From a virus, in IMG/VR virus record IMGVR_UViG_3300020474_000019, positions 1-54,382 of that record: DNA of 54,382 nt, one strand, 5' to 3'. The position numbers and the translations under genes were made by a program. Positions within the stretch are counted from its first letter, which is position 1, and every line of letters starts with the position of its first letter. Below the pieces are notes generated by a model. That model was not told the DNA's origin, searched no databases, and saw only the letters and a program-made list of their open reading frames with translations. Shown in pieces: positions 1 to 54,382 of the stretch.

Positions 1-499
1 GTGCTGTTGTCATACCAGTTGCAGTTTCGTATGTTCCAGCAGGACTGTCGTTAAGAACGGCAGGGTTAGTTGCTGTATCTGTTACGTCACCACCACCAGT
101 GTCACCACCAGCGTCTTGGTTTGAAAAGTCTGGCATTGTCTCATCAACAAGAGCTTCTGCACCATCCATTGATGCAAATCTTGCTCTCATTGCAAAGATT
201 AAACCAGTTGGGCCTGTCATCGGTTGCACACCACAAATGTCGTATGCAATCAAATTAGGCATTGATCGTCTTACTAGGGAAATCAAAATTGGATCCCATG
301 TGTCTAGAGAAGCGTTACCACCAACAAAGTTTGTTGGAGCGGCTTCTGTCATGAAAGCTTTATCTTCTTTAAGAGCTTTCTCTTGGTTCTCTAGAATAAT
401 TGTAGTAACTGCCCGTCTGTAACTATCCGAAATTTTTGGTAATTCTGGATGTTCTAGGACTGGCTGCCACTTTTCTTGTAAATGTTCTGTTTGAAACAT
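1..499 (-). CDS. 23: Major capsid protein gp23, N-terminal part (runs off the window)
   Basis: The reverse strand opens at an ATG preceded by AGGAGA about 8 nt upstream and stays open to the window edge for 166 codons. The protein begins MFQTEHLQEKWQPVLEHPEL and continues with LDTWDPILISLVRRSMPNLI and a VQPMTGPTGLIFAMRARF segment, both characteristic of T4-type gp23, the hexameric capsid shell subunit. A gp21 protease site is likely after Glu52 in MTE-AAPTN, which would remove an N-terminal propeptide as in T4. It follows gp22 by 29 nt with no late-promoter octamer between, so it is probably co-transcribed with gp22. The C-terminal part lies outside the window. Confidence 0.96.
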   Translation of the reverse strand, partial: MFQTEHLQEKWQPVLEHPELPKISDSYRRAVTTIILENQEKALKEDKAFMTEAAPTNFVGGNASLDTWDPILISLVRRSMPNLIAYDICGVQPMTGPTGLIFAMRARFASMDGAEALVDETMPDFSNQDAGGDTGGGDVTDTATNPAVLNDSPAGTYETATGMTTA

Positions 500-528
500 G
501 TGTCTCTCCTTTTTAACAGTTTACGTTA

Positions 529-1818
529 CTATTTCGTATTCGCACTCTTGACACTTCTGCCGATTGCAGTCATGTAGACATTCATTGCATCAGATGTGTC
601 AATGTCCTTTACGGTGCCAGTTTCTACATCATCAATTGTTTCTTTCATCTCTACTTTAGTTCTTGGAAAATAACTTTCTTTTAGAGTATCAATTTTTTCT
701 CTAAATGATGCTTCGTCAGTAAAGTCAACTTCTCTAACTAATGATTGAAACTTTTCAATTTCAGTTTCAGCCAAATCAGAAACACTTTCTGATATGACCT
801 TTTCCCTCACTAGTTGGGCATTCTGTTCTTTAGCCTCTACTACCTTTTGGATAGTTTCGTCCAGTTTACCTTCTAGTTTAGAAATCTTGTCTGATTGTGC
901 CTCAAGTACATCGTACTTTTCGTCAGGCACGTCTACATAATGATCTTCAAAGAGTTGTTTCAATCCAGAGATAAAGTCCTCAGCAATCTCGCCTTTTAGG
1001 CCTCTTTCGATTGCAAGAGTATTCTCTTTCATCCATTCTTCGACAACATAGTTTAAGTAGTTGTCAACTTTTTCTGATAGGTCTTCTTTGGTTTCATTAA
1101 TTTCAGAAGTAAGTTCGTTCTTGTATTCTTCTTCAAGACGTTCTACTTCTTCTCTCACTTTAGATTTAACTGCAGCTTCAAATACTGTTGCAGCTTTTTT
1201 CTTAAATTCATCTGTTAATTCAGAATTTTCATCGTTCATAAGTGCATCGACATGTTCTTTAACATCAATGTCTGCTACTCTTTTCTCGACTTTCTCTGAT
1301 TTTTCTTTTTGGGCTTCGTCCATGTCCATTTCGTCCATCTTATTGTACATGGCCATGAGTTTTTCCATTTTTTCTTTATTCATGGATGCCATTGCGTTAA
1401 TCATTTTGTCTTTCATTTCCATTTTGGTCATTTCGACAATTTCTTCTTCGCCTTGGACATTCTCATCTCCAGCAGCAAGGGGTTTATTTTCTTTTGCATC
1501 ACCTTTTGCAACCGGCATTGCATCTGGTTTTCCCTCACCTTTTTGTTGAGCGTCGCCTGAAACTTCTTTTGATTGTGCAGCTGCTTTTTTACCAATCGCT
1601 TTTTCTCCACGATCTTCATCAGCACCTTTTTCTACTTTAGCCTCTGGTTTTGCACCACCGACATCTGCTTTACCAGTGACTCCGTCACTTGGAACTGCTT
1701 CTTGTTTTTCTGCTTTTGCAGCGTTTTTCATAGGAGCATCGGCACCGTTGGCTTCTTCTAATTCACCAAGTACTTCAGCTTCCAATTCCTCAATGGTTTT
1801 GTCTAATTGATCAGCCAT
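529..1818 (-). CDS. 22: Prohead core scaffolding protein gp22
   Basis: 429 aa. Position between the prohead protease and major capsid genes, high charge and strong coiled-coil character identify the T4 gp22-type scaffold, which fills the prohead and is degraded by gp21 before packaging. Residues 1-125 are a low-complexity Ala/Lys/Glu/Gly tract; residues 125-360 are predicted long helices (for example EEEYKNELTSEINETKEDL). The C-terminus (SDAMNVYMTAIGRSVKSA) matches the conserved tail of the family. T4 gp22 is about 270 aa; the extra length is mainly the N-terminal low-complexity tract. The ATG is preceded by GGAGATAATCCC, and a late promoter lies 40 nt upstream. Confidence 0.93.
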   Translation of the reverse strand: MADQLDKTIEELEAEVLGELEEANGADAPMKNAAKAEKQEAVPSDGVTGKADVGGAKPEAKVEKGADEDRGEKAIGKKAAAQSKEVSGDAQQKGEGKPDAMPVAKGDAKENKPLAAGDENVQGEEEIVEMTKMEMKDKMINAMASMNKEKMEKLMAMYNKMDEMDMDEAQKEKSEKVEKRVADIDVKEHVDALMNDENSELTDEFKKKAATVFEAAVKSKVREEVERLEEEYKNELTSEINETKEDLSEKVDNYLNYVVEEWMKENTLAIERGLKGEIAEDFISGLKQLFEDHYVDVPDEKYDVLEAQSDKISKLEGKLDETIQKVVEAKEQNAQLVREKVISESVSDLAETEIEKFQSLVREVDFTDEASFREKIDTLKESYFPRTKVEMKETIDDVETGTVKDIDTSDAMNVYMTAIGRSVKSANTK

Positions 1819-1858
1819 GGGATTATCTCCTTTGTTTAACTCTATGGTTATTAACTAT

Positions 1859-1866
1859 TATTTATA
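1859..1866 (-). promoter_or_regulatory. T4-type late promoter (TATAAATA) for gp22
   Basis: Exact TATAAATA on the minus strand, 40 nt upstream of the gp22 start. In T4 this octamer at -10 is the whole late promoter, recognised by sigma gp55 with coactivator gp33 and the sliding clamp. Probably also transcribes gp23. Confidence 0.75.
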
Positions 1867-1868
1867 AA

Positions 1869-2513
1869 TTACAACATTTTGAGGAACTTAGCAAATTCTA
1901 ATGCTTGATTTGCAGCCTTTCCTCTTTCAAGTCTTTGTTTCATCTCCACCAAATGTGGTTCAAGATAACTTCCATTATCCCATACCCATTCTTTTCCTTC
2001 CATAATACCTTCTACGAAAGCAGATGGAGCGGATGGATCAGCAACGATATCAGCCGCAGTTGCGAGCATGAAATCTTTGTTTACATAATTTGCACCACCT
2101 TTGGATTGCAAACTACCCATACCTCTAGATGAAACACCTAATGTAGCACCTTCGTCCATAAGACTTTTTACAATCTTACCCATAGGTGTGTCCATTATTT
2201 TTGCCTCTCCGATAAAATTTTTACCTTCTGGCACTAATGATGTTATCAAGTGAGATGCTCTTTCCAGATTTACAGTCGGCCCTTCTGGGTGACCTAACTC
2301 TCCAAAGGCTCTCTTTTTTTGTATGAAGTTTTTACTATACTTATTTACTTCATTAGTCAATACTTCCATAGGATAAACACGGCCATTTCGGTTCTTTATG
2401 TCCGCCTGCATGAAAACACCACGAATCTTATAGTTCTTTTTACCATCAGCAGTATCTTCTGCAATGAATTGAACGTCTTGGATATCTTCTGTAATTAGTT
2501 TAACAGTTCGCAT
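1869..2513 (-). CDS. 21: Prohead core protein protease gp21
   Basis: 214 aa, the usual length for gp21, a serine protease of the herpesvirus-assemblin-like fold (MEROPS S80). The catalytic His is H75 in FGELGHPEGPTVNL and the catalytic Ser is S128 or S129 in TLGVSSRGMGS, both in the expected order. It cleaves scaffold and capsid propeptides during prohead maturation. It sits between the prohead core genes and gp22 as in T4. The start is supported by AAAGGTAA about 7 nt upstream and a TATAAATA late promoter 30 nt upstream. The C-terminal stretch after about residue 185 is helical and charged and is likely removed by self-processing (inference). Confidence 0.95.
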   Translation of the reverse strand: MRTVKLITEDIQDVQFIAEDTADGKKNYKIRGVFMQADIKNRNGRVYPMEVLTNEVNKYSKNFIQKKRAFGELGHPEGPTVNLERASHLITSLVPEGKNFIGEAKIMDTPMGKIVKSLMDEGATLGVSSRGMGSLQSKGGANYVNKDFMLATAADIVADPSAPSAFVEGIMEGKEWVWDNGSYLEPHLVEMKQRLERGKAANQALEFAKFLKML

Positions 2514-2543
2514 TTGTTTACCTTTTCCGAAACTTATTATATT

Positions 2544-2551
2544 TATTTATA
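2544..2551 (-). promoter_or_regulatory. T4-type late promoter (TATAAATA) for gp21
   Basis: Exact TATAAATA on the minus strand in the 66-nt AT-rich gap between gp21 and the upstream gene, 30 nt before the gp21 start. Confidence 0.75.
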
Positions 2552-2579
2552 ATTATAAAATGTTCTATAATTATTTTTA

Positions 2580-3152
2580 TTATATGCCTGGTTGTCCTTG
2601 AACAATTTCTTCTACATAGATTTTACTATTAGAACCAGCAGTTTCATTTATGTGTGAAATACTATAACATGATCTTGCAGTTGCATCACCAGTAAAAGTT
2701 GCAGTTGAACTACCGTCAACAGCACCAAGTGTAATTGTTGTAGAACCTATTGCAGATACATTAACATTTGTTAGTAGTGTATTCCATGCAGAAACATCAG
2801 CATCTACTACAGATATTTGATCACCTACAGCAAAAGGATGATTTATACCACTTCCTTCGCCTCTATCTGCAACTGTTAGTACCACTGGGTCAGCAGAACT
2901 TGCAGCTGTAATTTGAATTGCTTTTGGTCTTTCTTCTGGTATCATAGTGATTACACTATTCCCATCTACGAAACTTCCGTTAGTTGCTGTAACTGTCGTA
3001 CCCTCTTGTGTTATTTTGACAAAACCATTCTCTCCACCATGTTCCGAAATTCTGATAGCAGAACTTGGCCCTAATGGCCCTAGAACTAAAGCGGCTGCGC
3101 TGTCATTTGCCTGAACGATTTTACCAATGTGTCGTAACATTTTAAACGCCAT
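2580..3152 (-). CDS. Putative head-associated structural protein, unknown
   Basis: 190 aa, not recognised as a T4 family. It is beta-rich and Ser/Thr/Val/Gly-rich with few charges (for example TVTATNGSFVDGNSVITMIP), no signal peptide and no membrane segment. The start ATG has GGAGAATAAA directly upstream. It lies between the gp68-like core gene and gp21, a position with no counterpart in T4, so a capsid decoration or internal head protein is a reasonable guess from context only. The C-terminus reads SKIYVEEIVQGQPGI, compatible with a terminal beta-strand. Confidence 0.8.
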   Translation of the reverse strand: MAFKMLRHIGKIVQANDSAAALVLGPLGPSSAIRISEHGGENGFVKITQEGTTVTATNGSFVDGNSVITMIPEERPKAIQITAASSADPVVLTVADRGEGSGINHPFAVGDQISVVDADVSAWNTLLTNVNVSAIGSTTITLGAVDGSSTATFTGDATARSCYSISHINETAGSNSKIYVEEIVQGQPGI

Positions 3153-3161
3153 TTTATTCTC

Positions 3162-3404
3162 CTATATGTCTAAAATCTCTCGTTCAAAGTACTTGATTAA
3201 ATCTTTCTCTGGAACGCTATTTTTTTTCGCTACATTTTTAATTGTTTTTTCAAAAGTATTTAGGAAATCGGAAGGTTTATCGTCCATAACTTTGAAAATT
3301 CCGTCCACAGCTTTTTTCATCCTAGGCGACAATTTCTTGTACTCCTTAGATTTTTTGTGTTCGTCCTTTTCAAGAACTGTACTGTATAAACCTTCAAACT
3401 CCAT
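3162..3404 (-). CDS. 68: Prohead core protein gp68-like
   Basis: 80 aa, Lys/Glu-rich and helical, containing LSPRMKKAVDGIFKVMDD. The position (portal, gp67-like, this gene, protease) equals T4 gene 68, a minor prohead core component that influences head length. Its ATG overlaps the stop of the preceding gene (TAATG), indicating translational coupling. Assignment rests mainly on synteny and composition, since gp68 proteins are very divergent. Confidence 0.75.
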   Translation of the reverse strand: MEFEGLYSTVLEKDEHKKSKEYKKLSPRMKKAVDGIFKVMDDKPSDFLNTFEKTIKNVAKKNSVPEKDLIKYFEREILDI

Positions 3405-3586
3405 TATTCTTCTGCTTCGTCTGCATCTGGAAGAGTTTCATGTTTAACAAAAGTTTTTGCTACTTCTTTTCTTTTTGCTTCAAGAGCATCTCCAACTTTA
3501 GTTTGAATCGCAGCCTTAAAAGCATCTTCTGCTTCAAGGTTATTTTTATTCACAACTGCATCAACGAAATCTTTACTTGTCGCCAT
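3404..3586 (-). CDS. 67: Prohead core protein gp67-like
   Basis: 60 aa, starting MATSKDFVDAVVNKNNLEAE and ending in an acidic tail (DADEAEE). Directly after the portal gene, like T4 gene 67 (pip), an internal prohead core protein cleaved by gp21. This ATG is chosen because GGAG lies about 8 nt upstream; further in-frame ATGs upstream would extend into the Gln/Asn-rich reverse reading of the portal C-terminus. It overlaps the portal gene by 14 nt. Confidence 0.78.
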   Translation of the reverse strand: MATSKDFVDAVVNKNNLEAEDAFKAAIQTKVGDALEAKRKEVAKTFVKHETLPDADEAEE

Positions 3587-5219
3587 TTTCATCTCCATTT
3601 GGTTTTGGTTTTGGTTTCTCATCACCGCCTTCTGGTTCTACCTCGCCTCTAAATTTTGCAACATCATCAGCAGGAAGAGCACCACCATCTACACTTGGGT
3701 ATCTAGTGATTCCATCAGTTGCATCTGGTACATTAACTCCACCATCATCAACATCCATACCAGCCTCTTTCTTAATCTGTGTTTGCATATCATCTATTTC
3801 GGCATCTGTCATATTCAACACATTTTTCAATACATATTCTTTTGAGAAAAATGTACCGATATATGGTTCAATAGTCTGTAGTGAGTTCAATCTACCCTCT
3901 AACAATTCTGCCTTTTTTAATTCTGCAAAGTGACCATCTTGTAGAAAATCATATTGAATATGTTCTACCATCTTTGGCCAATCTTCTAATCCAATAACAC
4001 CTTTTAATAGTAATTGGGTTTTTAGAAGATCTGTTAGTAGTGGTGTAAATCTCTTTCTTATTCTTTGAACAAACTTAGTAAATTTAAGTTCATCTCTTGT
4101 AATCTCTGTACTTCTACCTAAACTAAATCCTTCTTCTGCATTTAATCTAGCTTGTGGAACATTTAATGATTGATACAATTTCTTTTTAAAGTATTCTATA
4201 TCATCAATCTCACCAAGATTAGAACCGCCTGGCAATGTAGTAATTTCTGTTCCTCTACCACCTTCTCTTCGTGGCAACCAAAAATCTTCTAACATTGACA
4301 TGTGATTTCTATCGTCTTTTATCTCACCAGTATTTGCATCGTATACCAGTTTGTTACGATAACGATTCATAACATCTTTTAGATATTGTTCTGCTTTTAT
4401 CTTCGGTAAGTTACCAACATCAATATAGAAGATACGTCTTTCAGGCGCTCTTGATATACGATAGATAACAAGTGCATCCTCAATCATTCTAAGTTGATTA
4501 ACTGGTTTGATTGCTTTGTGTAAGTATGAAAGTACATGACCTTTGTTTTGGTCAATTAATCCAGATGGACAGTAAGCGATTGAATCTGCAGCGACTTTAA
4601 TACCTTGATTAGAACCACCAGCAACACCTATTCCCTTTTCATTATACATATAGTAATCTTCTATATCTTTAATGAGTTCTATTGAGGAAGCTGCACCCTT
4701 ACCTTTATCTTTTTTAACTTCTCTTACTTTTTTAATTTTTTTAGGATCGATATATCTTAATTCTACAATACCTTGTCTGGGATTCTTTTTATCAATTACT
4801 TTATGATAAAACAATCTACCATCAACATACCAACGCCTAAATATGTCGTGTCCTTTGCTTTCAAAGTCTAGTAGTTGCAAGACCTCTGAAAACTCTTCTC
4901 TAATTCTTCTTTTGATTTTGTCTGAATATCCAAGGTTGTCAAGTGTAACTTGAATTGCTTGGTCTCTTTCGTTAGAAACAATAGACTCATTAACAATATC
5001 TTCAATCGCAGCATCACACTCTGCCTGTTGGGCAATGTCTCTATATCTACGAATGAGATCTTGTTCAGTCCGTTCTCTACCGTCTGTGTCTAAAACTTGT
5101 CCGAAAAATCCACCACCAGCAACTTCGATAGTTCCGTCATCAGTTTTAGGTGGGGTAAATTTCTCTACCCCACCAGTGTCTTTTATCTTCTCAAATTTAA
5201 ATCCAAATAGTTCCGCCAT
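3573..5219 (-). CDS. 20: Portal vertex protein gp20
   Basis: 548 aa, close to T4 gp20 (524 aa). The dodecameric portal initiates prohead assembly and is the DNA channel and terminase dock. Recognisable conserved stretches include QDLIRRYRDIAQQAECDAAI, GRLFYHKVIDKKNPRQGIVE, YRISRAPERRIFYIDVGNLP and SLNVPQARLNAEEGFSLGR, all typical of T4 portals. The C-terminal 60 residues are Gly/Asp/Pro/Lys-rich and probably disordered. It is followed by overlapping small prohead core genes, as in T4. No late-promoter octamer was found immediately upstream. Confidence 0.97.
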   Translation of the reverse strand: MAELFGFKFEKIKDTGGVEKFTPPKTDDGTIEVAGGGFFGQVLDTDGRERTEQDLIRRYRDIAQQAECDAAIEDIVNESIVSNERDQAIQVTLDNLGYSDKIKRRIREEFSEVLQLLDFESKGHDIFRRWYVDGRLFYHKVIDKKNPRQGIVELRYIDPKKIKKVREVKKDKGKGAASSIELIKDIEDYYMYNEKGIGVAGGSNQGIKVAADSIAYCPSGLIDQNKGHVLSYLHKAIKPVNQLRMIEDALVIYRISRAPERRIFYIDVGNLPKIKAEQYLKDVMNRYRNKLVYDANTGEIKDDRNHMSMLEDFWLPRREGGRGTEITTLPGGSNLGEIDDIEYFKKKLYQSLNVPQARLNAEEGFSLGRSTEITRDELKFTKFVQRIRKRFTPLLTDLLKTQLLLKGVIGLEDWPKMVEHIQYDFLQDGHFAELKKAELLEGRLNSLQTIEPYIGTFFSKEYVLKNVLNMTDAEIDDMQTQIKKEAGMDVDDGGVNVPDATDGITRYPSVDGGALPADDVAKFRGEVEPEGGDEKPKPKPNGDENGDK

Positions 5220-5262
5220 TATATTACTCCAAATTTCCTACTGCTATTTAGTAGGTTTAATA

Positions 5263-5793
5263 CTATAATATATTTGAAGGTTCAAAGTGTTGGTAACGCC
5301 ATGTAACCTCAAATGTTTCAATTTCTGTTGCTTCAGCAGTTGTTAAGTCAATCTGTGAAACAGTCAGTGGAAACGCATTTCTAAAAATGTATGATTTAAG
5401 GATTGTATCATCTCTGTCTAGTTGTTCAACTGTTAAATCAGTTTGATAACCAGCAGGGGTAATTAATCCAGATGCATCGGCATAATTGTTAATACCGTTT
5501 TGCCATCTTTCCATTGCGTTTCTAATCATAAAGTCAGTGTCATTATAAAAAGTAGTTGTCCAAGTTTCTGGAGCAGGTCTGTCACCAGCCATATAAATGG
5601 TTCTACCTCTGAATGGTATTGCAATCTCACCCAATGTACTCGCAGGCAAGTTAGTTGCAGTTACTAGAAAAGAAGTTCTACGAACATCTAATCCAGTAGT
5701 AATTTCAGAAGGTGGAGTTAACGTCACTTTAAATTGGTTGGCACGAGCACCACCACCGATAAGATTTGCTTTGAAATCGTCTATTTTAGCCAT
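5263..5793 (-). CDS. 19: Tail tube protein gp19
   Basis: 176 aa against 163 in T4. Stacked hexamers form the inner tail tube. The N-terminus (MAKIDDFKANLIGGGARANQ) and the segments IPFRGRTIYMAGDRP and WTTTFYNDTDFMIRNAMERW are typical of T4-type tube proteins. The strong ribosome site GGAGGT lies just upstream of the ATG. It follows the sheath gene by 2 nt, the T4 order, and probably shares its late transcript. Confidence 0.97.
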   Translation of the reverse strand: MAKIDDFKANLIGGGARANQFKVTLTPPSEITTGLDVRRTSFLVTATNLPASTLGEIAIPFRGRTIYMAGDRPAPETWTTTFYNDTDFMIRNAMERWQNGINNYADASGLITPAGYQTDLTVEQLDRDDTILKSYIFRNAFPLTVSQIDLTTAEATEIETFEVTWRYQHFEPSNIL

Positions 5794-5795
5794 GA

Positions 5796-7970
5796 TTAAC
5801 CTCCTACCTCTGTAAATGCGACACCAGTTCTTACGGCGACAAAGTTAAGAGTAATAAAGTTGATACTTCTGTTAGGTTTAACAAAGATATCTGCAACAAA
5901 CTCATTTCTATCAATTACTTGTCCAGTATTATTAGTACCGTCAGCAACAACTTTAAAGTCTGTTATACCTCTTCTACCTTGAACATCTCTAAGGAATGGT
6001 TCTACTAAGTTTCTAAATTGCGCCCTTGTAAATTCATCGTTGAACTCAAAGAGTTGGAACTTAGCGGCAGTTGCGATTGCTTTTTCTAATACCAAGAACA
6101 ATCTTCTAACATTAATTCTGTCAAAAGCACTTGGTTTAGCCAATGCAGTTTTATCACCGAACAGTACAACACCTTGGCCGGGGAAGTTAACAACTGGGTT
6201 AATCCTTGCACGATACAAGATATCTCTTTGAGATTTACTTGGATTGTAAGCAAGTTTTACAGCGCCTCTAACATTTCCTCTATTGAAACCGCCTGGCGAG
6301 AACCAAGGGTCAGCAACATTGTCTGTGTTTGCACATAGTCCAGCAGTGTCTCCGTTCAATGGAACGAATCTAAACTGGTCATTGTATTTGTCATACATGT
6401 ACTTGTAACCACTGTCAAACACCATGTAAGATGATGATGGGCAGTTATCAAATGCAGATTTAACATTATCAGTTTGTGTTACCGAATCTGCAACACCAAC
6501 TACAGCAGTTCTGTGGGGTGATACAAATCCTACACAATCTTTTCTAAACTCACATAAATCTGTAATCATAGTAACATGTGTGTCCATACCAGTTTCAGTA
6601 TCAGCAGCGATACTTGACGGCCCACCTAATACTAGGTTGATGTCAATACTTTCTACATCTTTGAACTTATCATATGCAAGTTGAATTTCACCAGCAGATA
6701 CACTAAAATCATCTGCACCACCGTTAAGTTGTGATTCATATGCACCAGTAATAGCAGTGTATGCACCACCTTCTTCTAGTAGAATATCACTACCAGCATC
6801 AGTTGATGAACCATCTGTACCATCTAAGATAACATTGTCACCTTCGTCAGTACCAGAGGAGTCTGATCCGTTCAATAATATTTCGTTACCAGTTTGTAAA
6901 TCTGTTCCCCAATTAGTTCCACTTGAGGTAATCTCATCTGATTTACTTGTTGGAATATCAGAAGTTACTGGATGATCCATCCAATAAATGAGAGTTGATT
7001 GTCTGTAGATTACGTCTGGATAATAGTTACTCTGTCCTTGAGCAGTTTTTCCATTTACGTTTTTGGAAAGACTTGCAAAAGTTTCAAGTACACCTTGAGT
7101 TCTTTGTCCTGCTGTATCACTGTCAAAACCAGCAATAGTTCCAGTTGTATCGAAAACTACAATGTGTAGTTCATCGCCTGTACCTCTACCATTTTGAGTT
7201 GCCCAAGCAGATGTGCCTGGGGCACCATCAAACAAGTCATAGAATTTCCATCTACGTCTGATAAATGAACCAGTAGCAAGTGCGGCAACCAAACCAGTTC
7301 CGTTTACATTGTCAAGTTCTCTGATTGTTGCAGTGTTGTTAGTGATATCAATTGCAGTCACTTCATATTGTTTATCTTCATGTCCACTTACTTGTGTACT
7401 AAATGCAGAAGTTGTGAAGAACGAAAGTATATCTCCAACATTGATTTCGTTATCGGCAGCGTCAACATCGTCTAGTGTAATTGAAGTTGCACCAGAAGCG
7501 GCGACGGCAGCGATTTTATTTGCAGTAGTTAAATTTTGTTCGTAAGCAGTTGCACTAGGACATACAGAAACAGCAATACTATTTCCTTCTGACCCAGAAG
7601 TTCTTGATGCCCACAAACCAACAGTTCCTTGCCCGTCAGCAAAAGATGTTGTATAGTGGTCAGTTGATCTTATTAGTAGTCCACTCGCCTTTGATGTTGC
7701 GTTTAAAACACCAGATTCGACACGAACCACTCTTAGAGCATCTGAATATTGTAAAAAGTTTGCGGCTGTAAACCAAGTTTCGTAATTACTAGAATTGGGT
7801 TTTCCAAAGATTTTTACTAATTCTTCTTCCGATCCAATTGCAGTAACCTCACCGACAGGCCCCTTTTCAAATGGCCCAGCAATTGCACCAATAGATGTTG
7901 CAACAGCAGGAACGACATTTGTTAAGTCGACCTCTTTAACTTGGACGCCAGGTGATACTAGAAATGCCAT
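5796..7970 (-). CDS. 18: Contractile tail sheath protein gp18
   Basis: 724 aa against 659 in T4. Subunit of the contractile sheath. The N-terminus (MAFLVSPGVQVKEVDLTNVV), the MVFDSGYKYMYDKYNDQFR region and the C-terminal domain (FVLVLEKAIATAAKF-like segment, EPFLRDVQGRRGI) are diagnostic. Residues about 357-404 (6757-6900) are an insertion in the outer part of the protein made of the repeats NEILLNGSDSSGTDEGD, NVILDGTDGSSTDAGS and DILLEEGG. Closely similar units recur in other virion proteins of this window. AAGGAG lies 8 nt before the ATG, and two TATAAATA late promoters are upstream. Confidence 0.97.
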   Translation of the reverse strand: MAFLVSPGVQVKEVDLTNVVPAVATSIGAIAGPFEKGPVGEVTAIGSEEELVKIFGKPNSSNYETWFTAANFLQYSDALRVVRVESGVLNATSKASGLLIRSTDHYTTSFADGQGTVGLWASRTSGSEGNSIAVSVCPSATAYEQNLTTANKIAAVAASGATSITLDDVDAADNEINVGDILSFFTTSAFSTQVSGHEDKQYEVTAIDITNNTATIRELDNVNGTGLVAALATGSFIRRRWKFYDLFDGAPGTSAWATQNGRGTGDELHIVVFDTTGTIAGFDSDTAGQRTQGVLETFASLSKNVNGKTAQGQSNYYPDVIYRQSTLIYWMDHPVTSDIPTSKSDEITSSGTNWGTDLQTGNEILLNGSDSSGTDEGDNVILDGTDGSSTDAGSDILLEEGGAYTAITGAYESQLNGGADDFSVSAGEIQLAYDKFKDVESIDINLVLGGPSSIAADTETGMDTHVTMITDLCEFRKDCVGFVSPHRTAVVGVADSVTQTDNVKSAFDNCPSSSYMVFDSGYKYMYDKYNDQFRFVPLNGDTAGLCANTDNVADPWFSPGGFNRGNVRGAVKLAYNPSKSQRDILYRARINPVVNFPGQGVVLFGDKTALAKPSAFDRINVRRLFLVLEKAIATAAKFQLFEFNDEFTRAQFRNLVEPFLRDVQGRRGITDFKVVADGTNNTGQVIDRNEFVADIFVKPNRSINFITLNFVAVRTGVAFTEVGG
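6757..6900 (-). repeat. Tandem ILLxG/ILDGTDGSS repeats inside the tail sheath
   Basis: Three consecutive in-frame units of about 16 residues, each with a hydrophobic (E/N/D)IxL core followed by a Gly/Asp/Ser/Thr turn. They belong to the same repeat class as those in the 1684-aa protein at the gp7 position. Confidence 0.75.
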
Positions 7971-8030
7971 GATTTACTCCTTGTCCTTTAAGTTTGCCCG
8001 TTCAGCATTGTTCTTACTTAATCTTACTTT

Positions 8031-8038
8031 TATTTATA
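8031..8038 (-). promoter_or_regulatory. T4-type late promoter (TATAAATA), gp18 proximal
   Basis: Exact TATAAATA on the minus strand, 60 nt upstream of the sheath start; one of two minus-strand copies in this gap. Confidence 0.72.
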
Positions 8039-8061
8039 ATTTACCGTTTCTTAAAAACCTA

Positions 8062-8069
8062 TATTTATA
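8062..8069 (-). promoter_or_regulatory. T4-type late promoter (TATAAATA), gp18 distal
   Basis: Second exact minus-strand TATAAATA, 91 nt upstream of gp18 and only 12 nt from the opposite-facing copy at 8082. Confidence 0.6.
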
Positions 8070-8081
8070 TGCAATAAATCA

Positions 8082-8089
8082 TATAAATA
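8082..8089 (+). promoter_or_regulatory. T4-type late promoter (TATAAATA), plus strand
   Basis: Exact TATAAATA on the plus strand ending 5 nt before the ATG at 8095. Transcription would start at or next to that ATG, giving a nearly leaderless mRNA. It is back to back with the gp18 promoters. Confidence 0.6.
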
Positions 8090-8094
8090 ATTAC

Positions 8095-8394
8095 ATGACA
8101 ACACACTATGAAAAATACAAAGACACCATTAAGAAGGTTGCAAGAAGAAATTACCGAAAGCGAGGCGTTTGGTTAAATAACATTCTGAGCGATCAATCTT
8201 GTGTTCATTGTGGTGAGGCAGAAACAGTATGTCTTAAATTTTACCCTCACGATAATGTAATACGTTCTCAAACCAAAAGAAAAGGTATGAACGATGATAG
8301 TAGAGAACAAATCCAAGAACTTATTGACAACTCTAAAGTTGTTTGTTCTAATTGTTGGATCAAACTGGATAGTGATTTAATAGAATTTCTCTAA
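8095..8394 (+). CDS. Small zinc-ribbon / degenerate HNH-like protein on the plus strand
   Basis: 99 aa, the only gene on the plus strand with good support. Two CxxC pairs (C36-C39 in SCVHCGEAE and C84-C87 in VVCSNCWIK) frame a LKFYPHDN segment. This spacing resembles the zinc site and beta-beta-alpha core of phage HNH endonucleases, but the usual His-His and Asn residues are not clearly present, so catalysis is doubtful. The first 30 residues are very basic (KKVARRNYRKRG), suggesting nucleic-acid binding. No Shine-Dalgarno is visible; the TATAAATA octamer sits 5 nt upstream. It converges on the 2OG-oxygenase gene with a 4-nt overlap of ends. A longer in-frame start further upstream is possible but would run through the gp18 promoter region. 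Confidence 0.72.
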   Translation: MTTHYEKYKDTIKKVARRNYRKRGVWLNNILSDQSCVHCGEAETVCLKFYPHDNVIRSQTKRKGMNDDSREQIQELIDNSKVVCSNCWIKLDSDLIEFL

Positions 8395-8939
8395 TCAATA
8401 TTTCCAGCAATCATCACTCTTCCATGTTCACATTCTTGTGGTGGTACACAATGTGTGTTATAATGGTATTTATCATTTGGAAGTATTCCATTCCAAAATA
8501 TCAAATAATCTTCCTCTGGTTTAATTTCTATATTTCTTCTTTTAAATACTAAAGGTGAACACTTAGGACAACATTCTGCATAGTAAGTCCATGCCCATAT
8601 AACACTATGTATGTGTGACCTTGCTTTATCTCCTTTTTGATATATTGCACCCCAACATTCTTTTGCATGGAATTTATCGTTACCAGTGAATCCTCTTACT
8701 ATATCTAATGTTTTATCTGATATCTCACCAAAGAGTTCATGTATGTCATGCATATGCCATGTTGTTCTGTAATTTGTAATAATATTAGATTTAAATCCAC
8801 CGATTGTTTTTAAACTGTAAGTATCATCTTTTATTATGTTTTTTATTAGTTTTCTTTTTTCAATAGGTATATTTAATTTAACTTTACCAATTGGATGAAT
8901 AGTCTCTAACAATTGGATTCCACTTTGTTCCATATTCAT
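8391..8939 (-). CDS. 2OG-Fe(II) oxygenase-like protein (HxH type)
   Basis: 182 aa. The core reads SHIHSVIWAWTYYAECCPK, then a strand SPLVFKRR, then EDYLIFWNG and a distal His in NTHCVPPQECEHGRVMIAGN. This is the double-stranded beta-helix pattern of the phage 2OG-FeII_Oxy_5-like family, where the first metal motif reads HxH rather than HxD. The substrate is unknown. Its start lies inside the terminase gene (56-nt overlap), the only in-frame ATG that gives a full N-terminus. T4 has no gene between 17 and 18, so this is an insertion. Confidence 0.8.
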   Translation of the reverse strand: MNMEQSGIQLLETIHPIGKVKLNIPIEKRKLIKNIIKDDTYSLKTIGGFKSNIITNYRTTWHMHDIHELFGEISDKTLDIVRGFTGNDKFHAKECWGAIYQKGDKARSHIHSVIWAWTYYAECCPKCSPLVFKRRNIEIKPEEDYLIFWNGILPNDKYHYNTHCVPPQECEHGRVMIAGNID

Positions 8940-10521
8940 CTACCATCTCCCCAATGTTTTCATCCTCTAAACCGTCCACTATGAACCCAAAAGGAGCCAT
9001 GTCTTGTTCTATCTGATCTTTATTTTCTTGTAACATACGTTCTCGCATGTCCATATTAGTTAATTCTTTAAAATATGTTTGGTCAATTGACCATGCAAAC
9101 ATAAACAAACATGCAACTAAATCATCATTACAACCCTCATCTGCCTGAAAGGATTGTCCTTTTACTACAAATGTAGATAATTCGTTTATCATATCATAAT
9201 CTTCTACTATTACCTTATCATCTTCAATCATTTGTTTTAGATTAGAACAACCAATCTTCTTAACAGCTTTGGTTGTCCGTACACCCAATTGTGCTTTACC
9301 ACCACTAAATCCACCACCCATAATTTGTCCAGCACGTCCTCTCATTGATGCCATAACAAGATTATCATATTCTAAATCAAATTGTAAAGTATTAGCAACT
9401 TGTTCTCCAATATCATTTACTTCTACTAAAACAAATGCTTGATTATATGCTCTTGCAACATCATATATTTTTTGTGGAAACAATAGTGGTTTTATTTCGT
9501 TATCTCTATACTTTGCAACAATTTTATATGGTATCTGTGTTACATCAAAAACTATGTAGGCAGAGTAATCACTCTCTACTCCTCTTGCTACATCAACTGT
9601 AATATAATATGTATGATCTTTTTCTGGTGAATAATAAACATCCAAACCCTTATTAGATTGTATCGGAGTCTTATATGTAAGTGTTCTTAGTTTGCGTGGT
9701 GCAATAAGAGTATCAATAGAACCTAGAAACTCACATTCAAATTCTGTGTTGAATTGTTGTTCACTTGTATTTGCAATAGTTTCTTTCTTCCATTTCTCAT
9801 CACGGCCGGGCACTTCTGACCAGTGAACTTCAATAGGAATGTAACTGTTTCTTTTTTCTTCTGCTTCTGTCCATATCTTATAGAACATATTCATACCATG
9901 TGGTGTGGAAACAATCATAACCTTAGTTGTTTTACCAGAGGAAATCGTGGGATACACAGAACTAAAAAATTGTTCTGCTACGTTGCTGGGTACATATGCA
10001 AACTCATCCAAGAAAATAATATTATAAGAACCACCACGAACGGCAGATGCTGAAGTAGATGATGCCAAAATTTTAGAACCATTTTCAAGTTCAAGACTTC
10101 CTTTGTTCCAAGACATAACCCCTTGTTGTAACCACTTGGGAAGATGTTCATACGCAAGTTGCAGTCTCCCTAATAAATCTCTCGCAGTTGCGGCCTTGTT
10201 TGCAAGTATAGCAATATTAACTGCTGGATTAAATAAAGCATAGTGTAATAGATAAGAAACCATAACAGTAGATTTACCAGACTGTCTGGGTAGTTTACAA
10301 ATAGTAAAACGATTATTGTGGAATGTACCAACCATCTCTTTCTGAAATGGATACATTTTAAAAGGTATTAGACCCTCATCAAGTGATACAATTCTTACAT
10401 AATTTTGTATAAAGTATATAGGATCTTCCATACAATTAGCGTATTCTTGCAGTTCGTGTTTAGTCCACTCCTGCTGTACGTTTGCTTTTTTAAGATTTGG
10501 ATTACCTAGATAAGTTTCCAT
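8884..10521 (-). CDS. 17: Terminase large subunit gp17
   Basis: 545 aa against 610 in T4. ATP-driven DNA packaging motor with a headful nuclease. The Walker A motif is RQSGKST (79-85), Walker B is IIFLDE (168-173) and the coupling motif is VSTPHG (about 205-210). The RNase-H-like nuclease begins YYITVDVARG with its first Asp at about 310, and later acidic residues in VEVNDIGEQ and EGCNDDLVACLFMF. It overlaps the sulfotransferase-like gene upstream by 20 nt, so translation is coupled to it rather than directly to gp16 as in T4. Confidence 0.97.
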   Translation of the reverse strand: METYLGNPNLKKANVQQEWTKHELQEYANCMEDPIYFIQNYVRIVSLDEGLIPFKMYPFQKEMVGTFHNNRFTICKLPRQSGKSTVMVSYLLHYALFNPAVNIAILANKAATARDLLGRLQLAYEHLPKWLQQGVMSWNKGSLELENGSKILASSTSASAVRGGSYNIIFLDEFAYVPSNVAEQFFSSVYPTISSGKTTKVMIVSTPHGMNMFYKIWTEAEEKRNSYIPIEVHWSEVPGRDEKWKKETIANTSEQQFNTEFECEFLGSIDTLIAPRKLRTLTYKTPIQSNKGLDVYYSPEKDHTYYITVDVARGVESDYSAYIVFDVTQIPYKIVAKYRDNEIKPLLFPQKIYDVARAYNQAFVLVEVNDIGEQVANTLQFDLEYDNLVMASMRGRAGQIMGGGFSGGKAQLGVRTTKAVKKIGCSNLKQMIEDDKVIVEDYDMINELSTFVVKGQSFQADEGCNDDLVACLFMFAWSIDQTYFKELTNMDMRERMLQENKDQIEQDMAPFGFIVDGLEDENIGEMVDEYGTKWNPIVRDYSSNW

Positions 10522-11479
10522 AAAATTTATTTTCTCTTTCTATTCTTTCTTCTAATATATCCGTTGTTACTTTTTGATAATAATTACTCTCTTTACACCA
10601 TTCATTATATCTATCAACACAATCAGAAAAATTCTGTATCTTATTTCTTTTATCAAGTAAAGTATTCATTTTTAATGGAACACCCCACAAGAGTTTTTTG
10701 TTCTTTACTAGAGTACTTATATATTCTTCAAACCTTACAGATTTTAATAATGAACCTAAACCAATATTATCAACACCAATATTACTAAGATTGTATGTTG
10801 TCTTATTATATTCATCAAAACTTATACCTTTCATTTCATGTTCTATTCCAGTTAATCGCCAAAGCATATGGTCTGTATTGTATGCAAATTCATTATAATC
10901 AACTTCAACAGCTGTAGGAAAATACTTATCTACCCACCACTTATATCTATCATAGATTTGTAATTTTCTATCAAATAAATTTAAATCAACTTTGTACTTT
11001 TCATCTTTGACATTATTTCTATGTTCGTCTACACTAAAAACATTTCTAATCTTATTAGTATCCCTAATACCCCAACTTAAAGCGTATTCAAATGGATCTC
11101 TTGTACAATAAAAAATCTTTTGATAATGTCTGTTTAAAAAAGGATACCACTCTTTTGTACCACCAGCTTTTTTACCAGCCATTACAGCTCTTTCTTTCAT
11201 CACATAATGTGCTAATCTAGAAACTAAAGAACTTCCAGTATTGTTTTCTAAGAGTTGTATAACTCTTTCTAGTGGTTGTCCATATCGTATGTATTTGTAA
11301 TCAGGGCCTCTAGGTACTTTGTGTACAATTTTTACAATATTTTTATTGTATAATTCTAATCCTGCAGCTATTTCATGTGTATTAGTATAATCTAATCCAG
11401 CACTATTTAAAAATACTGTAAGACTTCTTTGTAAATAGGTTGAACCCACACCATCTGGGGTTAATATTAAATAATTCAT
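10502..11479 (-). CDS. Sulfotransferase-like P-loop protein
   Basis: 325 aa. The N-terminus LILTPDGVGSTYLQRSL fits the PAPS 5'-phosphosulfate-binding loop of sulfotransferases, and IFYCTRDPFEYALSWGIRD fits the 3'-phosphate-binding Arg-Asp/Ser segment that follows a beta-strand in that fold. Such enzymes transfer sulfate from PAPS to sugars or other acceptors; the acceptor here is unknown. It is wedged between gp16 and gp17, 3 nt after gp16 and overlapping gp17 by 20 nt, so it must be co-expressed with the packaging genes. Family membership is inferred from the two motifs and length only. Confidence 0.68.
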   Translation of the reverse strand: MNYLILTPDGVGSTYLQRSLTVFLNSAGLDYTNTHEIAAGLELYNKNIVKIVHKVPRGPDYKYIRYGQPLERVIQLLENNTGSSLVSRLAHYVMKERAVMAGKKAGGTKEWYPFLNRHYQKIFYCTRDPFEYALSWGIRDTNKIRNVFSVDEHRNNVKDEKYKVDLNLFDRKLQIYDRYKWWVDKYFPTAVEVDYNEFAYNTDHMLWRLTGIEHEMKGISFDEYNKTTYNLSNIGVDNIGLGSLLKSVRFEEYISTLVKNKKLLWGVPLKMNTLLDKRNKIQNFSDCVDRYNEWCKESNYYQKVTTDILEERIERENKFYGNLSR

Positions 11480-11482
11480 ACA

Positions 11483-11884
11483 TCACTTTCCCTTTAACAT
11501 TTTTTGGAGTTCAGCAGTCGAACCAACAAATAATGCGTTAGTAACATTCTTGGGTGCATTACTAGGTACTTCTTTAAGTTTTCGCATTTTCTCTTGTAAG
11601 TCACCTAACTTCTCCGTTACCTCTGCTACTTGTTTAATTAAATTACCAGCAACTTCGTATGCTCTTGGGTGATCAGATTCTTTTGCAAGTTCTAATATAC
11701 CATCAATCGCATGAGAACCTTTTTCTATAAGTCCGTAAAAGTTCTCTCGTTGATATTTGTAATCATTGTCTACGTCATCATCATTTTGTGCAACTACATC
11801 ATATGCTTGTTTAGTATTAACAAGTTCTTGTGCAGGCATTTTAAATGGTGGCGCACCTAATGCTTCATCAATTTCTTTACTCAT
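11483..11884 (-). CDS. 16: Terminase small subunit gp16
   Basis: 133 aa (T4: 164 aa). DNA recognition and motor-stimulating subunit. It has the typical central helical hairpin: YGLIEKGSHAIDGILELAKE followed by YEVAGNLIKQVAEVTEKLGD, ending LQEKMRKL. Its place directly after gp15 and before the gp17 cluster agrees with T4 order. The N-terminal 40 residues are acidic and probably flexible. Confidence 0.92.
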   Translation of the reverse strand: MSKEIDEALGAPPFKMPAQELVNTKQAYDVVAQNDDDVDNDYKYQRENFYGLIEKGSHAIDGILELAKESDHPRAYEVAGNLIKQVAEVTEKLGDLQEKMRKLKEVPSNAPKNVTNALFVGSTAELQKMLKGK

Positions 11885-11886
11885 GA

Positions 11887-12678
11887 TTAACTAGTTCCAG
11901 CGTCCTCAAAGAATGAGGATGTTTCATTAAACCCAAAATCATCATCATCTGCACTCGCAGTTGCTGGTGATGGGGTGACACTATATTTCTGTTGTCTAGT
12001 TGGTGTGTTAACTGGCATATCAGTATATTGATCCACTGTTGCAGTTTTAATAACTGCCTGTGAAGTAACTGGGCCATATAAGTAAAACTTACAAGTAAAG
12101 TCAAGGTTGTAGATTACTGCTCTTCGTTCTGCAAAATCCCCTTGATAATTATCTTCGTAACTAATGTTGTTTAAAACAATTGGTACATCTCTTTTGATTC
12201 CCATGTCAACCATATCATTAATTGTTAGTGAATAGTCTGGTTGAAAGTATGGTAAAATTTGTTCAACAATTTGCAATGCATCATCTGATTGTTTTGCCAT
12301 AATATATAGTGTGAAACTTAAATTATAAGGAACAGGCATATATTGTGTGTCCATTCTATTTGACTTAGCATCACTACCACCATCCTTTACTTTTTTAAAT
12401 TTCTGTACACGATTTAATTTTCTTGCTGGATCATAAGTCATTCCAGTAATTTCAAAACCAATTCTAGGTAGAGTTATTGCAACTTTAGCTGCTAAACTTG
12501 GATCTTGATTTAGTCTTGCTAAAAACTTTTGTTTGGGGCCATATGCCAATGGCACCTTCATTGATTGGGTCACTTTTCCAGCATTATCTTTTCTAACAAT
12601 ATTGATATTATTAAATAATGAACCAAAAGCGACAACCACTTTTCTCATACTTTCGTGGTAAAATTGTTGTCCTAACAT
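11887..12678 (-). CDS. 15: Tail completion and sheath stabiliser protein gp15
   Basis: 263 aa, about the length of T4 gp15 (272 aa). A hexameric ring closes the top of the tail and joins it to the neck. Conserved features include the N-terminal FYHESMRKVVVAFGSLFNNI, LPRIGFEITGMTYDPARKLN, VPYNLSFTLYIMAKQSDDA and IVEQILPYFQPDYSLTI. The C-terminal 40 residues are acidic and Ser/Thr-rich. Two nucleotides separate it from both neighbours, consistent with one neck-gene transcript. Confidence 0.95.
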   Translation of the reverse strand: MLGQQFYHESMRKVVVAFGSLFNNINIVRKDNAGKVTQSMKVPLAYGPKQKFLARLNQDPSLAAKVAITLPRIGFEITGMTYDPARKLNRVQKFKKVKDGGSDAKSNRMDTQYMPVPYNLSFTLYIMAKQSDDALQIVEQILPYFQPDYSLTINDMVDMGIKRDVPIVLNNISYEDNYQGDFAERRAVIYNLDFTCKFYLYGPVTSQAVIKTATVDQYTDMPVNTPTRQQKYSVTPSPATASADDDDFGFNETSSFFEDAGTS

Positions 12679-12680
12679 AT

Positions 12681-13580
12681 CTAAGCTCCTGCATCACCAA
12701 ATGGGTTTTTCTCACTAAAATCAAGAATATTCTCATTGGTTATTTGTTGTGTTATAAATTCATTTTGTGCCGACTTGTCGGTATCCATGTCACCTATTAT
12801 ATATTCCTCTGAAATTAAGTAACCAGCGAGTCCAGTATCAGCATCATTCTCTAATTGTAGAGAACCAATTTCGTTTTCAAGTGTAAATTGATATACTAGA
12901 GCATCTGTACTGTTTGAATCTTCAATAGAATCAATTGCAGCAATACCAGTATCTAGTCTTGACATATCATATTCATACTGTCTACATCTTAGTTTGTAAA
13001 TTGGATTGTTATCTAATTGATGAAATGGAGCATCATGGTCAACAAAACCAATCTCAAACATTTTTCCCAATACTGGATGGTAAACCAAATCGCCTTCTAA
13101 AGGTCTATCTGCATCCGTAGCATCAGTTTCATTTAGAAGATAAAATATATCTGTTCCAAATGTCTCAAAAACAGTTCCCTCTGTAATAGTTGTGGTTGCA
13201 TCTTCCATTTGTATTGAACCACCAGTAGTGTCTGTACCATCTTCTATTGTGAACTGTTTTGTTAATTCTTGAAATCTTTCTTTATGAACAACAAATGTAA
13301 TTTCATTTCTATTGTCCAAACCGAACTGTGTCATTAATTCTTTGTCACCAGCGTATCCACTTTCGGCATCTTCAACATACATTTCTATGGGTTGTTGGTT
13401 TCTATACTTTGCAAGAGCATCCTCACCAAGAACATTGTCTAGTGCTACAGCAGTTCTATCAACATAATAAACATCATGTCCATGTATTTGGATTGCTTCT
13501 TTTATTAAGTCTTTGTATAGATTTCTTTCACTTGCAATACTTGTTAAATTACTAGTGTGAAATGCTTTGTTTACAGCCAT
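12681..13580 (-). CDS. 14: Neck protein gp14
   Basis: 299 aa (T4: 256 aa). Head completion / neck protein attached to the portal side of the neck. The N-terminus (ERNLYKDLIKEAIQIHGHDV) and the segment LGEDALAKY...PIEMYVED are recognisable as gp14. Synteny gp13-gp14-gp15 is intact. A Thr/Asp-rich segment (about 105-150) probably accounts for the extra length. It ends FSEKNPFGDAGA, typical of the family in marine phages. Confidence 0.94.
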   Translation of the reverse strand: MAVNKAFHTSNLTSIASERNLYKDLIKEAIQIHGHDVYYVDRTAVALDNVLGEDALAKYRNQQPIEMYVEDAESGYAGDKELMTQFGLDNRNEITFVVHKERFQELTKQFTIEDGTDTTGGSIQMEDATTTITEGTVFETFGTDIFYLLNETDATDADRPLEGDLVYHPVLGKMFEIGFVDHDAPFHQLDNNPIYKLRCRQYEYDMSRLDTGIAAIDSIEDSNSTDALVYQFTLENEIGSLQLENDADTGLAGYLISEEYIIGDMDTDKSAQNEFITQQITNENILDFSEKNPFGDAGA

Positions 13581-13583
13581 AGT

Positions 13584-14396
13584 TTATCCTATCATGTAGT
13601 TAACTGGTGTTTCAAACGCCAACTGTATTTGTTCTTCTAGTTTATTAACTTCTTCTTGTGCTTGTGAATAAATGGTTTCCCCATTCATAGTTACACCACC
13701 TAACATTGCGACACCACTAAATTTACTAAGGTTTGCACCCCACTGCCTTTTTATCAAAGCCGTTGCATATCTTTTTAGATAGATGTCATCAAATATATCT
13801 GTATAGGTTGTTGGGTCTAATTTTCTATAACATTCAATGATTAAATACTCATCTTCTGTTACAGCACTAGCATCCATATCCAGATATAATCTGTTCTGGT
13901 GTTGATTGAATCTTATAGGAATTTCTCCTACTAATATATGTGATAAGTGATCTAGTTGTTGCATAGTCATTTCATATGATATAATTGAAGTTGAACTAAA
14001 ATCATATAAGTCATTTAGTCTAAGTTGATATCTAATATCAAACATGTTGTTTGTAGATGAATCATCAAATGGAAAAATATTTAAAACAGAAACAACAGCA
14101 GATGGCATTGGAATATAATTTTTACCCTCTTCAAAAGATGCTGTTACTGTATTATCAGCAGTGTCAGTTGCAGTTGTTGTTGCATTTGTTTTCCATCTTG
14201 CGATATCTGTGGAAGTCATTTTATATTTTAAATACATTCTTTCAATACCATCATAATGATATTGTGCAAAAAACTGTAACGCTTCATCTATTCTATCGTC
14301 TGTTTGGTCATCACTAACATTGATATCAATTACACCCTTACCTAAATTCCGTAGGCAATATTCTTTGAATGTAGATTTGGTTGTTGGTATTGCCAT
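13584..14396 (-). CDS. 13: Neck protein gp13
   Basis: 270 aa (T4: 309 aa). Neck protein bound beneath the portal that closes the filled head. Recognised by the N-terminal TKSTFKEYCLRNLGKGVIDI and DDRIDEALQFFAQYHYDGIE, and by YLKRYATALIKRQWGANLSKF near residue 215. The order gp13, gp14, gp15 follows. It lies 2 nt after the 119-aa gene and probably shares its late promoter at 14783. Confidence 0.95.
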   Translation of the reverse strand: MAIPTTKSTFKEYCLRNLGKGVIDINVSDDQTDDRIDEALQFFAQYHYDGIERMYLKYKMTSTDIARWKTNATTTATDTADNTVTASFEEGKNYIPMPSAVVSVLNIFPFDDSSTNNMFDIRYQLRLNDLYDFSSTSIISYEMTMQQLDHLSHILVGEIPIRFNQHQNRLYLDMDASAVTEDEYLIIECYRKLDPTTYTDIFDDIYLKRYATALIKRQWGANLSKFSGVAMLGGVTMNGETIYSQAQEEVNKLEEQIQLAFETPVNYMIG

Positions 14397-14398
14397 TT

Positions 14399-14758
14399 CT
14401 ATTCCTCTATATCGAAAATCTCTTTTAGAGAATCGTCTTTGTGTGCTGGATGCCCAGGCCCATCATTTGTTGAGATTTTTTTCTTGTGTGGGCTTGTTCC
14501 GCCCGTGGCAGTTCTTCTAGCAGTCGTATCCCAAACTAGGGTAGTAAATTCTACTTTTTCATCATCATCACGAAACTCAACTACTAAACAAATAGCACCA
14601 GTAGATAAAGTTTCAATTCCATATTTTAGATATGTTGAAGATTTACTATCCATGAAAGTGGTAATACGTGCTTTTTCAGCGTCAGTAACATCAGCATCTC
14701 CATCTAATCCACCCAAGTATCTAAAAAATATTGGCGTTGTTGAATACTTTTTTGCCAT
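14399..14758 (-). CDS. Hypothetical protein, probable virion or neck-adjacent
   Basis: 119 aa, no family recognised. A compact N-terminal domain of about 85 residues (mixed alpha/beta, CLVVEFRDDDEKVEFTTLVW as central strands) is followed by a Gly/Thr/Lys/His-rich tail (TSPHKKKISTNDGPGHPAHK) and an acidic helical end. First gene of the late neck transcript, with a TATAAATA promoter 24 nt upstream and 2 nt from gp13. A structural or assembly role is inferred from that context. Confidence 0.8.
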   Translation of the reverse strand: MAKKYSTTPIFFRYLGGLDGDADVTDAEKARITTFMDSKSSTYLKYGIETLSTGAICLVVEFRDDDEKVEFTTLVWDTTARRTATGGTSPHKKKISTNDGPGHPAHKDDSLKEIFDIEE

Positions 14759-14782
14759 CTTTATCTCCTAATCTTATACTCT

Positions 14783-14790
14783 TATTTATA
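14783..14790 (-). promoter_or_regulatory. T4-type late promoter (TATAAATA) for the neck operon
   Basis: Exact minus-strand TATAAATA 24 nt upstream of the 119-aa gene and 6 nt beyond the stop of the last accessory-island gene. It marks where late transcription restarts after the island. Confidence 0.78.
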
Positions 14791-14795
14791 ATACT

Positions 14796-15530
14796 TTACA
14801 CATGATGGCAAAGTATTTGTAATCCAACCTTTTTTGTTACCTTCTTTCTGAATCTACTCGCAGAGTGTATCTGTGTTCTTTGTAATGCAATACATGAACC
14901 TATACTCCAAGGATATATATTTTCTACTGTAAATCCTTCTAACATTTCTCTAGGATACATATCCATATATTTTGGATAAACTTCTTCTGGCCATACTCCC
15001 TCTGTCCAGTTCCAAACATCTCTTTTTACTTCTTCATGTGTTTTAGATGTATTAGACCAAGTTTTAGTTTGTTCTGGTCTTACTGTTTTTGTTTCTTCAT
15101 GCCAACTGCCAGGCGGAAACTTAAATGGGCCATATGGATAATATTGATTAAAACATATCATGAACTGGTCATCTAATAGTTCTTCTTGTGTTCCATTACC
15201 TTCAATCAACAAAGGAATAACAAAATCATATCCACATTTCATAGGATCACTTTTTCCTATATCAACATGAAGATTGTGTTGTTTTTTTGCTTGATACATA
15301 TTTACATGTGCTATCTCAAAGTTCTTAAAGTGTTTTTTAAGTCTATCTTCAATACCAGTATGTTTTTTAACTACATCTAAATCTAGAGATGTAGATGATA
15401 ATTTAAAAGAGTGAACTTTACCCCAAGTCATATCGTTATAAAGATTTAATAGATATTCGTGTTCTTCTGATTCTAGAAAGTCTGGAATATATCCAGTTCC
15501 CTCAACTGCTGGTGGTGGTATTTTTAACAT
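14796..15530 (-). CDS. 2OG-Fe(II) oxygenase-like protein (HxD type)
   Basis: 244 aa. Metal-binding HxD is H88-V-D90 in HNLHVDIGKSD and the distal His is H222 in QRTQIHSASRFRKKV, followed by basic residues suited to 2-oxoglutarate binding. Between them lies a long insert rich in Trp, Tyr and Pro (about 120-205). Last gene of the accessory island; its ATG overlaps the stop of the QueC-like gene (TAATG). The substrate cannot be read from the sequence. Confidence 0.77.
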   Translation of the reverse strand: MLKIPPPAVEGTGYIPDFLESEEHEYLLNLYNDMTWGKVHSFKLSSTSLDLDVVKKHTGIEDRLKKHFKNFEIAHVNMYQAKKQHNLHVDIGKSDPMKCGYDFVIPLLIEGNGTQEELLDDQFMICFNQYYPYGPFKFPPGSWHEETKTVRPEQTKTWSNTSKTHEEVKRDVWNWTEGVWPEEVYPKYMDMYPREMLEGFTVENIYPWSIGSCIALQRTQIHSASRFRKKVTKKVGLQILCHHV

Positions 15531-16177
15531 TAGTAATGTCCTAATAAATCCATCTTTTCAAGACATGATGGACATTGTTTACATGGTTCTTTTTTCTGTT
15601 TATAACAACTTATAGTTTCTGTAAGTAATTCATCAGCATTATGTTCTTTTATATAATCTATAATCATAGACTTTGTATAATAAGATATGGGTCTATGTAT
15701 AGTATATTCCCATCTGTTCTGTGGCATATAAGTTTTTTTAGTTTCTATAACATGACTATTTAATAAAAGTTTTGCTACTGCTTGTGGATATTGTCTTTCA
15801 CATTGTTTTAATTGTTGTTCTGTTAAATTTGTCCTCACTCTTCCATGTAATACATTTTTGATATTGTGTTCTTCCATAAAAATACTTCTATGTTCGTGAT
15901 CTGCTTTTCCCCTATGTGAATAATAAGATTTATCATAGTAGTTATCATAATCAAAATGTGTTTTCCAATTTATCTTTCCAAATTTATTTTTGACATATCC
16001 CCAGACAAATTTAGCAGCCTCAAGTGTATCTGGTTTATCGTATCCAGTTATTGCATATACTTCGGTTGTACGATGTGTTATTGTATATTGTTTTGCTACC
16101 ATATAAAGTAGAGCTGCTGAATCTATTCCACCAGAAAGACTTACCAGAACCTTGTCAAAAGAATCTAATTTATGCAT
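15530..16177 (-). CDS. QueC-like PP-loop ATPase
   Basis: 215 aa. The PP-loop SGGIDS is at 15-20 in KVLVSLSGGIDSAALLYMVA. Near the C-terminus C191, C199, C202 and C205 form a CX7CX2CX2C zinc site, the arrangement seen in QueC (7-cyano-7-deazaguanine synthase). QueC converts 7-carboxy-7-deazaguanine to preQ0 with ATP and ammonia. Overall similarity looks low, so another ATP-dependent amidation or thiolation is possible. The ATG at 16177 is chosen because AGGA lies 8 nt upstream; it starts inside the TctA gene. No QueD, QueE or FolE partners are in the window. Confidence 0.72.
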   Translation of the reverse strand: MHKLDSFDKVLVSLSGGIDSAALLYMVAKQYTITHRTTEVYAITGYDKPDTLEAAKFVWGYVKNKFGKINWKTHFDYDNYYDKSYYSHRGKADHEHRSIFMEEHNIKNVLHGRVRTNLTEQQLKQCERQYPQAVAKLLLNSHVIETKKTYMPQNRWEYTIHRPISYYTKSMIIDYIKEHNADELLTETISCYKQKKEPCKQCPSCLEKMDLLGHY

Positions 16178-17669
16178 AATCAATCCTAGCATTTTTATTT
16201 AGTAAACCAAATAACACAATACCTACTCCTACAATAATACAAATAGTAAGTGTCGGATGATTGAACCAAATATCGTTACTAAGATATTTATTATTATAAA
16301 AATACATCCCTTGTAGTTTTTCTATGCCAGATAAAAACTGATCGTATATAATGAAAGACAGAATAAATGCTGGTCTACTAAACTTATATGTTCTCATACC
16401 CCATCCAATTATGGACAGAATAAACATCATGAGTAAATCCTCTTCCCAAGTAATCCACCCACTATACGACAATGCTGTGTAGATGGTCAGTAGTGTCAGA
16501 GGTACTATCCACCAATATGGGTTTATATATAAAATTCTTGAAAGATACCTTGCACCCCATATCAACACAATTCCAGAGATTATAGTTCCCAGAATATATC
16601 CCCAGAAGATAGTCTCAAAAAATTGTTGATCCTCTAGTAAGTCTGTAGTGCCTACATCAAAGCCTAAGTATACCCATAGCGCAGCTAAATATGCATACAT
16701 TTTATTGCCTGGAATACCAAAAAATAATGTGGGAAGTAATGCACCAATCTTTCCAGCGTTGTTTGCTCCTTCTGAACCGATTACACCTTTGATATTTCCG
16801 TTACCAAATTTTTCTGTTTTATGAATTGATCGTGTAATAGAGTATGACATCCAATCGCCAGTTCCACCACCACCGCCAGGCATGATACCACCGATAAAAC
16901 CAACCCATCCACCAATCATCGCTGTCCATTTATATTTCCAAACCTCAACAATACCTTCCCAAGTTTGTTTGTTGTGTTCTTTAATTTCTATCTTTTTAAA
17001 TTCGTGTTTTGCGATTAGTGTTTCGATCATCTCTGGTATGACAAATAAACCCACACCTACAAGAACAAGTTTTACACCATCGTTTAAGTATGTCCAACCA
17101 AGATTATATGCTTCATTTGACCATTCATCTAGTCCAATCTGTGACAACCAACATCCAAACAATACAGCGATTATACTTCTTACTGTATACTTACTTGTTA
17201 TAACAGCGACTAAACAAAATGATAAGAATAAAATGCCAGTTAACTCTGGTGTTCTTACAGCGTCATTTATTTGCATGTATAGTGGAAAGAATGAGAACCC
17301 TAGAAATCCAAAGATTAAACCATTCATGGTTGATGTGAAAAGTGCAGAAGATAAAGCATAAGATGCTCTACCTTTCTTTGCAAGTGGATATCCATCCACC
17401 ATTGTTGCAGCTGTTCCGTTTGCCCCAGGCACACCTAATAGAACACTTGCATATGAATCACCTATGGAACATGCAACAACTGTCACCATAGAAAAAAGGA
17501 CAAAGAGATACTCTGCCCCATCAAAAAAACTTACTACTCCAAAGAGTAGTAGAATTGCTTTACCAGCACCAGCAGAAGGTACAAGACCAATGAGACCACC
17601 ATAAACACAACCTAATGCGATTATGATGGCCCATTGATAGACTTCTTCTAATTGAAGAATTGACTCCAC
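16170..17669 (-). CDS. tctA: TctA-like large permease subunit of a tripartite tricarboxylate transporter
   Basis: 499 aa, the normal TctA length, with about 11-12 hydrophobic segments. Signatures of both internal repeats are clear: GDSYASVLLGVPG...AATMVDGYPLAKKGRA (69-102) and GGIMPGGGGGTGDW, then GSEGANNAGKIGALLP and TLFFGIPGN. TctA is the inner-membrane, cation-coupled permease that takes carboxylates from a TctC binding protein. The start is GTG, with AAGGTG 8 nt upstream, and overlaps TctC by 22 nt, so the two are translationally coupled. The small subunit TctB is not present in the window. A transporter of this type is very unusual in a tailed phage. Confidence 0.93.
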   Translation of the reverse strand: MESILQLEEVYQWAIIIALGCVYGGLIGLVPSAGAGKAILLLFGVVSFFDGAEYLFVLFSMVTVVACSIGDSYASVLLGVPGANGTAATMVDGYPLAKKGRASYALSSALFTSTMNGLIFGFLGFSFFPLYMQINDAVRTPELTGILFLSFCLVAVITSKYTVRSIIAVLFGCWLSQIGLDEWSNEAYNLGWTYLNDGVKLVLVGVGLFVIPEMIETLIAKHEFKKIEIKEHNKQTWEGIVEVWKYKWTAMIGGWVGFIGGIMPGGGGGTGDWMSYSITRSIHKTEKFGNGNIKGVIGSEGANNAGKIGALLPTLFFGIPGNKMYAYLAALWVYLGFDVGTTDLLEDQQFFETIFWGYILGTIISGIVLIWGARYLSRILYINPYWWIVPLTLLTIYTALSYSGWITWEEDLLMMFILSIIGWGMRTYKFSRPAFILSFIIYDQFLSGIEKLQGMYFYNNKYLSNDIWFNHPTLTICIIVGVGIVLFGLLNKNARIDYA

Positions 17670-18712
17670 TTGATATTCACCTTTTCACCAAAAACTTCTC
17701 TTGAAGTTTTTACATCGTTAAGCAATTCTTTACTGTTAATTGCATCAAAGATTGCAAGTTTAGAATCATTTGCATCTTCACCAAGCGCCCATGGGTATTT
17801 ACCCAACTTCTTATCTAGATGTTTCTTACTAGTTTTGTTATTTAACATCATAGTAAACGAACTAACTAGAGCATCCATATGAGGACTATCTTTTGAAAGA
17901 AATATAGTTTTACCTAAACCACTTCTTGTTTTTAGAATAAGTGCATATGCATCATAATAACGACCAGATGGTGCTTCACCCCACTTCTTTTCGTATGCAG
18001 TGTTGAACCATGCTTCTGGCATGTTTGGATCTTTTACAATCTTTCCATCGACAGAAACCCCATGAGAAAACCAGACTTTAGTTTTTCCAGATTTGATACC
18101 ACCTTTATAGGTTTTCTTCATATGAGAGAACCCATCTCTTGAAACATCAATCTCACCATTAAGGAAGGCTTTTCGTCTGTCACCAGACCCTTTCCAACCT
18201 TTGATTTGTCTCACATTAGTTTTAGAACATTCAACCAACTTATCAAAATCCATCGGCCCACATAACATCATAACAATTGACATTGCATCAACTATGGTTT
18301 CTGAACCACCACCAATATGAATGGCTGGAATTGCTGGAATATCTTTCTTTGAGAAAACAAAAGTTCCTTGATTATGTGCAACAATTGTTGCAAATGCTTT
18401 AGGGTCAAATCCACCCCAACCATCACCAGAAGTGATATACTTAATCATACCACGACTTTGAATCATAGTCTTACCATCCTTAGAAAGTTCGTTATTATAC
18501 TTAGCGTATGTTTTCTTTGGATCGCCAGGCATGTACCTAAGAACTACTTTGTGTCCATCCATTTCAAGATATTTGTTCCACTCCTTAACGACTCTTTGAG
18601 CCCATTTAGCATTACCACCCTCTGGCCCTGCTGGAACAATATATGTAAAAGTCTCTGCATATGCCGTAAACGACATAGCAGAGAATATAATTGCGAATAT
18701 CAATTTTTTCAT
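17648..18712 (-). CDS. tctC: TctC-like periplasmic solute-binding protein
   Basis: 354 aa. A Sec signal peptide (MKKLIFAIIFSAMSFTAYA) precedes FTYIVPAGPEGGNAKWAQRV, a variant of the ligand-loop strand found at the TctC N-terminus. The remainder has the two-lobe periplasmic-binding composition, with FAT-IVAHNQGTFVFSKKDI and PEAWFNTAYEKKWGEAPSG as recognisable family-like segments. It would capture a carboxylate or similar anion in the host periplasm and deliver it to TctA. Longer and more diverged than typical TctC (about 320 aa), so ligand choice cannot be inferred. The start has GAAGGA upstream and lies 18 nt after the outer-membrane-like gene. Confidence 0.85.
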   Translation of the reverse strand: MKKLIFAIIFSAMSFTAYAETFTYIVPAGPEGGNAKWAQRVVKEWNKYLEMDGHKVVLRYMPGDPKKTYAKYNNELSKDGKTMIQSRGMIKYITSGDGWGGFDPKAFATIVAHNQGTFVFSKKDIPAIPAIHIGGGSETIVDAMSIVMMLCGPMDFDKLVECSKTNVRQIKGWKGSGDRRKAFLNGEIDVSRDGFSHMKKTYKGGIKSGKTKVWFSHGVSVDGKIVKDPNMPEAWFNTAYEKKWGEAPSGRYYDAYALILKTRSGLGKTIFLSKDSPHMDALVSSFTMMLNNKTSKKHLDKKLGKYPWALGEDANDSKLAIFDAINSKELLNDVKTSREVFGEKVNIKWSQFFN

Positions 18713-18730
18713 CTTTTATTTCCTTCTCAC

Positions 18731-19114
18731 TTAGAATGTATATTTAAATTCAACTTTAAAGTTGTCTTTTGATTTTTCACCAATACCATCTTGTCCATCC
18801 CAACGTCTTTGAAAAGACGGTACGATTTTAAATGCATTTTTACTGTCACCAGCAACATTGAATTTAAAATCCTTTGAAATTTTCAATTCATTATAATTGG
18901 TTGTATTAGTCTCTGTATTTTGCGAGTGTGTCGCTTTAGTGGTAATTCCACCAAGGTCTTTCCACTTGTGTTGTACAAATGCATAGTTATAGGTTACAGT
19001 AGTTCCCTCACCGTTCTTATATTTGGTTTCACGATCAATACCCATACCGATATCTGTCGCATTTGCTGTAGTTGTCATTGCCATAAGGGCAACTGCTGTT
19101 AGTACTCTTTTCAT
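18731..19114 (-). CDS. Small secreted beta-barrel-like outer-membrane protein
   Basis: 127 aa. The signal peptide MKRVLTAVALMAMTTTANA is followed by about 108 residues of alternating polar/hydrophobic beta-strands with Asn/Thr/Lys turns, ending in an aromatic strand VEFKYTF. A terminal Phe is the classic BAM-recognition signature of outer-membrane proteins. The mature part is short for an 8-stranded barrel, so it may be a minimal barrel or oligomerise. This internal ATG, with GGAG about 8 nt upstream, is preferred over a start 14 codons earlier, which would place charged residues ahead of the signal peptide. First gene behind the promoter at 19147, upstream of TctC and TctA. Confidence 0.8.
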   Translation of the reverse strand: MKRVLTAVALMAMTTTANATDIGMGIDRETKYKNGEGTTVTYNYAFVQHKWKDLGGITTKATHSQNTETNTTNYNELKISKDFKFNVAGDSKNAFKIVPSFQRRWDGQDGIGEKSKDNFKVEFKYTF

Positions 19115-19146
19115 TTTTCTTTCTCCGTTGGTTAAAATGAATATAC

Positions 19147-19175
19147 ACTTTAACATATTCTTACATTTATGTCAA
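19147..19175 (-). promoter_or_regulatory. Sigma-70-type promoter of the transporter cassette
   Basis: Minus strand TTGACA (19175-19170), 17-bp spacer, TAAAGT (19152-19147). The -35 is preceded by ACAC and includes the stop codon of the upstream gene. A start near 19140 gives a leader of about 26 nt before the outer-membrane-like gene. The -10 matches consensus at 4 of 6 positions. Confidence 0.65.
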
Positions 19176-21511
19176 GTGTTTTTTGTTAAAATCACAATAT
19201 AATTGTTATCTTGGTCTGTCACGATTTCGTCACTCCTTTTGATAAACCCCACACTCTCATAAGCTGCTATTGACTTTGTTTTAGGAACAGACCATACATA
19301 TTGAGTATGTGCTGAATCTACTACAGCGTTCAGTAGCATCTTACTAATTTTTCTTCCTCTGTAATTTGGGTGAACCCACAGCCCCCTAGAGCGCCATGAG
19401 ATTTGGCTGGTTTTATGTCCACTATTCACACCAATTAATTTTTCATTATCATACACTCCATAGTAGTTGACATCTTCTGTTGTCTTTATATTTATATCAT
19501 AGTCAATAGCGTCTTTTACAACATCTACATCATCATATAAAAAACATTCTTCCATCAAAGTCCAAGTACTTACACTTGGAATATCTTTTCTATCAGGCCA
19601 GAGTTGTTTCCAACCTTCAAGTATTTCTAAATGATTTATTTCCTTTACTTTATATATAATATCTGGGTCTACACCTAAAGATAAAATACCTTTCCAAGAA
19701 GGTTTAACCGTATTAGATTTTCTATCATATTCCCACATATCAAAATTACTGTGAAGGTCATCATAAACTGGTAATGTTGTATTTTTTAAATGATCTGGGT
19801 CTTTAAGATTTAATCCAACAAATTCTATTAACACCATTAAATTTTGTGGTGTAAGATTTAGATGAAATGTATCACTCATTGATTGATTAATTATTTTCAT
19901 AGAATTAACAAGGGGTAATGGAATCGGTAGGTTTTTGTTAGCATATCTAATCTGTGACTTTAGTAAATTATTAAATACAGTCATTACATTTGGACTTTTT
20001 ATATTTTTGAATATATCTGTATTTGTTATACCAAGAGGTATTATCATCAATGTTTTGTTTTCTTTAATTTGCTTCCACAATTTATATCTAAGTTTTTCAT
20101 TTTTAGGAAAATCAAAATCTTCTGATACGATATCGAACTTAGCATTTTGTATCCAAATATTATTTGCAAAATACTGTGCTGTTTTAGCATCTTTCAAAAT
20201 GAACACTCCTAGTGGATTCATTCCACTATTTCTTACTCGCAATCCTTTTTCTTTTTTAGATGTATATATTTTTCTTTCTTCCATCTGTTCTAGATCAAAT
20301 GGAATACCCATTCCTACAATATCATAATCCCACGAAAGGTTATTCCATTCTTTACCAAAATATTTTTCACCCATATTATACATTTTCTTTTTCTTCATAG
20401 ACTTTTTTTGTGTGTTACCAGTTTGTCTAGATTGTTTTTTGAAAATATTAATTCTTTGTAATTCACGATCTGCAAATGGGGCAAACCATTCGTTTCTGGG
20501 GTCTTGCGACTCTTGATATAATCTTGAAGATTGATAAGATGGTATCCAAAAGATATTATGTTTTAAAGGATGGTCTTTTAATTCTTTTAATATGTTTCTA
20601 TAATATTCATAGATGTAATCCATAGATTCATCTTGTGCTTTCCATATTTGTGGGTCATAATTATCCATACCCCTACCATAATATACACGATTATTATACA
20701 TATCTTTAATATAATTTGTAATATAAATATCGTCATCCATAACACCCATGTCTCTCATCCATTGAGTTTTTTTTGAATGATCTGATTCACTAGACTCACC
20801 AGACATTTTTATACCGCCATATTTTGATACCGAATGACTTTTTAGAGGATAAATTAAATCAGGCCAAAACTCTGTAAATACCTTATCCTCTTCTTCGTAA
20901 ACATCATGTATAAAGTCTACCTCAAAGTTTTCTATTTCCCAACCCACCTCTTTTCTGTACCTATCACAGCATATATCATCTATTCCGTTATAGTTATTAG
21001 GGCTTGTGACATGAACTAAATTAGGATTGAATCCTCTATGTTTTAAAAACATGGCTAACCAAGCACTATCTCTACCACCACTTAGTCCAACTGTTATTTC
21101 TTTATCTTTGTGTAAATCAAACAAATAGCAAAATCTTTGATACTCCTCTTCCATATCATACTCAATCAAATCTTGATTTAAAAAAGGTTTCCAATCCTCT
21201 TCAACTCTTTTGATTTGATTGTAGATTGTGCCTGGGCCTACTGTATGTCGTCTAAGATATTTTAATTGACCAGTTGTGATCCAATCCGTAGTTAGTTTTG
21301 TTCCTAACTCTTTTTCTGCATCAACTATCTCTTTAAAAGATGGTGATATAAAATTGTCTGAATAGAATAATTGTGTGGTAGCAAAATGATCTACAGTTGC
21401 TGACCATCTACCATCTTTCATAAAGACAGAAGCAGATTGGCCATCATACCCATAAGTATAATAGTTTCCTTTCTTAACAAACTTTCTAATACCATTATTT
21501 AAAAATTTCAT
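19172..21511 (-). CDS. Asparagine-synthetase-like protein fused to a C-terminal GNAT acetyltransferase
   Basis: 779 aa. Residues 1-110 resemble the second half of an AsnB glutaminase domain (RWSATVDHFATTQLFYSD) but lack the catalytic N-terminal Cys. Residues 135-370 hold an asparagine-synthetase-type ATP pyrophosphatase: SGGRDSAW (about 144-151), MSGESSESDH and the late EWFAPFADRELQRIN motif. About 400-640 is an unassigned helical region. The last 120 residues form a GNAT domain (LIGVNSGHKTSQ, LWVHPNYRGRKISKMLLNAV, AAYESVGFIKRS). The start is uncertain: a downstream ATG at the MKFLNNG peptide was taken. ATP-dependent amide formation plus acetylation of one substrate is an inference. Confidence 0.85.
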   Translation of the reverse strand: MKFLNNGIRKFVKKGNYYTYGYDGQSASVFMKDGRWSATVDHFATTQLFYSDNFISPSFKEIVDAEKELGTKLTTDWITTGQLKYLRRHTVGPGTIYNQIKRVEEDWKPFLNQDLIEYDMEEEYQRFCYLFDLHKDKEITVGLSGGRDSAWLAMFLKHRGFNPNLVHVTSPNNYNGIDDICCDRYRKEVGWEIENFEVDFIHDVYEEEDKVFTEFWPDLIYPLKSHSVSKYGGIKMSGESSESDHSKKTQWMRDMGVMDDDIYITNYIKDMYNNRVYYGRGMDNYDPQIWKAQDESMDYIYEYYRNILKELKDHPLKHNIFWIPSYQSSRLYQESQDPRNEWFAPFADRELQRINIFKKQSRQTGNTQKKSMKKKKMYNMGEKYFGKEWNNLSWDYDIVGMGIPFDLEQMEERKIYTSKKEKGLRVRNSGMNPLGVFILKDAKTAQYFANNIWIQNAKFDIVSEDFDFPKNEKLRYKLWKQIKENKTLMIIPLGITNTDIFKNIKSPNVMTVFNNLLKSQIRYANKNLPIPLPLVNSMKIINQSMSDTFHLNLTPQNLMVLIEFVGLNLKDPDHLKNTTLPVYDDLHSNFDMWEYDRKSNTVKPSWKGILSLGVDPDIIYKVKEINHLEILEGWKQLWPDRKDIPSVSTWTLMEECFLYDDVDVVKDAIDYDINIKTTEDVNYYGVYDNEKLIGVNSGHKTSQISWRSRGLWVHPNYRGRKISKMLLNAVVDSAHTQYVWSVPKTKSIAAYESVGFIKRSDEIVTDQDNNYIVILTKNT

Positions 21512-22199
21512 AGTCAACCCATTCATGTGGTTTGTTTGAAGAGTGTGTAAAGTGAACAAATTTTATATCTTCGTGAAACTCTCCACCCATATATGCAAAC
21601 TCATTTCCAGTTAGTTCTGTATATTTCTCTGTCATTTTTATCATAAACAATTTTTCTGATTTATGATTTTGTAATGGTTTTGTACTTGCAACCCATCTAA
21701 TAAACCATGCTTCTGGTAAAAGTTTTAGTTTTAATTTTTCTTTAACACTGTCCTCAACAAAGTATTGTTCTCCATTTACAGGCCCAGTTGTAACTCCATT
21801 ATCAATGTAGTGTCTCTGCCATTTATGAATATCAGACATAAACTTATCATAGATGTATCTACAATCTTTTGGATAGTATTTAAAGAACCCACCATTAATT
21901 TTGTAGTTCTCTGAATTAGTATCTCTCCACCAACCAGGCATTGCAAGAAACTCACCTTTCTTTATAGGATAGTCAAACACTTTCTTATAATCATTTGTAA
22001 GTAATATGTCAATGTCCATAACACAAATAGGTTCATCAATGTCGAGTTGCATACCCCACATTTTATTCCACTGTAAAGTAACCCTATCGTGATACGGTTG
22101 TCGTATCCAGATAAATTCATGTTCTGGTAGTTTTTTCTCTAGATATGTTTCGTAGTCTGGGCCGTACTTTTCACCTATTCGTATACATAATATTTTCAT
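21495..22199 (-). CDS. Glycosyltransferase-like protein (GT-A type)
   Basis: 234 aa. An N-terminal beta-strand KILCIRIGEKYGPDY is followed by the DxD-type motif VMDIDILLTND (D62/D64), which in GT-A enzymes binds the metal and nucleotide-sugar. GGFFKYYPKD and GPVNGEQYFVEDS fit the acceptor side of GT8-like proteins. A second protein in this island (26619-27386) shows the same layout, so the two look like paralogues. The ATG overlaps the stop of the 488-aa gene, and the 3' end overlaps the following gene. Donor and acceptor are unknown. Confidence 0.72.
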   Translation of the reverse strand: MKILCIRIGEKYGPDYETYLEKKLPEHEFIWIRQPYHDRVTLQWNKMWGMQLDIDEPICVMDIDILLTNDYKKVFDYPIKKGEFLAMPGWWRDTNSENYKINGGFFKYYPKDCRYIYDKFMSDIHKWQRHYIDNGVTTGPVNGEQYFVEDSVKEKLKLKLLPEAWFIRWVASTKPLQNHKSEKLFMIKMTEKYTELTGNEFAYMGGEFHEDIKFVHFTHSSNKPHEWVDYEIFK

Positions 22200-23662
22200 T
22201 TATGAATAACCCCACTCTTATCACTTAAATAACCATTCTTGTTAGGATGTACACCTCTAAGAATAAAGTATTTTGTATTATTTTTTAAAAATGTTTCTAA
22301 AGAATCAAACCTAAACATTATATGTTTAAATCTATAATTTATATGTGTTCTAATATAAGAATATATATTACTTATGTTAAACAAAACATTTTTATCTCTT
22401 ATATATGGTAGAAAAACTTTATAGTTATCTTCTTTATAGTTATCTCCCATCATATCACATTTTACATAATCTATTTTACAATTATCTCTAACCCAATTTA
22501 ATGCTTCGAACTGTTCATCTATAGTTCCATTTTTATTTAACTCACCATTTATATATTTTTTGCCTCCGCCATATAACAACTGTGATTGTTCATCACCTTT
22601 AGGATACCAAAAATCATTTTTAATTTTTAGATTAGTGTTCCAATAATCTGATCCAGAAACATTTTGTTCCCATTTGGAGTCTACCCACCATTTAAGTTCC
22701 TCTTCATTATTTACTAAATCGGTTATTTCTTTTTTATAGTCTAAATGATCTTGTGTTAAATCATAGTAAACTATATTTTTAATATTAAATTTTTTTGCTA
22801 AAAACTCTGTTAAAAATCCAGCAGTGGGTGATACTATAGTGTCTATGGTATCTATCCTACTTTTTCGTAGTTTTGTTTCTATTCTTCCTAATGAAGTTCC
22901 AAAATTCTCTGTATTCACTGGATAATATTTTTTTTCATTTCTGATCTCATCAAACTTATACCATTTTGATGGTATATCAGTTGGTAATCTATTATAAGAG
23001 AAAACTTTAATATCCCTTTCGTGGATTGGAAAGTTTCTAATCATTGGATAGTCTTTTGGTTTTAACCAGTGTGGTGTGTAGTCATCGTGAAAATTGGTAT
23101 CTGCTCTTTCAAAGTTTGTAAACTTTAATTTAAATAAATTGGGTGAACCAAGTTCATTCCACCATTTTCTATTTAGAACTAAATGTTGGTCATGTAGCGT
23201 TGCATTTTCATTTGGTTTTGCAATAATGTGTGCTTTAATCCAATAATCATTTTCGCCTCTTTCCCATCTTACAATATCGTCAAAGAAATATGATATTGGT
23301 GTTTTATTCGCTGAATTTTCAAAATTCATTCCAACTCTAAGTATTGTAATGTATTTAAAGTGAGTTGGTAAATTTAAAATAGTTTCATGAACTTTCGATT
23401 TACAGCAAAATACAACTTTACTTCCACTTCCAGTTCCAGTTAATCCACCACTTAATTGATTCCAAGTGACATGCGCTTGATGGTAGATATGTTCATTCCA
23501 TTCAATATTGGGGGGAAGGTGACATATGAAAGCATAAGTATTTTCACATATTCCAAGCGAACGGAAAACAAGTTCTGGAATATTAAATCTTTCCGTACAT
23601 CTGTAAGGAGCAAAGTCATTTATAAACTCACAGAAATCATCATAACTTTCAAAGTCATTCAT
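22196..23662 (-). CDS. Unknown island protein with a possible Rossmann/methyltransferase-like C-terminal half
   Basis: 488 aa, not recognised. The N-terminal half is Trp/Tyr/His-rich without an obvious fold (for example WNQLSGGLTGTGSGSKVVFC). From about residue 265, DTIVSPTAGFLTEFLAKKF and NIVYYDLTQDHLDYKKEI look like the first and second strands of a Rossmann fold, and VRDNCKIDYVKCDMMGDNYK and KNVLFNISNIYSYIRTHINY could be later strands of a methyltransferase-like domain. No clear SAM-binding GxGxG is seen. It sits in an overlapping run with the glycosyltransferase downstream. Function is not assigned. Confidence 0.8.
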   Translation of the reverse strand: MNDFESYDDFCEFINDFAPYRCTERFNIPELVFRSLGICENTYAFICHLPPNIEWNEHIYHQAHVTWNQLSGGLTGTGSGSKVVFCCKSKVHETILNLPTHFKYITILRVGMNFENSANKTPISYFFDDIVRWERGENDYWIKAHIIAKPNENATLHDQHLVLNRKWWNELGSPNLFKLKFTNFERADTNFHDDYTPHWLKPKDYPMIRNFPIHERDIKVFSYNRLPTDIPSKWYKFDEIRNEKKYYPVNTENFGTSLGRIETKLRKSRIDTIDTIVSPTAGFLTEFLAKKFNIKNIVYYDLTQDHLDYKKEITDLVNNEEELKWWVDSKWEQNVSGSDYWNTNLKIKNDFWYPKGDEQSQLLYGGGKKYINGELNKNGTIDEQFEALNWVRDNCKIDYVKCDMMGDNYKEDNYKVFLPYIRDKNVLFNISNIYSYIRTHINYRFKHIMFRFDSLETFLKNNTKYFILRGVHPNKNGYLSDKSGVIHK

Positions 23663-23732
23663 CGTATATCACACCCTTTTCTTGTCGTTCTTTTTTAGTT
23701 TTAAATGTTGATAGGAATAAAAGGAATCTCAT
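23655..23732 (-). CDS. Possible 25-aa micro-ORF
   Basis: The 80-nt gap before the 488-aa gene contains an open frame of 25 codons (M-RFLLFLSTFK then a Lys/Arg/Glu-rich tail) whose stop overlaps the next ATG. That coupling pattern is common here, but the upstream ribosome site is weak (GGA). It may only be a leader. Confidence 0.25.
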   Translation of the reverse strand: MRFLLFLSTFKTKKERQEKGVIYDE

Positions 23733-23742
23733 TTTCCATTTA

Positions 23743-25089
23743 CTAAAAAACTTTAACTTTTGTTTCTTTTTCAAAATCATTAGCGTGTTCCCATGTGTTA
23801 ACCATTGGTTTTCCTCTTATATTTAGGGATGTGTTTAACAACATAGGACAACCAGTTTTGTCATACCACTCTTCTAGAATAGGTCTAATTACAGATACAC
23901 AATCTTTTTCTACAACTTGAACTCTTGAAGTTCCATCTACATGTGTCACTGATGAGTAGTCGTGTTTTGATTTTGATACAAATTGCATGTATCGATTCAT
24001 TGGGCCTTCAAAGTATTCCTCTGCATATTCCTCTAGTATTGCTGGAGCAAAGGGTCTAAACTTCTCTCTTCGTTTGACTTCATTAACTGTATCTTTAATT
24101 GGTTCTCTTGGGTCAGCAATGAGTGAACGATTACCTAACGCTCTTGGGCCAAACTCTGCCCTACCATTTGCTACCCCACACATTTTATGTTTAAGTAAAT
24201 GTTTGACAACTTCTTTAGGATTTACTTCTCTTTTTATATCATATCCTAAATATGGGTGTCTCCATGTTAGTTTACGTTGCCACACCAATGCAGCCGCACC
24301 CAAAGAAGACCCAGCATCACTTGGGGATGGCATTATCCATATATTCTTACCTTGTATTTTACTATTTGCAACACAGTTTAAAGCACAACCACCCATGATA
24401 ACTAAATTTTCTTCTGGGCATTTCTCTACAAGTCTTAGTAATTCATCTTCATATACTGCTTGAACTGATGCAGCCAAATCTTCTGGTTTACCAGTGAACT
24501 TTATATCTAACCCATAGTGATTATTATTATTATCCAATCTTCTTTTTAACATTGTTTTATGTTTAGGTTCTCCAAATGCAGCCATACCCATAACAATATA
24601 TTCTTCTTCGTTTGGTTTATACCCTAACAGTTCTGTAACGGCTGAATATAACAATCCTAAAGACCAAGGATACTTACGAGAGTATATTTTCTTTAGTGTT
24701 TTATGTTGGTGAAGATTACCTTGATCGGCATACCATATTGAAGTGGTATCCCATTCTCCTATTGCATCTACAACTATAACATTTGCTTTTCGGAATGGTG
24801 ATGTATAGAAACCAGCAGCTGCATGTGTTTTGTGATGAGGGAAACACATATCATATTTTGTTTTTTTAGTTATCCAACTTTGTCCAGCATACAATCTTCT
24901 AGTGTTTTTCCAAAATGGATTTTCAAAATAAGCACGAATATTAGAAACACGAACCATACTAGAATGGATTCTACTATCATTTTTTATCTGTGAATATCGT
25001 TCACTATGTGATGCATAAAGTATTTCTCTATCTTCTATTAGAGAATAACCAGCATCGTGACTACCCTCACTAATTCCTGCTACTCTCAT
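23743..25089 (-). CDS. Carbamoyltransferase, NodU/CmcH family
   Basis: 448 aa, somewhat shorter at the C-terminus than most family members. O-carbamoyltransferases make carbamoyl-adenylate from carbamoyl phosphate and ATP in an YrdC-like domain and transfer it in a Kae1-like domain. Family landmarks: GISEGSHDAGYSL at the start, the metal ligands in PHHKTHAAAGFYTSPF, VDAIGEWDTTSIW, EEYIVMGMAAFGEP, MGGCALNCVANSKI, SPSDAGSSLGAAA, then GRAEFGPRALGNRSLIADPR, KFRPFAPAILEE and LLNTSLNIRGKPMV in the YrdC-like part. Acceptors in this family include sugars (nodulation factors), antibiotics and, in some phages, 5-hydroxymethylcytosine. The ATG is preferred over a GTG one codon earlier. Confidence 0.93.
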   Translation of the reverse strand: MRVAGISEGSHDAGYSLIEDREILYASHSERYSQIKNDSRIHSSMVRVSNIRAYFENPFWKNTRRLYAGQSWITKKTKYDMCFPHHKTHAAAGFYTSPFRKANVIVVDAIGEWDTTSIWYADQGNLHQHKTLKKIYSRKYPWSLGLLYSAVTELLGYKPNEEEYIVMGMAAFGEPKHKTMLKRRLDNNNNHYGLDIKFTGKPEDLAASVQAVYEDELLRLVEKCPEENLVIMGGCALNCVANSKIQGKNIWIMPSPSDAGSSLGAAALVWQRKLTWRHPYLGYDIKREVNPKEVVKHLLKHKMCGVANGRAEFGPRALGNRSLIADPREPIKDTVNEVKRREKFRPFAPAILEEYAEEYFEGPMNRYMQFVSKSKHDYSSVTHVDGTSRVQVVEKDCVSVIRPILEEWYDKTGCPMLLNTSLNIRGKPMVNTWEHANDFEKETKVKVF

Positions 25090-25822
25090 CACCGAACTTT
25101 TCTATATCTTTTTCAACATCATTACCAACTAATTTTTTCAATGCATATAACATCAACTCATTTCTTTGTTGATTACCACCACCATGAATAATAAAATGAA
25201 ATCTATTTTCTTTTGAACCATTGTATGCTTCATGTGATACACCGTTGTCAAACCAATAGCCTGTACACTCCTCAAAAGGCAATTCTTCTTTTGTATCTGA
25301 TCTTCTTAGATAACACCCCTCTGGTTGTGTTATTGCAATATTAATTGCTGATGAAACATTCCGTGTTCTACCTTCAGCATCTCTTTTAGCATCAGAATCA
25401 TTGTGGGCCGTAATAAGACCTTCAGGCTCTAATAACATAAATCTACATCTTCTATAACCACCAGGCACTCCAGACCCTTTATTTGGAAATCTATCCCTCA
25501 ACCACCTTTTCATCTCTGGAGCGTATTCAATTAGTTCTGTCCACCCCCACTGAACATCTTCTTCACTTATACCATACCCACTTGGATTCATGGTGTGGTG
25601 CCAACCCATGTTTTGATCTTTACCCTTCTTAACCCAACCATGTATAGCTGCAGATTTCCAACCACCAGTTTCAGCAGTGTCTCCGTATCTGTGTTCTACA
25701 AAAAATCCATTGTCATACACATCATTTACTTCTTTGATAATTTCTCTTGGAATATCTAAGGGTATTTTTAAATACCAGATATCATGATATTCACAATAAT
25801 TTCTAATCTTGGCAAACTTCAT
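25070..25822 (-). CDS. Aspartyl/asparaginyl beta-hydroxylase-like 2OG-Fe(II) oxygenase
   Basis: 250 aa. Core motifs: RCRFMLLEPEGLITAHND (HxD = H140-N-D142), RNVSSAINIAITQPEGCYLR, LPFEECTGYWFDNGVSHEAY (distal His H197) and NRFHFIIHGG (Arg207 for 2-oxoglutarate). This order matches the aspartyl/asparaginyl beta-hydroxylase family. The substrate may be a small molecule or a peptide carried through the island pathway. It overlaps its neighbours by 4 nt upstream and about 20 nt downstream, so it is coupled to the methyltransferase-like and carbamoyltransferase genes. Confidence 0.82.
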   Translation of the reverse strand: MKFAKIRNYCEYHDIWYLKIPLDIPREIIKEVNDVYDNGFFVEHRYGDTAETGGWKSAAIHGWVKKGKDQNMGWHHTMNPSGYGISEEDVQWGWTELIEYAPEMKRWLRDRFPNKGSGVPGGYRRCRFMLLEPEGLITAHNDSDAKRDAEGRTRNVSSAINIAITQPEGCYLRRSDTKEELPFEECTGYWFDNGVSHEAYNGSKENRFHFIIHGGGNQQRNELMLYALKKLVGNDVEKDIEKFGDESSRN

Positions 25823-26625
25823 CTTCCTATCACCATAAATCTTGTCATACCATTATCTAGTTTTCTTTCACCAGAAAATAGTATGTCGGTTAGTTCTGCT
25901 TGTTCTGCAAGTTCATCAGCTGATTTAACACAATTGATATGATCTTCCCATTGATCAGCATCTGTAGATTGTAAAATATATAAGGGAGCATATCTAAATC
26001 CTCTTTGATTAACTAATCCATAATAATTAATCTCTTTCCATTTTTTCATTGGAAACATGTGTTCACATGAAGTATTTATAATACAATCATATGAGACAAT
26101 CATTTCTCCTTCTGTTCCGTCTGGATTAAAATTTTTAATATTAAATCCAGTGCCAGAGTCTGGATGAAGATAATCCGACATGATACCACGCAGATTAGGT
26201 TTTTGTCTTGCCATCGCTGGATTTTTAGGGTCTTTAGGCAAATTAGTTTTACCTATTTTTTCACACATAATATTTTTTCTAACACAACGATACATGTCGT
26301 TTTCTTTATAGTGTCTATTAAATTTAAATGATGCATACTGAACATCCTTATCAATCTCATAGTTCATAACAAACTTGGCACCTAACTCTTCTATTAATAT
26401 ATTAGTTAGAATGTGTGCAAACCAACCACCCAGAACAACATAGTTTTCTGGATATAGTTTTAGATTGTGCATCTCTTCTGCAATCCACATTTTAGTTTCT
26501 ACTTGAGATGCTGTCATAGAATCTGTAATTCTTTTTGATATCCAAGGTCTATTTTTTTGTATTTCTTTTACAGCATTGAACCAATTGTTTGAGGTATAAG
26601 TTTTATATTTAATATAGTCTACCAT
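25819..26625 (-). CDS. Class I SAM-methyltransferase-like protein
   Basis: 268 aa. YPENYVVLGGWFAHILTNIL resembles a Rossmann strand-loop-helix of the SAM-binding type, followed by NYEIDKDVQYASFKFNRHY as the second strand with its acidic end, and by YDCIINTSCEHMFPMKKW as the motif IV region. The glycine loop is reduced (LGGW), so catalytic activity is uncertain. Overlaps the glycosyltransferase-like gene by 7 nt and the hydroxylase-like gene by 4 nt, in the same operon. Confidence 0.66.
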   Translation of the reverse strand: MVDYIKYKTYTSNNWFNAVKEIQKNRPWISKRITDSMTASQVETKMWIAEEMHNLKLYPENYVVLGGWFAHILTNILIEELGAKFVMNYEIDKDVQYASFKFNRHYKENDMYRCVRKNIMCEKIGKTNLPKDPKNPAMARQKPNLRGIMSDYLHPDSGTGFNIKNFNPDGTEGEMIVSYDCIINTSCEHMFPMKKWKEINYYGLVNQRGFRYAPLYILQSTDADQWEDHINCVKSADELAEQAELTDILFSGERKLDNGMTRFMVIGR

Positions 26626-27386
26626 AATTTTTTAATCTCTTCTATATCAGGCATCTCATCATCATCACTATTATAACTATTATTAAATAAACATATCTTT
26701 AAGTCTTTTCTTAGTTTCTTGGTTTCCATATCATCTGGAAATATATTTCCTTTGTACCAAGAGTATATCCATCCTTTGGGGAAAGGTTTTAATAGGTGAG
26801 CATCATCAAGTTTTTTACTTGTTTCCATACCCTCTTCCCATATATTATAAAAGAAGTGATTAAAATAATTATCAATAGTTCTGTATGTAAAAAATACAAC
26901 TTCTTTATTTGTTTCTATATGTTCTTCAATAGGTCTTAGTTGTCCTCTTGTCCATCGTATACAAGATGAATTTAAAGGTGTAGATTTTAATAGTCCAAAA
27001 TTTTTTCGACAGTTCTCTGCATCATTCCACCATCCTCTAACTATATAAGGACGTTTCATATCTAGTTCAAACATACAATCTATATTATTATGAATAAGAA
27101 TATCAATATCAAAGTATAAAAAATTTACACCTTTTATCTGTGGAAAATATTTTTGCTCATTGAACATATAACATTTACGATATGCCCAGAACATATTCTT
27201 TTCTGCTCTATAATGTTTATCCCATTCTGTAGGAAGTTGAATATCGTATTCTTCTTTTGGATTATCTGTAAGACAGTAAAAATTAAAAGGAACTGTAAGG
27301 TGTTTGTCTAATTGTTCTTTAAGTTTTTTAACATAGGTGTCATCATACTTGTCACCCCAACGTACACACAATACTGTGTTTTCCAT
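26619..27386 (-). CDS. Glycosyltransferase-like protein (GT-A type)
   Basis: 255 aa. Starts ENTVLCVRWGDKYDDTYVKK, has NFYCLTDNP, then the DxD motif LYFDIDILIH (D93/D95) and RPYIVRGWWND. The layout follows GT8/GT32-like nucleotide-sugar transferases and the other island glycosyltransferase at 21495. First gene after the consensus promoter at 27411, with GAGGATACT before the ATG. Likely modifies a host glycan, the virion, or a small island product; nothing in the sequence decides which. Confidence 0.72.
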   Translation of the reverse strand: MENTVLCVRWGDKYDDTYVKKLKEQLDKHLTVPFNFYCLTDNPKEEYDIQLPTEWDKHYRAEKNMFWAYRKCYMFNEQKYFPQIKGVNFLYFDIDILIHNNIDCMFELDMKRPYIVRGWWNDAENCRKNFGLLKSTPLNSSCIRWTRGQLRPIEEHIETNKEVVFFTYRTIDNYFNHFFYNIWEEGMETSKKLDDAHLLKPFPKGWIYSWYKGNIFPDDMETKKLRKDLKICLFNNSYNSDDDEMPDIEEIKKLW

Positions 27387-27410
27387 AGTATCCTCACTTT
27401 AAATTATATA

Positions 27411-27439
27411 ATTATAACAGATTTATTTTGTGCTGTCAA
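27411..27439 (-). promoter_or_regulatory. Consensus sigma-70 promoter of the accessory island
   Basis: Minus strand TTGACA (27439-27434), exactly 17 bp, TATAAT (27416-27411). Both hexamers are perfect. The -35 lies within the last codons of the preceding 201-aa gene. The predicted start near 27404 leaves a leader of about 18 nt with a good ribosome site. Confidence 0.88.
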
Positions 27440-28028
27440 GTATTAATTTATAATAATAGAAAACATCTAAGGGATTATCAGCCTTACGAATCCCAGACTT
27501 TAATTTTCTATCTTCACTATCTTTTACTATTTGTAATTCAAAAACTTTAAGTTTTAGTTTGAATAGTTCTTCTTTATCTTCTTTAGAACTACCATCATAC
27601 TCAAAAACCATCTTATCAATATTAGACGTAATAACTTCGGTTTTAGTTATTGGGTTTTCTGCATAGTTATATAAACCATTTTCTTTCGCATAGTTGTCAA
27701 AAGCAATTCTAAAATCCTGCCTAACTGCTTCATTGTTTTCTAGAGTTCTTCGTTCTAAATCTTCATAGGAAACTTCTTTAAGTAAATCTTGAAATTGGTG
27801 ATCGTTTTCGTCTACTGTAACATAGTGTGAAACCACTCTAGTTTTTATTTTATACGTTTCGATATTACCTTTTTTTAGATAAAATTCTTTTTTAATCTCT
27901 GCATCTGTTCCAGAAGGCTCATCTGGATGAACTTGTCTGTAAAGAACTTCTACAGTATCATGCTCTGGATTAGTGTATGCTGCATCGCATATTCTTCCAG
28001 AAAAAATTGAGTTACCTATTTCAGCCAT
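27423..28028 (-). CDS. Hypothetical protein of the fibre cluster
   Basis: 201 aa, no recognised family. Charged, mixed alpha/beta: an N-terminal strand-rich part (DTVEVLYRQVHPDEPSG) and a helical C-terminal half (KEDKEELFKLKLKVFELQIV). No signal or membrane segment. It follows two fibre-like genes and has a late promoter 17 nt upstream, so a tail-fibre assembly or adaptor role is possible but not shown. Its 3' end contains the -35 box of the island promoter. Confidence 0.82.
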   Translation of the reverse strand: MAEIGNSIFSGRICDAAYTNPEHDTVEVLYRQVHPDEPSGTDAEIKKEFYLKKGNIETYKIKTRVVSHYVTVDENDHQFQDLLKEVSYEDLERRTLENNEAVRQDFRIAFDNYAKENGLYNYAENPITKTEVITSNIDKMVFEYDGSSKEDKEELFKLKLKVFELQIVKDSEDRKLKSGIRKADNPLDVFYYYKLILDSTK

Positions 28029-28045
28029 TTTAATTCCTTTTCCAT

Positions 28046-28053
28046 TATTTATA
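28046..28053 (-). promoter_or_regulatory. T4-type late promoter (TATAAATA) for the 201-aa gene
   Basis: Exact minus-strand TATAAATA 17 nt before the start at 28028; the last late promoter before the accessory island. Confidence 0.75.
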
Positions 28054-28057
28054 ATTC

Positions 28058-29053
28058 CTAACCTTTAGTTATTCGCAAATTTCTTGTTGTGATTGTAGCA
28101 GGAGAACCGTTAGGAAATTCTTGTGAACGATAAGAGTTACCAACTTGTCTTGTTTGGTAGTTACCACTTCCGTTTAGTCTTGTATCCACAACAGAAGACC
28201 CTCTAGTGCTTCCGCCAGAGGATGCAAAAGTATAAAGTATTTTATGACTATTAGAGTTACTTCCCCCACCAGCAGCGACATATTGAATAGCGTTTTTAAG
28301 TATTGCTTCAATGTCAACACCACTACCTTCTGCATATTCTCTTAAATTATTATCACCGTCAATATACAAAAGATTTGTTGATGGATTAGTATCAACAGCA
28401 CTTCTTTGATGTAAATAATAGTTTGTTACTGTGGTAGGTTGATCTAATGTCTCTGGAATACCACCAGATGAATATGCTGAAGTATCTGCTCTTGTATCTG
28501 CAAAGAAAACAGCACCACTTGAAACTTGTGAATAACCAGTGGCAGATGTAGAGGAAGTTGTAACTGTATAAGTTCCACCAGTTGTGTCACTCTCTGTTCC
28601 AGAAACTAATAAGTCAATTGCTGGTTTACAGAATGTATCTACTAAATCTTGTGCTGTCATTGCTTGAATTGTTCCACCAGTATTATCTTGATATACTGGA
28701 AAAGCTTTACTATTGGTATCAGCAGTAAAGGTTGGTATAGTATATGCAAGATTAATTTTATCATATGAAACTGTAACTGTTTGTGGTTCTTGGGTTGAAC
28801 TTTCTGCAACAAAGTCAGCAGAACTTGAACCACCACTTTCGTTACCATCACTGGTTGAAGCAGAACCAGCAGATAATCTAGTATCATCCATGCCTGTCAT
28901 GTTTGCACCACTAGATGATACAACCGTTAAAACAGCAGATGGGGCCGTCGCATATTGATAGGCAGTTTGTGTTACCCATTCAGTAATTTCAGCAGAAGTC
29001 ATTTCTTGTAGATTTCCACTACCATCGTATTTTAAGGGTGTTCGTGCTGTCAT
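28058..29053 (-). CDS. Fibre-like structural protein, Ser/Thr/Gly-rich
   Basis: 331 aa. Opens TARTPLKYDGSGNLQEMTSA, a form seen at the start of several tail structural proteins of marine T4-like phages, and has a partial internal duplication: MTSAEITEWV / MTAQDLVDTF, each followed by a long Ser/Thr/Gly stretch and a YTIP/YTVTTSS or YLHQR segment. Low charge and high beta content suit a fibre or virion surface protein. It lies 2 nt after the 393-aa fibre-like gene. Receptor-binding function is possible but unproven. Confidence 0.75.
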   Translation of the reverse strand: MTARTPLKYDGSGNLQEMTSAEITEWVTQTAYQYATAPSAVLTVVSSSGANMTGMDDTRLSAGSASTSDGNESGGSSSADFVAESSTQEPQTVTVSYDKINLAYTIPTFTADTNSKAFPVYQDNTGGTIQAMTAQDLVDTFCKPAIDLLVSGTESDTTGGTYTVTTSSTSATGYSQVSSGAVFFADTRADTSAYSSGGIPETLDQPTTVTNYYLHQRSAVDTNPSTNLLYIDGDNNLREYAEGSGVDIEAILKNAIQYVAAGGGSNSNSHKILYTFASSGGSTRGSSVVDTRLNGSGNYQTRQVGNSYRSQEFPNGSPATITTRNLRITKG

Positions 29054-29055
29054 AA

Positions 29056-30237
29056 TTAAGCTCCTGCGCCGTGTACCGTTTTCAGAGTTGATCCAGCACT
29101 ATTTTTAATTAACAAAGTTGACAATGTTTTTAGTTGTACCGAACCAACTGAATCATCTGCCATCATTGACTCTGCTACTAAATCAACTGATCCAGTAGTT
29201 ATTATTGTACCACTATTATCTTGGAATGTCAAGGTTCTATTTGCAGTGGGTTCATTAAAAGTTATTGTGCTTGAAAATTTAGTGTTTGCAGCTGTATCAT
29301 TTGTTTCACGAAAAACGATATCACCTTGTGTAGTAATATTTCCCACAGAGGTTACTGAATTAAACTCTGTGTTCTGTCCGAATGTACCATCTTCTAGTTC
29401 TATACCTTCATCATTTGCAAAGGTAAATTCTAGTTCATTTGTACCATTAACTCTATTTGCATTTTCTACTATAATTCTTGATTTCTTTTCTACATTATCA
29501 AACTTTGTAAATGGAAATTCTTGTTCAGCAAAAATATCAGACGTTCCATCTTCCATAAGAATGTCGTCAAACTGTTCTCCAATTAAATATAATGCTCTAT
29601 CTTGTGTGGATCTTTCTGCTAAAAATCTATGAACTTTTTGTAACTGTCCATCTATATTTGGTAAAAATCTATATGAAAATACATCCTCTGTAGTATCTTC
29701 TAGATTAACTTTATCGTTAGCATTAGCTGCAGTATCTTGAACAACATTATCACCAGCGTTTGCACTACCGTCAGTACTGTCTAGAACAACCGAACCAACA
29801 ACTGCAATACCATTTACTCCGTTGTTAAAAGTTACAAGACCATCTGAAGCGATAGTCATTGAAGTTGCGGCAGAAGTAGATCCTATATTACCACCGTCAC
29901 CAACAACAAGATTTTGTCCTTGTAACTGAATCGTACCAGACAAGTCTGGAATTGTAACAGTTCTATCAGCAGTAGGATTGGTGGCACGAACAGTTGTCTC
30001 AAATGCATCAGCAACAGAACCTTCAAAAATAAGATCTTGACCATTAATTTGGAAAGTGGCAACAGCAAATGTACCAGTAACAGCGAGTTCACCGAATGAA
30101 CCAGTTGTTGCGGCCAAAGCAGTATAGTTGATTGTTCCTGCTTCTAAACCAGAAACGTCATTTCTTAATTTATTAAACTCTACTCTAAATTGTTCTAGGG
30201 TATTGTTTGTATCTACTTGATTAGACGTTATTGCCAT
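29056..30237 (-). CDS. Tail-fibre-like protein with the shared KTLSTLLIKN C-terminal module
   Basis: 393 aa. An N-terminal coiled-coil stretch (NTLEQFRVEFNKLRNDVSGL) is followed by beta-rich repeats such as TADRTVTIPDLSGTI and TANRTLTFQDNSGTI, typical of trimeric phage fibre shafts. Residues about 150-240 carry LE-DGT-type repeats (VVLDSTDGSANAGDNV, DDILMEDGTSD). The last 33 residues (QLKTLSTLLIKNSAGSTLKT then VHGAGA) are nearly identical to the C-terminus of the gp5 hub protein. It overlaps the 82-aa coiled-coil gene upstream by 17 nt. Confidence 0.8.
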   Translation of the reverse strand: MAITSNQVDTNNTLEQFRVEFNKLRNDVSGLEAGTINYTALAATTGSFGELAVTGTFAVATFQINGQDLIFEGSVADAFETTVRATNPTADRTVTIPDLSGTIQLQGQNLVVGDGGNIGSTSAATSMTIASDGLVTFNNGVNGIAVVGSVVLDSTDGSANAGDNVVQDTAANANDKVNLEDTTEDVFSYRFLPNIDGQLQKVHRFLAERSTQDRALYLIGEQFDDILMEDGTSDIFAEQEFPFTKFDNVEKKSRIIVENANRVNGTNELEFTFANDEGIELEDGTFGQNTEFNSVTSVGNITTQGDIVFRETNDTAANTKFSSTITFNEPTANRTLTFQDNSGTIITTGSVDLVAESMMADDSVGSVQLKTLSTLLIKNSAGSTLKTVHGAGA

Positions 30238-30469
30238 CTGCGTTTCCTACTAATTGTTTTAACAAGTTTTTGATTTCATGCATCTCACACTTTAAATTAT
30301 TTATCTCCCTTTGAGCACTACGAAATTCATCTCTTTGTTGTTGTGCTTCGTTAGATCTTGCAATTGCTTTTTCATAAGCACTTCTATTTGTATTAATTAT
30401 CGCCCCACTACTAGTATCTCTAACTAGGTGGGTGTGTCCTTCTACTTTTACATATGTTTGTTCACTCAT
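30221..30469 (-). CDS. Small coiled-coil protein, virion-associated by context
   Basis: 82 aa. A short strand-rich N-terminus (TYVKVEGHTHLVRDTSSGAI) is followed by a single long helix (YEKAIARSNEAQQQRDEFRS and on to EMHEIKNLLKQLVG) with heptad periodicity. Lies 1 nt after the giant DUF4815-like gene and overlaps the fibre gene, so it may be an adaptor or chaperone for these tail proteins. Family not named with certainty. Confidence 0.8.
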   Translation of the reverse strand: MSEQTYVKVEGHTHLVRDTSSGAIINTNRSAYEKAIARSNEAQQQRDEFRSAQREINNLKCEMHEIKNLLKQLVGNADGNNV

Positions 30470-30470
30470 A

Positions 30471-33400
30471 TTATGTCGCCAATGCTAATGCCCTAAGATC
30501 TTTAATTCGTGGTGGTTCAGCAGCATTTGTTCCTTGTATAACTATCTTAATTGCAAACTGGATAAATGATGACAATGGTTCACCAATTCCATCATCCGTA
30601 ACACCAGCAGTAAATTTGTATTCTTGGAAGTCATCGTCATCCAATGAAGCACCTACAGCCGTATCTGGTGAACCGTCTGTATTAAAGAAAGTATATGCTA
30701 ATTCGTCAAAGTCAGAAGCATCATCTGTTCTTAGTACTTTAAACAATACTTTTATTTCTGCACTTGAATGTCTGTGAGCGGCAAAGATAACTTTTAACGC
30801 AGTGGCAGGATTTTCAAGTGCAACCTTTTTAGTAATATAAATTGCGGCGTTCTGATCACCCTCTGGTGATGTCATTGGATTATAATCAGTAGTTGGATGA
30901 ACATCGCTTGAACTGTCAATATTATTAAGTTGATTTCCAACACAAACTAATGAAGCCCTATCTAAGTCAACAACTGGTGATAATGTATCTGTATCAGAAG
31001 TCATTTCTAAAGTCAAGAAAGTTGATTTCTTTGCAGACATTTCGTTAGTTTCATTAATCGTAGATGCAACCATTCTGCAACTATCAAACTCAAAGTTCTC
31101 ATTTAGAGAAACTTGTTGTTCAGAACCAGAGGCAGTTGTTACAAAAGAACTTTCAGAACCACTTGGACTTCTTGCAGAAGTTGTTCGTATTTTTGATATA
31201 ATAGCAGTTCTAGGTAATTCTAGTGTTGATACAACTGGTTTTATTAATTCATATCTATAATTTTCTGTTGCGAATATTGACACTCCACCAACATCAGCAG
31301 TTGTTGAGTCACCACTTATGGAAGCATTTGTCGATAAACCAACGGTATAACTATTCATACCAATATTTGCAATTGCAGTATGTGTCTTATTGAGTTCCGT
31401 TAATGGAACAGATTGTATCATGTACAAGTCAATCGTAACACCAGCATTATGGACAGAGGCAGTAGTTGAATCTACACCTCTAGTTACAGAAGTTACATTT
31501 ACGCCAGATATCGAACCACTCATAATCTCATCACCAATTTTCAAGAACACTGTACCACTTGAAGGAAAGTTAGTTGAGGAAGCAAGAACTACTGTAGTGT
31601 CTGCAGCTGTTAAAGCAGTATTGAGTGTTGTAGATATCCCAGAAGTTATACCAGATATAGTTACGTTATTAGAAGTCTGATACATACCATGATCTTCGTG
31701 TTTTACAATCGCAACGGCAGAACTATTAGTTAGTGTAATTGGATTTGGTTTTAATCTCTTACTAGGTATTCCAGTATTATGTAGAGTTACTCGTCCAGTT
31801 TGTCCATTACTAAACTTTGCACGATACAAAGTAAACTTAGCATCTTGCATAGGTGTTGAAGACCAAGCACGATTGTTTTGTGATTTAAATAATACACCAA
31901 GAGTAGGTTGTTTAGACACAACTCTATTAGAACCAGAAACATCTAATTCACCCAATTGTGATATCCACATCAAATAATCTAAACTATGTGTTTGTACTAC
32001 GAAACAATATTCTAGATTTGGTTTTAAATAAACTGGTGAGTCAAATGTAAATGTAGTTGCTGTTGTAGCATTATCAGAAACATTTACCTCTGAAGCATTC
32101 AGAACTTTTCTACCGAAAGGTAAAATCTTTGCGCCTGGATATCCATTTACAACATTTCTAATTTCTACCCAAACTGGTAAATCTGTATCTTTCTTTTGGA
32201 AGAACAAATCTATTTTAGTAATAAAGGCACCAGTATCAACAGTAGCAGCTGTATTTACCATAAATGTTTGTGCAAGTGGATCGTTTGAATTTTCACTGCT
32301 GTCGCCACCATCCTCTTGGGGTGGTTGTGGCACTGGGCGTCTACTAATAGAAGTAGCTGTACTATTTCTACTTGTTGTCTGTGAAACATCGGTTTGAACT
32401 ACAAGAGCATTTCTAGTTGCAACAATAGTTTCTTGTTCTGTTTCTAAAATACCCTTTGCACTATAAATTGTTTGAGCAGCAGTTATAGGTTGTGGTTGTC
32501 TTTGATTAACCGTTGACGATGATAACCTAAATTCTAATTCACCAGTTTTAAATCTTGGATTACTACCTTGTCCAGCAAATCTTGATTCTGGTATGCTAAA
32601 TGTTCCATCTACATTACCAACAGCATCTGTAAATAATGGTGAACCAGCAACTGGTGTAGTGTCTGTAGTAAAATTCGTATTCTTTGGTGTGATAAACTTA
32701 CTTACATCTACACCATCAAAGAAAGGATATAATCTAGTCTTTGGTTTAAATGCCTTACCTACAAATTCTATATCGTTAGCTCTTAACCAAGGAATCATGG
32801 CTCTTGATATAACTTTAGTACCTTGTGATTCTTCATCAATCTGTTCAACAACATCTGTAACTAGACCAGTTCTTCTTAAATCTGTTCTTGTTGTTTGAAT
32901 TGTTCTTGTGACATCAAAGTTATTGTTTCTAAAACGATCTGTTCTTGTAGCAACAACACCACTCCATTGAGTTTCCCATGAGTTCCAAATAGTTCCCAAT
33001 GCATTTCCTACACCAGCAAGAACTGTATCATAGTTACCCTCAACATTAACAATTAGTGGTGGAACTAGTTCTGTTTCAAACCACTCATCACCAGTAGGTG
33101 TAAGAACAATTTGTCCTACCCATTGATATACTAAGTGAGGTTGAACATTTTCAATTCTTGTTGCATATGGTTGTGATGCAAAAGCAGCATCTGTGTATGG
33201 AAGTGTAATTAAGTCACCAGTTTTCTTATAACTAGCAGCAGTTCTTTCAGCGTCTGTAGCGACTGATTCAGATAACTTTGCATTTCTCATTACACATTTA
33301 GGTCTCATTTCATTTTCAATTTGATCCATAGCAATCTTATAATCACTATGTTTTGCATCTCCAACTCTATGTCCACCAAAGTTATCAACTACAAATCCAG

Positions 33401-36400
33401 ACTTAAATCTATTCAAACCATTTTTATCTGTAACCTCAAATGACTCTGCATCTCTTTCTAACAGAGATAAAGCAGTATAATATTCTACGGTTTCTAATCT
33501 CTTTTTTAATCTACCAATATCAGCCATGGTAAATCTTTGTGTCTTGTGTCTTATAATTATTGCATCATCTGGCGTAAAGGTATATGGGTTCAAAGTTATA
33601 GTCGCAAGTTTTAGAGCATTTTCTAATGGTTTTGGTTCTTGTGGTCTTTCAGCAGAAACACCATTTTGTATTCTAAATTCTCCTTGGTCATCTAAGAATA
33701 GTAAAGCCATTCTACCAAGATAATATTCAAAATCTATAGTAACATTACTAGCTGGTTTTGGTGTATCAATTGGTGATGCACCAGTTCCATCATACTGTCT
33801 ATGGAAAAAGTCAAAAGACTTTCCAGTAATTTCATCTACAGTTGCAAGTGTTTCACTTGTACCAGCGATATTTTCTACCGTAGGTCTAAAGTCAATTGAA
33901 TCTGTTAAAGGAAATAAACCAGTTGGTTCTGGTTCGTCTGGATCAACTCTCGTTGCAGTATAAGATGGAATATTACCATAACCCATTTGTCCAGAAGCAT
34001 CTGAATAAGAGTCTACACTAAAAAATTCGCCTGCACCGTGACCAAAGAAATCAAATACAATAAGTAATTGTCCTCTAGGTGGTGATACTCCAACCTTTCT
34101 TACAATTCTAGAAATATCATAAAAGTTATCTCTTTGTCCAGTATCAAGAACATAGTTACTGGTAATAATTTTTGAACCACCAGTTATAGTTCCTACAGTT
34201 GCAGTAGCGCCAGAACTTTCACCAGTGATAACTTCACCACTTTGAAAATCTGTAGCACCTACACCTTGTGTTAATACATATTGCATAGGACTAGATGTAG
34301 ATATATTTCTCGCAACAGCACCACTAGTTCCACCTCTAATAATTTCTCCTCTAGTAAAGTTTCCTACTGTAGCAGTAATAGTCATTTGTGGGGCAGCTGC
34401 AGCAGAACCAGTAGCCTCTGAGTCATACACAGCAACTAACTTAAATGCATCGGCACGTCCTAGTGAGATTTCTTTATCCCCAGGCCTTGTTCCATATGCA
34501 TCTGTAGAACCAGTTGTTACTTTAACTTGTTTCATTAAACTGGTAGTTTTAATTCTTTGATTAACATTTGATTTAAATATAGTTGCAGTAATTTTTACTT
34601 TTGCACCGTTACCTAAAACTGTATTATCTGTAACTGTTATTGAAGCCGTTCCAGTTCCAGCAATATTACCATCAACACTTACTACTTGTCCTTGGACACC
34701 AGTTCCAGCACCAGCAGTTAATATTGTTAATGTATAATCTTTTTCGGCAAATGCAGCAAAGGTTTCATTTGAACCAGCAGTAAATGAAACAGCACCAGAC
34801 GATGAACAAGTTCCTATAAACTGTCTACGAACTGTCAACGAGGTATCCGTTGCACCATTATTTGCTGTAGTTAAAAGAGTTTTAATAACTCTCTTTGGTA
34901 GTTTAAATATTGAAATATTTTTTTCTGTATTTTGTAGAGTCGCAATCTTTTCAACTTCCAATGCAATTGTAGTTGAGTTATCTTCTTCTAGAACGATATT
35001 ATCGTTAGCGTCTGCACCGTTAGCATCCGAAGCATTAAATACAACTTGTCCAGTTGAAATTTCTGATGGTATCAAAACAGCATCTGCTGTAAAATCTTGA
35101 CCAGAGTCATTATCATCCATAAATACAGATCTTGTATCTCTAAATGTATGTGTAACAACTTCTGAAATAGTTAAATCTGTGTTACCAGAATTTTCCACGA
35201 TTGAATCTGTCTCAGCAGAATCTGATGCTTTTATTTTTTCACCAACTGTAAAATTACCAATAACATTTGTAAGAACAACTTTATCTGAACCAGTTCCAGA
35301 AGCGAATACAAATCCAGTTGCAGCAGATGTAGCACCAGTTACTTGAACACCACCACTTGAATGATTTGATAAAAGTGTTGCACTAGGCGTTCCACTTAAC
35401 GTAAGTTTTGTAAAAGGTCTAACATCCCACAAATATAAATCGTAAACAGCGGCAGAAGTTCCTACAACACCAGTACGATATTCAATTGCTTTTGCACGAG
35501 CAACACCAATCTGATTACCAGAAGATGCTCCGTTAGTTGTAATTTTATCATCAAATAATCCTACTGTTTTGTATGCAGTGGATTCACCAGAAATAAATGT
35601 GATATCTGGTTGTCCATATAAATTTGTTATTTGACAAAAGTTTCCAATTTCATGTGTAACGACACCAGTATTAACAGTATTAAAATCTCTTGCTTTAGTC
35701 AAGTCCTTAAAAGTAGGTGCTATTTTTTCTAATTCATATCCCTTGACATATGCTTTGCCAGGCGAACAAGAAAGAGCAAGTAAACTTTCTGCTGGTGTAC
35801 CACCATCATCTGTAGTAGTCTTTCCTTGGAACACACCTTGATAATTAGTATTTCTTGCAGTGACGTTAGTGCTTTCTCTCATATCAAAGTTGAAAGGTCT
35901 TACCGTATATGAACCACTTTCATCAAAAGTTCTTCTTGCAAGAGTATCTCCTAATACATCATATTCGGTAACTCTAGCTTGGCCAACCATTAGTCCATTT
36001 TCAATTCTCATCAATTCAACAAAATTAGTATCATCGGTTGTAGTGGTTGATTTTGAAGCAAGAGTTAAAGTAATTTTTAATCTATGAGCACCTTTAGCAG
36101 CATAGTTAGATGAACCAGTTGCATTATCTGTAAGTGAAGTGTCTGTCTCTGGTGTTTGTAATGTTTCTGTAATTGTAAAACCTACTCTTGCAGTTACAAC
36201 TGTTGTGTTCGTAGATAATACTAATCTTTGAGGAGCACATCTTACAAACTGTCCTCTAATGTAATAGACACCTTCTTGTAGTTCAACCGCTGTTCCACTT
36301 TGTGAAGCAGTAGTGTTATCAATTGGTGAGTATACAGTTGCAGAAGCATTATTAGCAGCATATGTTGTGGTGTGAGTAATACCAGCATTTGCAGTTAAAT

Positions 36401-36842
36401 TTTCCCCATTTGCAAATCTTTGAGTTGCACCATCTGTTCCAGTATTAACGTATTGAACATATAACATAGGTTGAGTTGTTGAAGTTGCAATTTGAAATCC
36501 TACAACTTTAGCAGTAACACCAGAGGTTTGTCCAGTTATAATTACGTTATTAGTTGCATTATAGAATGAACTTGGATTAATTGTTTCATTAGCAAATGTT
36601 CCGTTTAACTGTAGTGTTTGAAAATTTGACATCAAGGAAAGTTGGCCGGGAATAACCACAGTTCCTTCTTTAAACATGTGATTACCATGTTGTTCAATTT
36701 GATTTTGTAAAATAGATTGTAGAGTAGTTAACTCTCTCGCCTGAACAGCAAAGCCAGGGCGAAATAATATTCTATGAAAATCTTTATCCTTACTAAAGTC
36801 ATCGTAGTAAGGTGATACATTGAGGTCGGTAAGTTGAGCCAT
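30471..36842 (-). CDS. Giant DUF4815-like baseplate/tail protein
   Basis: 2123 aa. The N-terminus YYDDFSKDKDFHRILFRPGF then AVQARELTTLQSILQNQIEQ is the signature of the DUF4815 family in marine T4-like phages, where it replaces the gp9-gp12 region. Many short modules follow: TSGATA-type units (NVIITGQTSGVTAKVVGF, GEIIRGGTSGAVARNIS, GEVITGESSGATATVGTI), one LE-D type unit (DNIVLEEDNSTTIALE), and a conserved central part (FTMADIGRLKKRLETVEYYT). The C-terminal 350 residues are beta-rich. Probably a large external baseplate arm; host recognition is possible. Confidence 0.88.
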   Translation of the reverse strand: MAQLTDLNVSPYYDDFSKDKDFHRILFRPGFAVQARELTTLQSILQNQIEQHGNHMFKEGTVVIPGQLSLMSNFQTLQLNGTFANETINPSSFYNATNNVIITGQTSGVTAKVVGFQIATSTTQPMLYVQYVNTGTDGATQRFANGENLTANAGITHTTTYAANNASATVYSPIDNTTASQSGTAVELQEGVYYIRGQFVRCAPQRLVLSTNTTVVTARVGFTITETLQTPETDTSLTDNATGSSNYAAKGAHRLKITLTLASKSTTTTDDTNFVELMRIENGLMVGQARVTEYDVLGDTLARRTFDESGSYTVRPFNFDMRESTNVTARNTNYQGVFQGKTTTDDGGTPAESLLALSCSPGKAYVKGYELEKIAPTFKDLTKARDFNTVNTGVVTHEIGNFCQITNLYGQPDITFISGESTAYKTVGLFDDKITTNGASSGNQIGVARAKAIEYRTGVVGTSAAVYDLYLWDVRPFTKLTLSGTPSATLLSNHSSGGVQVTGATSAATGFVFASGTGSDKVVLTNVIGNFTVGEKIKASDSAETDSIVENSGNTDLTISEVVTHTFRDTRSVFMDDNDSGQDFTADAVLIPSEISTGQVVFNASDANGADANDNIVLEEDNSTTIALEVEKIATLQNTEKNISIFKLPKRVIKTLLTTANNGATDTSLTVRRQFIGTCSSSGAVSFTAGSNETFAAFAEKDYTLTILTAGAGTGVQGQVVSVDGNIAGTGTASITVTDNTVLGNGAKVKITATIFKSNVNQRIKTTSLMKQVKVTTGSTDAYGTRPGDKEISLGRADAFKLVAVYDSEATGSAAAAPQMTITATVGNFTRGEIIRGGTSGAVARNISTSSPMQYVLTQGVGATDFQSGEVITGESSGATATVGTITGGSKIITSNYVLDTGQRDNFYDISRIVRKVGVSPPRGQLLIVFDFFGHGAGEFFSVDSYSDASGQMGYGNIPSYTATRVDPDEPEPTGLFPLTDSIDFRPTVENIAGTSETLATVDEITGKSFDFFHRQYDGTGASPIDTPKPASNVTIDFEYYLGRMALLFLDDQGEFRIQNGVSAERPQEPKPLENALKLATITLNPYTFTPDDAIIIRHKTQRFTMADIGRLKKRLETVEYYTALSLLERDAESFEVTDKNGLNRFKSGFVVDNFGGHRVGDAKHSDYKIAMDQIENEMRPKCVMRNAKLSESVATDAERTAASYKKTGDLITLPYTDAAFASQPYATRIENVQPHLVYQWVGQIVLTPTGDEWFETELVPPLIVNVEGNYDTVLAGVGNALGTIWNSWETQWSGVVATRTDRFRNNNFDVTRTIQTTRTDLRRTGLVTDVVEQIDEESQGTKVISRAMIPWLRANDIEFVGKAFKPKTRLYPFFDGVDVSKFITPKNTNFTTDTTPVAGSPLFTDAVGNVDGTFSIPESRFAGQGSNPRFKTGELEFRLSSSTVNQRQPQPITAAQTIYSAKGILETEQETIVATRNALVVQTDVSQTTSRNSTATSISRRPVPQPPQEDGGDSSENSNDPLAQTFMVNTAATVDTGAFITKIDLFFQKKDTDLPVWVEIRNVVNGYPGAKILPFGRKVLNASEVNVSDNATTATTFTFDSPVYLKPNLEYCFVVQTHSLDYLMWISQLGELDVSGSNRVVSKQPTLGVLFKSQNNRAWSSTPMQDAKFTLYRAKFSNGQTGRVTLHNTGIPSKRLKPNPITLTNSSAVAIVKHEDHGMYQTSNNVTISGITSGISTTLNTALTAADTTVVLASSTNFPSSGTVFLKIGDEIMSGSISGVNVTSVTRGVDSTTASVHNAGVTIDLYMIQSVPLTELNKTHTAIANIGMNSYTVGLSTNASISGDSTTADVGGVSIFATENYRYELIKPVVSTLELPRTAIISKIRTTSARSPSGSESSFVTTASGSEQQVSLNENFEFDSCRMVASTINETNEMSAKKSTFLTLEMTSDTDTLSPVVDLDRASLVCVGNQLNNIDSSSDVHPTTDYNPMTSPEGDQNAAIYITKKVALENPATALKVIFAAHRHSSAEIKVLFKVLRTDDASDFDELAYTFFNTDGSPDTAVGASLDDDDFQEYKFTAGVTDDGIGEPLSSFIQFAIKIVIQGTNAAEPPRIKDLRALALAT

Positions 36843-36853
36843 TAACTAATCCT

Positions 36854-38353
36854 TTAAAATTCAATTATTATTTTTATATCTTCTGTTTGGTCACTTGATC
36901 TTTGAATAGGTTTTCTATTTTCTAAGTATACAATATTACCACTGTCTGGTTGTAACTCTGGATTTGCATACCCACTTGTTAAGGTTAAGGTATTAGAATT
37001 AGCCAAAGTAACAGTTTCACTTGCAGTATTTGATGGTGTTCCAGTTGCGCCAGAAGTTCCACCAGTTACAGTTGTTGTTCCAGAAAAAGCAGCATAAGCA
37101 CCAGTTGTAGAATTTGTTCCATAAGAACCAAATCTTTCTTGGTGATAATAAAGTAGACTTCTAGCAGAATCCCATTCTACAACTCTACCTACAGCACCAG
37201 TAGTTGCTTGAGTTATTGTTTCATCCACATCGAAAGTTCCAGACGATGTAGACATTTTTACAACATATGTCATTCTTCCAGTTGCAATTGAAGCAACGGT
37301 TGATGTTCCATAAGTTGTTGGATCTACGACTAGTCCTACTTCTCTGAAATCGTTTGCAGTTGTAATATCATCATTCTCTGCTTGTGTTAGTGTGGTATTT
37401 GTCATCACATAGTGTCCACCCAACTCTGCAACAGCATCATTACCGTGTCCACTTTTTGGACTTATGATAACATTTACAGCACCACCAGAACCACTACCTA
37501 ATGTAGAGGAAGATGTTAATGCAGTGTCAGAAAAGATATATGCAGCCCCTAAATTAACAGAACCAAAAGTATATCCACTTCCACCAGCGTGTAAAATTGT
37601 ATCTGTTCCAGAGGATAATCCAAATCCTTGGATTGCACCACCACTAACTTTGATTGAGACAATCGCACCAGAACTTGTTCCAGCACTTGTACCATCTCCA
37701 TAAACAGCAGCGTAATAAGTTCCGTCTGTATAACCAGAACCACCAGTTACAGAAAGACTTTCAATCTTACCATCTACTGCAGCTGCACTCACAGTTGAGT
37801 TTGTAGACACAGGCATATAGTCTGTAGTAAGAAACTTAGTAGCATCTGATGCAGAAACGGTGTACATATATTTAAGGACATAACCACCTAGGGCAAATGT
37901 TGATGTTGATTCTGATGTCGGTTCAGAACCAGAGTATGCAGCCCCACCATTATTATCTAGGACTTTGTATACCCTAAATGCAGAGGTGATAAAGTAAAAG
38001 TTTGAGTCAAAGAGATTTGTTGCACCATTGGCAGATAAGTTTGATGCAGATATATTATCTTTGTACATAGAGTAAACAGTTCCGTTTACCCAATTTGTTC
38101 TTGGTAAAGCAAAAGATATATCAGTTGATCCAACTTTTTTAGCTGCAATCATAGAATCCCATCTATAGAACTCTGAACTTATATCGTCTGCTGGTGTTGG
38201 GGGAATAGTATCGTTTCCACCAGTTGTACCAGAAGTGAATGGTGTTGCTTTACCTATGAATAGGTAATACGTTGATGCAGCTGCTTCAGTAAATGATTCG
38301 TGAAACTGATTAGCATTATGCTGTCTAAATTTTTCCGTGATTATTGCCGACAT
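36854..38353 (-). CDS. 8: Baseplate wedge protein gp8
   Basis: 499 aa against 334 in T4. The N-terminal IITEKFRQHNANQFHESF, YLFIGKATPF, RTNWVNGTVYSMYKD and especially the end YLENRKPIQRSSDQTEDIKI line up with T4 gp8, whose C-terminus has the same ENRPPI...DQTEEINI pattern. gp8 dimers form part of each wedge around gp10/gp7. The extra length is Ser/Thr/Gly-rich insertion, including one ETITQATTGAVGRVVEW unit of the TSGATA repeat class (about residue 380). It has a late promoter 18 nt upstream and follows the gp7-position gene. Confidence 0.93.
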   Translation of the reverse strand: MSAIITEKFRQHNANQFHESFTEAAASTYYLFIGKATPFTSGTTGGNDTIPPTPADDISSEFYRWDSMIAAKKVGSTDISFALPRTNWVNGTVYSMYKDNISASNLSANGATNLFDSNFYFITSAFRVYKVLDNNGGAAYSGSEPTSESTSTFALGGYVLKYMYTVSASDATKFLTTDYMPVSTNSTVSAAAVDGKIESLSVTGGSGYTDGTYYAAVYGDGTSAGTSSGAIVSIKVSGGAIQGFGLSSGTDTILHAGGSGYTFGSVNLGAAYIFSDTALTSSSTLGSGSGGAVNVIISPKSGHGNDAVAELGGHYVMTNTTLTQAENDDITTANDFREVGLVVDPTTYGTSTVASIATGRMTYVVKMSTSSGTFDVDETITQATTGAVGRVVEWDSARSLLYYHQERFGSYGTNSTTGAYAAFSGTTTVTGGTSGATGTPSNTASETVTLANSNTLTLTSGYANPELQPDSGNIVYLENRKPIQRSSDQTEDIKIIIEF

Positions 38354-38371
38354 TTTTTAATCCTTTGTATA

Positions 38372-38379
38372 TATTTATA
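38372..38379 (-). promoter_or_regulatory. T4-type late promoter (TATAAATA) for gp8
   Basis: Exact minus-strand TATAAATA 18 nt upstream of the gp8 start, in the 39-nt gap after the 1684-aa gene. Confidence 0.75.
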
Positions 38380-38392
38380 ACACATTTCCATC

Positions 38393-41300
38393 TTATGAAA
38401 CCTTCTTTAAAGTAATAATTGCAGGCTGTACGATTGGAATGTTCCTTATACTAGTATTTATACTCCCAGACATGGTATAATTTTCAATTGGTTTAACTCC
38501 AGCATTGGCGATATAGTCTGATGTTTCTAATACAATATGATTTATTCTATCAGAACCTATATCAGCAGTATCTTGTTCTTGTACAAGTTTTCCATTTTCA
38601 TCTACTGGATTACCGTCAGCAGCAGTACTTGTTGCATCAAGAACTATATTACCACCGTCAGCAGTTGTTCCATCTTCTTGAACAATAATATCTTCACGCA
38701 ATCTTAGATATTCATTTTCTAGTAATATAGCAGGGGGAACACCAATACCATCATTTAAAGAATCTTCTAATTGAATTAAATCTATAGTTGACAATGAAGA
38801 GGTATCTTCTTCTACTATCGCCCCAGCAGTTTCTTGTATAATTCTTTCTTGTTTTCCAGTTATATTTTCTAACAGTATTGATGAATCTTTATTTACAGCA
38901 ACAGCCGCATCACCAACACCACTAATAGAAGTTCCATCTAATAAAATAAATCCATCTTCTTCAAGTGCAATACCAACATCTTCTATTGAAATACTTTGTC
39001 CAGTAATGCCAAATCCATTTTGTAATATTTTTCCTTTTCTTGCAACTTCTGTAATTTGTATATCACCGAAATCTGAAAAAGTCAATGTATCATCATTTGT
39101 TGGTTCTGATAATAATAGTTTTTCATTTCTATTTCTAACTTGGTCTGCAATGAATGTAAAAATAGATGATTCAAGTAATGTTCTACCAGACCCTATATTA
39201 ATAGTATCTTGTTCAAATACGATATTTTCACCAGCCTCAGTTACTAAGAAAGCAACAGAAGGTAAAGGTTCTTCACCATCTAATCTAATTACATCATGAC
39301 GAACTGCTGTATCATTTACAACTATAAGTCCACCAGTTTCTAAAAGTATATTATCTATTACTGCATCACCGTCACCGTCTGTATCTGTTCCATCTTCCAT
39401 ACCTAAAATAGAATTGTTTTCCATTTGTATTCCACCGTATGCTTGTTCCACAGCAAAAGGATGATCATATAGATATGTTAATAAGTTTTTAGCAGCGTGA
39501 TTTATTGGTTTAGTTGATCGTGTTATTCTCATTTCTTTTGTTAATATAGTTTCATTATCACTGCCACTTGCAGAAGAACTTTCGGACATAACTCTACCAC
39601 CAGCAGTTTCATTTGCAGTAAATTGATTTGGTTCATATAGTAATGCAGTACCACCAGTAAGATTTCCAAATTCCATAAGTATTTGAGCACTATCTTCTGT
39701 TATGATATTATCAAACTCATCTGTATGTCTACCAGTTTCGTGAAGTATTTGATAATCATCTTCTTGAACTAAATGAGAAACAGCATAAGTATAGTTACTT
39801 GGTTGTAAACTATCTTCTAGTAATATAGAAATGTCAGAGGGCATACCACTTACTACATTTGTATCTGTACCTTCAAGGGCAAGTACCTCATCAACCTTCA
39901 CACCATTCTCTAATAATATCTGGTCATCCTCTGCACCGATAACCATACTTCCAGCTTTTAATCTTCTCTTAACTGTTTGATCAAATATTGTTTCAAGAAC
40001 AGAAGCAAGTTCTGGTGTGAATGTTTGAGTATCACCAAGGTATCCAGCAACACCAGCCGCAGTTGTTCCCACAGTTGCAGAAACAAATGATGCAATACTA
40101 ACTTTACCAAATGGAGCAAAACCAGCAGGATGGACTGCTCTTTTAAGTTGATTAATATAAGTTGCAGTCGATTGTCCAACGGAAACCTCATATGAAAAAT
40201 CTTGATAATAGAAGGAGTCTTGAATACGAATCAAATCCTCACCAATCAAGTTATCAATTGTTACATAATTTCCTACACCAGTTGATGTTGTATCAACACT
40301 CAATGTACCAGTAGCAATATCAGCAAAAACAATTGTTCCAGTTGCACCACTAGAATCCGTGATAGTAACGTCTTTATTTGAAAAATCAATTGGTTGTTCT
40401 AGTATCAAATTTTGTCCAACATTAAGAGATGAACTATTTGTTCCATCCATTACAATAAAGTCAGCAGTTTCATCGTCTAATAAAAATTGATCATTATCTT
40501 CTAAAACTAGATTAAATCCAAAATCTTCACCAAGTAATGCATCACCATTTTCTTGTACTATGAATACTGAGCCTGGATTGATTTCTCTATATCTATCCAT
40601 AATAATTTTTTGATCTTTACCTTGAACAAAATCACTAATAGATTCTTCTAATTGAACTCCACCTACATTATAGTTAAATCCAGCTTTAACTTTTCCTACA
40701 GCATCTTCAAGTTCAATACCACCACCACTTAATTCACTAGAACTTTCTAGAAGTATTTTACTCTTATCTTCTAAATCTAAACGCCCTTGAATAAAACCAG
40801 CATCTTCTTCAAATTCTATAATACCAAAACCAGTATAGTTAATTGCATCTTCCAAACGTATATTAAATTCATGTTTACTTAATCCGTCTGTTAATATATT
40901 TCCACCCTCATCCAATACGACTGATTGTAGTTGTGGTGTTAAAATAGTATTACCCATTCCACTATGATTTACACAATAGTAATAAAGGCTTGGAGCATTC
41001 GTTGGAACAACTATTTGAATAAACGAACCAGCAGTTCCAATTGGTATAAGTGTTATAACTGATTCAGTTACCCCATCTGTAAATGCAGTTCCAGAAGCAT
41101 GTGTTCCATCTGGTGTAGTTGAAAATCTTAATTGATGAGCATTAACAGAGGTGTTATCAGTATACAACGATGGGTCAGATAAATCAAAATAATAAGTATT
41201 ACCCTCATATAAGGCCAGTTCTGGTTTTTTAGATTCATTTATCATAAACCGTTTGACTGTTAATCCATCCTCATCCAGTTCTTCATAAACTTTAACTTTT

Positions 41301-43447
41301 AAAACAAATGTCTGATTGATTGGTGCTTTTATACTAGTTCCATCTAATACAATATTATCCCCACCATCAAAATCTTGTTCATCTTCTAAGAATAATCTAG
41401 ATGATAAATTATCACCAGTGTTTCCTTCTAACTCAATACTATCTTGGAAAGTAGAACCTTTTTGTTCGTGAATAATCCTTTCCTCATTTTCAAAAGTTGT
41501 AGTTAATAGTTTAGTACCAGTATCAAACGATTGAACTGTTCCAGTGTGTCCGTTTGTAGTTAGAGTATTACCTAAGGCAAATGTTCCAGATACATCTTTT
41601 AAAACAAAGTGTGCTCTTGGTTCAATAACTGGAGCATTTGAAACTGTGTAATTAAATCCAGAGTCACTAATTTTTATTGCTTGTATTTTACCAATCTCTG
41701 TGGATAAAGAAGTAAGATCAGCACCAGTACCAAAGGTAGATGATACAGAAACAGTAGGCAATCTTGTATAACCATCACCTTTATTTTCTATAAATATTTT
41801 TTTAATTTGTCCAAACTCTGCACCCATAGAACCATCTTCAAGAACTATTTGATCATTATCTGTTCCAAAGGTATCAACAACTTCTATCTGTTGATTTGTT
41901 TGTATTCTAAATCCAGTATCAGCGCCACTAGAATCTGTCCTATCTAATAGTAGATAATCTTGTGGATTACCCTTAATAAAAATAGTTGAGAGATTTTTAG
42001 GCGCTGTTGTAAATGTTATAGTTGAACCAGATTGTGTATAAGCAGTTGTAACTACATTATCAACAAGTACTGTAATAGTATCCGTAGAAGGAACGGTGGA
42101 TAATGTAAATGCAGTTGTCGTACCATCTCCGATAAATCTATCCTCTAATCTACTCTCTAGTAGGATATCAAAATTTTCTGTACTAACAGAGGTGTCATCT
42201 TCTAAGATTATAATATCGCCTGAACTATCTTCATTTGCAATACCACCACCAGTTACACTTACAAAGCCAGAAGCGTCAGATACGTCTGTGTCTACAGTGT
42301 TTGCAGTAAAGGTTACTTTATCCCCCACTTGATAATCAGCACCAGTAGCATCTATTTCAATTGATGTTACTCCACCAGACTTAATACCATCAACTCTAAC
42401 ATCAGCAAAATCATTACCCAAAGCCTCTGCATCAATTATTTCATTGTCTACATATAAAGCACCAGAAGTGCCTAAGTCTGCTGAAGAGACAATTGCTTTT
42501 ATACGAAAATTAGCAGGAACGTCTGTAAGTGTTGATATGGCAGTAATCAATTCATCGGTTTGAAATGTACCAACTACAGAGTCAATCTCTAGTTCCGTAA
42601 CAGATACAGAACCTTGTTGGAACGTAATAGTGTCCACAACAATCGCAGTTGCAAAAGATGTTGCACCAGTTATAACTTGGTTAACAATTTCATCAGCAGA
42701 AGAACCTATAGTCTCAACTCTCATTGTGGTCTTTTGACGCCAATCTCCATTTGACACTCTTAACATATATTGTGTCGGATAAAAGATAGATGCACTTTCA
42801 CCAAGTAACAATCTCATAAAGAGTTTGTGACCTTCGGATGTTCCTTTTGCAGAATATAAATCTCTGATAGATTTTATTAGATTTCTTTTAGCAGTTCCAG
42901 TTGCAAGAGTATTAGGAATTGCTTCCATAAACGAATCTCTAAATTTATTTAAAAAGTCAAAGATTGTATTATCTACGTCAGCGTAATCTAAAAGTTGTTG
43001 AATATTTTGAACTGGATTTGCACGATATTTTTTTAGTACACCAGTTGCACCAGAGGTTTGTCCAGTTATTGTTTCACCAGTTTCAAATTTTTGATGAGAT
43101 GAAATGTAGATTGTTCCGTTACGGACATCCTCTATTATAACTTCAGCAATAGCATTTGATGAAGACCCTATAATAGTCTCACCATTAGTAAAGTTTCCAA
43201 CCGTACCAGCACCTTGTTCAGCAACGATACGATCACCTTCATCATTAAGAATATAGGATATTGTTTCTGTTTCATATTTTATATAATCAACAGCAGCAGT
43301 AAGTTCCATCTTACCAGCTTCAAGAAACTTATAATAGTCTTGAACAAATTTTACAAAGAGTTTGTTTTCATCTTTAACAAAGTCTGGAAACTGTCCTTCT
43401 ACTAATGGAGATATCTTGCCTAGAAACTTGGAAGATTTTTCAGACAT
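38393..43447 (-). CDS. Large baseplate protein at the gp7 position, repeat-rich
   Basis: 1684 aa. Placed exactly between gp6 and gp8, where T4 has gp7 (1032 aa), so a wedge role is likely, though I see no direct gp7 similarity. Residues 1-60 (LVEGQFPDFVKDENKLFVKF, VQDYYKFLEAGKMELT) and 150-230 (helical, IRDLYSAKGTSEGHKLFMRL) form a conserved-looking head. From about 380 to 1650 it is dominated by short units of the form xIxLExG/xILLEDGT separated by Gly/Asp/Ser loops, suggesting a long beta-solenoid or stacked beta-strands. About residues 680-790 include a plastocyanin/cupredoxin-like patch (YYYCVNHSGMGNTIL). Confidence 0.85.
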   Translation of the reverse strand: MSEKSSKFLGKISPLVEGQFPDFVKDENKLFVKFVQDYYKFLEAGKMELTAAVDYIKYETETISYILNDEGDRIVAEQGAGTVGNFTNGETIIGSSSNAIAEVIIEDVRNGTIYISSHQKFETGETITGQTSGATGVLKKYRANPVQNIQQLLDYADVDNTIFDFLNKFRDSFMEAIPNTLATGTAKRNLIKSIRDLYSAKGTSEGHKLFMRLLLGESASIFYPTQYMLRVSNGDWRQKTTMRVETIGSSADEIVNQVITGATSFATAIVVDTITFQQGSVSVTELEIDSVVGTFQTDELITAISTLTDVPANFRIKAIVSSADLGTSGALYVDNEIIDAEALGNDFADVRVDGIKSGGVTSIEIDATGADYQVGDKVTFTANTVDTDVSDASGFVSVTGGGIANEDSSGDIIILEDDTSVSTENFDILLESRLEDRFIGDGTTTAFTLSTVPSTDTITVLVDNVVTTAYTQSGSTITFTTAPKNLSTIFIKGNPQDYLLLDRTDSSGADTGFRIQTNQQIEVVDTFGTDNDQIVLEDGSMGAEFGQIKKIFIENKGDGYTRLPTVSVSSTFGTGADLTSLSTEIGKIQAIKISDSGFNYTVSNAPVIEPRAHFVLKDVSGTFALGNTLTTNGHTGTVQSFDTGTKLLTTTFENEERIIHEQKGSTFQDSIELEGNTGDNLSSRLFLEDEQDFDGGDNIVLDGTSIKAPINQTFVLKVKVYEELDEDGLTVKRFMINESKKPELALYEGNTYYFDLSDPSLYTDNTSVNAHQLRFSTTPDGTHASGTAFTDGVTESVITLIPIGTAGSFIQIVVPTNAPSLYYYCVNHSGMGNTILTPQLQSVVLDEGGNILTDGLSKHEFNIRLEDAINYTGFGIIEFEEDAGFIQGRLDLEDKSKILLESSSELSGGGIELEDAVGKVKAGFNYNVGGVQLEESISDFVQGKDQKIIMDRYREINPGSVFIVQENGDALLGEDFGFNLVLEDNDQFLLDDETADFIVMDGTNSSSLNVGQNLILEQPIDFSNKDVTITDSSGATGTIVFADIATGTLSVDTTSTGVGNYVTIDNLIGEDLIRIQDSFYYQDFSYEVSVGQSTATYINQLKRAVHPAGFAPFGKVSIASFVSATVGTTAAGVAGYLGDTQTFTPELASVLETIFDQTVKRRLKAGSMVIGAEDDQILLENGVKVDEVLALEGTDTNVVSGMPSDISILLEDSLQPSNYTYAVSHLVQEDDYQILHETGRHTDEFDNIITEDSAQILMEFGNLTGGTALLYEPNQFTANETAGGRVMSESSSASGSDNETILTKEMRITRSTKPINHAAKNLLTYLYDHPFAVEQAYGGIQMENNSILGMEDGTDTDGDGDAVIDNILLETGGLIVVNDTAVRHDVIRLDGEEPLPSVAFLVTEAGENIVFEQDTINIGSGRTLLESSIFTFIADQVRNRNEKLLLSEPTNDDTLTFSDFGDIQITEVARKGKILQNGFGITGQSISIEDVGIALEEDGFILLDGTSISGVGDAAVAVNKDSSILLENITGKQERIIQETAGAIVEEDTSSLSTIDLIQLEDSLNDGIGVPPAILLENEYLRLREDIIVQEDGTTADGGNIVLDATSTAADGNPVDENGKLVQEQDTADIGSDRINHIVLETSDYIANAGVKPIENYTMSGSINTSIRNIPIVQPAIITLKKVS
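38500..42270 (-). repeat. Dispersed ILLED/NIVLDGT repeats within the 1684-aa protein
   Basis: In-frame units recur some 30 or more times, for example IIILEDDTSV, QIVLEDGSMG, NIVLDGTSIK, RLDLEDKSKILLES, GIELEDAVGK, QILLENGVKV, ISILLEDSLQ, NILLETGGLI, FILLDGTSIS, SILLENITGK, LIQLEDSLND and IIVQEDGTTADGGNIVLDAT. Spacing varies from about 10 to 40 residues, densest in the C-terminal third (38500-39900). Confidence 0.8.
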
Positions 43448-43457
43448 AGATTACTCC

Positions 43458-45398
43458 CTAATATGCACTTGTTGAACCAGTAGATGGATTAGTCTGAACT
43501 GTCGTAGTTGTGGTTTGTGCATCTCCACCAGTTGAGGCAACCGTATAACCAACACCAGTTGTGGCAGTAGCATCTACATTACTTAATATACTTGAATTAA
43601 CTAAATCTATTTCCAGTAGTTGATTTCTAACTGGTACAACATCATTTGAATTTGGTTGTGATGTCATTCTAATTTGTGTAGAAGTAAGTCCATCAACATT
43701 TGATATACTTGAAATTTTGTATGCATTTGTAGATACCACACCAGTAGAATAATTTACTGTTCCTGCTTGAGTGGCATAATAAGTTCTCGCAGAACCTTGT
43801 AGATAATACATTCTTAGGTTTCCTTTTCCATCATCATCAAAAAACATTTCTTCTGTCCTACCATCAATTTTAAATCCAGTAGATGCAATAATACCACCAC
43901 CAAGATCGTTATGACCAGAATGAGGATTATATAGTGGATTGTTAAAACTAATTGTATAAGAAACATTTGTTCCTACAATCGGTGTAAAGAATTTTGCCAT
44001 GGTAACAATTGTAGTATTATTTAAAATTGCAGCATCAACACTATCTACTAATCCAGTAAGAACAGAGTGTCTAAATGGACTATTGAAATTTTTTAGAGAT
44101 GTATCATTGTAATTTGTAATTGCAGTTTTAACAGACGCTTCTAAGTCTGGCCCAACCAAAACAGTTTTTGTAGAATCAAACATAAAATTAACTTGTAAAA
44201 TTAAGAATGTTGTTTCTGGATCAACAATCACTGGTGTTATTGATGCAACGGTAAATGGACTAAAAGATTTAACTAGTGATGATTTTTGTGCTGATGTTAA
44301 ATTCTGTCCAGTATTTGATTTGATTGAAATATAAACTTTTCCATATTGTGGTGTTGCAGTAACACCTAAAGATGAATCAAAACTTCCATCTTCTCCACCC
44401 CAAACAGAAACGGCTTGTGCATTTGCAAATAACTTCTTAGTAAATACTTGGTAGTCATTTCTAGTAACACATCTACCTTGGGCCGCATAGTCAAGTGGGG
44501 CATTTAATTTTATTGAATTTATACTTTCTGGTTCTGCACCACCAGCAGCGGCAGCAACGAGTGTAATACCAATATCACTAATACCACCAATAGCACTTGG
44601 TGATGAAAAAGCATTTGCACCATTGGCTGCAGTTTTATTTGTAACAACATAATTTAGTATTACGATGTTCCCATCTGTTAATGATTTACTTACAACACCA
44701 TCACCAAAATAAACTTCAAATCTACCTTGTTCTATTTCTTGTAAAAAGAACACATTACTATTGATAGACAATTGTGATATGTCAGTTGCTTTTGTAAAGG
44801 TTGTAGTAAATGTATCGGTTGTTGAGTTTTGAACTGTTACAGTTAAAGTTGTAGTATCGGCTCTGTTATCGGTGATAATAAATCTTTGTTCCGTATCAGT
44901 GCTATCCACTGTATATTTTGTAGTAACATATGTTCCTTCAAAAATTTCTGTGTTATCAAAGTTCACAGTATTACCAGAACTTGTAGATTGAACAGTCGAG
45001 GTTGTTACGAATTGATATGATACTCCATCTACTGTACTTGTAAACTTAGTACCAGCAGGCATAGTGGCTGTTGAGTTAGTTGTTGTTAATGCAACACCTA
45101 TAGTTGCTTTCGGAGCACGACATGAAGATGGTTCGTATCCTAAAGTCTTTGCATGTGATACTACAGAACTTCTTAAAGCCGCACTATCTAAAAACATTTC
45201 ATTTGCTAACATGTTTGCATTATAACCTAGATAGTGAGTATTGTATGCTAGTGTATCTAATAGAACACTCATACCACTACCTTCAAAATCATAGTCTTTA
45301 AATTCTGTTTGGTTTTTTAGAAAAGATTTTAGATTTGCTTTGATTTCATCAAAGTCTAATTCCGTTACTCGTACTTTCTGATTATTTGTATCTGCCAT
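43458..45398 (-). CDS. 6: Baseplate wedge protein gp6
   Basis: 646 aa (T4: 660 aa). gp6 dimers form the continuous inner ring of the baseplate. The N-terminal LDFDEIKANLKSFLKNQTEF and GSGMSVLLDTLAYNTHYLGY, then NMLANEMFLDSAALRSSVVS, are the hallmark of gp6-type wedge proteins (gpJ-like superfamily). LDYAAQGRCVTRNDYQVFTK and YGKVYISIKS are the later family motifs. The gp25 stop and gp6 start overlap, as expected for coupled wedge genes. The C-terminal 40 residues are Thr/Gly-rich. Confidence 0.97.
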   Translation of the reverse strand: MADTNNQKVRVTELDFDEIKANLKSFLKNQTEFKDYDFEGSGMSVLLDTLAYNTHYLGYNANMLANEMFLDSAALRSSVVSHAKTLGYEPSSCRAPKATIGVALTTTNSTATMPAGTKFTSTVDGVSYQFVTTSTVQSTSSGNTVNFDNTEIFEGTYVTTKYTVDSTDTEQRFIITDNRADTTTLTVTVQNSTTDTFTTTFTKATDISQLSINSNVFFLQEIEQGRFEVYFGDGVVSKSLTDGNIVILNYVVTNKTAANGANAFSSPSAIGGISDIGITLVAAAAGGAEPESINSIKLNAPLDYAAQGRCVTRNDYQVFTKKLFANAQAVSVWGGEDGSFDSSLGVTATPQYGKVYISIKSNTGQNLTSAQKSSLVKSFSPFTVASITPVIVDPETTFLILQVNFMFDSTKTVLVGPDLEASVKTAITNYNDTSLKNFNSPFRHSVLTGLVDSVDAAILNNTTIVTMAKFFTPIVGTNVSYTISFNNPLYNPHSGHNDLGGGIIASTGFKIDGRTEEMFFDDDGKGNLRMYYLQGSARTYYATQAGTVNYSTGVVSTNAYKISSISNVDGLTSTQIRMTSQPNSNDVVPVRNQLLEIDLVNSSILSNVDATATTGVGYTVASTGGDAQTTTTTVQTNPSTGSTSAY

Positions 45399-45826
45399 TA
45401 TCTCAATCTTTCTAAGAATACCGTTAAGTCTACTAACTCTGTCGGTGTGTTAACAACATAAAATTCTACCTTAACTTCATAAGCATTACGATCCAAATCT
45501 GGTATCGCAGTTACACCAACAAGTTTGGCCCTAGGTTCAAAATTATTAATTACATCTTCAATCTGTCTAGCAATTACTTGAGCAGTAAAGGGAGTCATCA
45601 ATTCAAATAACATTCCCCTAATGCCAGATGCAATCTCTGGATGAAAAGGTTTTTCAAAGTAATCTAGTTGAACTAAATTACGAACACTTCTTTTTACCGC
45701 TTGAACGTCTGTAAGTGTATTTATATCGCTATTAGATGTTTTTCTGCTAAAGAATAAATCTAAATCAGAGTATTGTCTATTATTTCTAGATGTGTTATTA
45801 TTTAACTGAGCATCATATTGCGACAT
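45398..45826 (-). CDS. 25: Baseplate wedge protein gp25
   Basis: 142 aa (T4: 132 aa). GPW/gp25 family protein, part of the inner wedge that triggers sheath contraction. Shows DLDLFFSRKTSNSDINTLTD, AVKRSVRNLVQLDYFEKPFH and PEIASGIRGMLFELMTPFTA, the conserved core. Adjacent to gp6, as in many exo-T-even phages (in T4, gene 25 lies elsewhere). The start is near a late promoter 18 nt upstream. Confidence 0.96.
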   Translation of the reverse strand: MSQYDAQLNNNTSRNNRQYSDLDLFFSRKTSNSDINTLTDVQAVKRSVRNLVQLDYFEKPFHPEIASGIRGMLFELMTPFTAQVIARQIEDVINNFEPRAKLVGVTAIPDLDRNAYEVKVEFYVVNTPTELVDLTVFLERLR

Positions 45827-45844
45827 TTGTAATTCCTTTATTAG

Positions 45845-45852
45845 TATTTATA
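45845..45852 (-). promoter_or_regulatory. T4-type late promoter (TATAAATA) for gp25-gp6
   Basis: Exact minus-strand TATAAATA 18 nt upstream of the gp25 start; its last base abuts the stop of the gp5 hub gene. Confidence 0.75.
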
Positions 45853-47193
45853 CTATTCTCCAGCACCGTGAACTGTTTTTAATGTAGTACCAGAACTATT
45901 CTTGATGAGTAGTGTCGATAGAGTTTTCATTTCAGCAGAACCTACAGCATCATCTGCCAGTTTTGCTTGTGTTACAGCATTGTCTGCCAATATTGTACTA
46001 TTGACTGTACCAGTAGAATCTGTTTTTACCAGTGTATCTGGATATGATGATGTAGCAGTCGGTAATGTTACATTTGAAACAGCAGTTAAATCTAGAGATG
46101 TTGGTTCTGTAGCAGTTATGCCAGATGAAATTGCTGTCACGGTTTCTCCTTGAGCAGATGTTACTGAACCACTTCCACCAATAGGTACAGTGGTAACTCC
46201 AGCAGCAAGTCCAGCATTATCTACATGTTGGTGTCCTACTAGAGATATATTACTTGCAACTACATCGCCTGATGTATAGGTCGTATTACCAGTTGTAGCA
46301 GTTTCCGTTTTAGTTGTATATGTTTCTGTCAGTGTTCCAGTTGTTTCCGTATGTGTTGTTATTGTTTCTGTAAGTGTTCCTATCGTTTTATTCATAGTAT
46401 CAGCAACCATGTTTATTGTTTTTGCTTTTATGTTTAATGTGTCATCAACTGTTAGGTTTGCTGATCCTTTAACATGGACGTAATCCGATCCGTGAACCAC
46501 TTCATAATTGTGACCAACCACCCTTGTGATTTTTGAACCGTCTGGTCGCATTTCGTAGAATGTTCCAGTTTTATGATATTCGTGTATTCTCTCATTGCTC
46601 GGTGTGTCATCGTATTCTTTGATATGTCCAACCTCTGATTCAAATACATGGTTGTAAGGATACTTGGATGCTGAATGTGTTGCAACTGGTTCATCCCAAG
46701 GTTCGCCTGAGGCAACGGCAACTTGTTTATCTCTTTTAGATTCTTTGAGTTCAATGATTTCATGTGGTTTATCATCCGCTCCACCTTTTGCTAATCTGTT
46801 TACATCACTTTCATTTAAGTGGGTTGATAAAGGATACACACCATTTGGATCATTAAATCCTTTTGTCTTATCCGATATTGTTTGTGGATAGCCTGGCAGT
46901 GTTCCTATAATTACTGGTTGTTGTTGTAATTCAGCATCTCTAAAGAAACCAATAACCCATGTACCCTCAACCATAAATGGTATACTTTGACCTTTACCAT
47001 TCATAGACGGTGTTGTTATCGGTAACATTATGTGAGCCCAAGGTAGTGATGCTGTAGGTATTTTCACTTTATCTTCTGTGTGAAAACCTAAACATCTTAC
47101 ACGGACTCGTCCAAGTAAAGCAGGATCGTTTCTATCTTCAACGACACCAGTAAACCAGACGAAACCATCTAGGCCCATAAAATTATTTGACAT
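45853..47193 (-). CDS. 5: Baseplate hub / central spike protein gp5, without lysozyme domain
   Basis: 446 aa (T4: 575 aa). The N-terminal OB-fold is clear: VWFTGVVEDRNDPALLGRVR, ASLPWAHIMLPITTPSMNGK and EGTWVIGFFRDAELQQQPVI, IGTLPGYPQ. About 180-250 contains EYHKTGTFYEMRPDGSKITR, the VgrG/gp5 spike entry. The spike itself is a Thr-rich run (IGTLTETITTHTETTGTLTE and onward to residue 305) that fits a trimeric beta-helix. No lysozyme domain lies between OB-fold and spike, unlike T4. The last 33 residues repeat the module found at the end of the fibre-like protein at 29056. Confidence 0.93.
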   Translation of the reverse strand: MSNNFMGLDGFVWFTGVVEDRNDPALLGRVRVRCLGFHTEDKVKIPTASLPWAHIMLPITTPSMNGKGQSIPFMVEGTWVIGFFRDAELQQQPVIIGTLPGYPQTISDKTKGFNDPNGVYPLSTHLNESDVNRLAKGGADDKPHEIIELKESKRDKQVAVASGEPWDEPVATHSASKYPYNHVFESEVGHIKEYDDTPSNERIHEYHKTGTFYEMRPDGSKITRVVGHNYEVVHGSDYVHVKGSANLTVDDTLNIKAKTINMVADTMNKTIGTLTETITTHTETTGTLTETYTTKTETATTGNTTYTSGDVVASNISLVGHQHVDNAGLAAGVTTVPIGGSGSVTSAQGETVTAISSGITATEPTSLDLTAVSNVTLPTATSSYPDTLVKTDSTGTVNSTILADNAVTQAKLADDAVGSAEMKTLSTLLIKNSSGTTLKTVHGAGE

Positions 47194-47212
47194 GCTGACT
47201 CCTATTCTATAT

Positions 47213-47220
47213 TATTTATA
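47213..47220 (-). promoter_or_regulatory. T4-type late promoter (TATAAATA) for gp5
   Basis: Exact minus-strand TATAAATA 19 nt upstream of the gp5 start at 47193. Confidence 0.75.
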
Positions 47221-47226
47221 AAGAGT

Positions 47227-47508
47227 TTATCGCCTTCTCTTCTTCTTCGCTAAGGATTCAGCATGGGCATCTAGTGCTTGCTTTCTCAATGTTTCTATAT
47301 CATCACCTTTACCAAATTTTGGTTTTTGTCGCATTGTAAGTTGGGAATGGAAATGTTGTTTTACTGGTTCTGGATTTTTACAATTACTAATCATCATAGT
47401 GATTGCTTTATAACCATCTCCAATAAAAACTAATTTATCATCTTTATACAATTTTGTTTTAGATGATACAGTTGAATCTATTTGTAAATCTTCATGTTTA
47501 TATATCAC
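47227..47508 (-). CDS. Small basic hypothetical protein
   Basis: 93 aa, GTG start that nearly overlaps the upstream stop, with AGGTAAG just ahead. N-terminal part is strand-rich (KLVFIGDGYKAITMMISNCK), the C-terminus is a basic helix ending KKKRRR. No known family. Follows a small exported protein and precedes gp5, so it may be virion-related, but nothing shows that directly. Confidence 0.7.
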   Translation of the reverse strand: MIYKHEDLQIDSTVSSKTKLYKDDKLVFIGDGYKAITMMISNCKNPEPVKQHFHSQLTMRQKPKFGKGDDIETLRKQALDAHAESLAKKKRRR

Positions 47509-47509
47509 A

Positions 47510-47839
47510 TTACTTACCTATCGAATTTAAACTATCTATCACATTGTCTATATTCGGTTCTTTACTATTAGGATTGTACACACATTTAAATTGTTTAGGA
47601 CAGTTATCATCATACAATAACTCAAAGGTTCTATTACCACCTTGATATATACATGCCTGATTTCCAGTTCTTGATTGGACTATTCTTTTTAATCTACAAG
47701 TGGTGTACTTTTTCTCTATTATGTCACCTCTTTGAATCTTTTGCTGTCGTGTATAGTCTTTCTTTCCGCCAACAGTTTTTGCTCCACCATATAGATTAAG
47801 TGGGATTAGTAGCATGACTAATACAATCCATTTAAACAT
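47510..47839 (-). CDS. Small secreted protein with cysteines
   Basis: 109 aa with a clear Sec signal peptide (MFKWIVLVMLLIPLNLYGGA). The mature part is basic and holds four Cys residues (one each in TTCRLKR, QACIYQGG, DDNCPKQF and KCVYNP), suggesting disulfides in the periplasm. Its ATG overlaps the stop of the gene before it (TAATG). It could be a superinfection-exclusion, envelope or lysis-related factor, since small exported proteins are common in such positions, but the family is not recognised. Confidence 0.77.
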   Translation of the reverse strand: MFKWIVLVMLLIPLNLYGGAKTVGGKKDYTRQQKIQRGDIIEKKYTTCRLKRIVQSRTGNQACIYQGGNRTFELLYDDNCPKQFKCVYNPNSKEPNIDNVIDSLNSIGK

Positions 47840-48057
47840 TAATATACTTTCGTTTTATTTAGGTTTACTTTTGAGGGTTTACATACAACAACAAATTTAG
47901 CGCCAGGCACATCATTTCCCTCTGGGTCTCTTTTCGGAACTCTGGGTTGTTTGTTTAATCTTTCTTGGAAATATATACAATCATCTATATTGCGAAAGTA
48001 AGTTTCATCAATCTTATTCATTCCAAGATAAGTTACTAAAGCAAAAACAAGTTCCAT
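47839..48057 (-). CDS. Small protein with N-terminal hydrophobic segment
   Basis: 72 aa. The ATG at 48057 overlaps the stop of the previous gene (TGATG) and has AGAGG about 7 nt upstream, better supported than the two alternative codons just before it. The N-terminus ELVFALVTYLGMNKIDETYF is weakly hydrophobic, followed by a Cys in DDCIYFQERL and a second in VVVCKPSK. Possibly exported like its neighbour; function unknown. Confidence 0.7.
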   Translation of the reverse strand: MELVFALVTYLGMNKIDETYFRNIDDCIYFQERLNKQPRVPKRDPEGNDVPGAKFVVVCKPSKVNLNKTKVY

Positions 48058-48548
48058 CACCAACCTCTTGGGTGACCATATATGTCTGTAATAATAGAAG
48101 CTCCCATAACTACCACAAACCCAATTCCAATTACCAAGACTATTAATCCAATTGCATTTAGAATTTCTCTTTGTCTCATTTGTTGTTCATAGATTGCTTT
48201 TTGTCTGTCTTTACGAATCTTACCTTGTAGTCTAAGTATCTCATCCCATGAACCAGGCCCGTGTGTCATGTTAACAAAAGTCTTTAGTTCTTGTTCCATT
48301 GCCTGTGCTTTTTTCTGAGCAGCAAAGATATCCATTGCTTCTTGTTCTATACTAGAACCATTAAATATTTTTTTAAACAACGGTGGTTTCTTATTTAACT
48401 TAGATGCCTGATCAATATCGCTTACGGCACCCATCCATCTACCCATGTCACCATACATAGATTCAATATCTTTGCCGAGTTGGAAACCTTGTTTAATTGT
48501 ATTGAACGCAGCCGTTGCTGCTGCGACCGCCGTTATTGGATCTATCAT
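48057..48548 (-). CDS. Membrane-anchored hypothetical protein
   Basis: 163 aa. The start MIDPITAVAAATAAFNTIKQ is preferred to an ATG five codons earlier because AGAGGTG lies about 6 nt upstream. An Ala-rich helix at the N-terminus is followed by an amphipathic helical middle (AAQKKAQAMEQELKTFVNMT) and one transmembrane helix (NAIGLIVLVIGIGFVVVMGA, about 130-150). A soluble coiled domain anchored to a membrane is the visible design. Role unknown. A TATAAATA late promoter lies 39 nt upstream. Confidence 0.8.
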   Translation of the reverse strand: MIDPITAVAAATAAFNTIKQGFQLGKDIESMYGDMGRWMGAVSDIDQASKLNKKPPLFKKIFNGSSIEQEAMDIFAAQKKAQAMEQELKTFVNMTHGPGSWDEILRLQGKIRKDRQKAIYEQQMRQREILNAIGLIVLVIGIGFVVVMGASIITDIYGHPRGW

Positions 48549-48587
48549 CCGTACACCTCTCATCTCTCATCAATTAAGTGTTCGGGC

Positions 48588-48595
48588 TATTTATA
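48588..48595 (-). promoter_or_regulatory. T4-type late promoter (TATAAATA)
   Basis: Exact minus-strand TATAAATA 39 nt upstream of the membrane-anchored gene starting at 48548. Confidence 0.72.
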
Positions 48596-48601
48596 AGAAA
48601 C

Positions 48602-48841
48602 CTATTTTATCAACTTACTGTCGTATAGTTTATTAGTTTCGTCATTCATCTTATCAATATAAAACATCAAGTCTGGATCTCTTGAAACTACTCTTAGTGC
48701 TGGTAGTTGATTTTGAATTTCTCTGTTTGCAGATAGTTGTCTTGCTCTCTGCATTTGCACGATTGTATTGTGTAAAACTTTGTGTACTTTTTCACATATG
48801 TTACATGTTTCTTGCCATACGGCTGTGCTGATAGCACTCAT
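48602..48841 (-). CDS. Small helical hypothetical protein
   Basis: 79 aa, mostly helix (VHKVLHNTIVQMQRARQLSA) with a CNIC pair at the N-terminus. The ribosome site GGGAGAACC precedes the ATG and a late promoter lies 47 nt upstream. No family recognised. First gene of the late run that continues into gp5. Confidence 0.75.
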   Translation of the reverse strand: MSAISTAVWQETCNICEKVHKVLHNTIVQMQRARQLSANREIQNQLPALRVVSRDPDLMFYIDKMNDETNKLYDSKLIK

Positions 48842-48888
48842 TTTGGTTCTCCCTTTGTATGAAATATAATCTTATTTGATTACACTTA

Positions 48889-48896
48889 TATTTATA
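48889..48896 (-). promoter_or_regulatory. T4-type late promoter (TATAAATA)
   Basis: Exact minus-strand TATAAATA 47 nt upstream of the gene starting at 48841, in the gap after the 2OG-oxygenase gene. Confidence 0.72.
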
Positions 48897-48947
48897 ATGG
48901 AAAGAGTAATTTCAAACAGAACAACACTATTGTCTAAATGGAAACAA

Positions 48948-49559
48948 TCAACAAGGTAAAGATTGAGGATCGCCACCATGTAACATCGCTTCTGCAAATC
49001 CATCTATTGGAGGCAGTGTCGGTTTTGTGAACTCAAAACTAATATTACCAGCGACAACTATTCTTTCGTTTTCCGATTCACTTTTAGGAACAAAATGTTT
49101 TATATAACTTGGAAAGATAATTAAGTCACCTAACTCTGGTTCAAAAACTTGTTTGACTTCTGGAAAGATAAGTGGTGGAGATGTTTTATCCACTTTTGCA
49201 TAGTAGCACCAAGACCATAGAAATGGCCAATGTGTATGTTCTATAACTTCTTCTGAAAATGTTTGGACATTACCCCAACATTCACTATTATGTAATTTAA
49301 AATTACCAGACATTTTCTGGCACTCTATAACGACAAGTTCCGAAAGGCCTTTAACAACATCACTCTCTTCATGTAGATACCAAGAGGTCATATTTGCTTT
49401 TACGTTTGATAAATGTTTATCATCCGTTGCATGTCTGCGAACAGCATGTTGTATATGTGTATTCTCTACTTTATCTAAAACATTAATATGTAATAACGGT
49501 ATACGAACTATTGCATTGTGCATATGATTAGAACTTTTTAATATATCCTTTAAAGCCAT
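48948..49559 (-). CDS. 2OG-Fe(II) oxygenase-like protein (HxH type)
   Basis: 203 aa. Contains IEHTHWPFLWSWCYYAKVD, then PPLIFPEVKQVFEP, GDLIIFPSYIKHFVPKSESE and ERIVVAGNISFEF: the HxH first motif, the Gly-turn, the distal His and the closing Arg and Asn of the 2OG-FeII_Oxy_5-like family. It is a relative of the protein at 8391-8939. The ATG lies inside the end of the radical-SAM gene (10-nt overlap), so the two are made together. Confidence 0.83.
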   Translation of the reverse strand: MALKDILKSSNHMHNAIVRIPLLHINVLDKVENTHIQHAVRRHATDDKHLSNVKANMTSWYLHEESDVVKGLSELVVIECQKMSGNFKLHNSECWGNVQTFSEEVIEHTHWPFLWSWCYYAKVDKTSPPLIFPEVKQVFEPELGDLIIFPSYIKHFVPKSESENERIVVAGNISFEFTKPTLPPIDGFAEAMLHGGDPQSLPC

Positions 49560-50614
49560 TTGTTTTCTACCTTATCTTTTTGTAAATTTATTTTTTTATT
49601 GCAGATACGATAACATACTCTGCATGGGTTATCATCCCAAGATTCTTTTAATTTAGTAAACCACTGATTTTTCATAACTTTTGTTGCACCATACTTTATT
49701 GCATTATGTGAATCATCTTTAAGTATCTCACCTATAAAAGCATCATCCTCAACTGGATATGTTGGAGCAGCCCAATTATCCTTTGCTCTCCACCTTTGTA
49801 GTGAAGAACCAACCCAACAACAAGGAACTATCTCACCAGTGTAATCTACAAATATTTCTTCATAATCTTCTTTAAGAACTTTACACGATATATCTAGATC
49901 CTCTGGCGGCCATGGTATCTTTGACATATTTGGCATCTGTCTTTTGGTTGTCTCTTCTAATTTATATTCCGCTCCGTCCAAGGAATATTTTTTAAATCCC
50001 TTACCATTATGAAATCTTGTTGTCCACACCGTATTAAATTTTTTAAATCCATATTCTTGTGATAATTCTTTTGCTTTATTTAGTTGATGTTCATTGTGTT
50101 TGAACACTATAAAAGACCATTCGGCATGGCCACCAGCGGAAATAAATGCTTTTGCATTTCGGATTATCTTATCATAGTTAGTTCTATGTCTATATAAATT
50201 GTGTGTAATATTATCTGTGCCATCCAAGGCAAATATAACTCTACGATGTTTGTTATTAAACATACTTCCAAAGTGATACCACCAATCTTCTGTCTTTAAA
50301 CTTCCGTTGGTAGATATTGCAACTTTAATGTCTGGATTATTGAATATAAAGAACTCTACAATCTCATGTAAATCTTTAGTTGCGATAGGGTCAGAATAGT
50401 TTCCGACAAATCTTACATTTGTAATTGTATGAGTATTCCAGAACTCATCATCAAAGATTTTTTCTATATCCTCTAATCGCAGTTCTGTAGTTTGTAGGCC
50501 AGGCTGTAATCTTAACTCACCACTAGTAGCAGTGTTTCTACCACACTGTGGACACATGGCATTACACTTGTTAGATAATTCTATATGAACCTTTAAAGGT
50601 TTTCCGCTATACAT
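49550..50614 (-). CDS. Radical SAM protein with a C-terminal cysteine-rich (SPASM/twitch-like) region
   Basis: 354 aa. The CxxxCxxC cluster for the [4Fe-4S]-SAM centre is C17/C21/C24 in NKCNAMCPQCGRN. Later strands are visible in VRFVGNYSDPIATKDL, VAISTNGSLK, RRVIFALDGTDNITHNLYR and AEWSFIVFKHNEHQL. The C-terminus has VPCCWVG and NPCRVCYRICNKK, consistent with an auxiliary cluster like SPASM or twitch domains. Such enzymes often modify peptides or small molecules. Its 5' end overlaps the upstream 2OG gene by 8 nt. Confidence 0.9.
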   Translation of the reverse strand: MYSGKPLKVHIELSNKCNAMCPQCGRNTATSGELRLQPGLQTTELRLEDIEKIFDDEFWNTHTITNVRFVGNYSDPIATKDLHEIVEFFIFNNPDIKVAISTNGSLKTEDWWYHFGSMFNNKHRRVIFALDGTDNITHNLYRHRTNYDKIIRNAKAFISAGGHAEWSFIVFKHNEHQLNKAKELSQEYGFKKFNTVWTTRFHNGKGFKKYSLDGAEYKLEETTKRQMPNMSKIPWPPEDLDISCKVLKEDYEEIFVDYTGEIVPCCWVGSSLQRWRAKDNWAAPTYPVEDDAFIGEILKDDSHNAIKYGATKVMKNQWFTKLKESWDDNPCRVCYRICNKKINLQKDKVENKWL

Positions 50615-51296
50615 TATAAATTGTTTCTGAATTTCCTTCTTTGATAATCTCTATTGTCTTATCTGTCATACTGCCTGTAATCTGTAGAGCAGGTCTTTGC
50701 TTCCAACTGCCGTTCCATACACAATGAGGAAGAGTTGACCACTCCCAACACATTACCATACCAGCACGCCACTGTGTGTATATCTTATTACCAAACTGTA
50801 GTATCTGGCCTGGCTCCCAATCTTCTAACATAATTAAAAATCGTATCCTATCACTTGGTTTATATTTAAAGTTAGGGTCATCAAGTGTACTCTTATTAAG
50901 TTCACCTTTCCCCCTATAGTGATCAATGTGCCACATAAGTTGATCGTTAGGATACAAGTCATTAAATCTGTATGCTAATTTCTGTTCTCTATTAAACTGT
51001 AGTGTAGAAATCATATTTTCAAATACTGGAAGCATACTAATCCAATTATTATTATGAAGAACAATATCCTTCATCCTATTTCTTTGATATGCAAGTCTTT
51101 GTTTGGCCAATTGGGGCGAATCAAAGTCACCCAAAAAATCATTGTCTGTTTGGGGCATATCTCCCATCTCTCTAACGGTAATTATATCTTCTGTCCAATC
51201 ACCAACAAAATGACCAATACACTTGGAATATTCGCCTTCTTTATCTTCTTTGAATTTATCAAAGTGCCATGGTTGTTTAAAAGGTGATTTTACCAT
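50607..51296 (-). CDS. 2OG-Fe(II) oxygenase-like protein (HxD type)
   Basis: 229 aa. HxD is H123-I-D125 in LMWHIDHYRGK, the second half is RIRFLIMLEDWEPGQILQFG and WRAGMVMCWEWSTLPHCVWN with distal His H191, and Arg201 in SWKQRPALQITGS fits 2-oxoglutarate binding. The start overlaps the stop of a tiny membrane gene (ATGGTAA). Directly coupled to the radical-SAM gene, suggesting consecutive oxidations on one substrate (inference). Confidence 0.83.
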   Translation of the reverse strand: MVKSPFKQPWHFDKFKEDKEGEYSKCIGHFVGDWTEDIITVREMGDMPQTDNDFLGDFDSPQLAKQRLAYQRNRMKDIVLHNNNWISMLPVFENMISTLQFNREQKLAYRFNDLYPNDQLMWHIDHYRGKGELNKSTLDDPNFKYKPSDRIRFLIMLEDWEPGQILQFGNKIYTQWRAGMVMCWEWSTLPHCVWNGSWKQRPALQITGSMTDKTIEIIKEGNSETIYNV

Positions 51297-51460
51297 AATC
51301 CTAATACCCTTCCGTTACCTATTATTATAAAGAGACATGTAACGATGTGTAATATAAACCAAGGTGTTCTCATGAGTAAATGAATGTGATCATCTTTCTT
51401 ATCATCATCATATGCATGACTACCCATAGCCTTACACCAGTATTTCCACAATTTATTCAT
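51290..51460 (-). CDS. Tiny membrane protein (56 aa)
   Basis: Open frame beginning MNKLWKYWCKAMGSHAYDDD, then a charged linker and one transmembrane helix (PWFILHIVTCLFIIIGNG). Its ATG overlaps the preceding stop (ATGA-type), and its own stop overlaps the next gene's ATG, so coding is supported by coupling on both sides. Function unknown. Confidence 0.62.
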   Translation of the reverse strand: MNKLWKYWCKAMGSHAYDDDKKDDHIHLLMRTPWFILHIVTCLFIIIGNGRVLGLW

Positions 51461-51585
51461 GACATGGTTTCTTCTCTTGGTCTTCCTCTCATCATAGCAC
51501 GTTGTGTTCGCATGTCATCATTATATATTACGGTAGTATAGATAAGACCACATATTAAATAAAACTTTACAAAAAAACTAATCAT
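51457..51585 (-). CDS. Tiny membrane protein (42 aa)
   Basis: ISFFVKFYLICGLIYTTVIY forms one hydrophobic helix, followed by an Arg/Met-rich tail (MRTQRAMMRGRPREE). Start and stop overlap the neighbouring tiny ORFs by 3-4 nt, the same coupled pattern as the rest of this run. Confidence 0.58.
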   Translation of the reverse strand: MISFFVKFYLICGLIYTTVIYNDDMRTQRAMMRGRPREETMS

Positions 51586-51683
51586 AGACCACTTGCACCA
51601 GCAATCTTCATACAGATTAACACCGTTATGACTAGAACTGTTAATACAAGATATTTTCTAGAATCTCCATTTGGATCAATCAT
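51582..51683 (-). CDS. Tiny membrane protein (33 aa)
   Basis: MIDPNGDSRKYLVLTVLVIT then a Val/Ile/Leu-rich remainder: a short polar N-terminus plus one transmembrane helix. The ATG overlaps the stop of the methyltransferase gene and the stop overlaps the next ATG. Confidence 0.58.
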   Translation of the reverse strand: MIDPNGDSRKYLVLTVLVITVLICMKIAGASGL

Positions 51684-52314
51684 TCACTTTCCTTAACATA
51701 GTTATACTTCCTTGACGAAACTTATTTGGTTCTACAATATCCATACGATATGCATTGCCAGTCGCATTATTTAGTATCGCATCCATGTTCTTATTTGGTT
51801 GTCCTCTAAAGTAAGTAAAGTGAAAGAACACATATTCAGAACACAAATCCCAATACTCTTTCATAAACTGTTCATACTCTGGCGGCCCACCACAATCAAA
51901 CCATACGAAATCAAACTTACCATACTTCGGTTCTATCCATTCTCGCATACCTTGAAACTTACCGTCAATTAATTCTATCCAATTTCTCTGTGGCACTTCG
52001 ACCCGACCGAGCGACATATCATCTACAATTACATAACGAGGATCATAAGGTTTCTCGTAGTAATCCATATCGTGATTACCATCAAAGTCTACTTGAAAGT
52101 TCTGTTCTATCGCCTCGGCAATAAACGGAGTCGTATACCCAACTCCCACTTCCAGTATTCGCTGAGGACGTACCATACGAATCATACTCGCAAGAAACGG
52201 GCCTACGTTCTCCGTTCCGAAACCTTTCCGATAATACTTCTCAAACCGTTTTTGAGGTTTGACCCCTGCTGAGACTACATCGAAAGTCTTAACGTCTTTT
52301 TCCAGTACTGGCAT
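51676..52314 (-). CDS. Class I SAM-dependent methyltransferase-like protein
   Basis: 212 aa. Motif I is RILEVGVGYTTPFIAEA, motif II/III region DPRYVIVDDMSLGRVEVP, motif IV GKFDFVWFDCGGPPEYEQF, then YVFFHFTYFRG. This is a complete Rossmann core of the O-methyltransferase type. The substrate cannot be told. The ATG is chosen because AAGGA lies about 10 nt upstream; a GTG 12 codons earlier is possible. It overlaps the 117-aa gene upstream by 26 nt. Confidence 0.82.
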   Translation of the reverse strand: MPVLEKDVKTFDVVSAGVKPQKRFEKYYRKGFGTENVGPFLASMIRMVRPQRILEVGVGYTTPFIAEAIEQNFQVDFDGNHDMDYYEKPYDPRYVIVDDMSLGRVEVPQRNWIELIDGKFQGMREWIEPKYGKFDFVWFDCGGPPEYEQFMKEYWDLCSEYVFFHFTYFRGQPNKNMDAILNNATGNAYRMDIVEPNKFRQGSITMLRKVND

Positions 52315-52642
52315 CTGATGCTTCCTTCTCTGATAGAACAACCAGACCACCTTTATTATATGCCTGTCCTATGTTATATGTTTTAGTCAATGAATACTTC
52401 TTACCCTTTAGACAAGGACTCCAATCATATTCGGATATATTCTTTTGGGGTAGTGCAACTGAAACTCGCTCAGTTTTAGGGGGTGGGGCCTTTGCTTTGT
52501 GACTAGGATTGTATCCCATACGTTTGAGATACTTTTCATGTTCTGCAATAGCGGCAGCCATTTTCTCCGTAACTCTCTTCTTTCTACGTTTCTTGTGATT
52601 GTTGGTAGTCCAATATGCTGGAAGTAAATGCATACCACTCAT
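52289..52642 (-). CDS. Basic hypothetical protein (117 aa)
   Basis: Very basic N-terminal half (NNHKKRRKKRVTEKMAAAIA) with a Pro/Lys linker (KAKAPPPKTERV) and a compact C-terminal part (YSLTKTYNIGQAYNKGGLVV). Nucleic-acid contact is plausible from composition only. The ATG overlaps the stop of the 30-aa gene (ATGA), so it belongs to the coupled small-gene run. Confidence 0.75.
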   Translation of the reverse strand: MSGMHLLPAYWTTNNHKKRRKKRVTEKMAAAIAEHEKYLKRMGYNPSHKAKAPPPKTERVSVALPQKNISEYDWSPCLKGKKYSLTKTYNIGQAYNKGGLVVLSEKEASDASTGKRR

Positions 52643-52731
52643 TGTTTATTCTCTAATCTTGCATCATCATATGTCATCCATGCCAACATGAAAACCATTG
52701 CAATAAAACTGTAATAAAAAAATTCAAACAT
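52639..52731 (-). CDS. Tiny membrane protein (30 aa)
   Basis: MFEFFYYSFIAMVFMLAWMT then an acidic tail: one hydrophobic helix. AGGAGC lies about 7 nt upstream of the ATG, a strong ribosome site, and the stop overlaps the next ATG. Confidence 0.62.
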   Translation of the reverse strand: MFEFFYYSFIAMVFMLAWMTYDDARLENKQ

Positions 52732-52732
52732 A

Positions 52733-52996
52733 TTATGCTCCTAAGTAATGTTTCATTATACCACTAGTGTTAATGAATAACCCAACACCATTAATAAAAA
52801 TTAATGCACGATCATTCCACCAATATCCTACAATCAACCAACCTAACAGACCAAACCAAAAGAAGATTAGATTGATAGGATCTAATCCACCCACAGAGGT
52901 CAATGCCTGTGCGATAATTAATAATATAGAAGAGAACCACTTAACATACCAATCCTTAGTATGTGTAGGGGTCATACTCTTGAAATCATAATTCAT
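52733..52996 (-). CDS. Small integral membrane protein (87 aa)
   Basis: Three hydrophobic helices: WFSSILLIIAQALTSVGG, INLIFFWFGLLGWLIVGYWW and ALIFINGVGLFINTSG. The GW-x-VG-x-WNDRA pattern between helices two and three looks like a conserved family feature, but I cannot name the family safely. Its ATG overlaps the stop of the 50-aa gene (TAATG). Inner-membrane location is expected. Confidence 0.78.
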   Translation of the reverse strand: MNYDFKSMTPTHTKDWYVKWFSSILLIIAQALTSVGGLDPINLIFFWFGLLGWLIVGYWWNDRALIFINGVGLFINTSGIMKHYLGA

Positions 52997-53148
52997 TAAA
53001 TATAACCTTTGTAAATATTATATGCCTCTATAGTCTTATTAGGAAAAGCATAGGGATTACGTTCTATGAATATCAATAATTCTTTCCAAGTCAAACCTAG
53101 AAACTTTCTCTCTTTTTCAAGATGAGTAGTTGCACCTTTTAATTTCAT
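52996..53148 (-). CDS. Small hypothetical protein (50 aa)
   Basis: MKLKGATTHLEKERKFLGLT then a helix ELLIFIERNPYAF and a Tyr-rich end. Soluble-looking. GGAGATG lies upstream of the ATG, which overlaps the end of the 71-aa gene, and its stop overlaps the next ATG, supporting real coding. Confidence 0.65.
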   Translation of the reverse strand: MKLKGATTHLEKERKFLGLTWKELLIFIERNPYAFPNKTIEAYNIYKGYI

Positions 53149-53363
53149 TACGCCATCTCCGTTGCAGTATATCTTTGGGGGATTTGGAGAGTTTCCATTC
53201 TAATGATTTTGTCAACCCAATAACCTTTCTTCTCAAAGGACTTGATAGCCTCTTTGACAGATTCATCTTCGGTGACACCTAGTTCACATGCTACTGGCGC
53301 ATCCTTAGTTTCATGTGAATAATCTACATAGATTGTAGTCATAAATTCTTGTTTGTTTTTCAT
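53148..53363 (-). CDS. Small hypothetical protein (71 aa), first gene of the small-gene run
   Basis: A compact alpha/beta protein: FMTTIYVDYSHETKD, ACELGVTEDESVKEAIKSFE, KKGYWVDKIIRMETLQ. The start chosen has AAAGG 7 nt upstream and lies about 25 nt after the predicted start of the promoter at 53395. Longer in-frame starts would lie upstream of that transcription start. No family recognised. Confidence 0.72.
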   Translation of the reverse strand: MKNKQEFMTTIYVDYSHETKDAPVACELGVTEDESVKEAIKSFEKKGYWVDKIIRMETLQIPQRYTATEMA

Positions 53364-53394
53364 TATAAAACCTTTCATTCTCATTATACGAATC

Positions 53395-53423
53395 AGCATA
53401 CCACACAATGAAGCAAATGTCAA
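53395..53423 (-). promoter_or_regulatory. Sigma-70-type promoter P3 for the small-gene run
   Basis: Minus strand TTGACA (53423-53418), 17-bp spacer ending GTGTGG, TATGCT (53400-53395). Start predicted near 53388, 25 nt before the 71-aa gene. Confidence 0.78.
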
Positions 53424-53469
53424 GTAAATTCTTTAAGTACCTACTATTGCATTTATAGATTGCCCCAAG

Positions 53470-53478
53470 GCCGCTGAG
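53470..53478. repeat. Left arm of a 9-bp inverted repeat (GCCGCTGAG)
   Basis: Complementary to CTCAGCGGC at 53645-53653, 166 nt away, so the arms could pair in a long transcript from P1. The right arm is itself part of the GCAGCCGCTG direct-repeat cluster. Confidence 0.5.
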
Positions 53479-53515
53479 TTTTAACCCCCCCTTATGCTAG
53501 CTGGTAGGGAACATC

Positions 53516-53595
53516 AGAGAGCTACTCAACACATCATGACACCATCGTTATGGAACTTTCTCTGTCAACCAACCCACCTTAATGAGCAGCTCTCT
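53516..53595 (-). ncRNA. Candidate structured small RNA or leader element
   Basis: On the minus strand, positions 53595-53583 and 53528-53516 form a 13-bp stem (12 Watson-Crick pairs and one G-U). Inside, TGACA/TGTCA (53567-53563 with 53541-53537) and the adjacent CCAT-AACG-ATGG (53553-53542) form a second stem-loop with a one-sided bulge. The outer stem starts about 7 nt after the predicted start of promoter P2. No open frame of note runs through it and no known RNA family is recognised. It could be a stable sRNA or the 5' end of the operon mRNA. Confidence 0.5.
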
Positions 53596-53608
53596 TCTGA
53601 TTCTCTTT

Positions 53609-53637
53609 ATACTACCACACTTAGCGGCTAATGTCAA
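53609..53637 (-). promoter_or_regulatory. Sigma-70-type promoter P2 with palindromic spacer
   Basis: Minus strand TTGACA (53637-53632), 17-bp spacer, TAGTAT (53614-53609). The spacer contains TTAGC-N-GCTAA (53621-53631), a perfect 11-nt palindrome between the two boxes that could be an operator. Start predicted near 53602. Confidence 0.78.
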
Positions 53638-53644
53638 GTACTTT

Positions 53645-53670
53645 CTCAGCGGCTGCCCAGCGGCTGCCGG
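53645..53670 (-). repeat. Direct repeats GCAGCCGCTG
   Basis: Two tandem copies of GCAGCCGCTG on the minus strand, followed 20 nt on by GCCGCTAA within the P2 spacer. GC-rich in an AT-rich genome, so a protein-binding site or part of an RNA fold is likely. Confidence 0.55.
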
Positions 53671-53716
53671 AGAGAATACTCTCTGTTTGTGCATCTCTAA
53701 GGCTACTCTTAGTAGC
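53671..53716 (-). ncRNA. Two small hairpins in the P1 leader
   Basis: GCTACT-AAG-AGTAGC (53716-53702) has a 6-bp perfect stem, and AGAGA-GTAT-TCTCT (53684-53671) a 5-bp stem. Both lie between promoters P1 and P2, so a P1 transcript would begin with folded RNA. No poly-U tract follows, so they do not look like terminators. Confidence 0.35.
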
Positions 53717-53748
53717 TGCTATAGTTATTCTGATGGGCATACAAGATC

Positions 53749-53777
53749 ATTATACACACATATGGAGCGCTTGTCAA
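53749..53777 (-). promoter_or_regulatory. Consensus sigma-70 promoter P1
   Basis: Minus strand TTGACA (53777-53772), 17-bp spacer, TATAAT (53754-53749); both hexamers are perfect. ACAC precedes the -35, and the spacer ends ATGTGTG like P2 and P3. Start predicted near 53742. Confidence 0.88.
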
Positions 53778-53881
53778 GTGTTTTTTTGTTTTATTCTGTA
53801 TTATTTTTGGAAGCTCTCAGCGAAAATTCGGTCTCTTGCAGACTTTAATCACAACAACTATATGTTTATTTCGCCATTTAA

Positions 53882-54040
53882 TTAAAGTGTCCGATAATCC
53901 CATAGTATACCACAAATTCCCATATCTCTACCGATACGGCAGTTTCCCTCATAGTATTCTAGTATCATCATTACTATAAACAGTAGCACAAACCCTATGA
54001 ATGGCAGTATGTGCCAGTTCTCTTTACACCATCTAAACAT
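53882..54040 (-). CDS. Tiny membrane protein (52 aa)
   Basis: MFRWCKENWHILPFIGFVLL then FIVMMILEYYEGNC: one transmembrane helix followed by a short tail with two Cys (C34, C43). The ATG overlaps the end of the epimerase gene (AATGTTTAG), supporting coupled translation. Function unknown. Confidence 0.62.
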   Translation of the reverse strand: MFRWCKENWHILPFIGFVLLFIVMMILEYYEGNCRIGRDMGICGILWDYRTL

Positions 54041-54382
54041 TCTTTTCCGCTAGTCTATTCTCTCTCATGAAATCTTCTACAAATATAGTAGGTTTCCACC
54101 CTATGCTCTTCATAGTGCGAATGTCAGCACGGGTCGAATGTCTCTCATATGCCATCTCTGGATACTCTTCTATTGTATGGCATGGTAGGTCTGGGCGTAT
54201 ATCTTGTATTGATATGTTAGTGCCTGTACCTATGTCTACTACTCCCTTTATATGGTGATGTTTTATGAGTTTCTTTATAGCACTGCATATATCGTCTACA
54301 TGTATAAAATCTCTTTTGTGATTTGTTGTATATTCTAATTCATTGTTTATTAATCTATCAAATAGCATACCCTTTCTAGGCG
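54033..54382 (-). CDS. NAD-dependent sugar epimerase/dehydratase, C-terminal part (runs off the window)
   Basis: The reverse frame is open to the window edge. RDFIHVDDICSAIKKLI is the conserved segment of extended short-chain dehydrogenases acting on nucleotide sugars, followed by KGVVDIGTGTNISIQDI, where the nucleotide-sugar binding pocket lies, and by RADIRTMKSIGWKPTIFVED, the usual C-terminal motif (DxSKxxxxLGWxPxxxxEEG in relatives). Upstream PRKGMLFDRLINNELEYTTN also fits the substrate loop. The catalytic YxxxK and NAD-binding GxxGxxG would lie outside the window. Likely UDP- or GDP-sugar epimerase; which one is not clear. Confidence 0.85.
   Translation of the reverse strand, partial: PRKGMLFDRLINNELEYTTNHKRDFIHVDDICSAIKKLIKHHHIKGVVDIGTGTNISIQDIRPDLPCHTIEEYPEMAYERHSTRADIRTMKSIGWKPTIFVEDFMRENRLAEKNV

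Follow-up and report, generated by a model that had tools for sequence, protein, structure and literature searches.

In the window, by which we mean the whole 54,382-nt stretch of viral DNA analysed here, a 458-nt intergenic region separates a run of small genes from a nucleotide-sugar epimerase fragment with a 52-aa frame. The genes listed around it are on the minus strand, as are the features of the region located below, and the epimerase gene (phrog_540) is upstream of the folded element that concerns us here. The phage is a T4-like ocean phage that belongs near the Kyanoviridae infecting SAR11 and OM43, and its terminase is 70.7% identical to that of Melnitz and 69.4% to that of HTVC008M. 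Elsewhere in the window, two adjacent genes (16170-18712, minus strand) look by eye like the membrane component and the binding protein of a tripartite tricarboxylate transporter, which is unusual in a phage.

Three predicted sigma70-type promoters, all of the early host type, stand in tandem within the intergenic region. P1 (53749..53777, TTGACA-17-TATAAT) agrees with the consensus at 12/12 positions and is near-invariant in the related contigs L002 to L005; P2 (53609..53637, TTGACA-17-TAGTAT, with an extended -10, TGG) comes directly before the RNA element and its 29-mer is conserved in the relatives except for one base; P3 (53395..53423, TTGACA-17-TATGCT, extended -10) heads the small-gene run. 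The first gene after P3 (53148..53363) encodes 71 aa without a Pfam match, and a database search with this protein alone returned no relatives. Three repeats were seen in the surroundings: an 11-nt tandem duplication between P1 and P2 (53648-53671; GGCAGCCGCTG twice on the minus strand), present as a single copy in L005; a block upstream of P1 (53850-53900, minus strand), TCGGACACT...AACATA.AGTTGTTGTG, that recurs before promoters in L129, L131 and L176; and G or C runs that lead into (T)TAAAACT(G/C)AG, which recur near the element in both senses (52475-52500 and 53480-53500 in the window, 1660-1680 in L129 and 1585-1605 in L143).

Architecture of the folded element

The element spans 93 nt (53510..53602), with its 5' end approximately at the predicted start of P2 near 53602, and the 80-nt segment within it (53516-53595) begins 7 nt further on, which agrees with the gap of about 7 nt given in the initial annotation. 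Folding of the minus strand, the coding strand here, recovered all the parts that had been proposed, namely a 13-bp outer stem, a two-part inner stem-loop and an asymmetric bulge. The closing stem is formed by AGAGAGCUGCUCA (5' arm, 53583..53595) and UGAGUAGCUCUCU (3' arm, 53516..53528), making 13 pairs that include one G-U. Inside it is a large asymmetric internal loop, the 5' side of which (UUAAGGUGGGUUGGU, 53568..53582) is invariant in L002 and L005 and has two differences in the more distant copy of L169. Then come a 5-bp helix (UGACA, 53563..53567, with UGUCA, 53537..53541), a 9-nt one-sided bulge (GAGAAAGUU, 53554..53562) and a 4-bp helix with a variable 4-nt loop (CCAU-AACG-AUGG, 53542..53553), the 5-bp helix stacking on CCAU/AUGG across the bulge. 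Read from the bases, the place just outside the closing stem sets 5'GA against 3'AG, possibly a tandem sheared G-A, followed by two further pairs; L002 has only Watson-Crick pairs at this place, giving a stem of 16 bp.

The folding energy of the 80 nt was -25.9 kcal/mol against a mean of -18.4 in shuffled sequences (z = -2.5; 2/200 shuffles equally good). The uninterrupted closing stem scored 30.5, against 20.2 +/- 2.5 in dinucleotide shuffles of the 458-nt region (n = 300), and because none of these 300 reached 30.5, chance does not explain the stem. Among the uninterrupted stems of at least 12 pairs in the 54-kb window (loop up to 80, at most 3 G-U), it is the richest in G-C pairs (6 pairs; the next has 5). 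These comparisons with shuffled controls, which had been proposed as a check, bear out the earlier impression that the pairing is far better than expected, and the statistic is weaker in the L169 copy (z = -1.7). The plus strand also folds (z = -3.3), and we rejected that reading because its stem has an A-C mismatch and the changes in the relatives break its pairs further.

Conservation and compensatory changes in related phages

The intergenic region is present in four viral contigs, of which L005 is 99% identical to the window over 201 bases and L002, L003 and L004 are 77% identical, the last three being identical to one another within the element. In L005 the G-U of the closing stem has become A-U. 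In L002 the stem has changed from G-U to G-C, from C-G to U-G and from U-A to U-G, in each case with pairing kept, and a one-base deletion on each side removes exactly one pair. The bulge of L002 to L004 holds 14 extra bases, which themselves form a hairpin (UAGCA-GCUC-UGCUA). The unpaired core is identical between the window and L002 at 32/32 positions, while the closing stem and the apical loop differ.

A covariance model (R1) built from three close sequences and run against 80 loci found a distant copy in L169 (E = 5.5e-7), which comes from another phage, with a gp6-like protein 64% identical. The order of the genes is kept there, the window's 117-aa protein having a homologue (33% identical) that follows in it. 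A TTGACA-18-TATAAT sequence lies about 110 nt before the copy, and the predicted L169 transcript does not have the element at its 5' end. In this copy G-C has been replaced by C-G in the 5-bp helix, the 4-bp helix reads CCCA/UGGG instead of CCAU/AUGG, with double changes in two pairs, and the closing stem is different in sequence and nevertheless formed. On the alignment fitted to the model, 7/24 pairs were changed on both sides. As such an alignment leans to the model, the count was repeated on a structure-free MAFFT alignment, where 6/22 pairs, distributed over all three helices, had changes on both sides; 0/500 shuffles were as high, and sliding the partners by 1-3 columns left 0 or 1. The number of distinct sequences is four, three of them close, and we regard the covariation support as good but not overwhelming. 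Homologues that break pairs without compensation had been named as the observation that would speak against an RNA, and the covarying pairs sought in related phages point the other way. Because the shape is kept by matched mutations in the relatives, the folded element is probably a real functional RNA.

With Rfam 15 at the gathering threshold there were no matches in the whole window; relaxing the threshold to E 10 for the element gave only two irrelevant eukaryotic or archaeal families on the other strand, the L169 copy had no match up to E 5, and ARAGORN detected no tRNA or tmRNA. A description of the element was not found in the literature searched, a search of limited extent. We call it a putative new structured-RNA family of phages, and the proposal of a new structured RNA downstream of P2 is upheld by the fold statistics, the compensatory changes and the lack of an Rfam match. 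Sub-threshold Rfam matches in L129 gather at its terminator, and we attributed them to chance.

Searches with the covariance models R1 and R2 found no copy in HTVC008M, Mosig, Melnitz and 22 further contigs, many of which stop short of the syntenic site; as only about ten of the fetched loci extend to that place, absence elsewhere is weakly supported. An exact-pattern scan with the degenerate core matched nothing in bacterial and archaeal genomes (one per species), which excludes close copies only, and when the intergenic region was compared with phage records at the nucleotide level, only short chance matches appeared. An exact match of GGTGGGTTGGTTGACAGA in L009 lies inside a coding gene and was discarded as chance. 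Fuzzy matches to the core were seen on the other strand in L129, L164, L168, L173 and L175.

A proposed trans-acting early RNA and its competitors

The reading that we prefer, with a probability of about 0.5, is that of a non-coding structured phage RNA transcribed early from P2 by host sigma70 and acting probably in trans. Its basis is the closing stem of 12-16 pairs, the inner stem-loop with its one-sided bulge and the near-invariant internal loop across the relatives. Host RNA polymerase would transcribe the RNA early in infection, the long stem at its very 5' end may make it stable, and the nearly invariant internal loop (UUAAGGUKGGUUGGY...AAAGUUCC...) could be the surface through which it works, by binding a protein or a second RNA. 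Most likely, the RNA would act on some component of the host, in takeover or in counter-defence, in the way envisaged for the small early protein genes downstream that have their own promoters. A role in trans is preferred because an identical RNA precedes different first genes (L002 compared with L003 and L004), because P3 and a late-promoter-like element lie between the RNA and the genes, and because the cassettes downstream are small genes with early-type promoters of their own. The labels "stable sRNA" and "anti-host RNA" given in the initial annotation would both fit such an element. P2, directly ahead of the element, is recognised as a promoter by its match to the consensus alone, and a scan between the element and P3 found no terminator-like site. 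A discrete small RNA would hence need processing, and the lack of a terminator is the chief argument against a separate small RNA. The position of the L169 copy, away from the predicted 5' end, also speaks against the preferred reading, as does the small number of distinct sequences. When the window's own sense strand was examined for an antisense target, complementarity to the core nowhere exceeded 9 nt, which likewise speaks against it.

The strongest competitor, which we nonetheless consider unlikely, is that the element is a cis-acting leader, or a riboswitch-like aptamer, in the 5' untranslated part of a transcript that starts at P1 or P2 and continues into the small genes. Near-invariant loop letters together with covarying stems have the appearance of an aptamer, the element is in the 5' part of the operon without a terminator between it and the genes, and SAR11 hosts depend heavily on riboswitches, Melnitz and Mosig themselves having a glutamine riboswitch (PMC9004378). 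However, P3 and the late-promoter-like element intervene before the genes, no Rfam riboswitch matches, and the terminator scan and the folding of the downstream part disclosed neither an alternative terminator nor a masked start site. Nor is the element constantly associated with the same gene: L003 and L004 hold at about 2900-3210, relative to L002, an extra cassette with a near-identical P3 and a small gene (MAVHVFGMTDDQ...), so that the first gene differs under an identical RNA. Such modules of promoter plus small gene appear to have been gained and lost. The suggestion that the element is a leader controlling the small-gene run is accordingly weakened by the different first genes, the intervening P3 and the lack of a visible terminator or ribosome-site switch.

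Less probable still is that the element has no role of its own and serves a long early transcript as a hairpin for RNase processing or for stability. The long closing stem, the lack of a terminator and the tandem promoters before and after the element are compatible with it, but such a hairpin has no need of a near-invariant single-stranded core, and here conservation is higher in the core than in the stem. An element acting as DNA, whether as an inverted repeat to which a protein binds or within a replication origin or a packaging site, might be suspected from the conservation of the entire intergenic region with its several promoters, and a T4-type origin could occupy such a place; this reading is very improbable and seems largely refuted, since pairs are kept through G-U combinations that exist on the minus strand only (one in the window and several in L002), and such pairs would not be preserved in a DNA palindrome. 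That the element is part of a small protein-coding gene is hardly credible and was rejected, because the 48-codon frame across it in the window, although also open in L169, has no conserved start or stop in the relatives, is shifted in L002 by the 14-nt indel, which forms a hairpin in the bulge, and crosses a sequence whose changes track base pairs rather than codons.

The syntenic site and known structured RNAs of phages

Some 50-70 nt after the RNA element lies AATCTATAAATGCAATAGTAG (53441..53461), which has a counterpart at the syntenic place of many related phages. Of 14 records searched, 13 contain closely similar 21-mers, usually one each, with a second match of 3 mismatches in G000 and G004. 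The 17-21-nt element AATCTATAAATGYAATA(AGTA), also denoted the AATCTATAAATGYAATAA element,, to which the window's 53441-53461 belongs, is usually found once per genome in diverse relatives (HTVC008M 23934-23954; Melnitz 74311-74331; L129 1618; L143 1615; L165 923; L169 1985; L176 3195; L182 747; L187 1994). We infer that AATCTATAAATGCAATAGTAG is late-promoter-like because it contains TATAAAT and because T4-type late promoters are real in this genome: TATAAATA occurs 15 times on the minus strand and 3 times on the plus strand, seven of these being 25-68 nt before gene starts. The conserved flanks of AATCTATAAATGCAATAGTAG are much longer than a late promoter needs.

Other phages have different folds at the syntenic place. 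In L129 (1491-1553) and L176 (3067-3129) there is a common 11-bp stem, an asymmetric loop and an inner 11-bp stem-loop, with sequence changes that leave the pairing intact, and in L165 (829-887) and L187 (1895-1955) a long hairpin whose stem letters differ yet pair and whose loop ACAUGGAUACAUG is conserved; with two sequences each, both pairs are too few for a statistical claim. The stretch in L129 and L176 also contains the letters AGGUGGGU of the window's core, and a second possible 3' partner downstream, AUCU(A)GGGG, could make the structure bistable. Further, L129 (1080-1345) and L176 (2650-2885) have a sigma70-like promoter and a strong intrinsic terminator (AACCCAGAC...GTCTGGGTTTTTTT), separated by about 200-230 nt in which no gene is clear; this looks like a candidate stand-alone small RNA gene. 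Tentatively, and with more doubt than confidence, we propose for this phage group an "RNA island", a syntenic intergenic site that runs from early host-type promoters to the late-promoter-like element and carries unrelated, fast-replaced structured RNAs: type A in the window and L169, type B in L129 and L176, type C in L165 and L187.

Few structured RNAs are known in the T4-like marine phages of SAR11 and OM43, despite the great abundance of these phages. A pelagimyophage survey with Riboswitch Scanner reported no riboswitch (PMC7029224), and Melnitz and Mosig carry a two-piece tmRNA, placed in Melnitz just after an early promoter, and the glutamine (glnA) riboswitch (PMC9004378). Our element resembles these as a structured RNA of related Kyanoviridae, which are marine myophages, and differs in having another fold and no Rfam or ARAGORN match, R2 being empty in both genomes. 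The same general likeness holds for the structured RNAs of T4-like cyanophages, among which CfrI, PhotoRC-II, wcaG, manA, glnA and abiF have been described (PMC9964418). An epimerase gene near the element is what wcaG would suggest, but this gene is upstream of the element and not downstream, and no relevant Rfam family matched up to E 10. The early mRNA of phage T7 carries RNase III sites, which are similar to the element in being long stems that lie between early genes and enclose a large internal loop; they differ from it in that the internal loop of the element is nearly invariant and its stem changes. With phage-encoded small RNAs (reviewed in PMC12197685) the likeness is one of general features, a non-coding RNA with a host-type promoter (here recognised by consensus) in a phage genome, the visible difference being the terminator that the element lacks.

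An RNA supported by covariation behind an early host-type promoter offers a concrete target for infection transcriptomes. The proposed RNA island can be likened to the islands of small anti-host proteins in other phages, and if it is true, phages would use exchangeable RNAs, and not proteins alone, in the early takeover of streamlined hosts.
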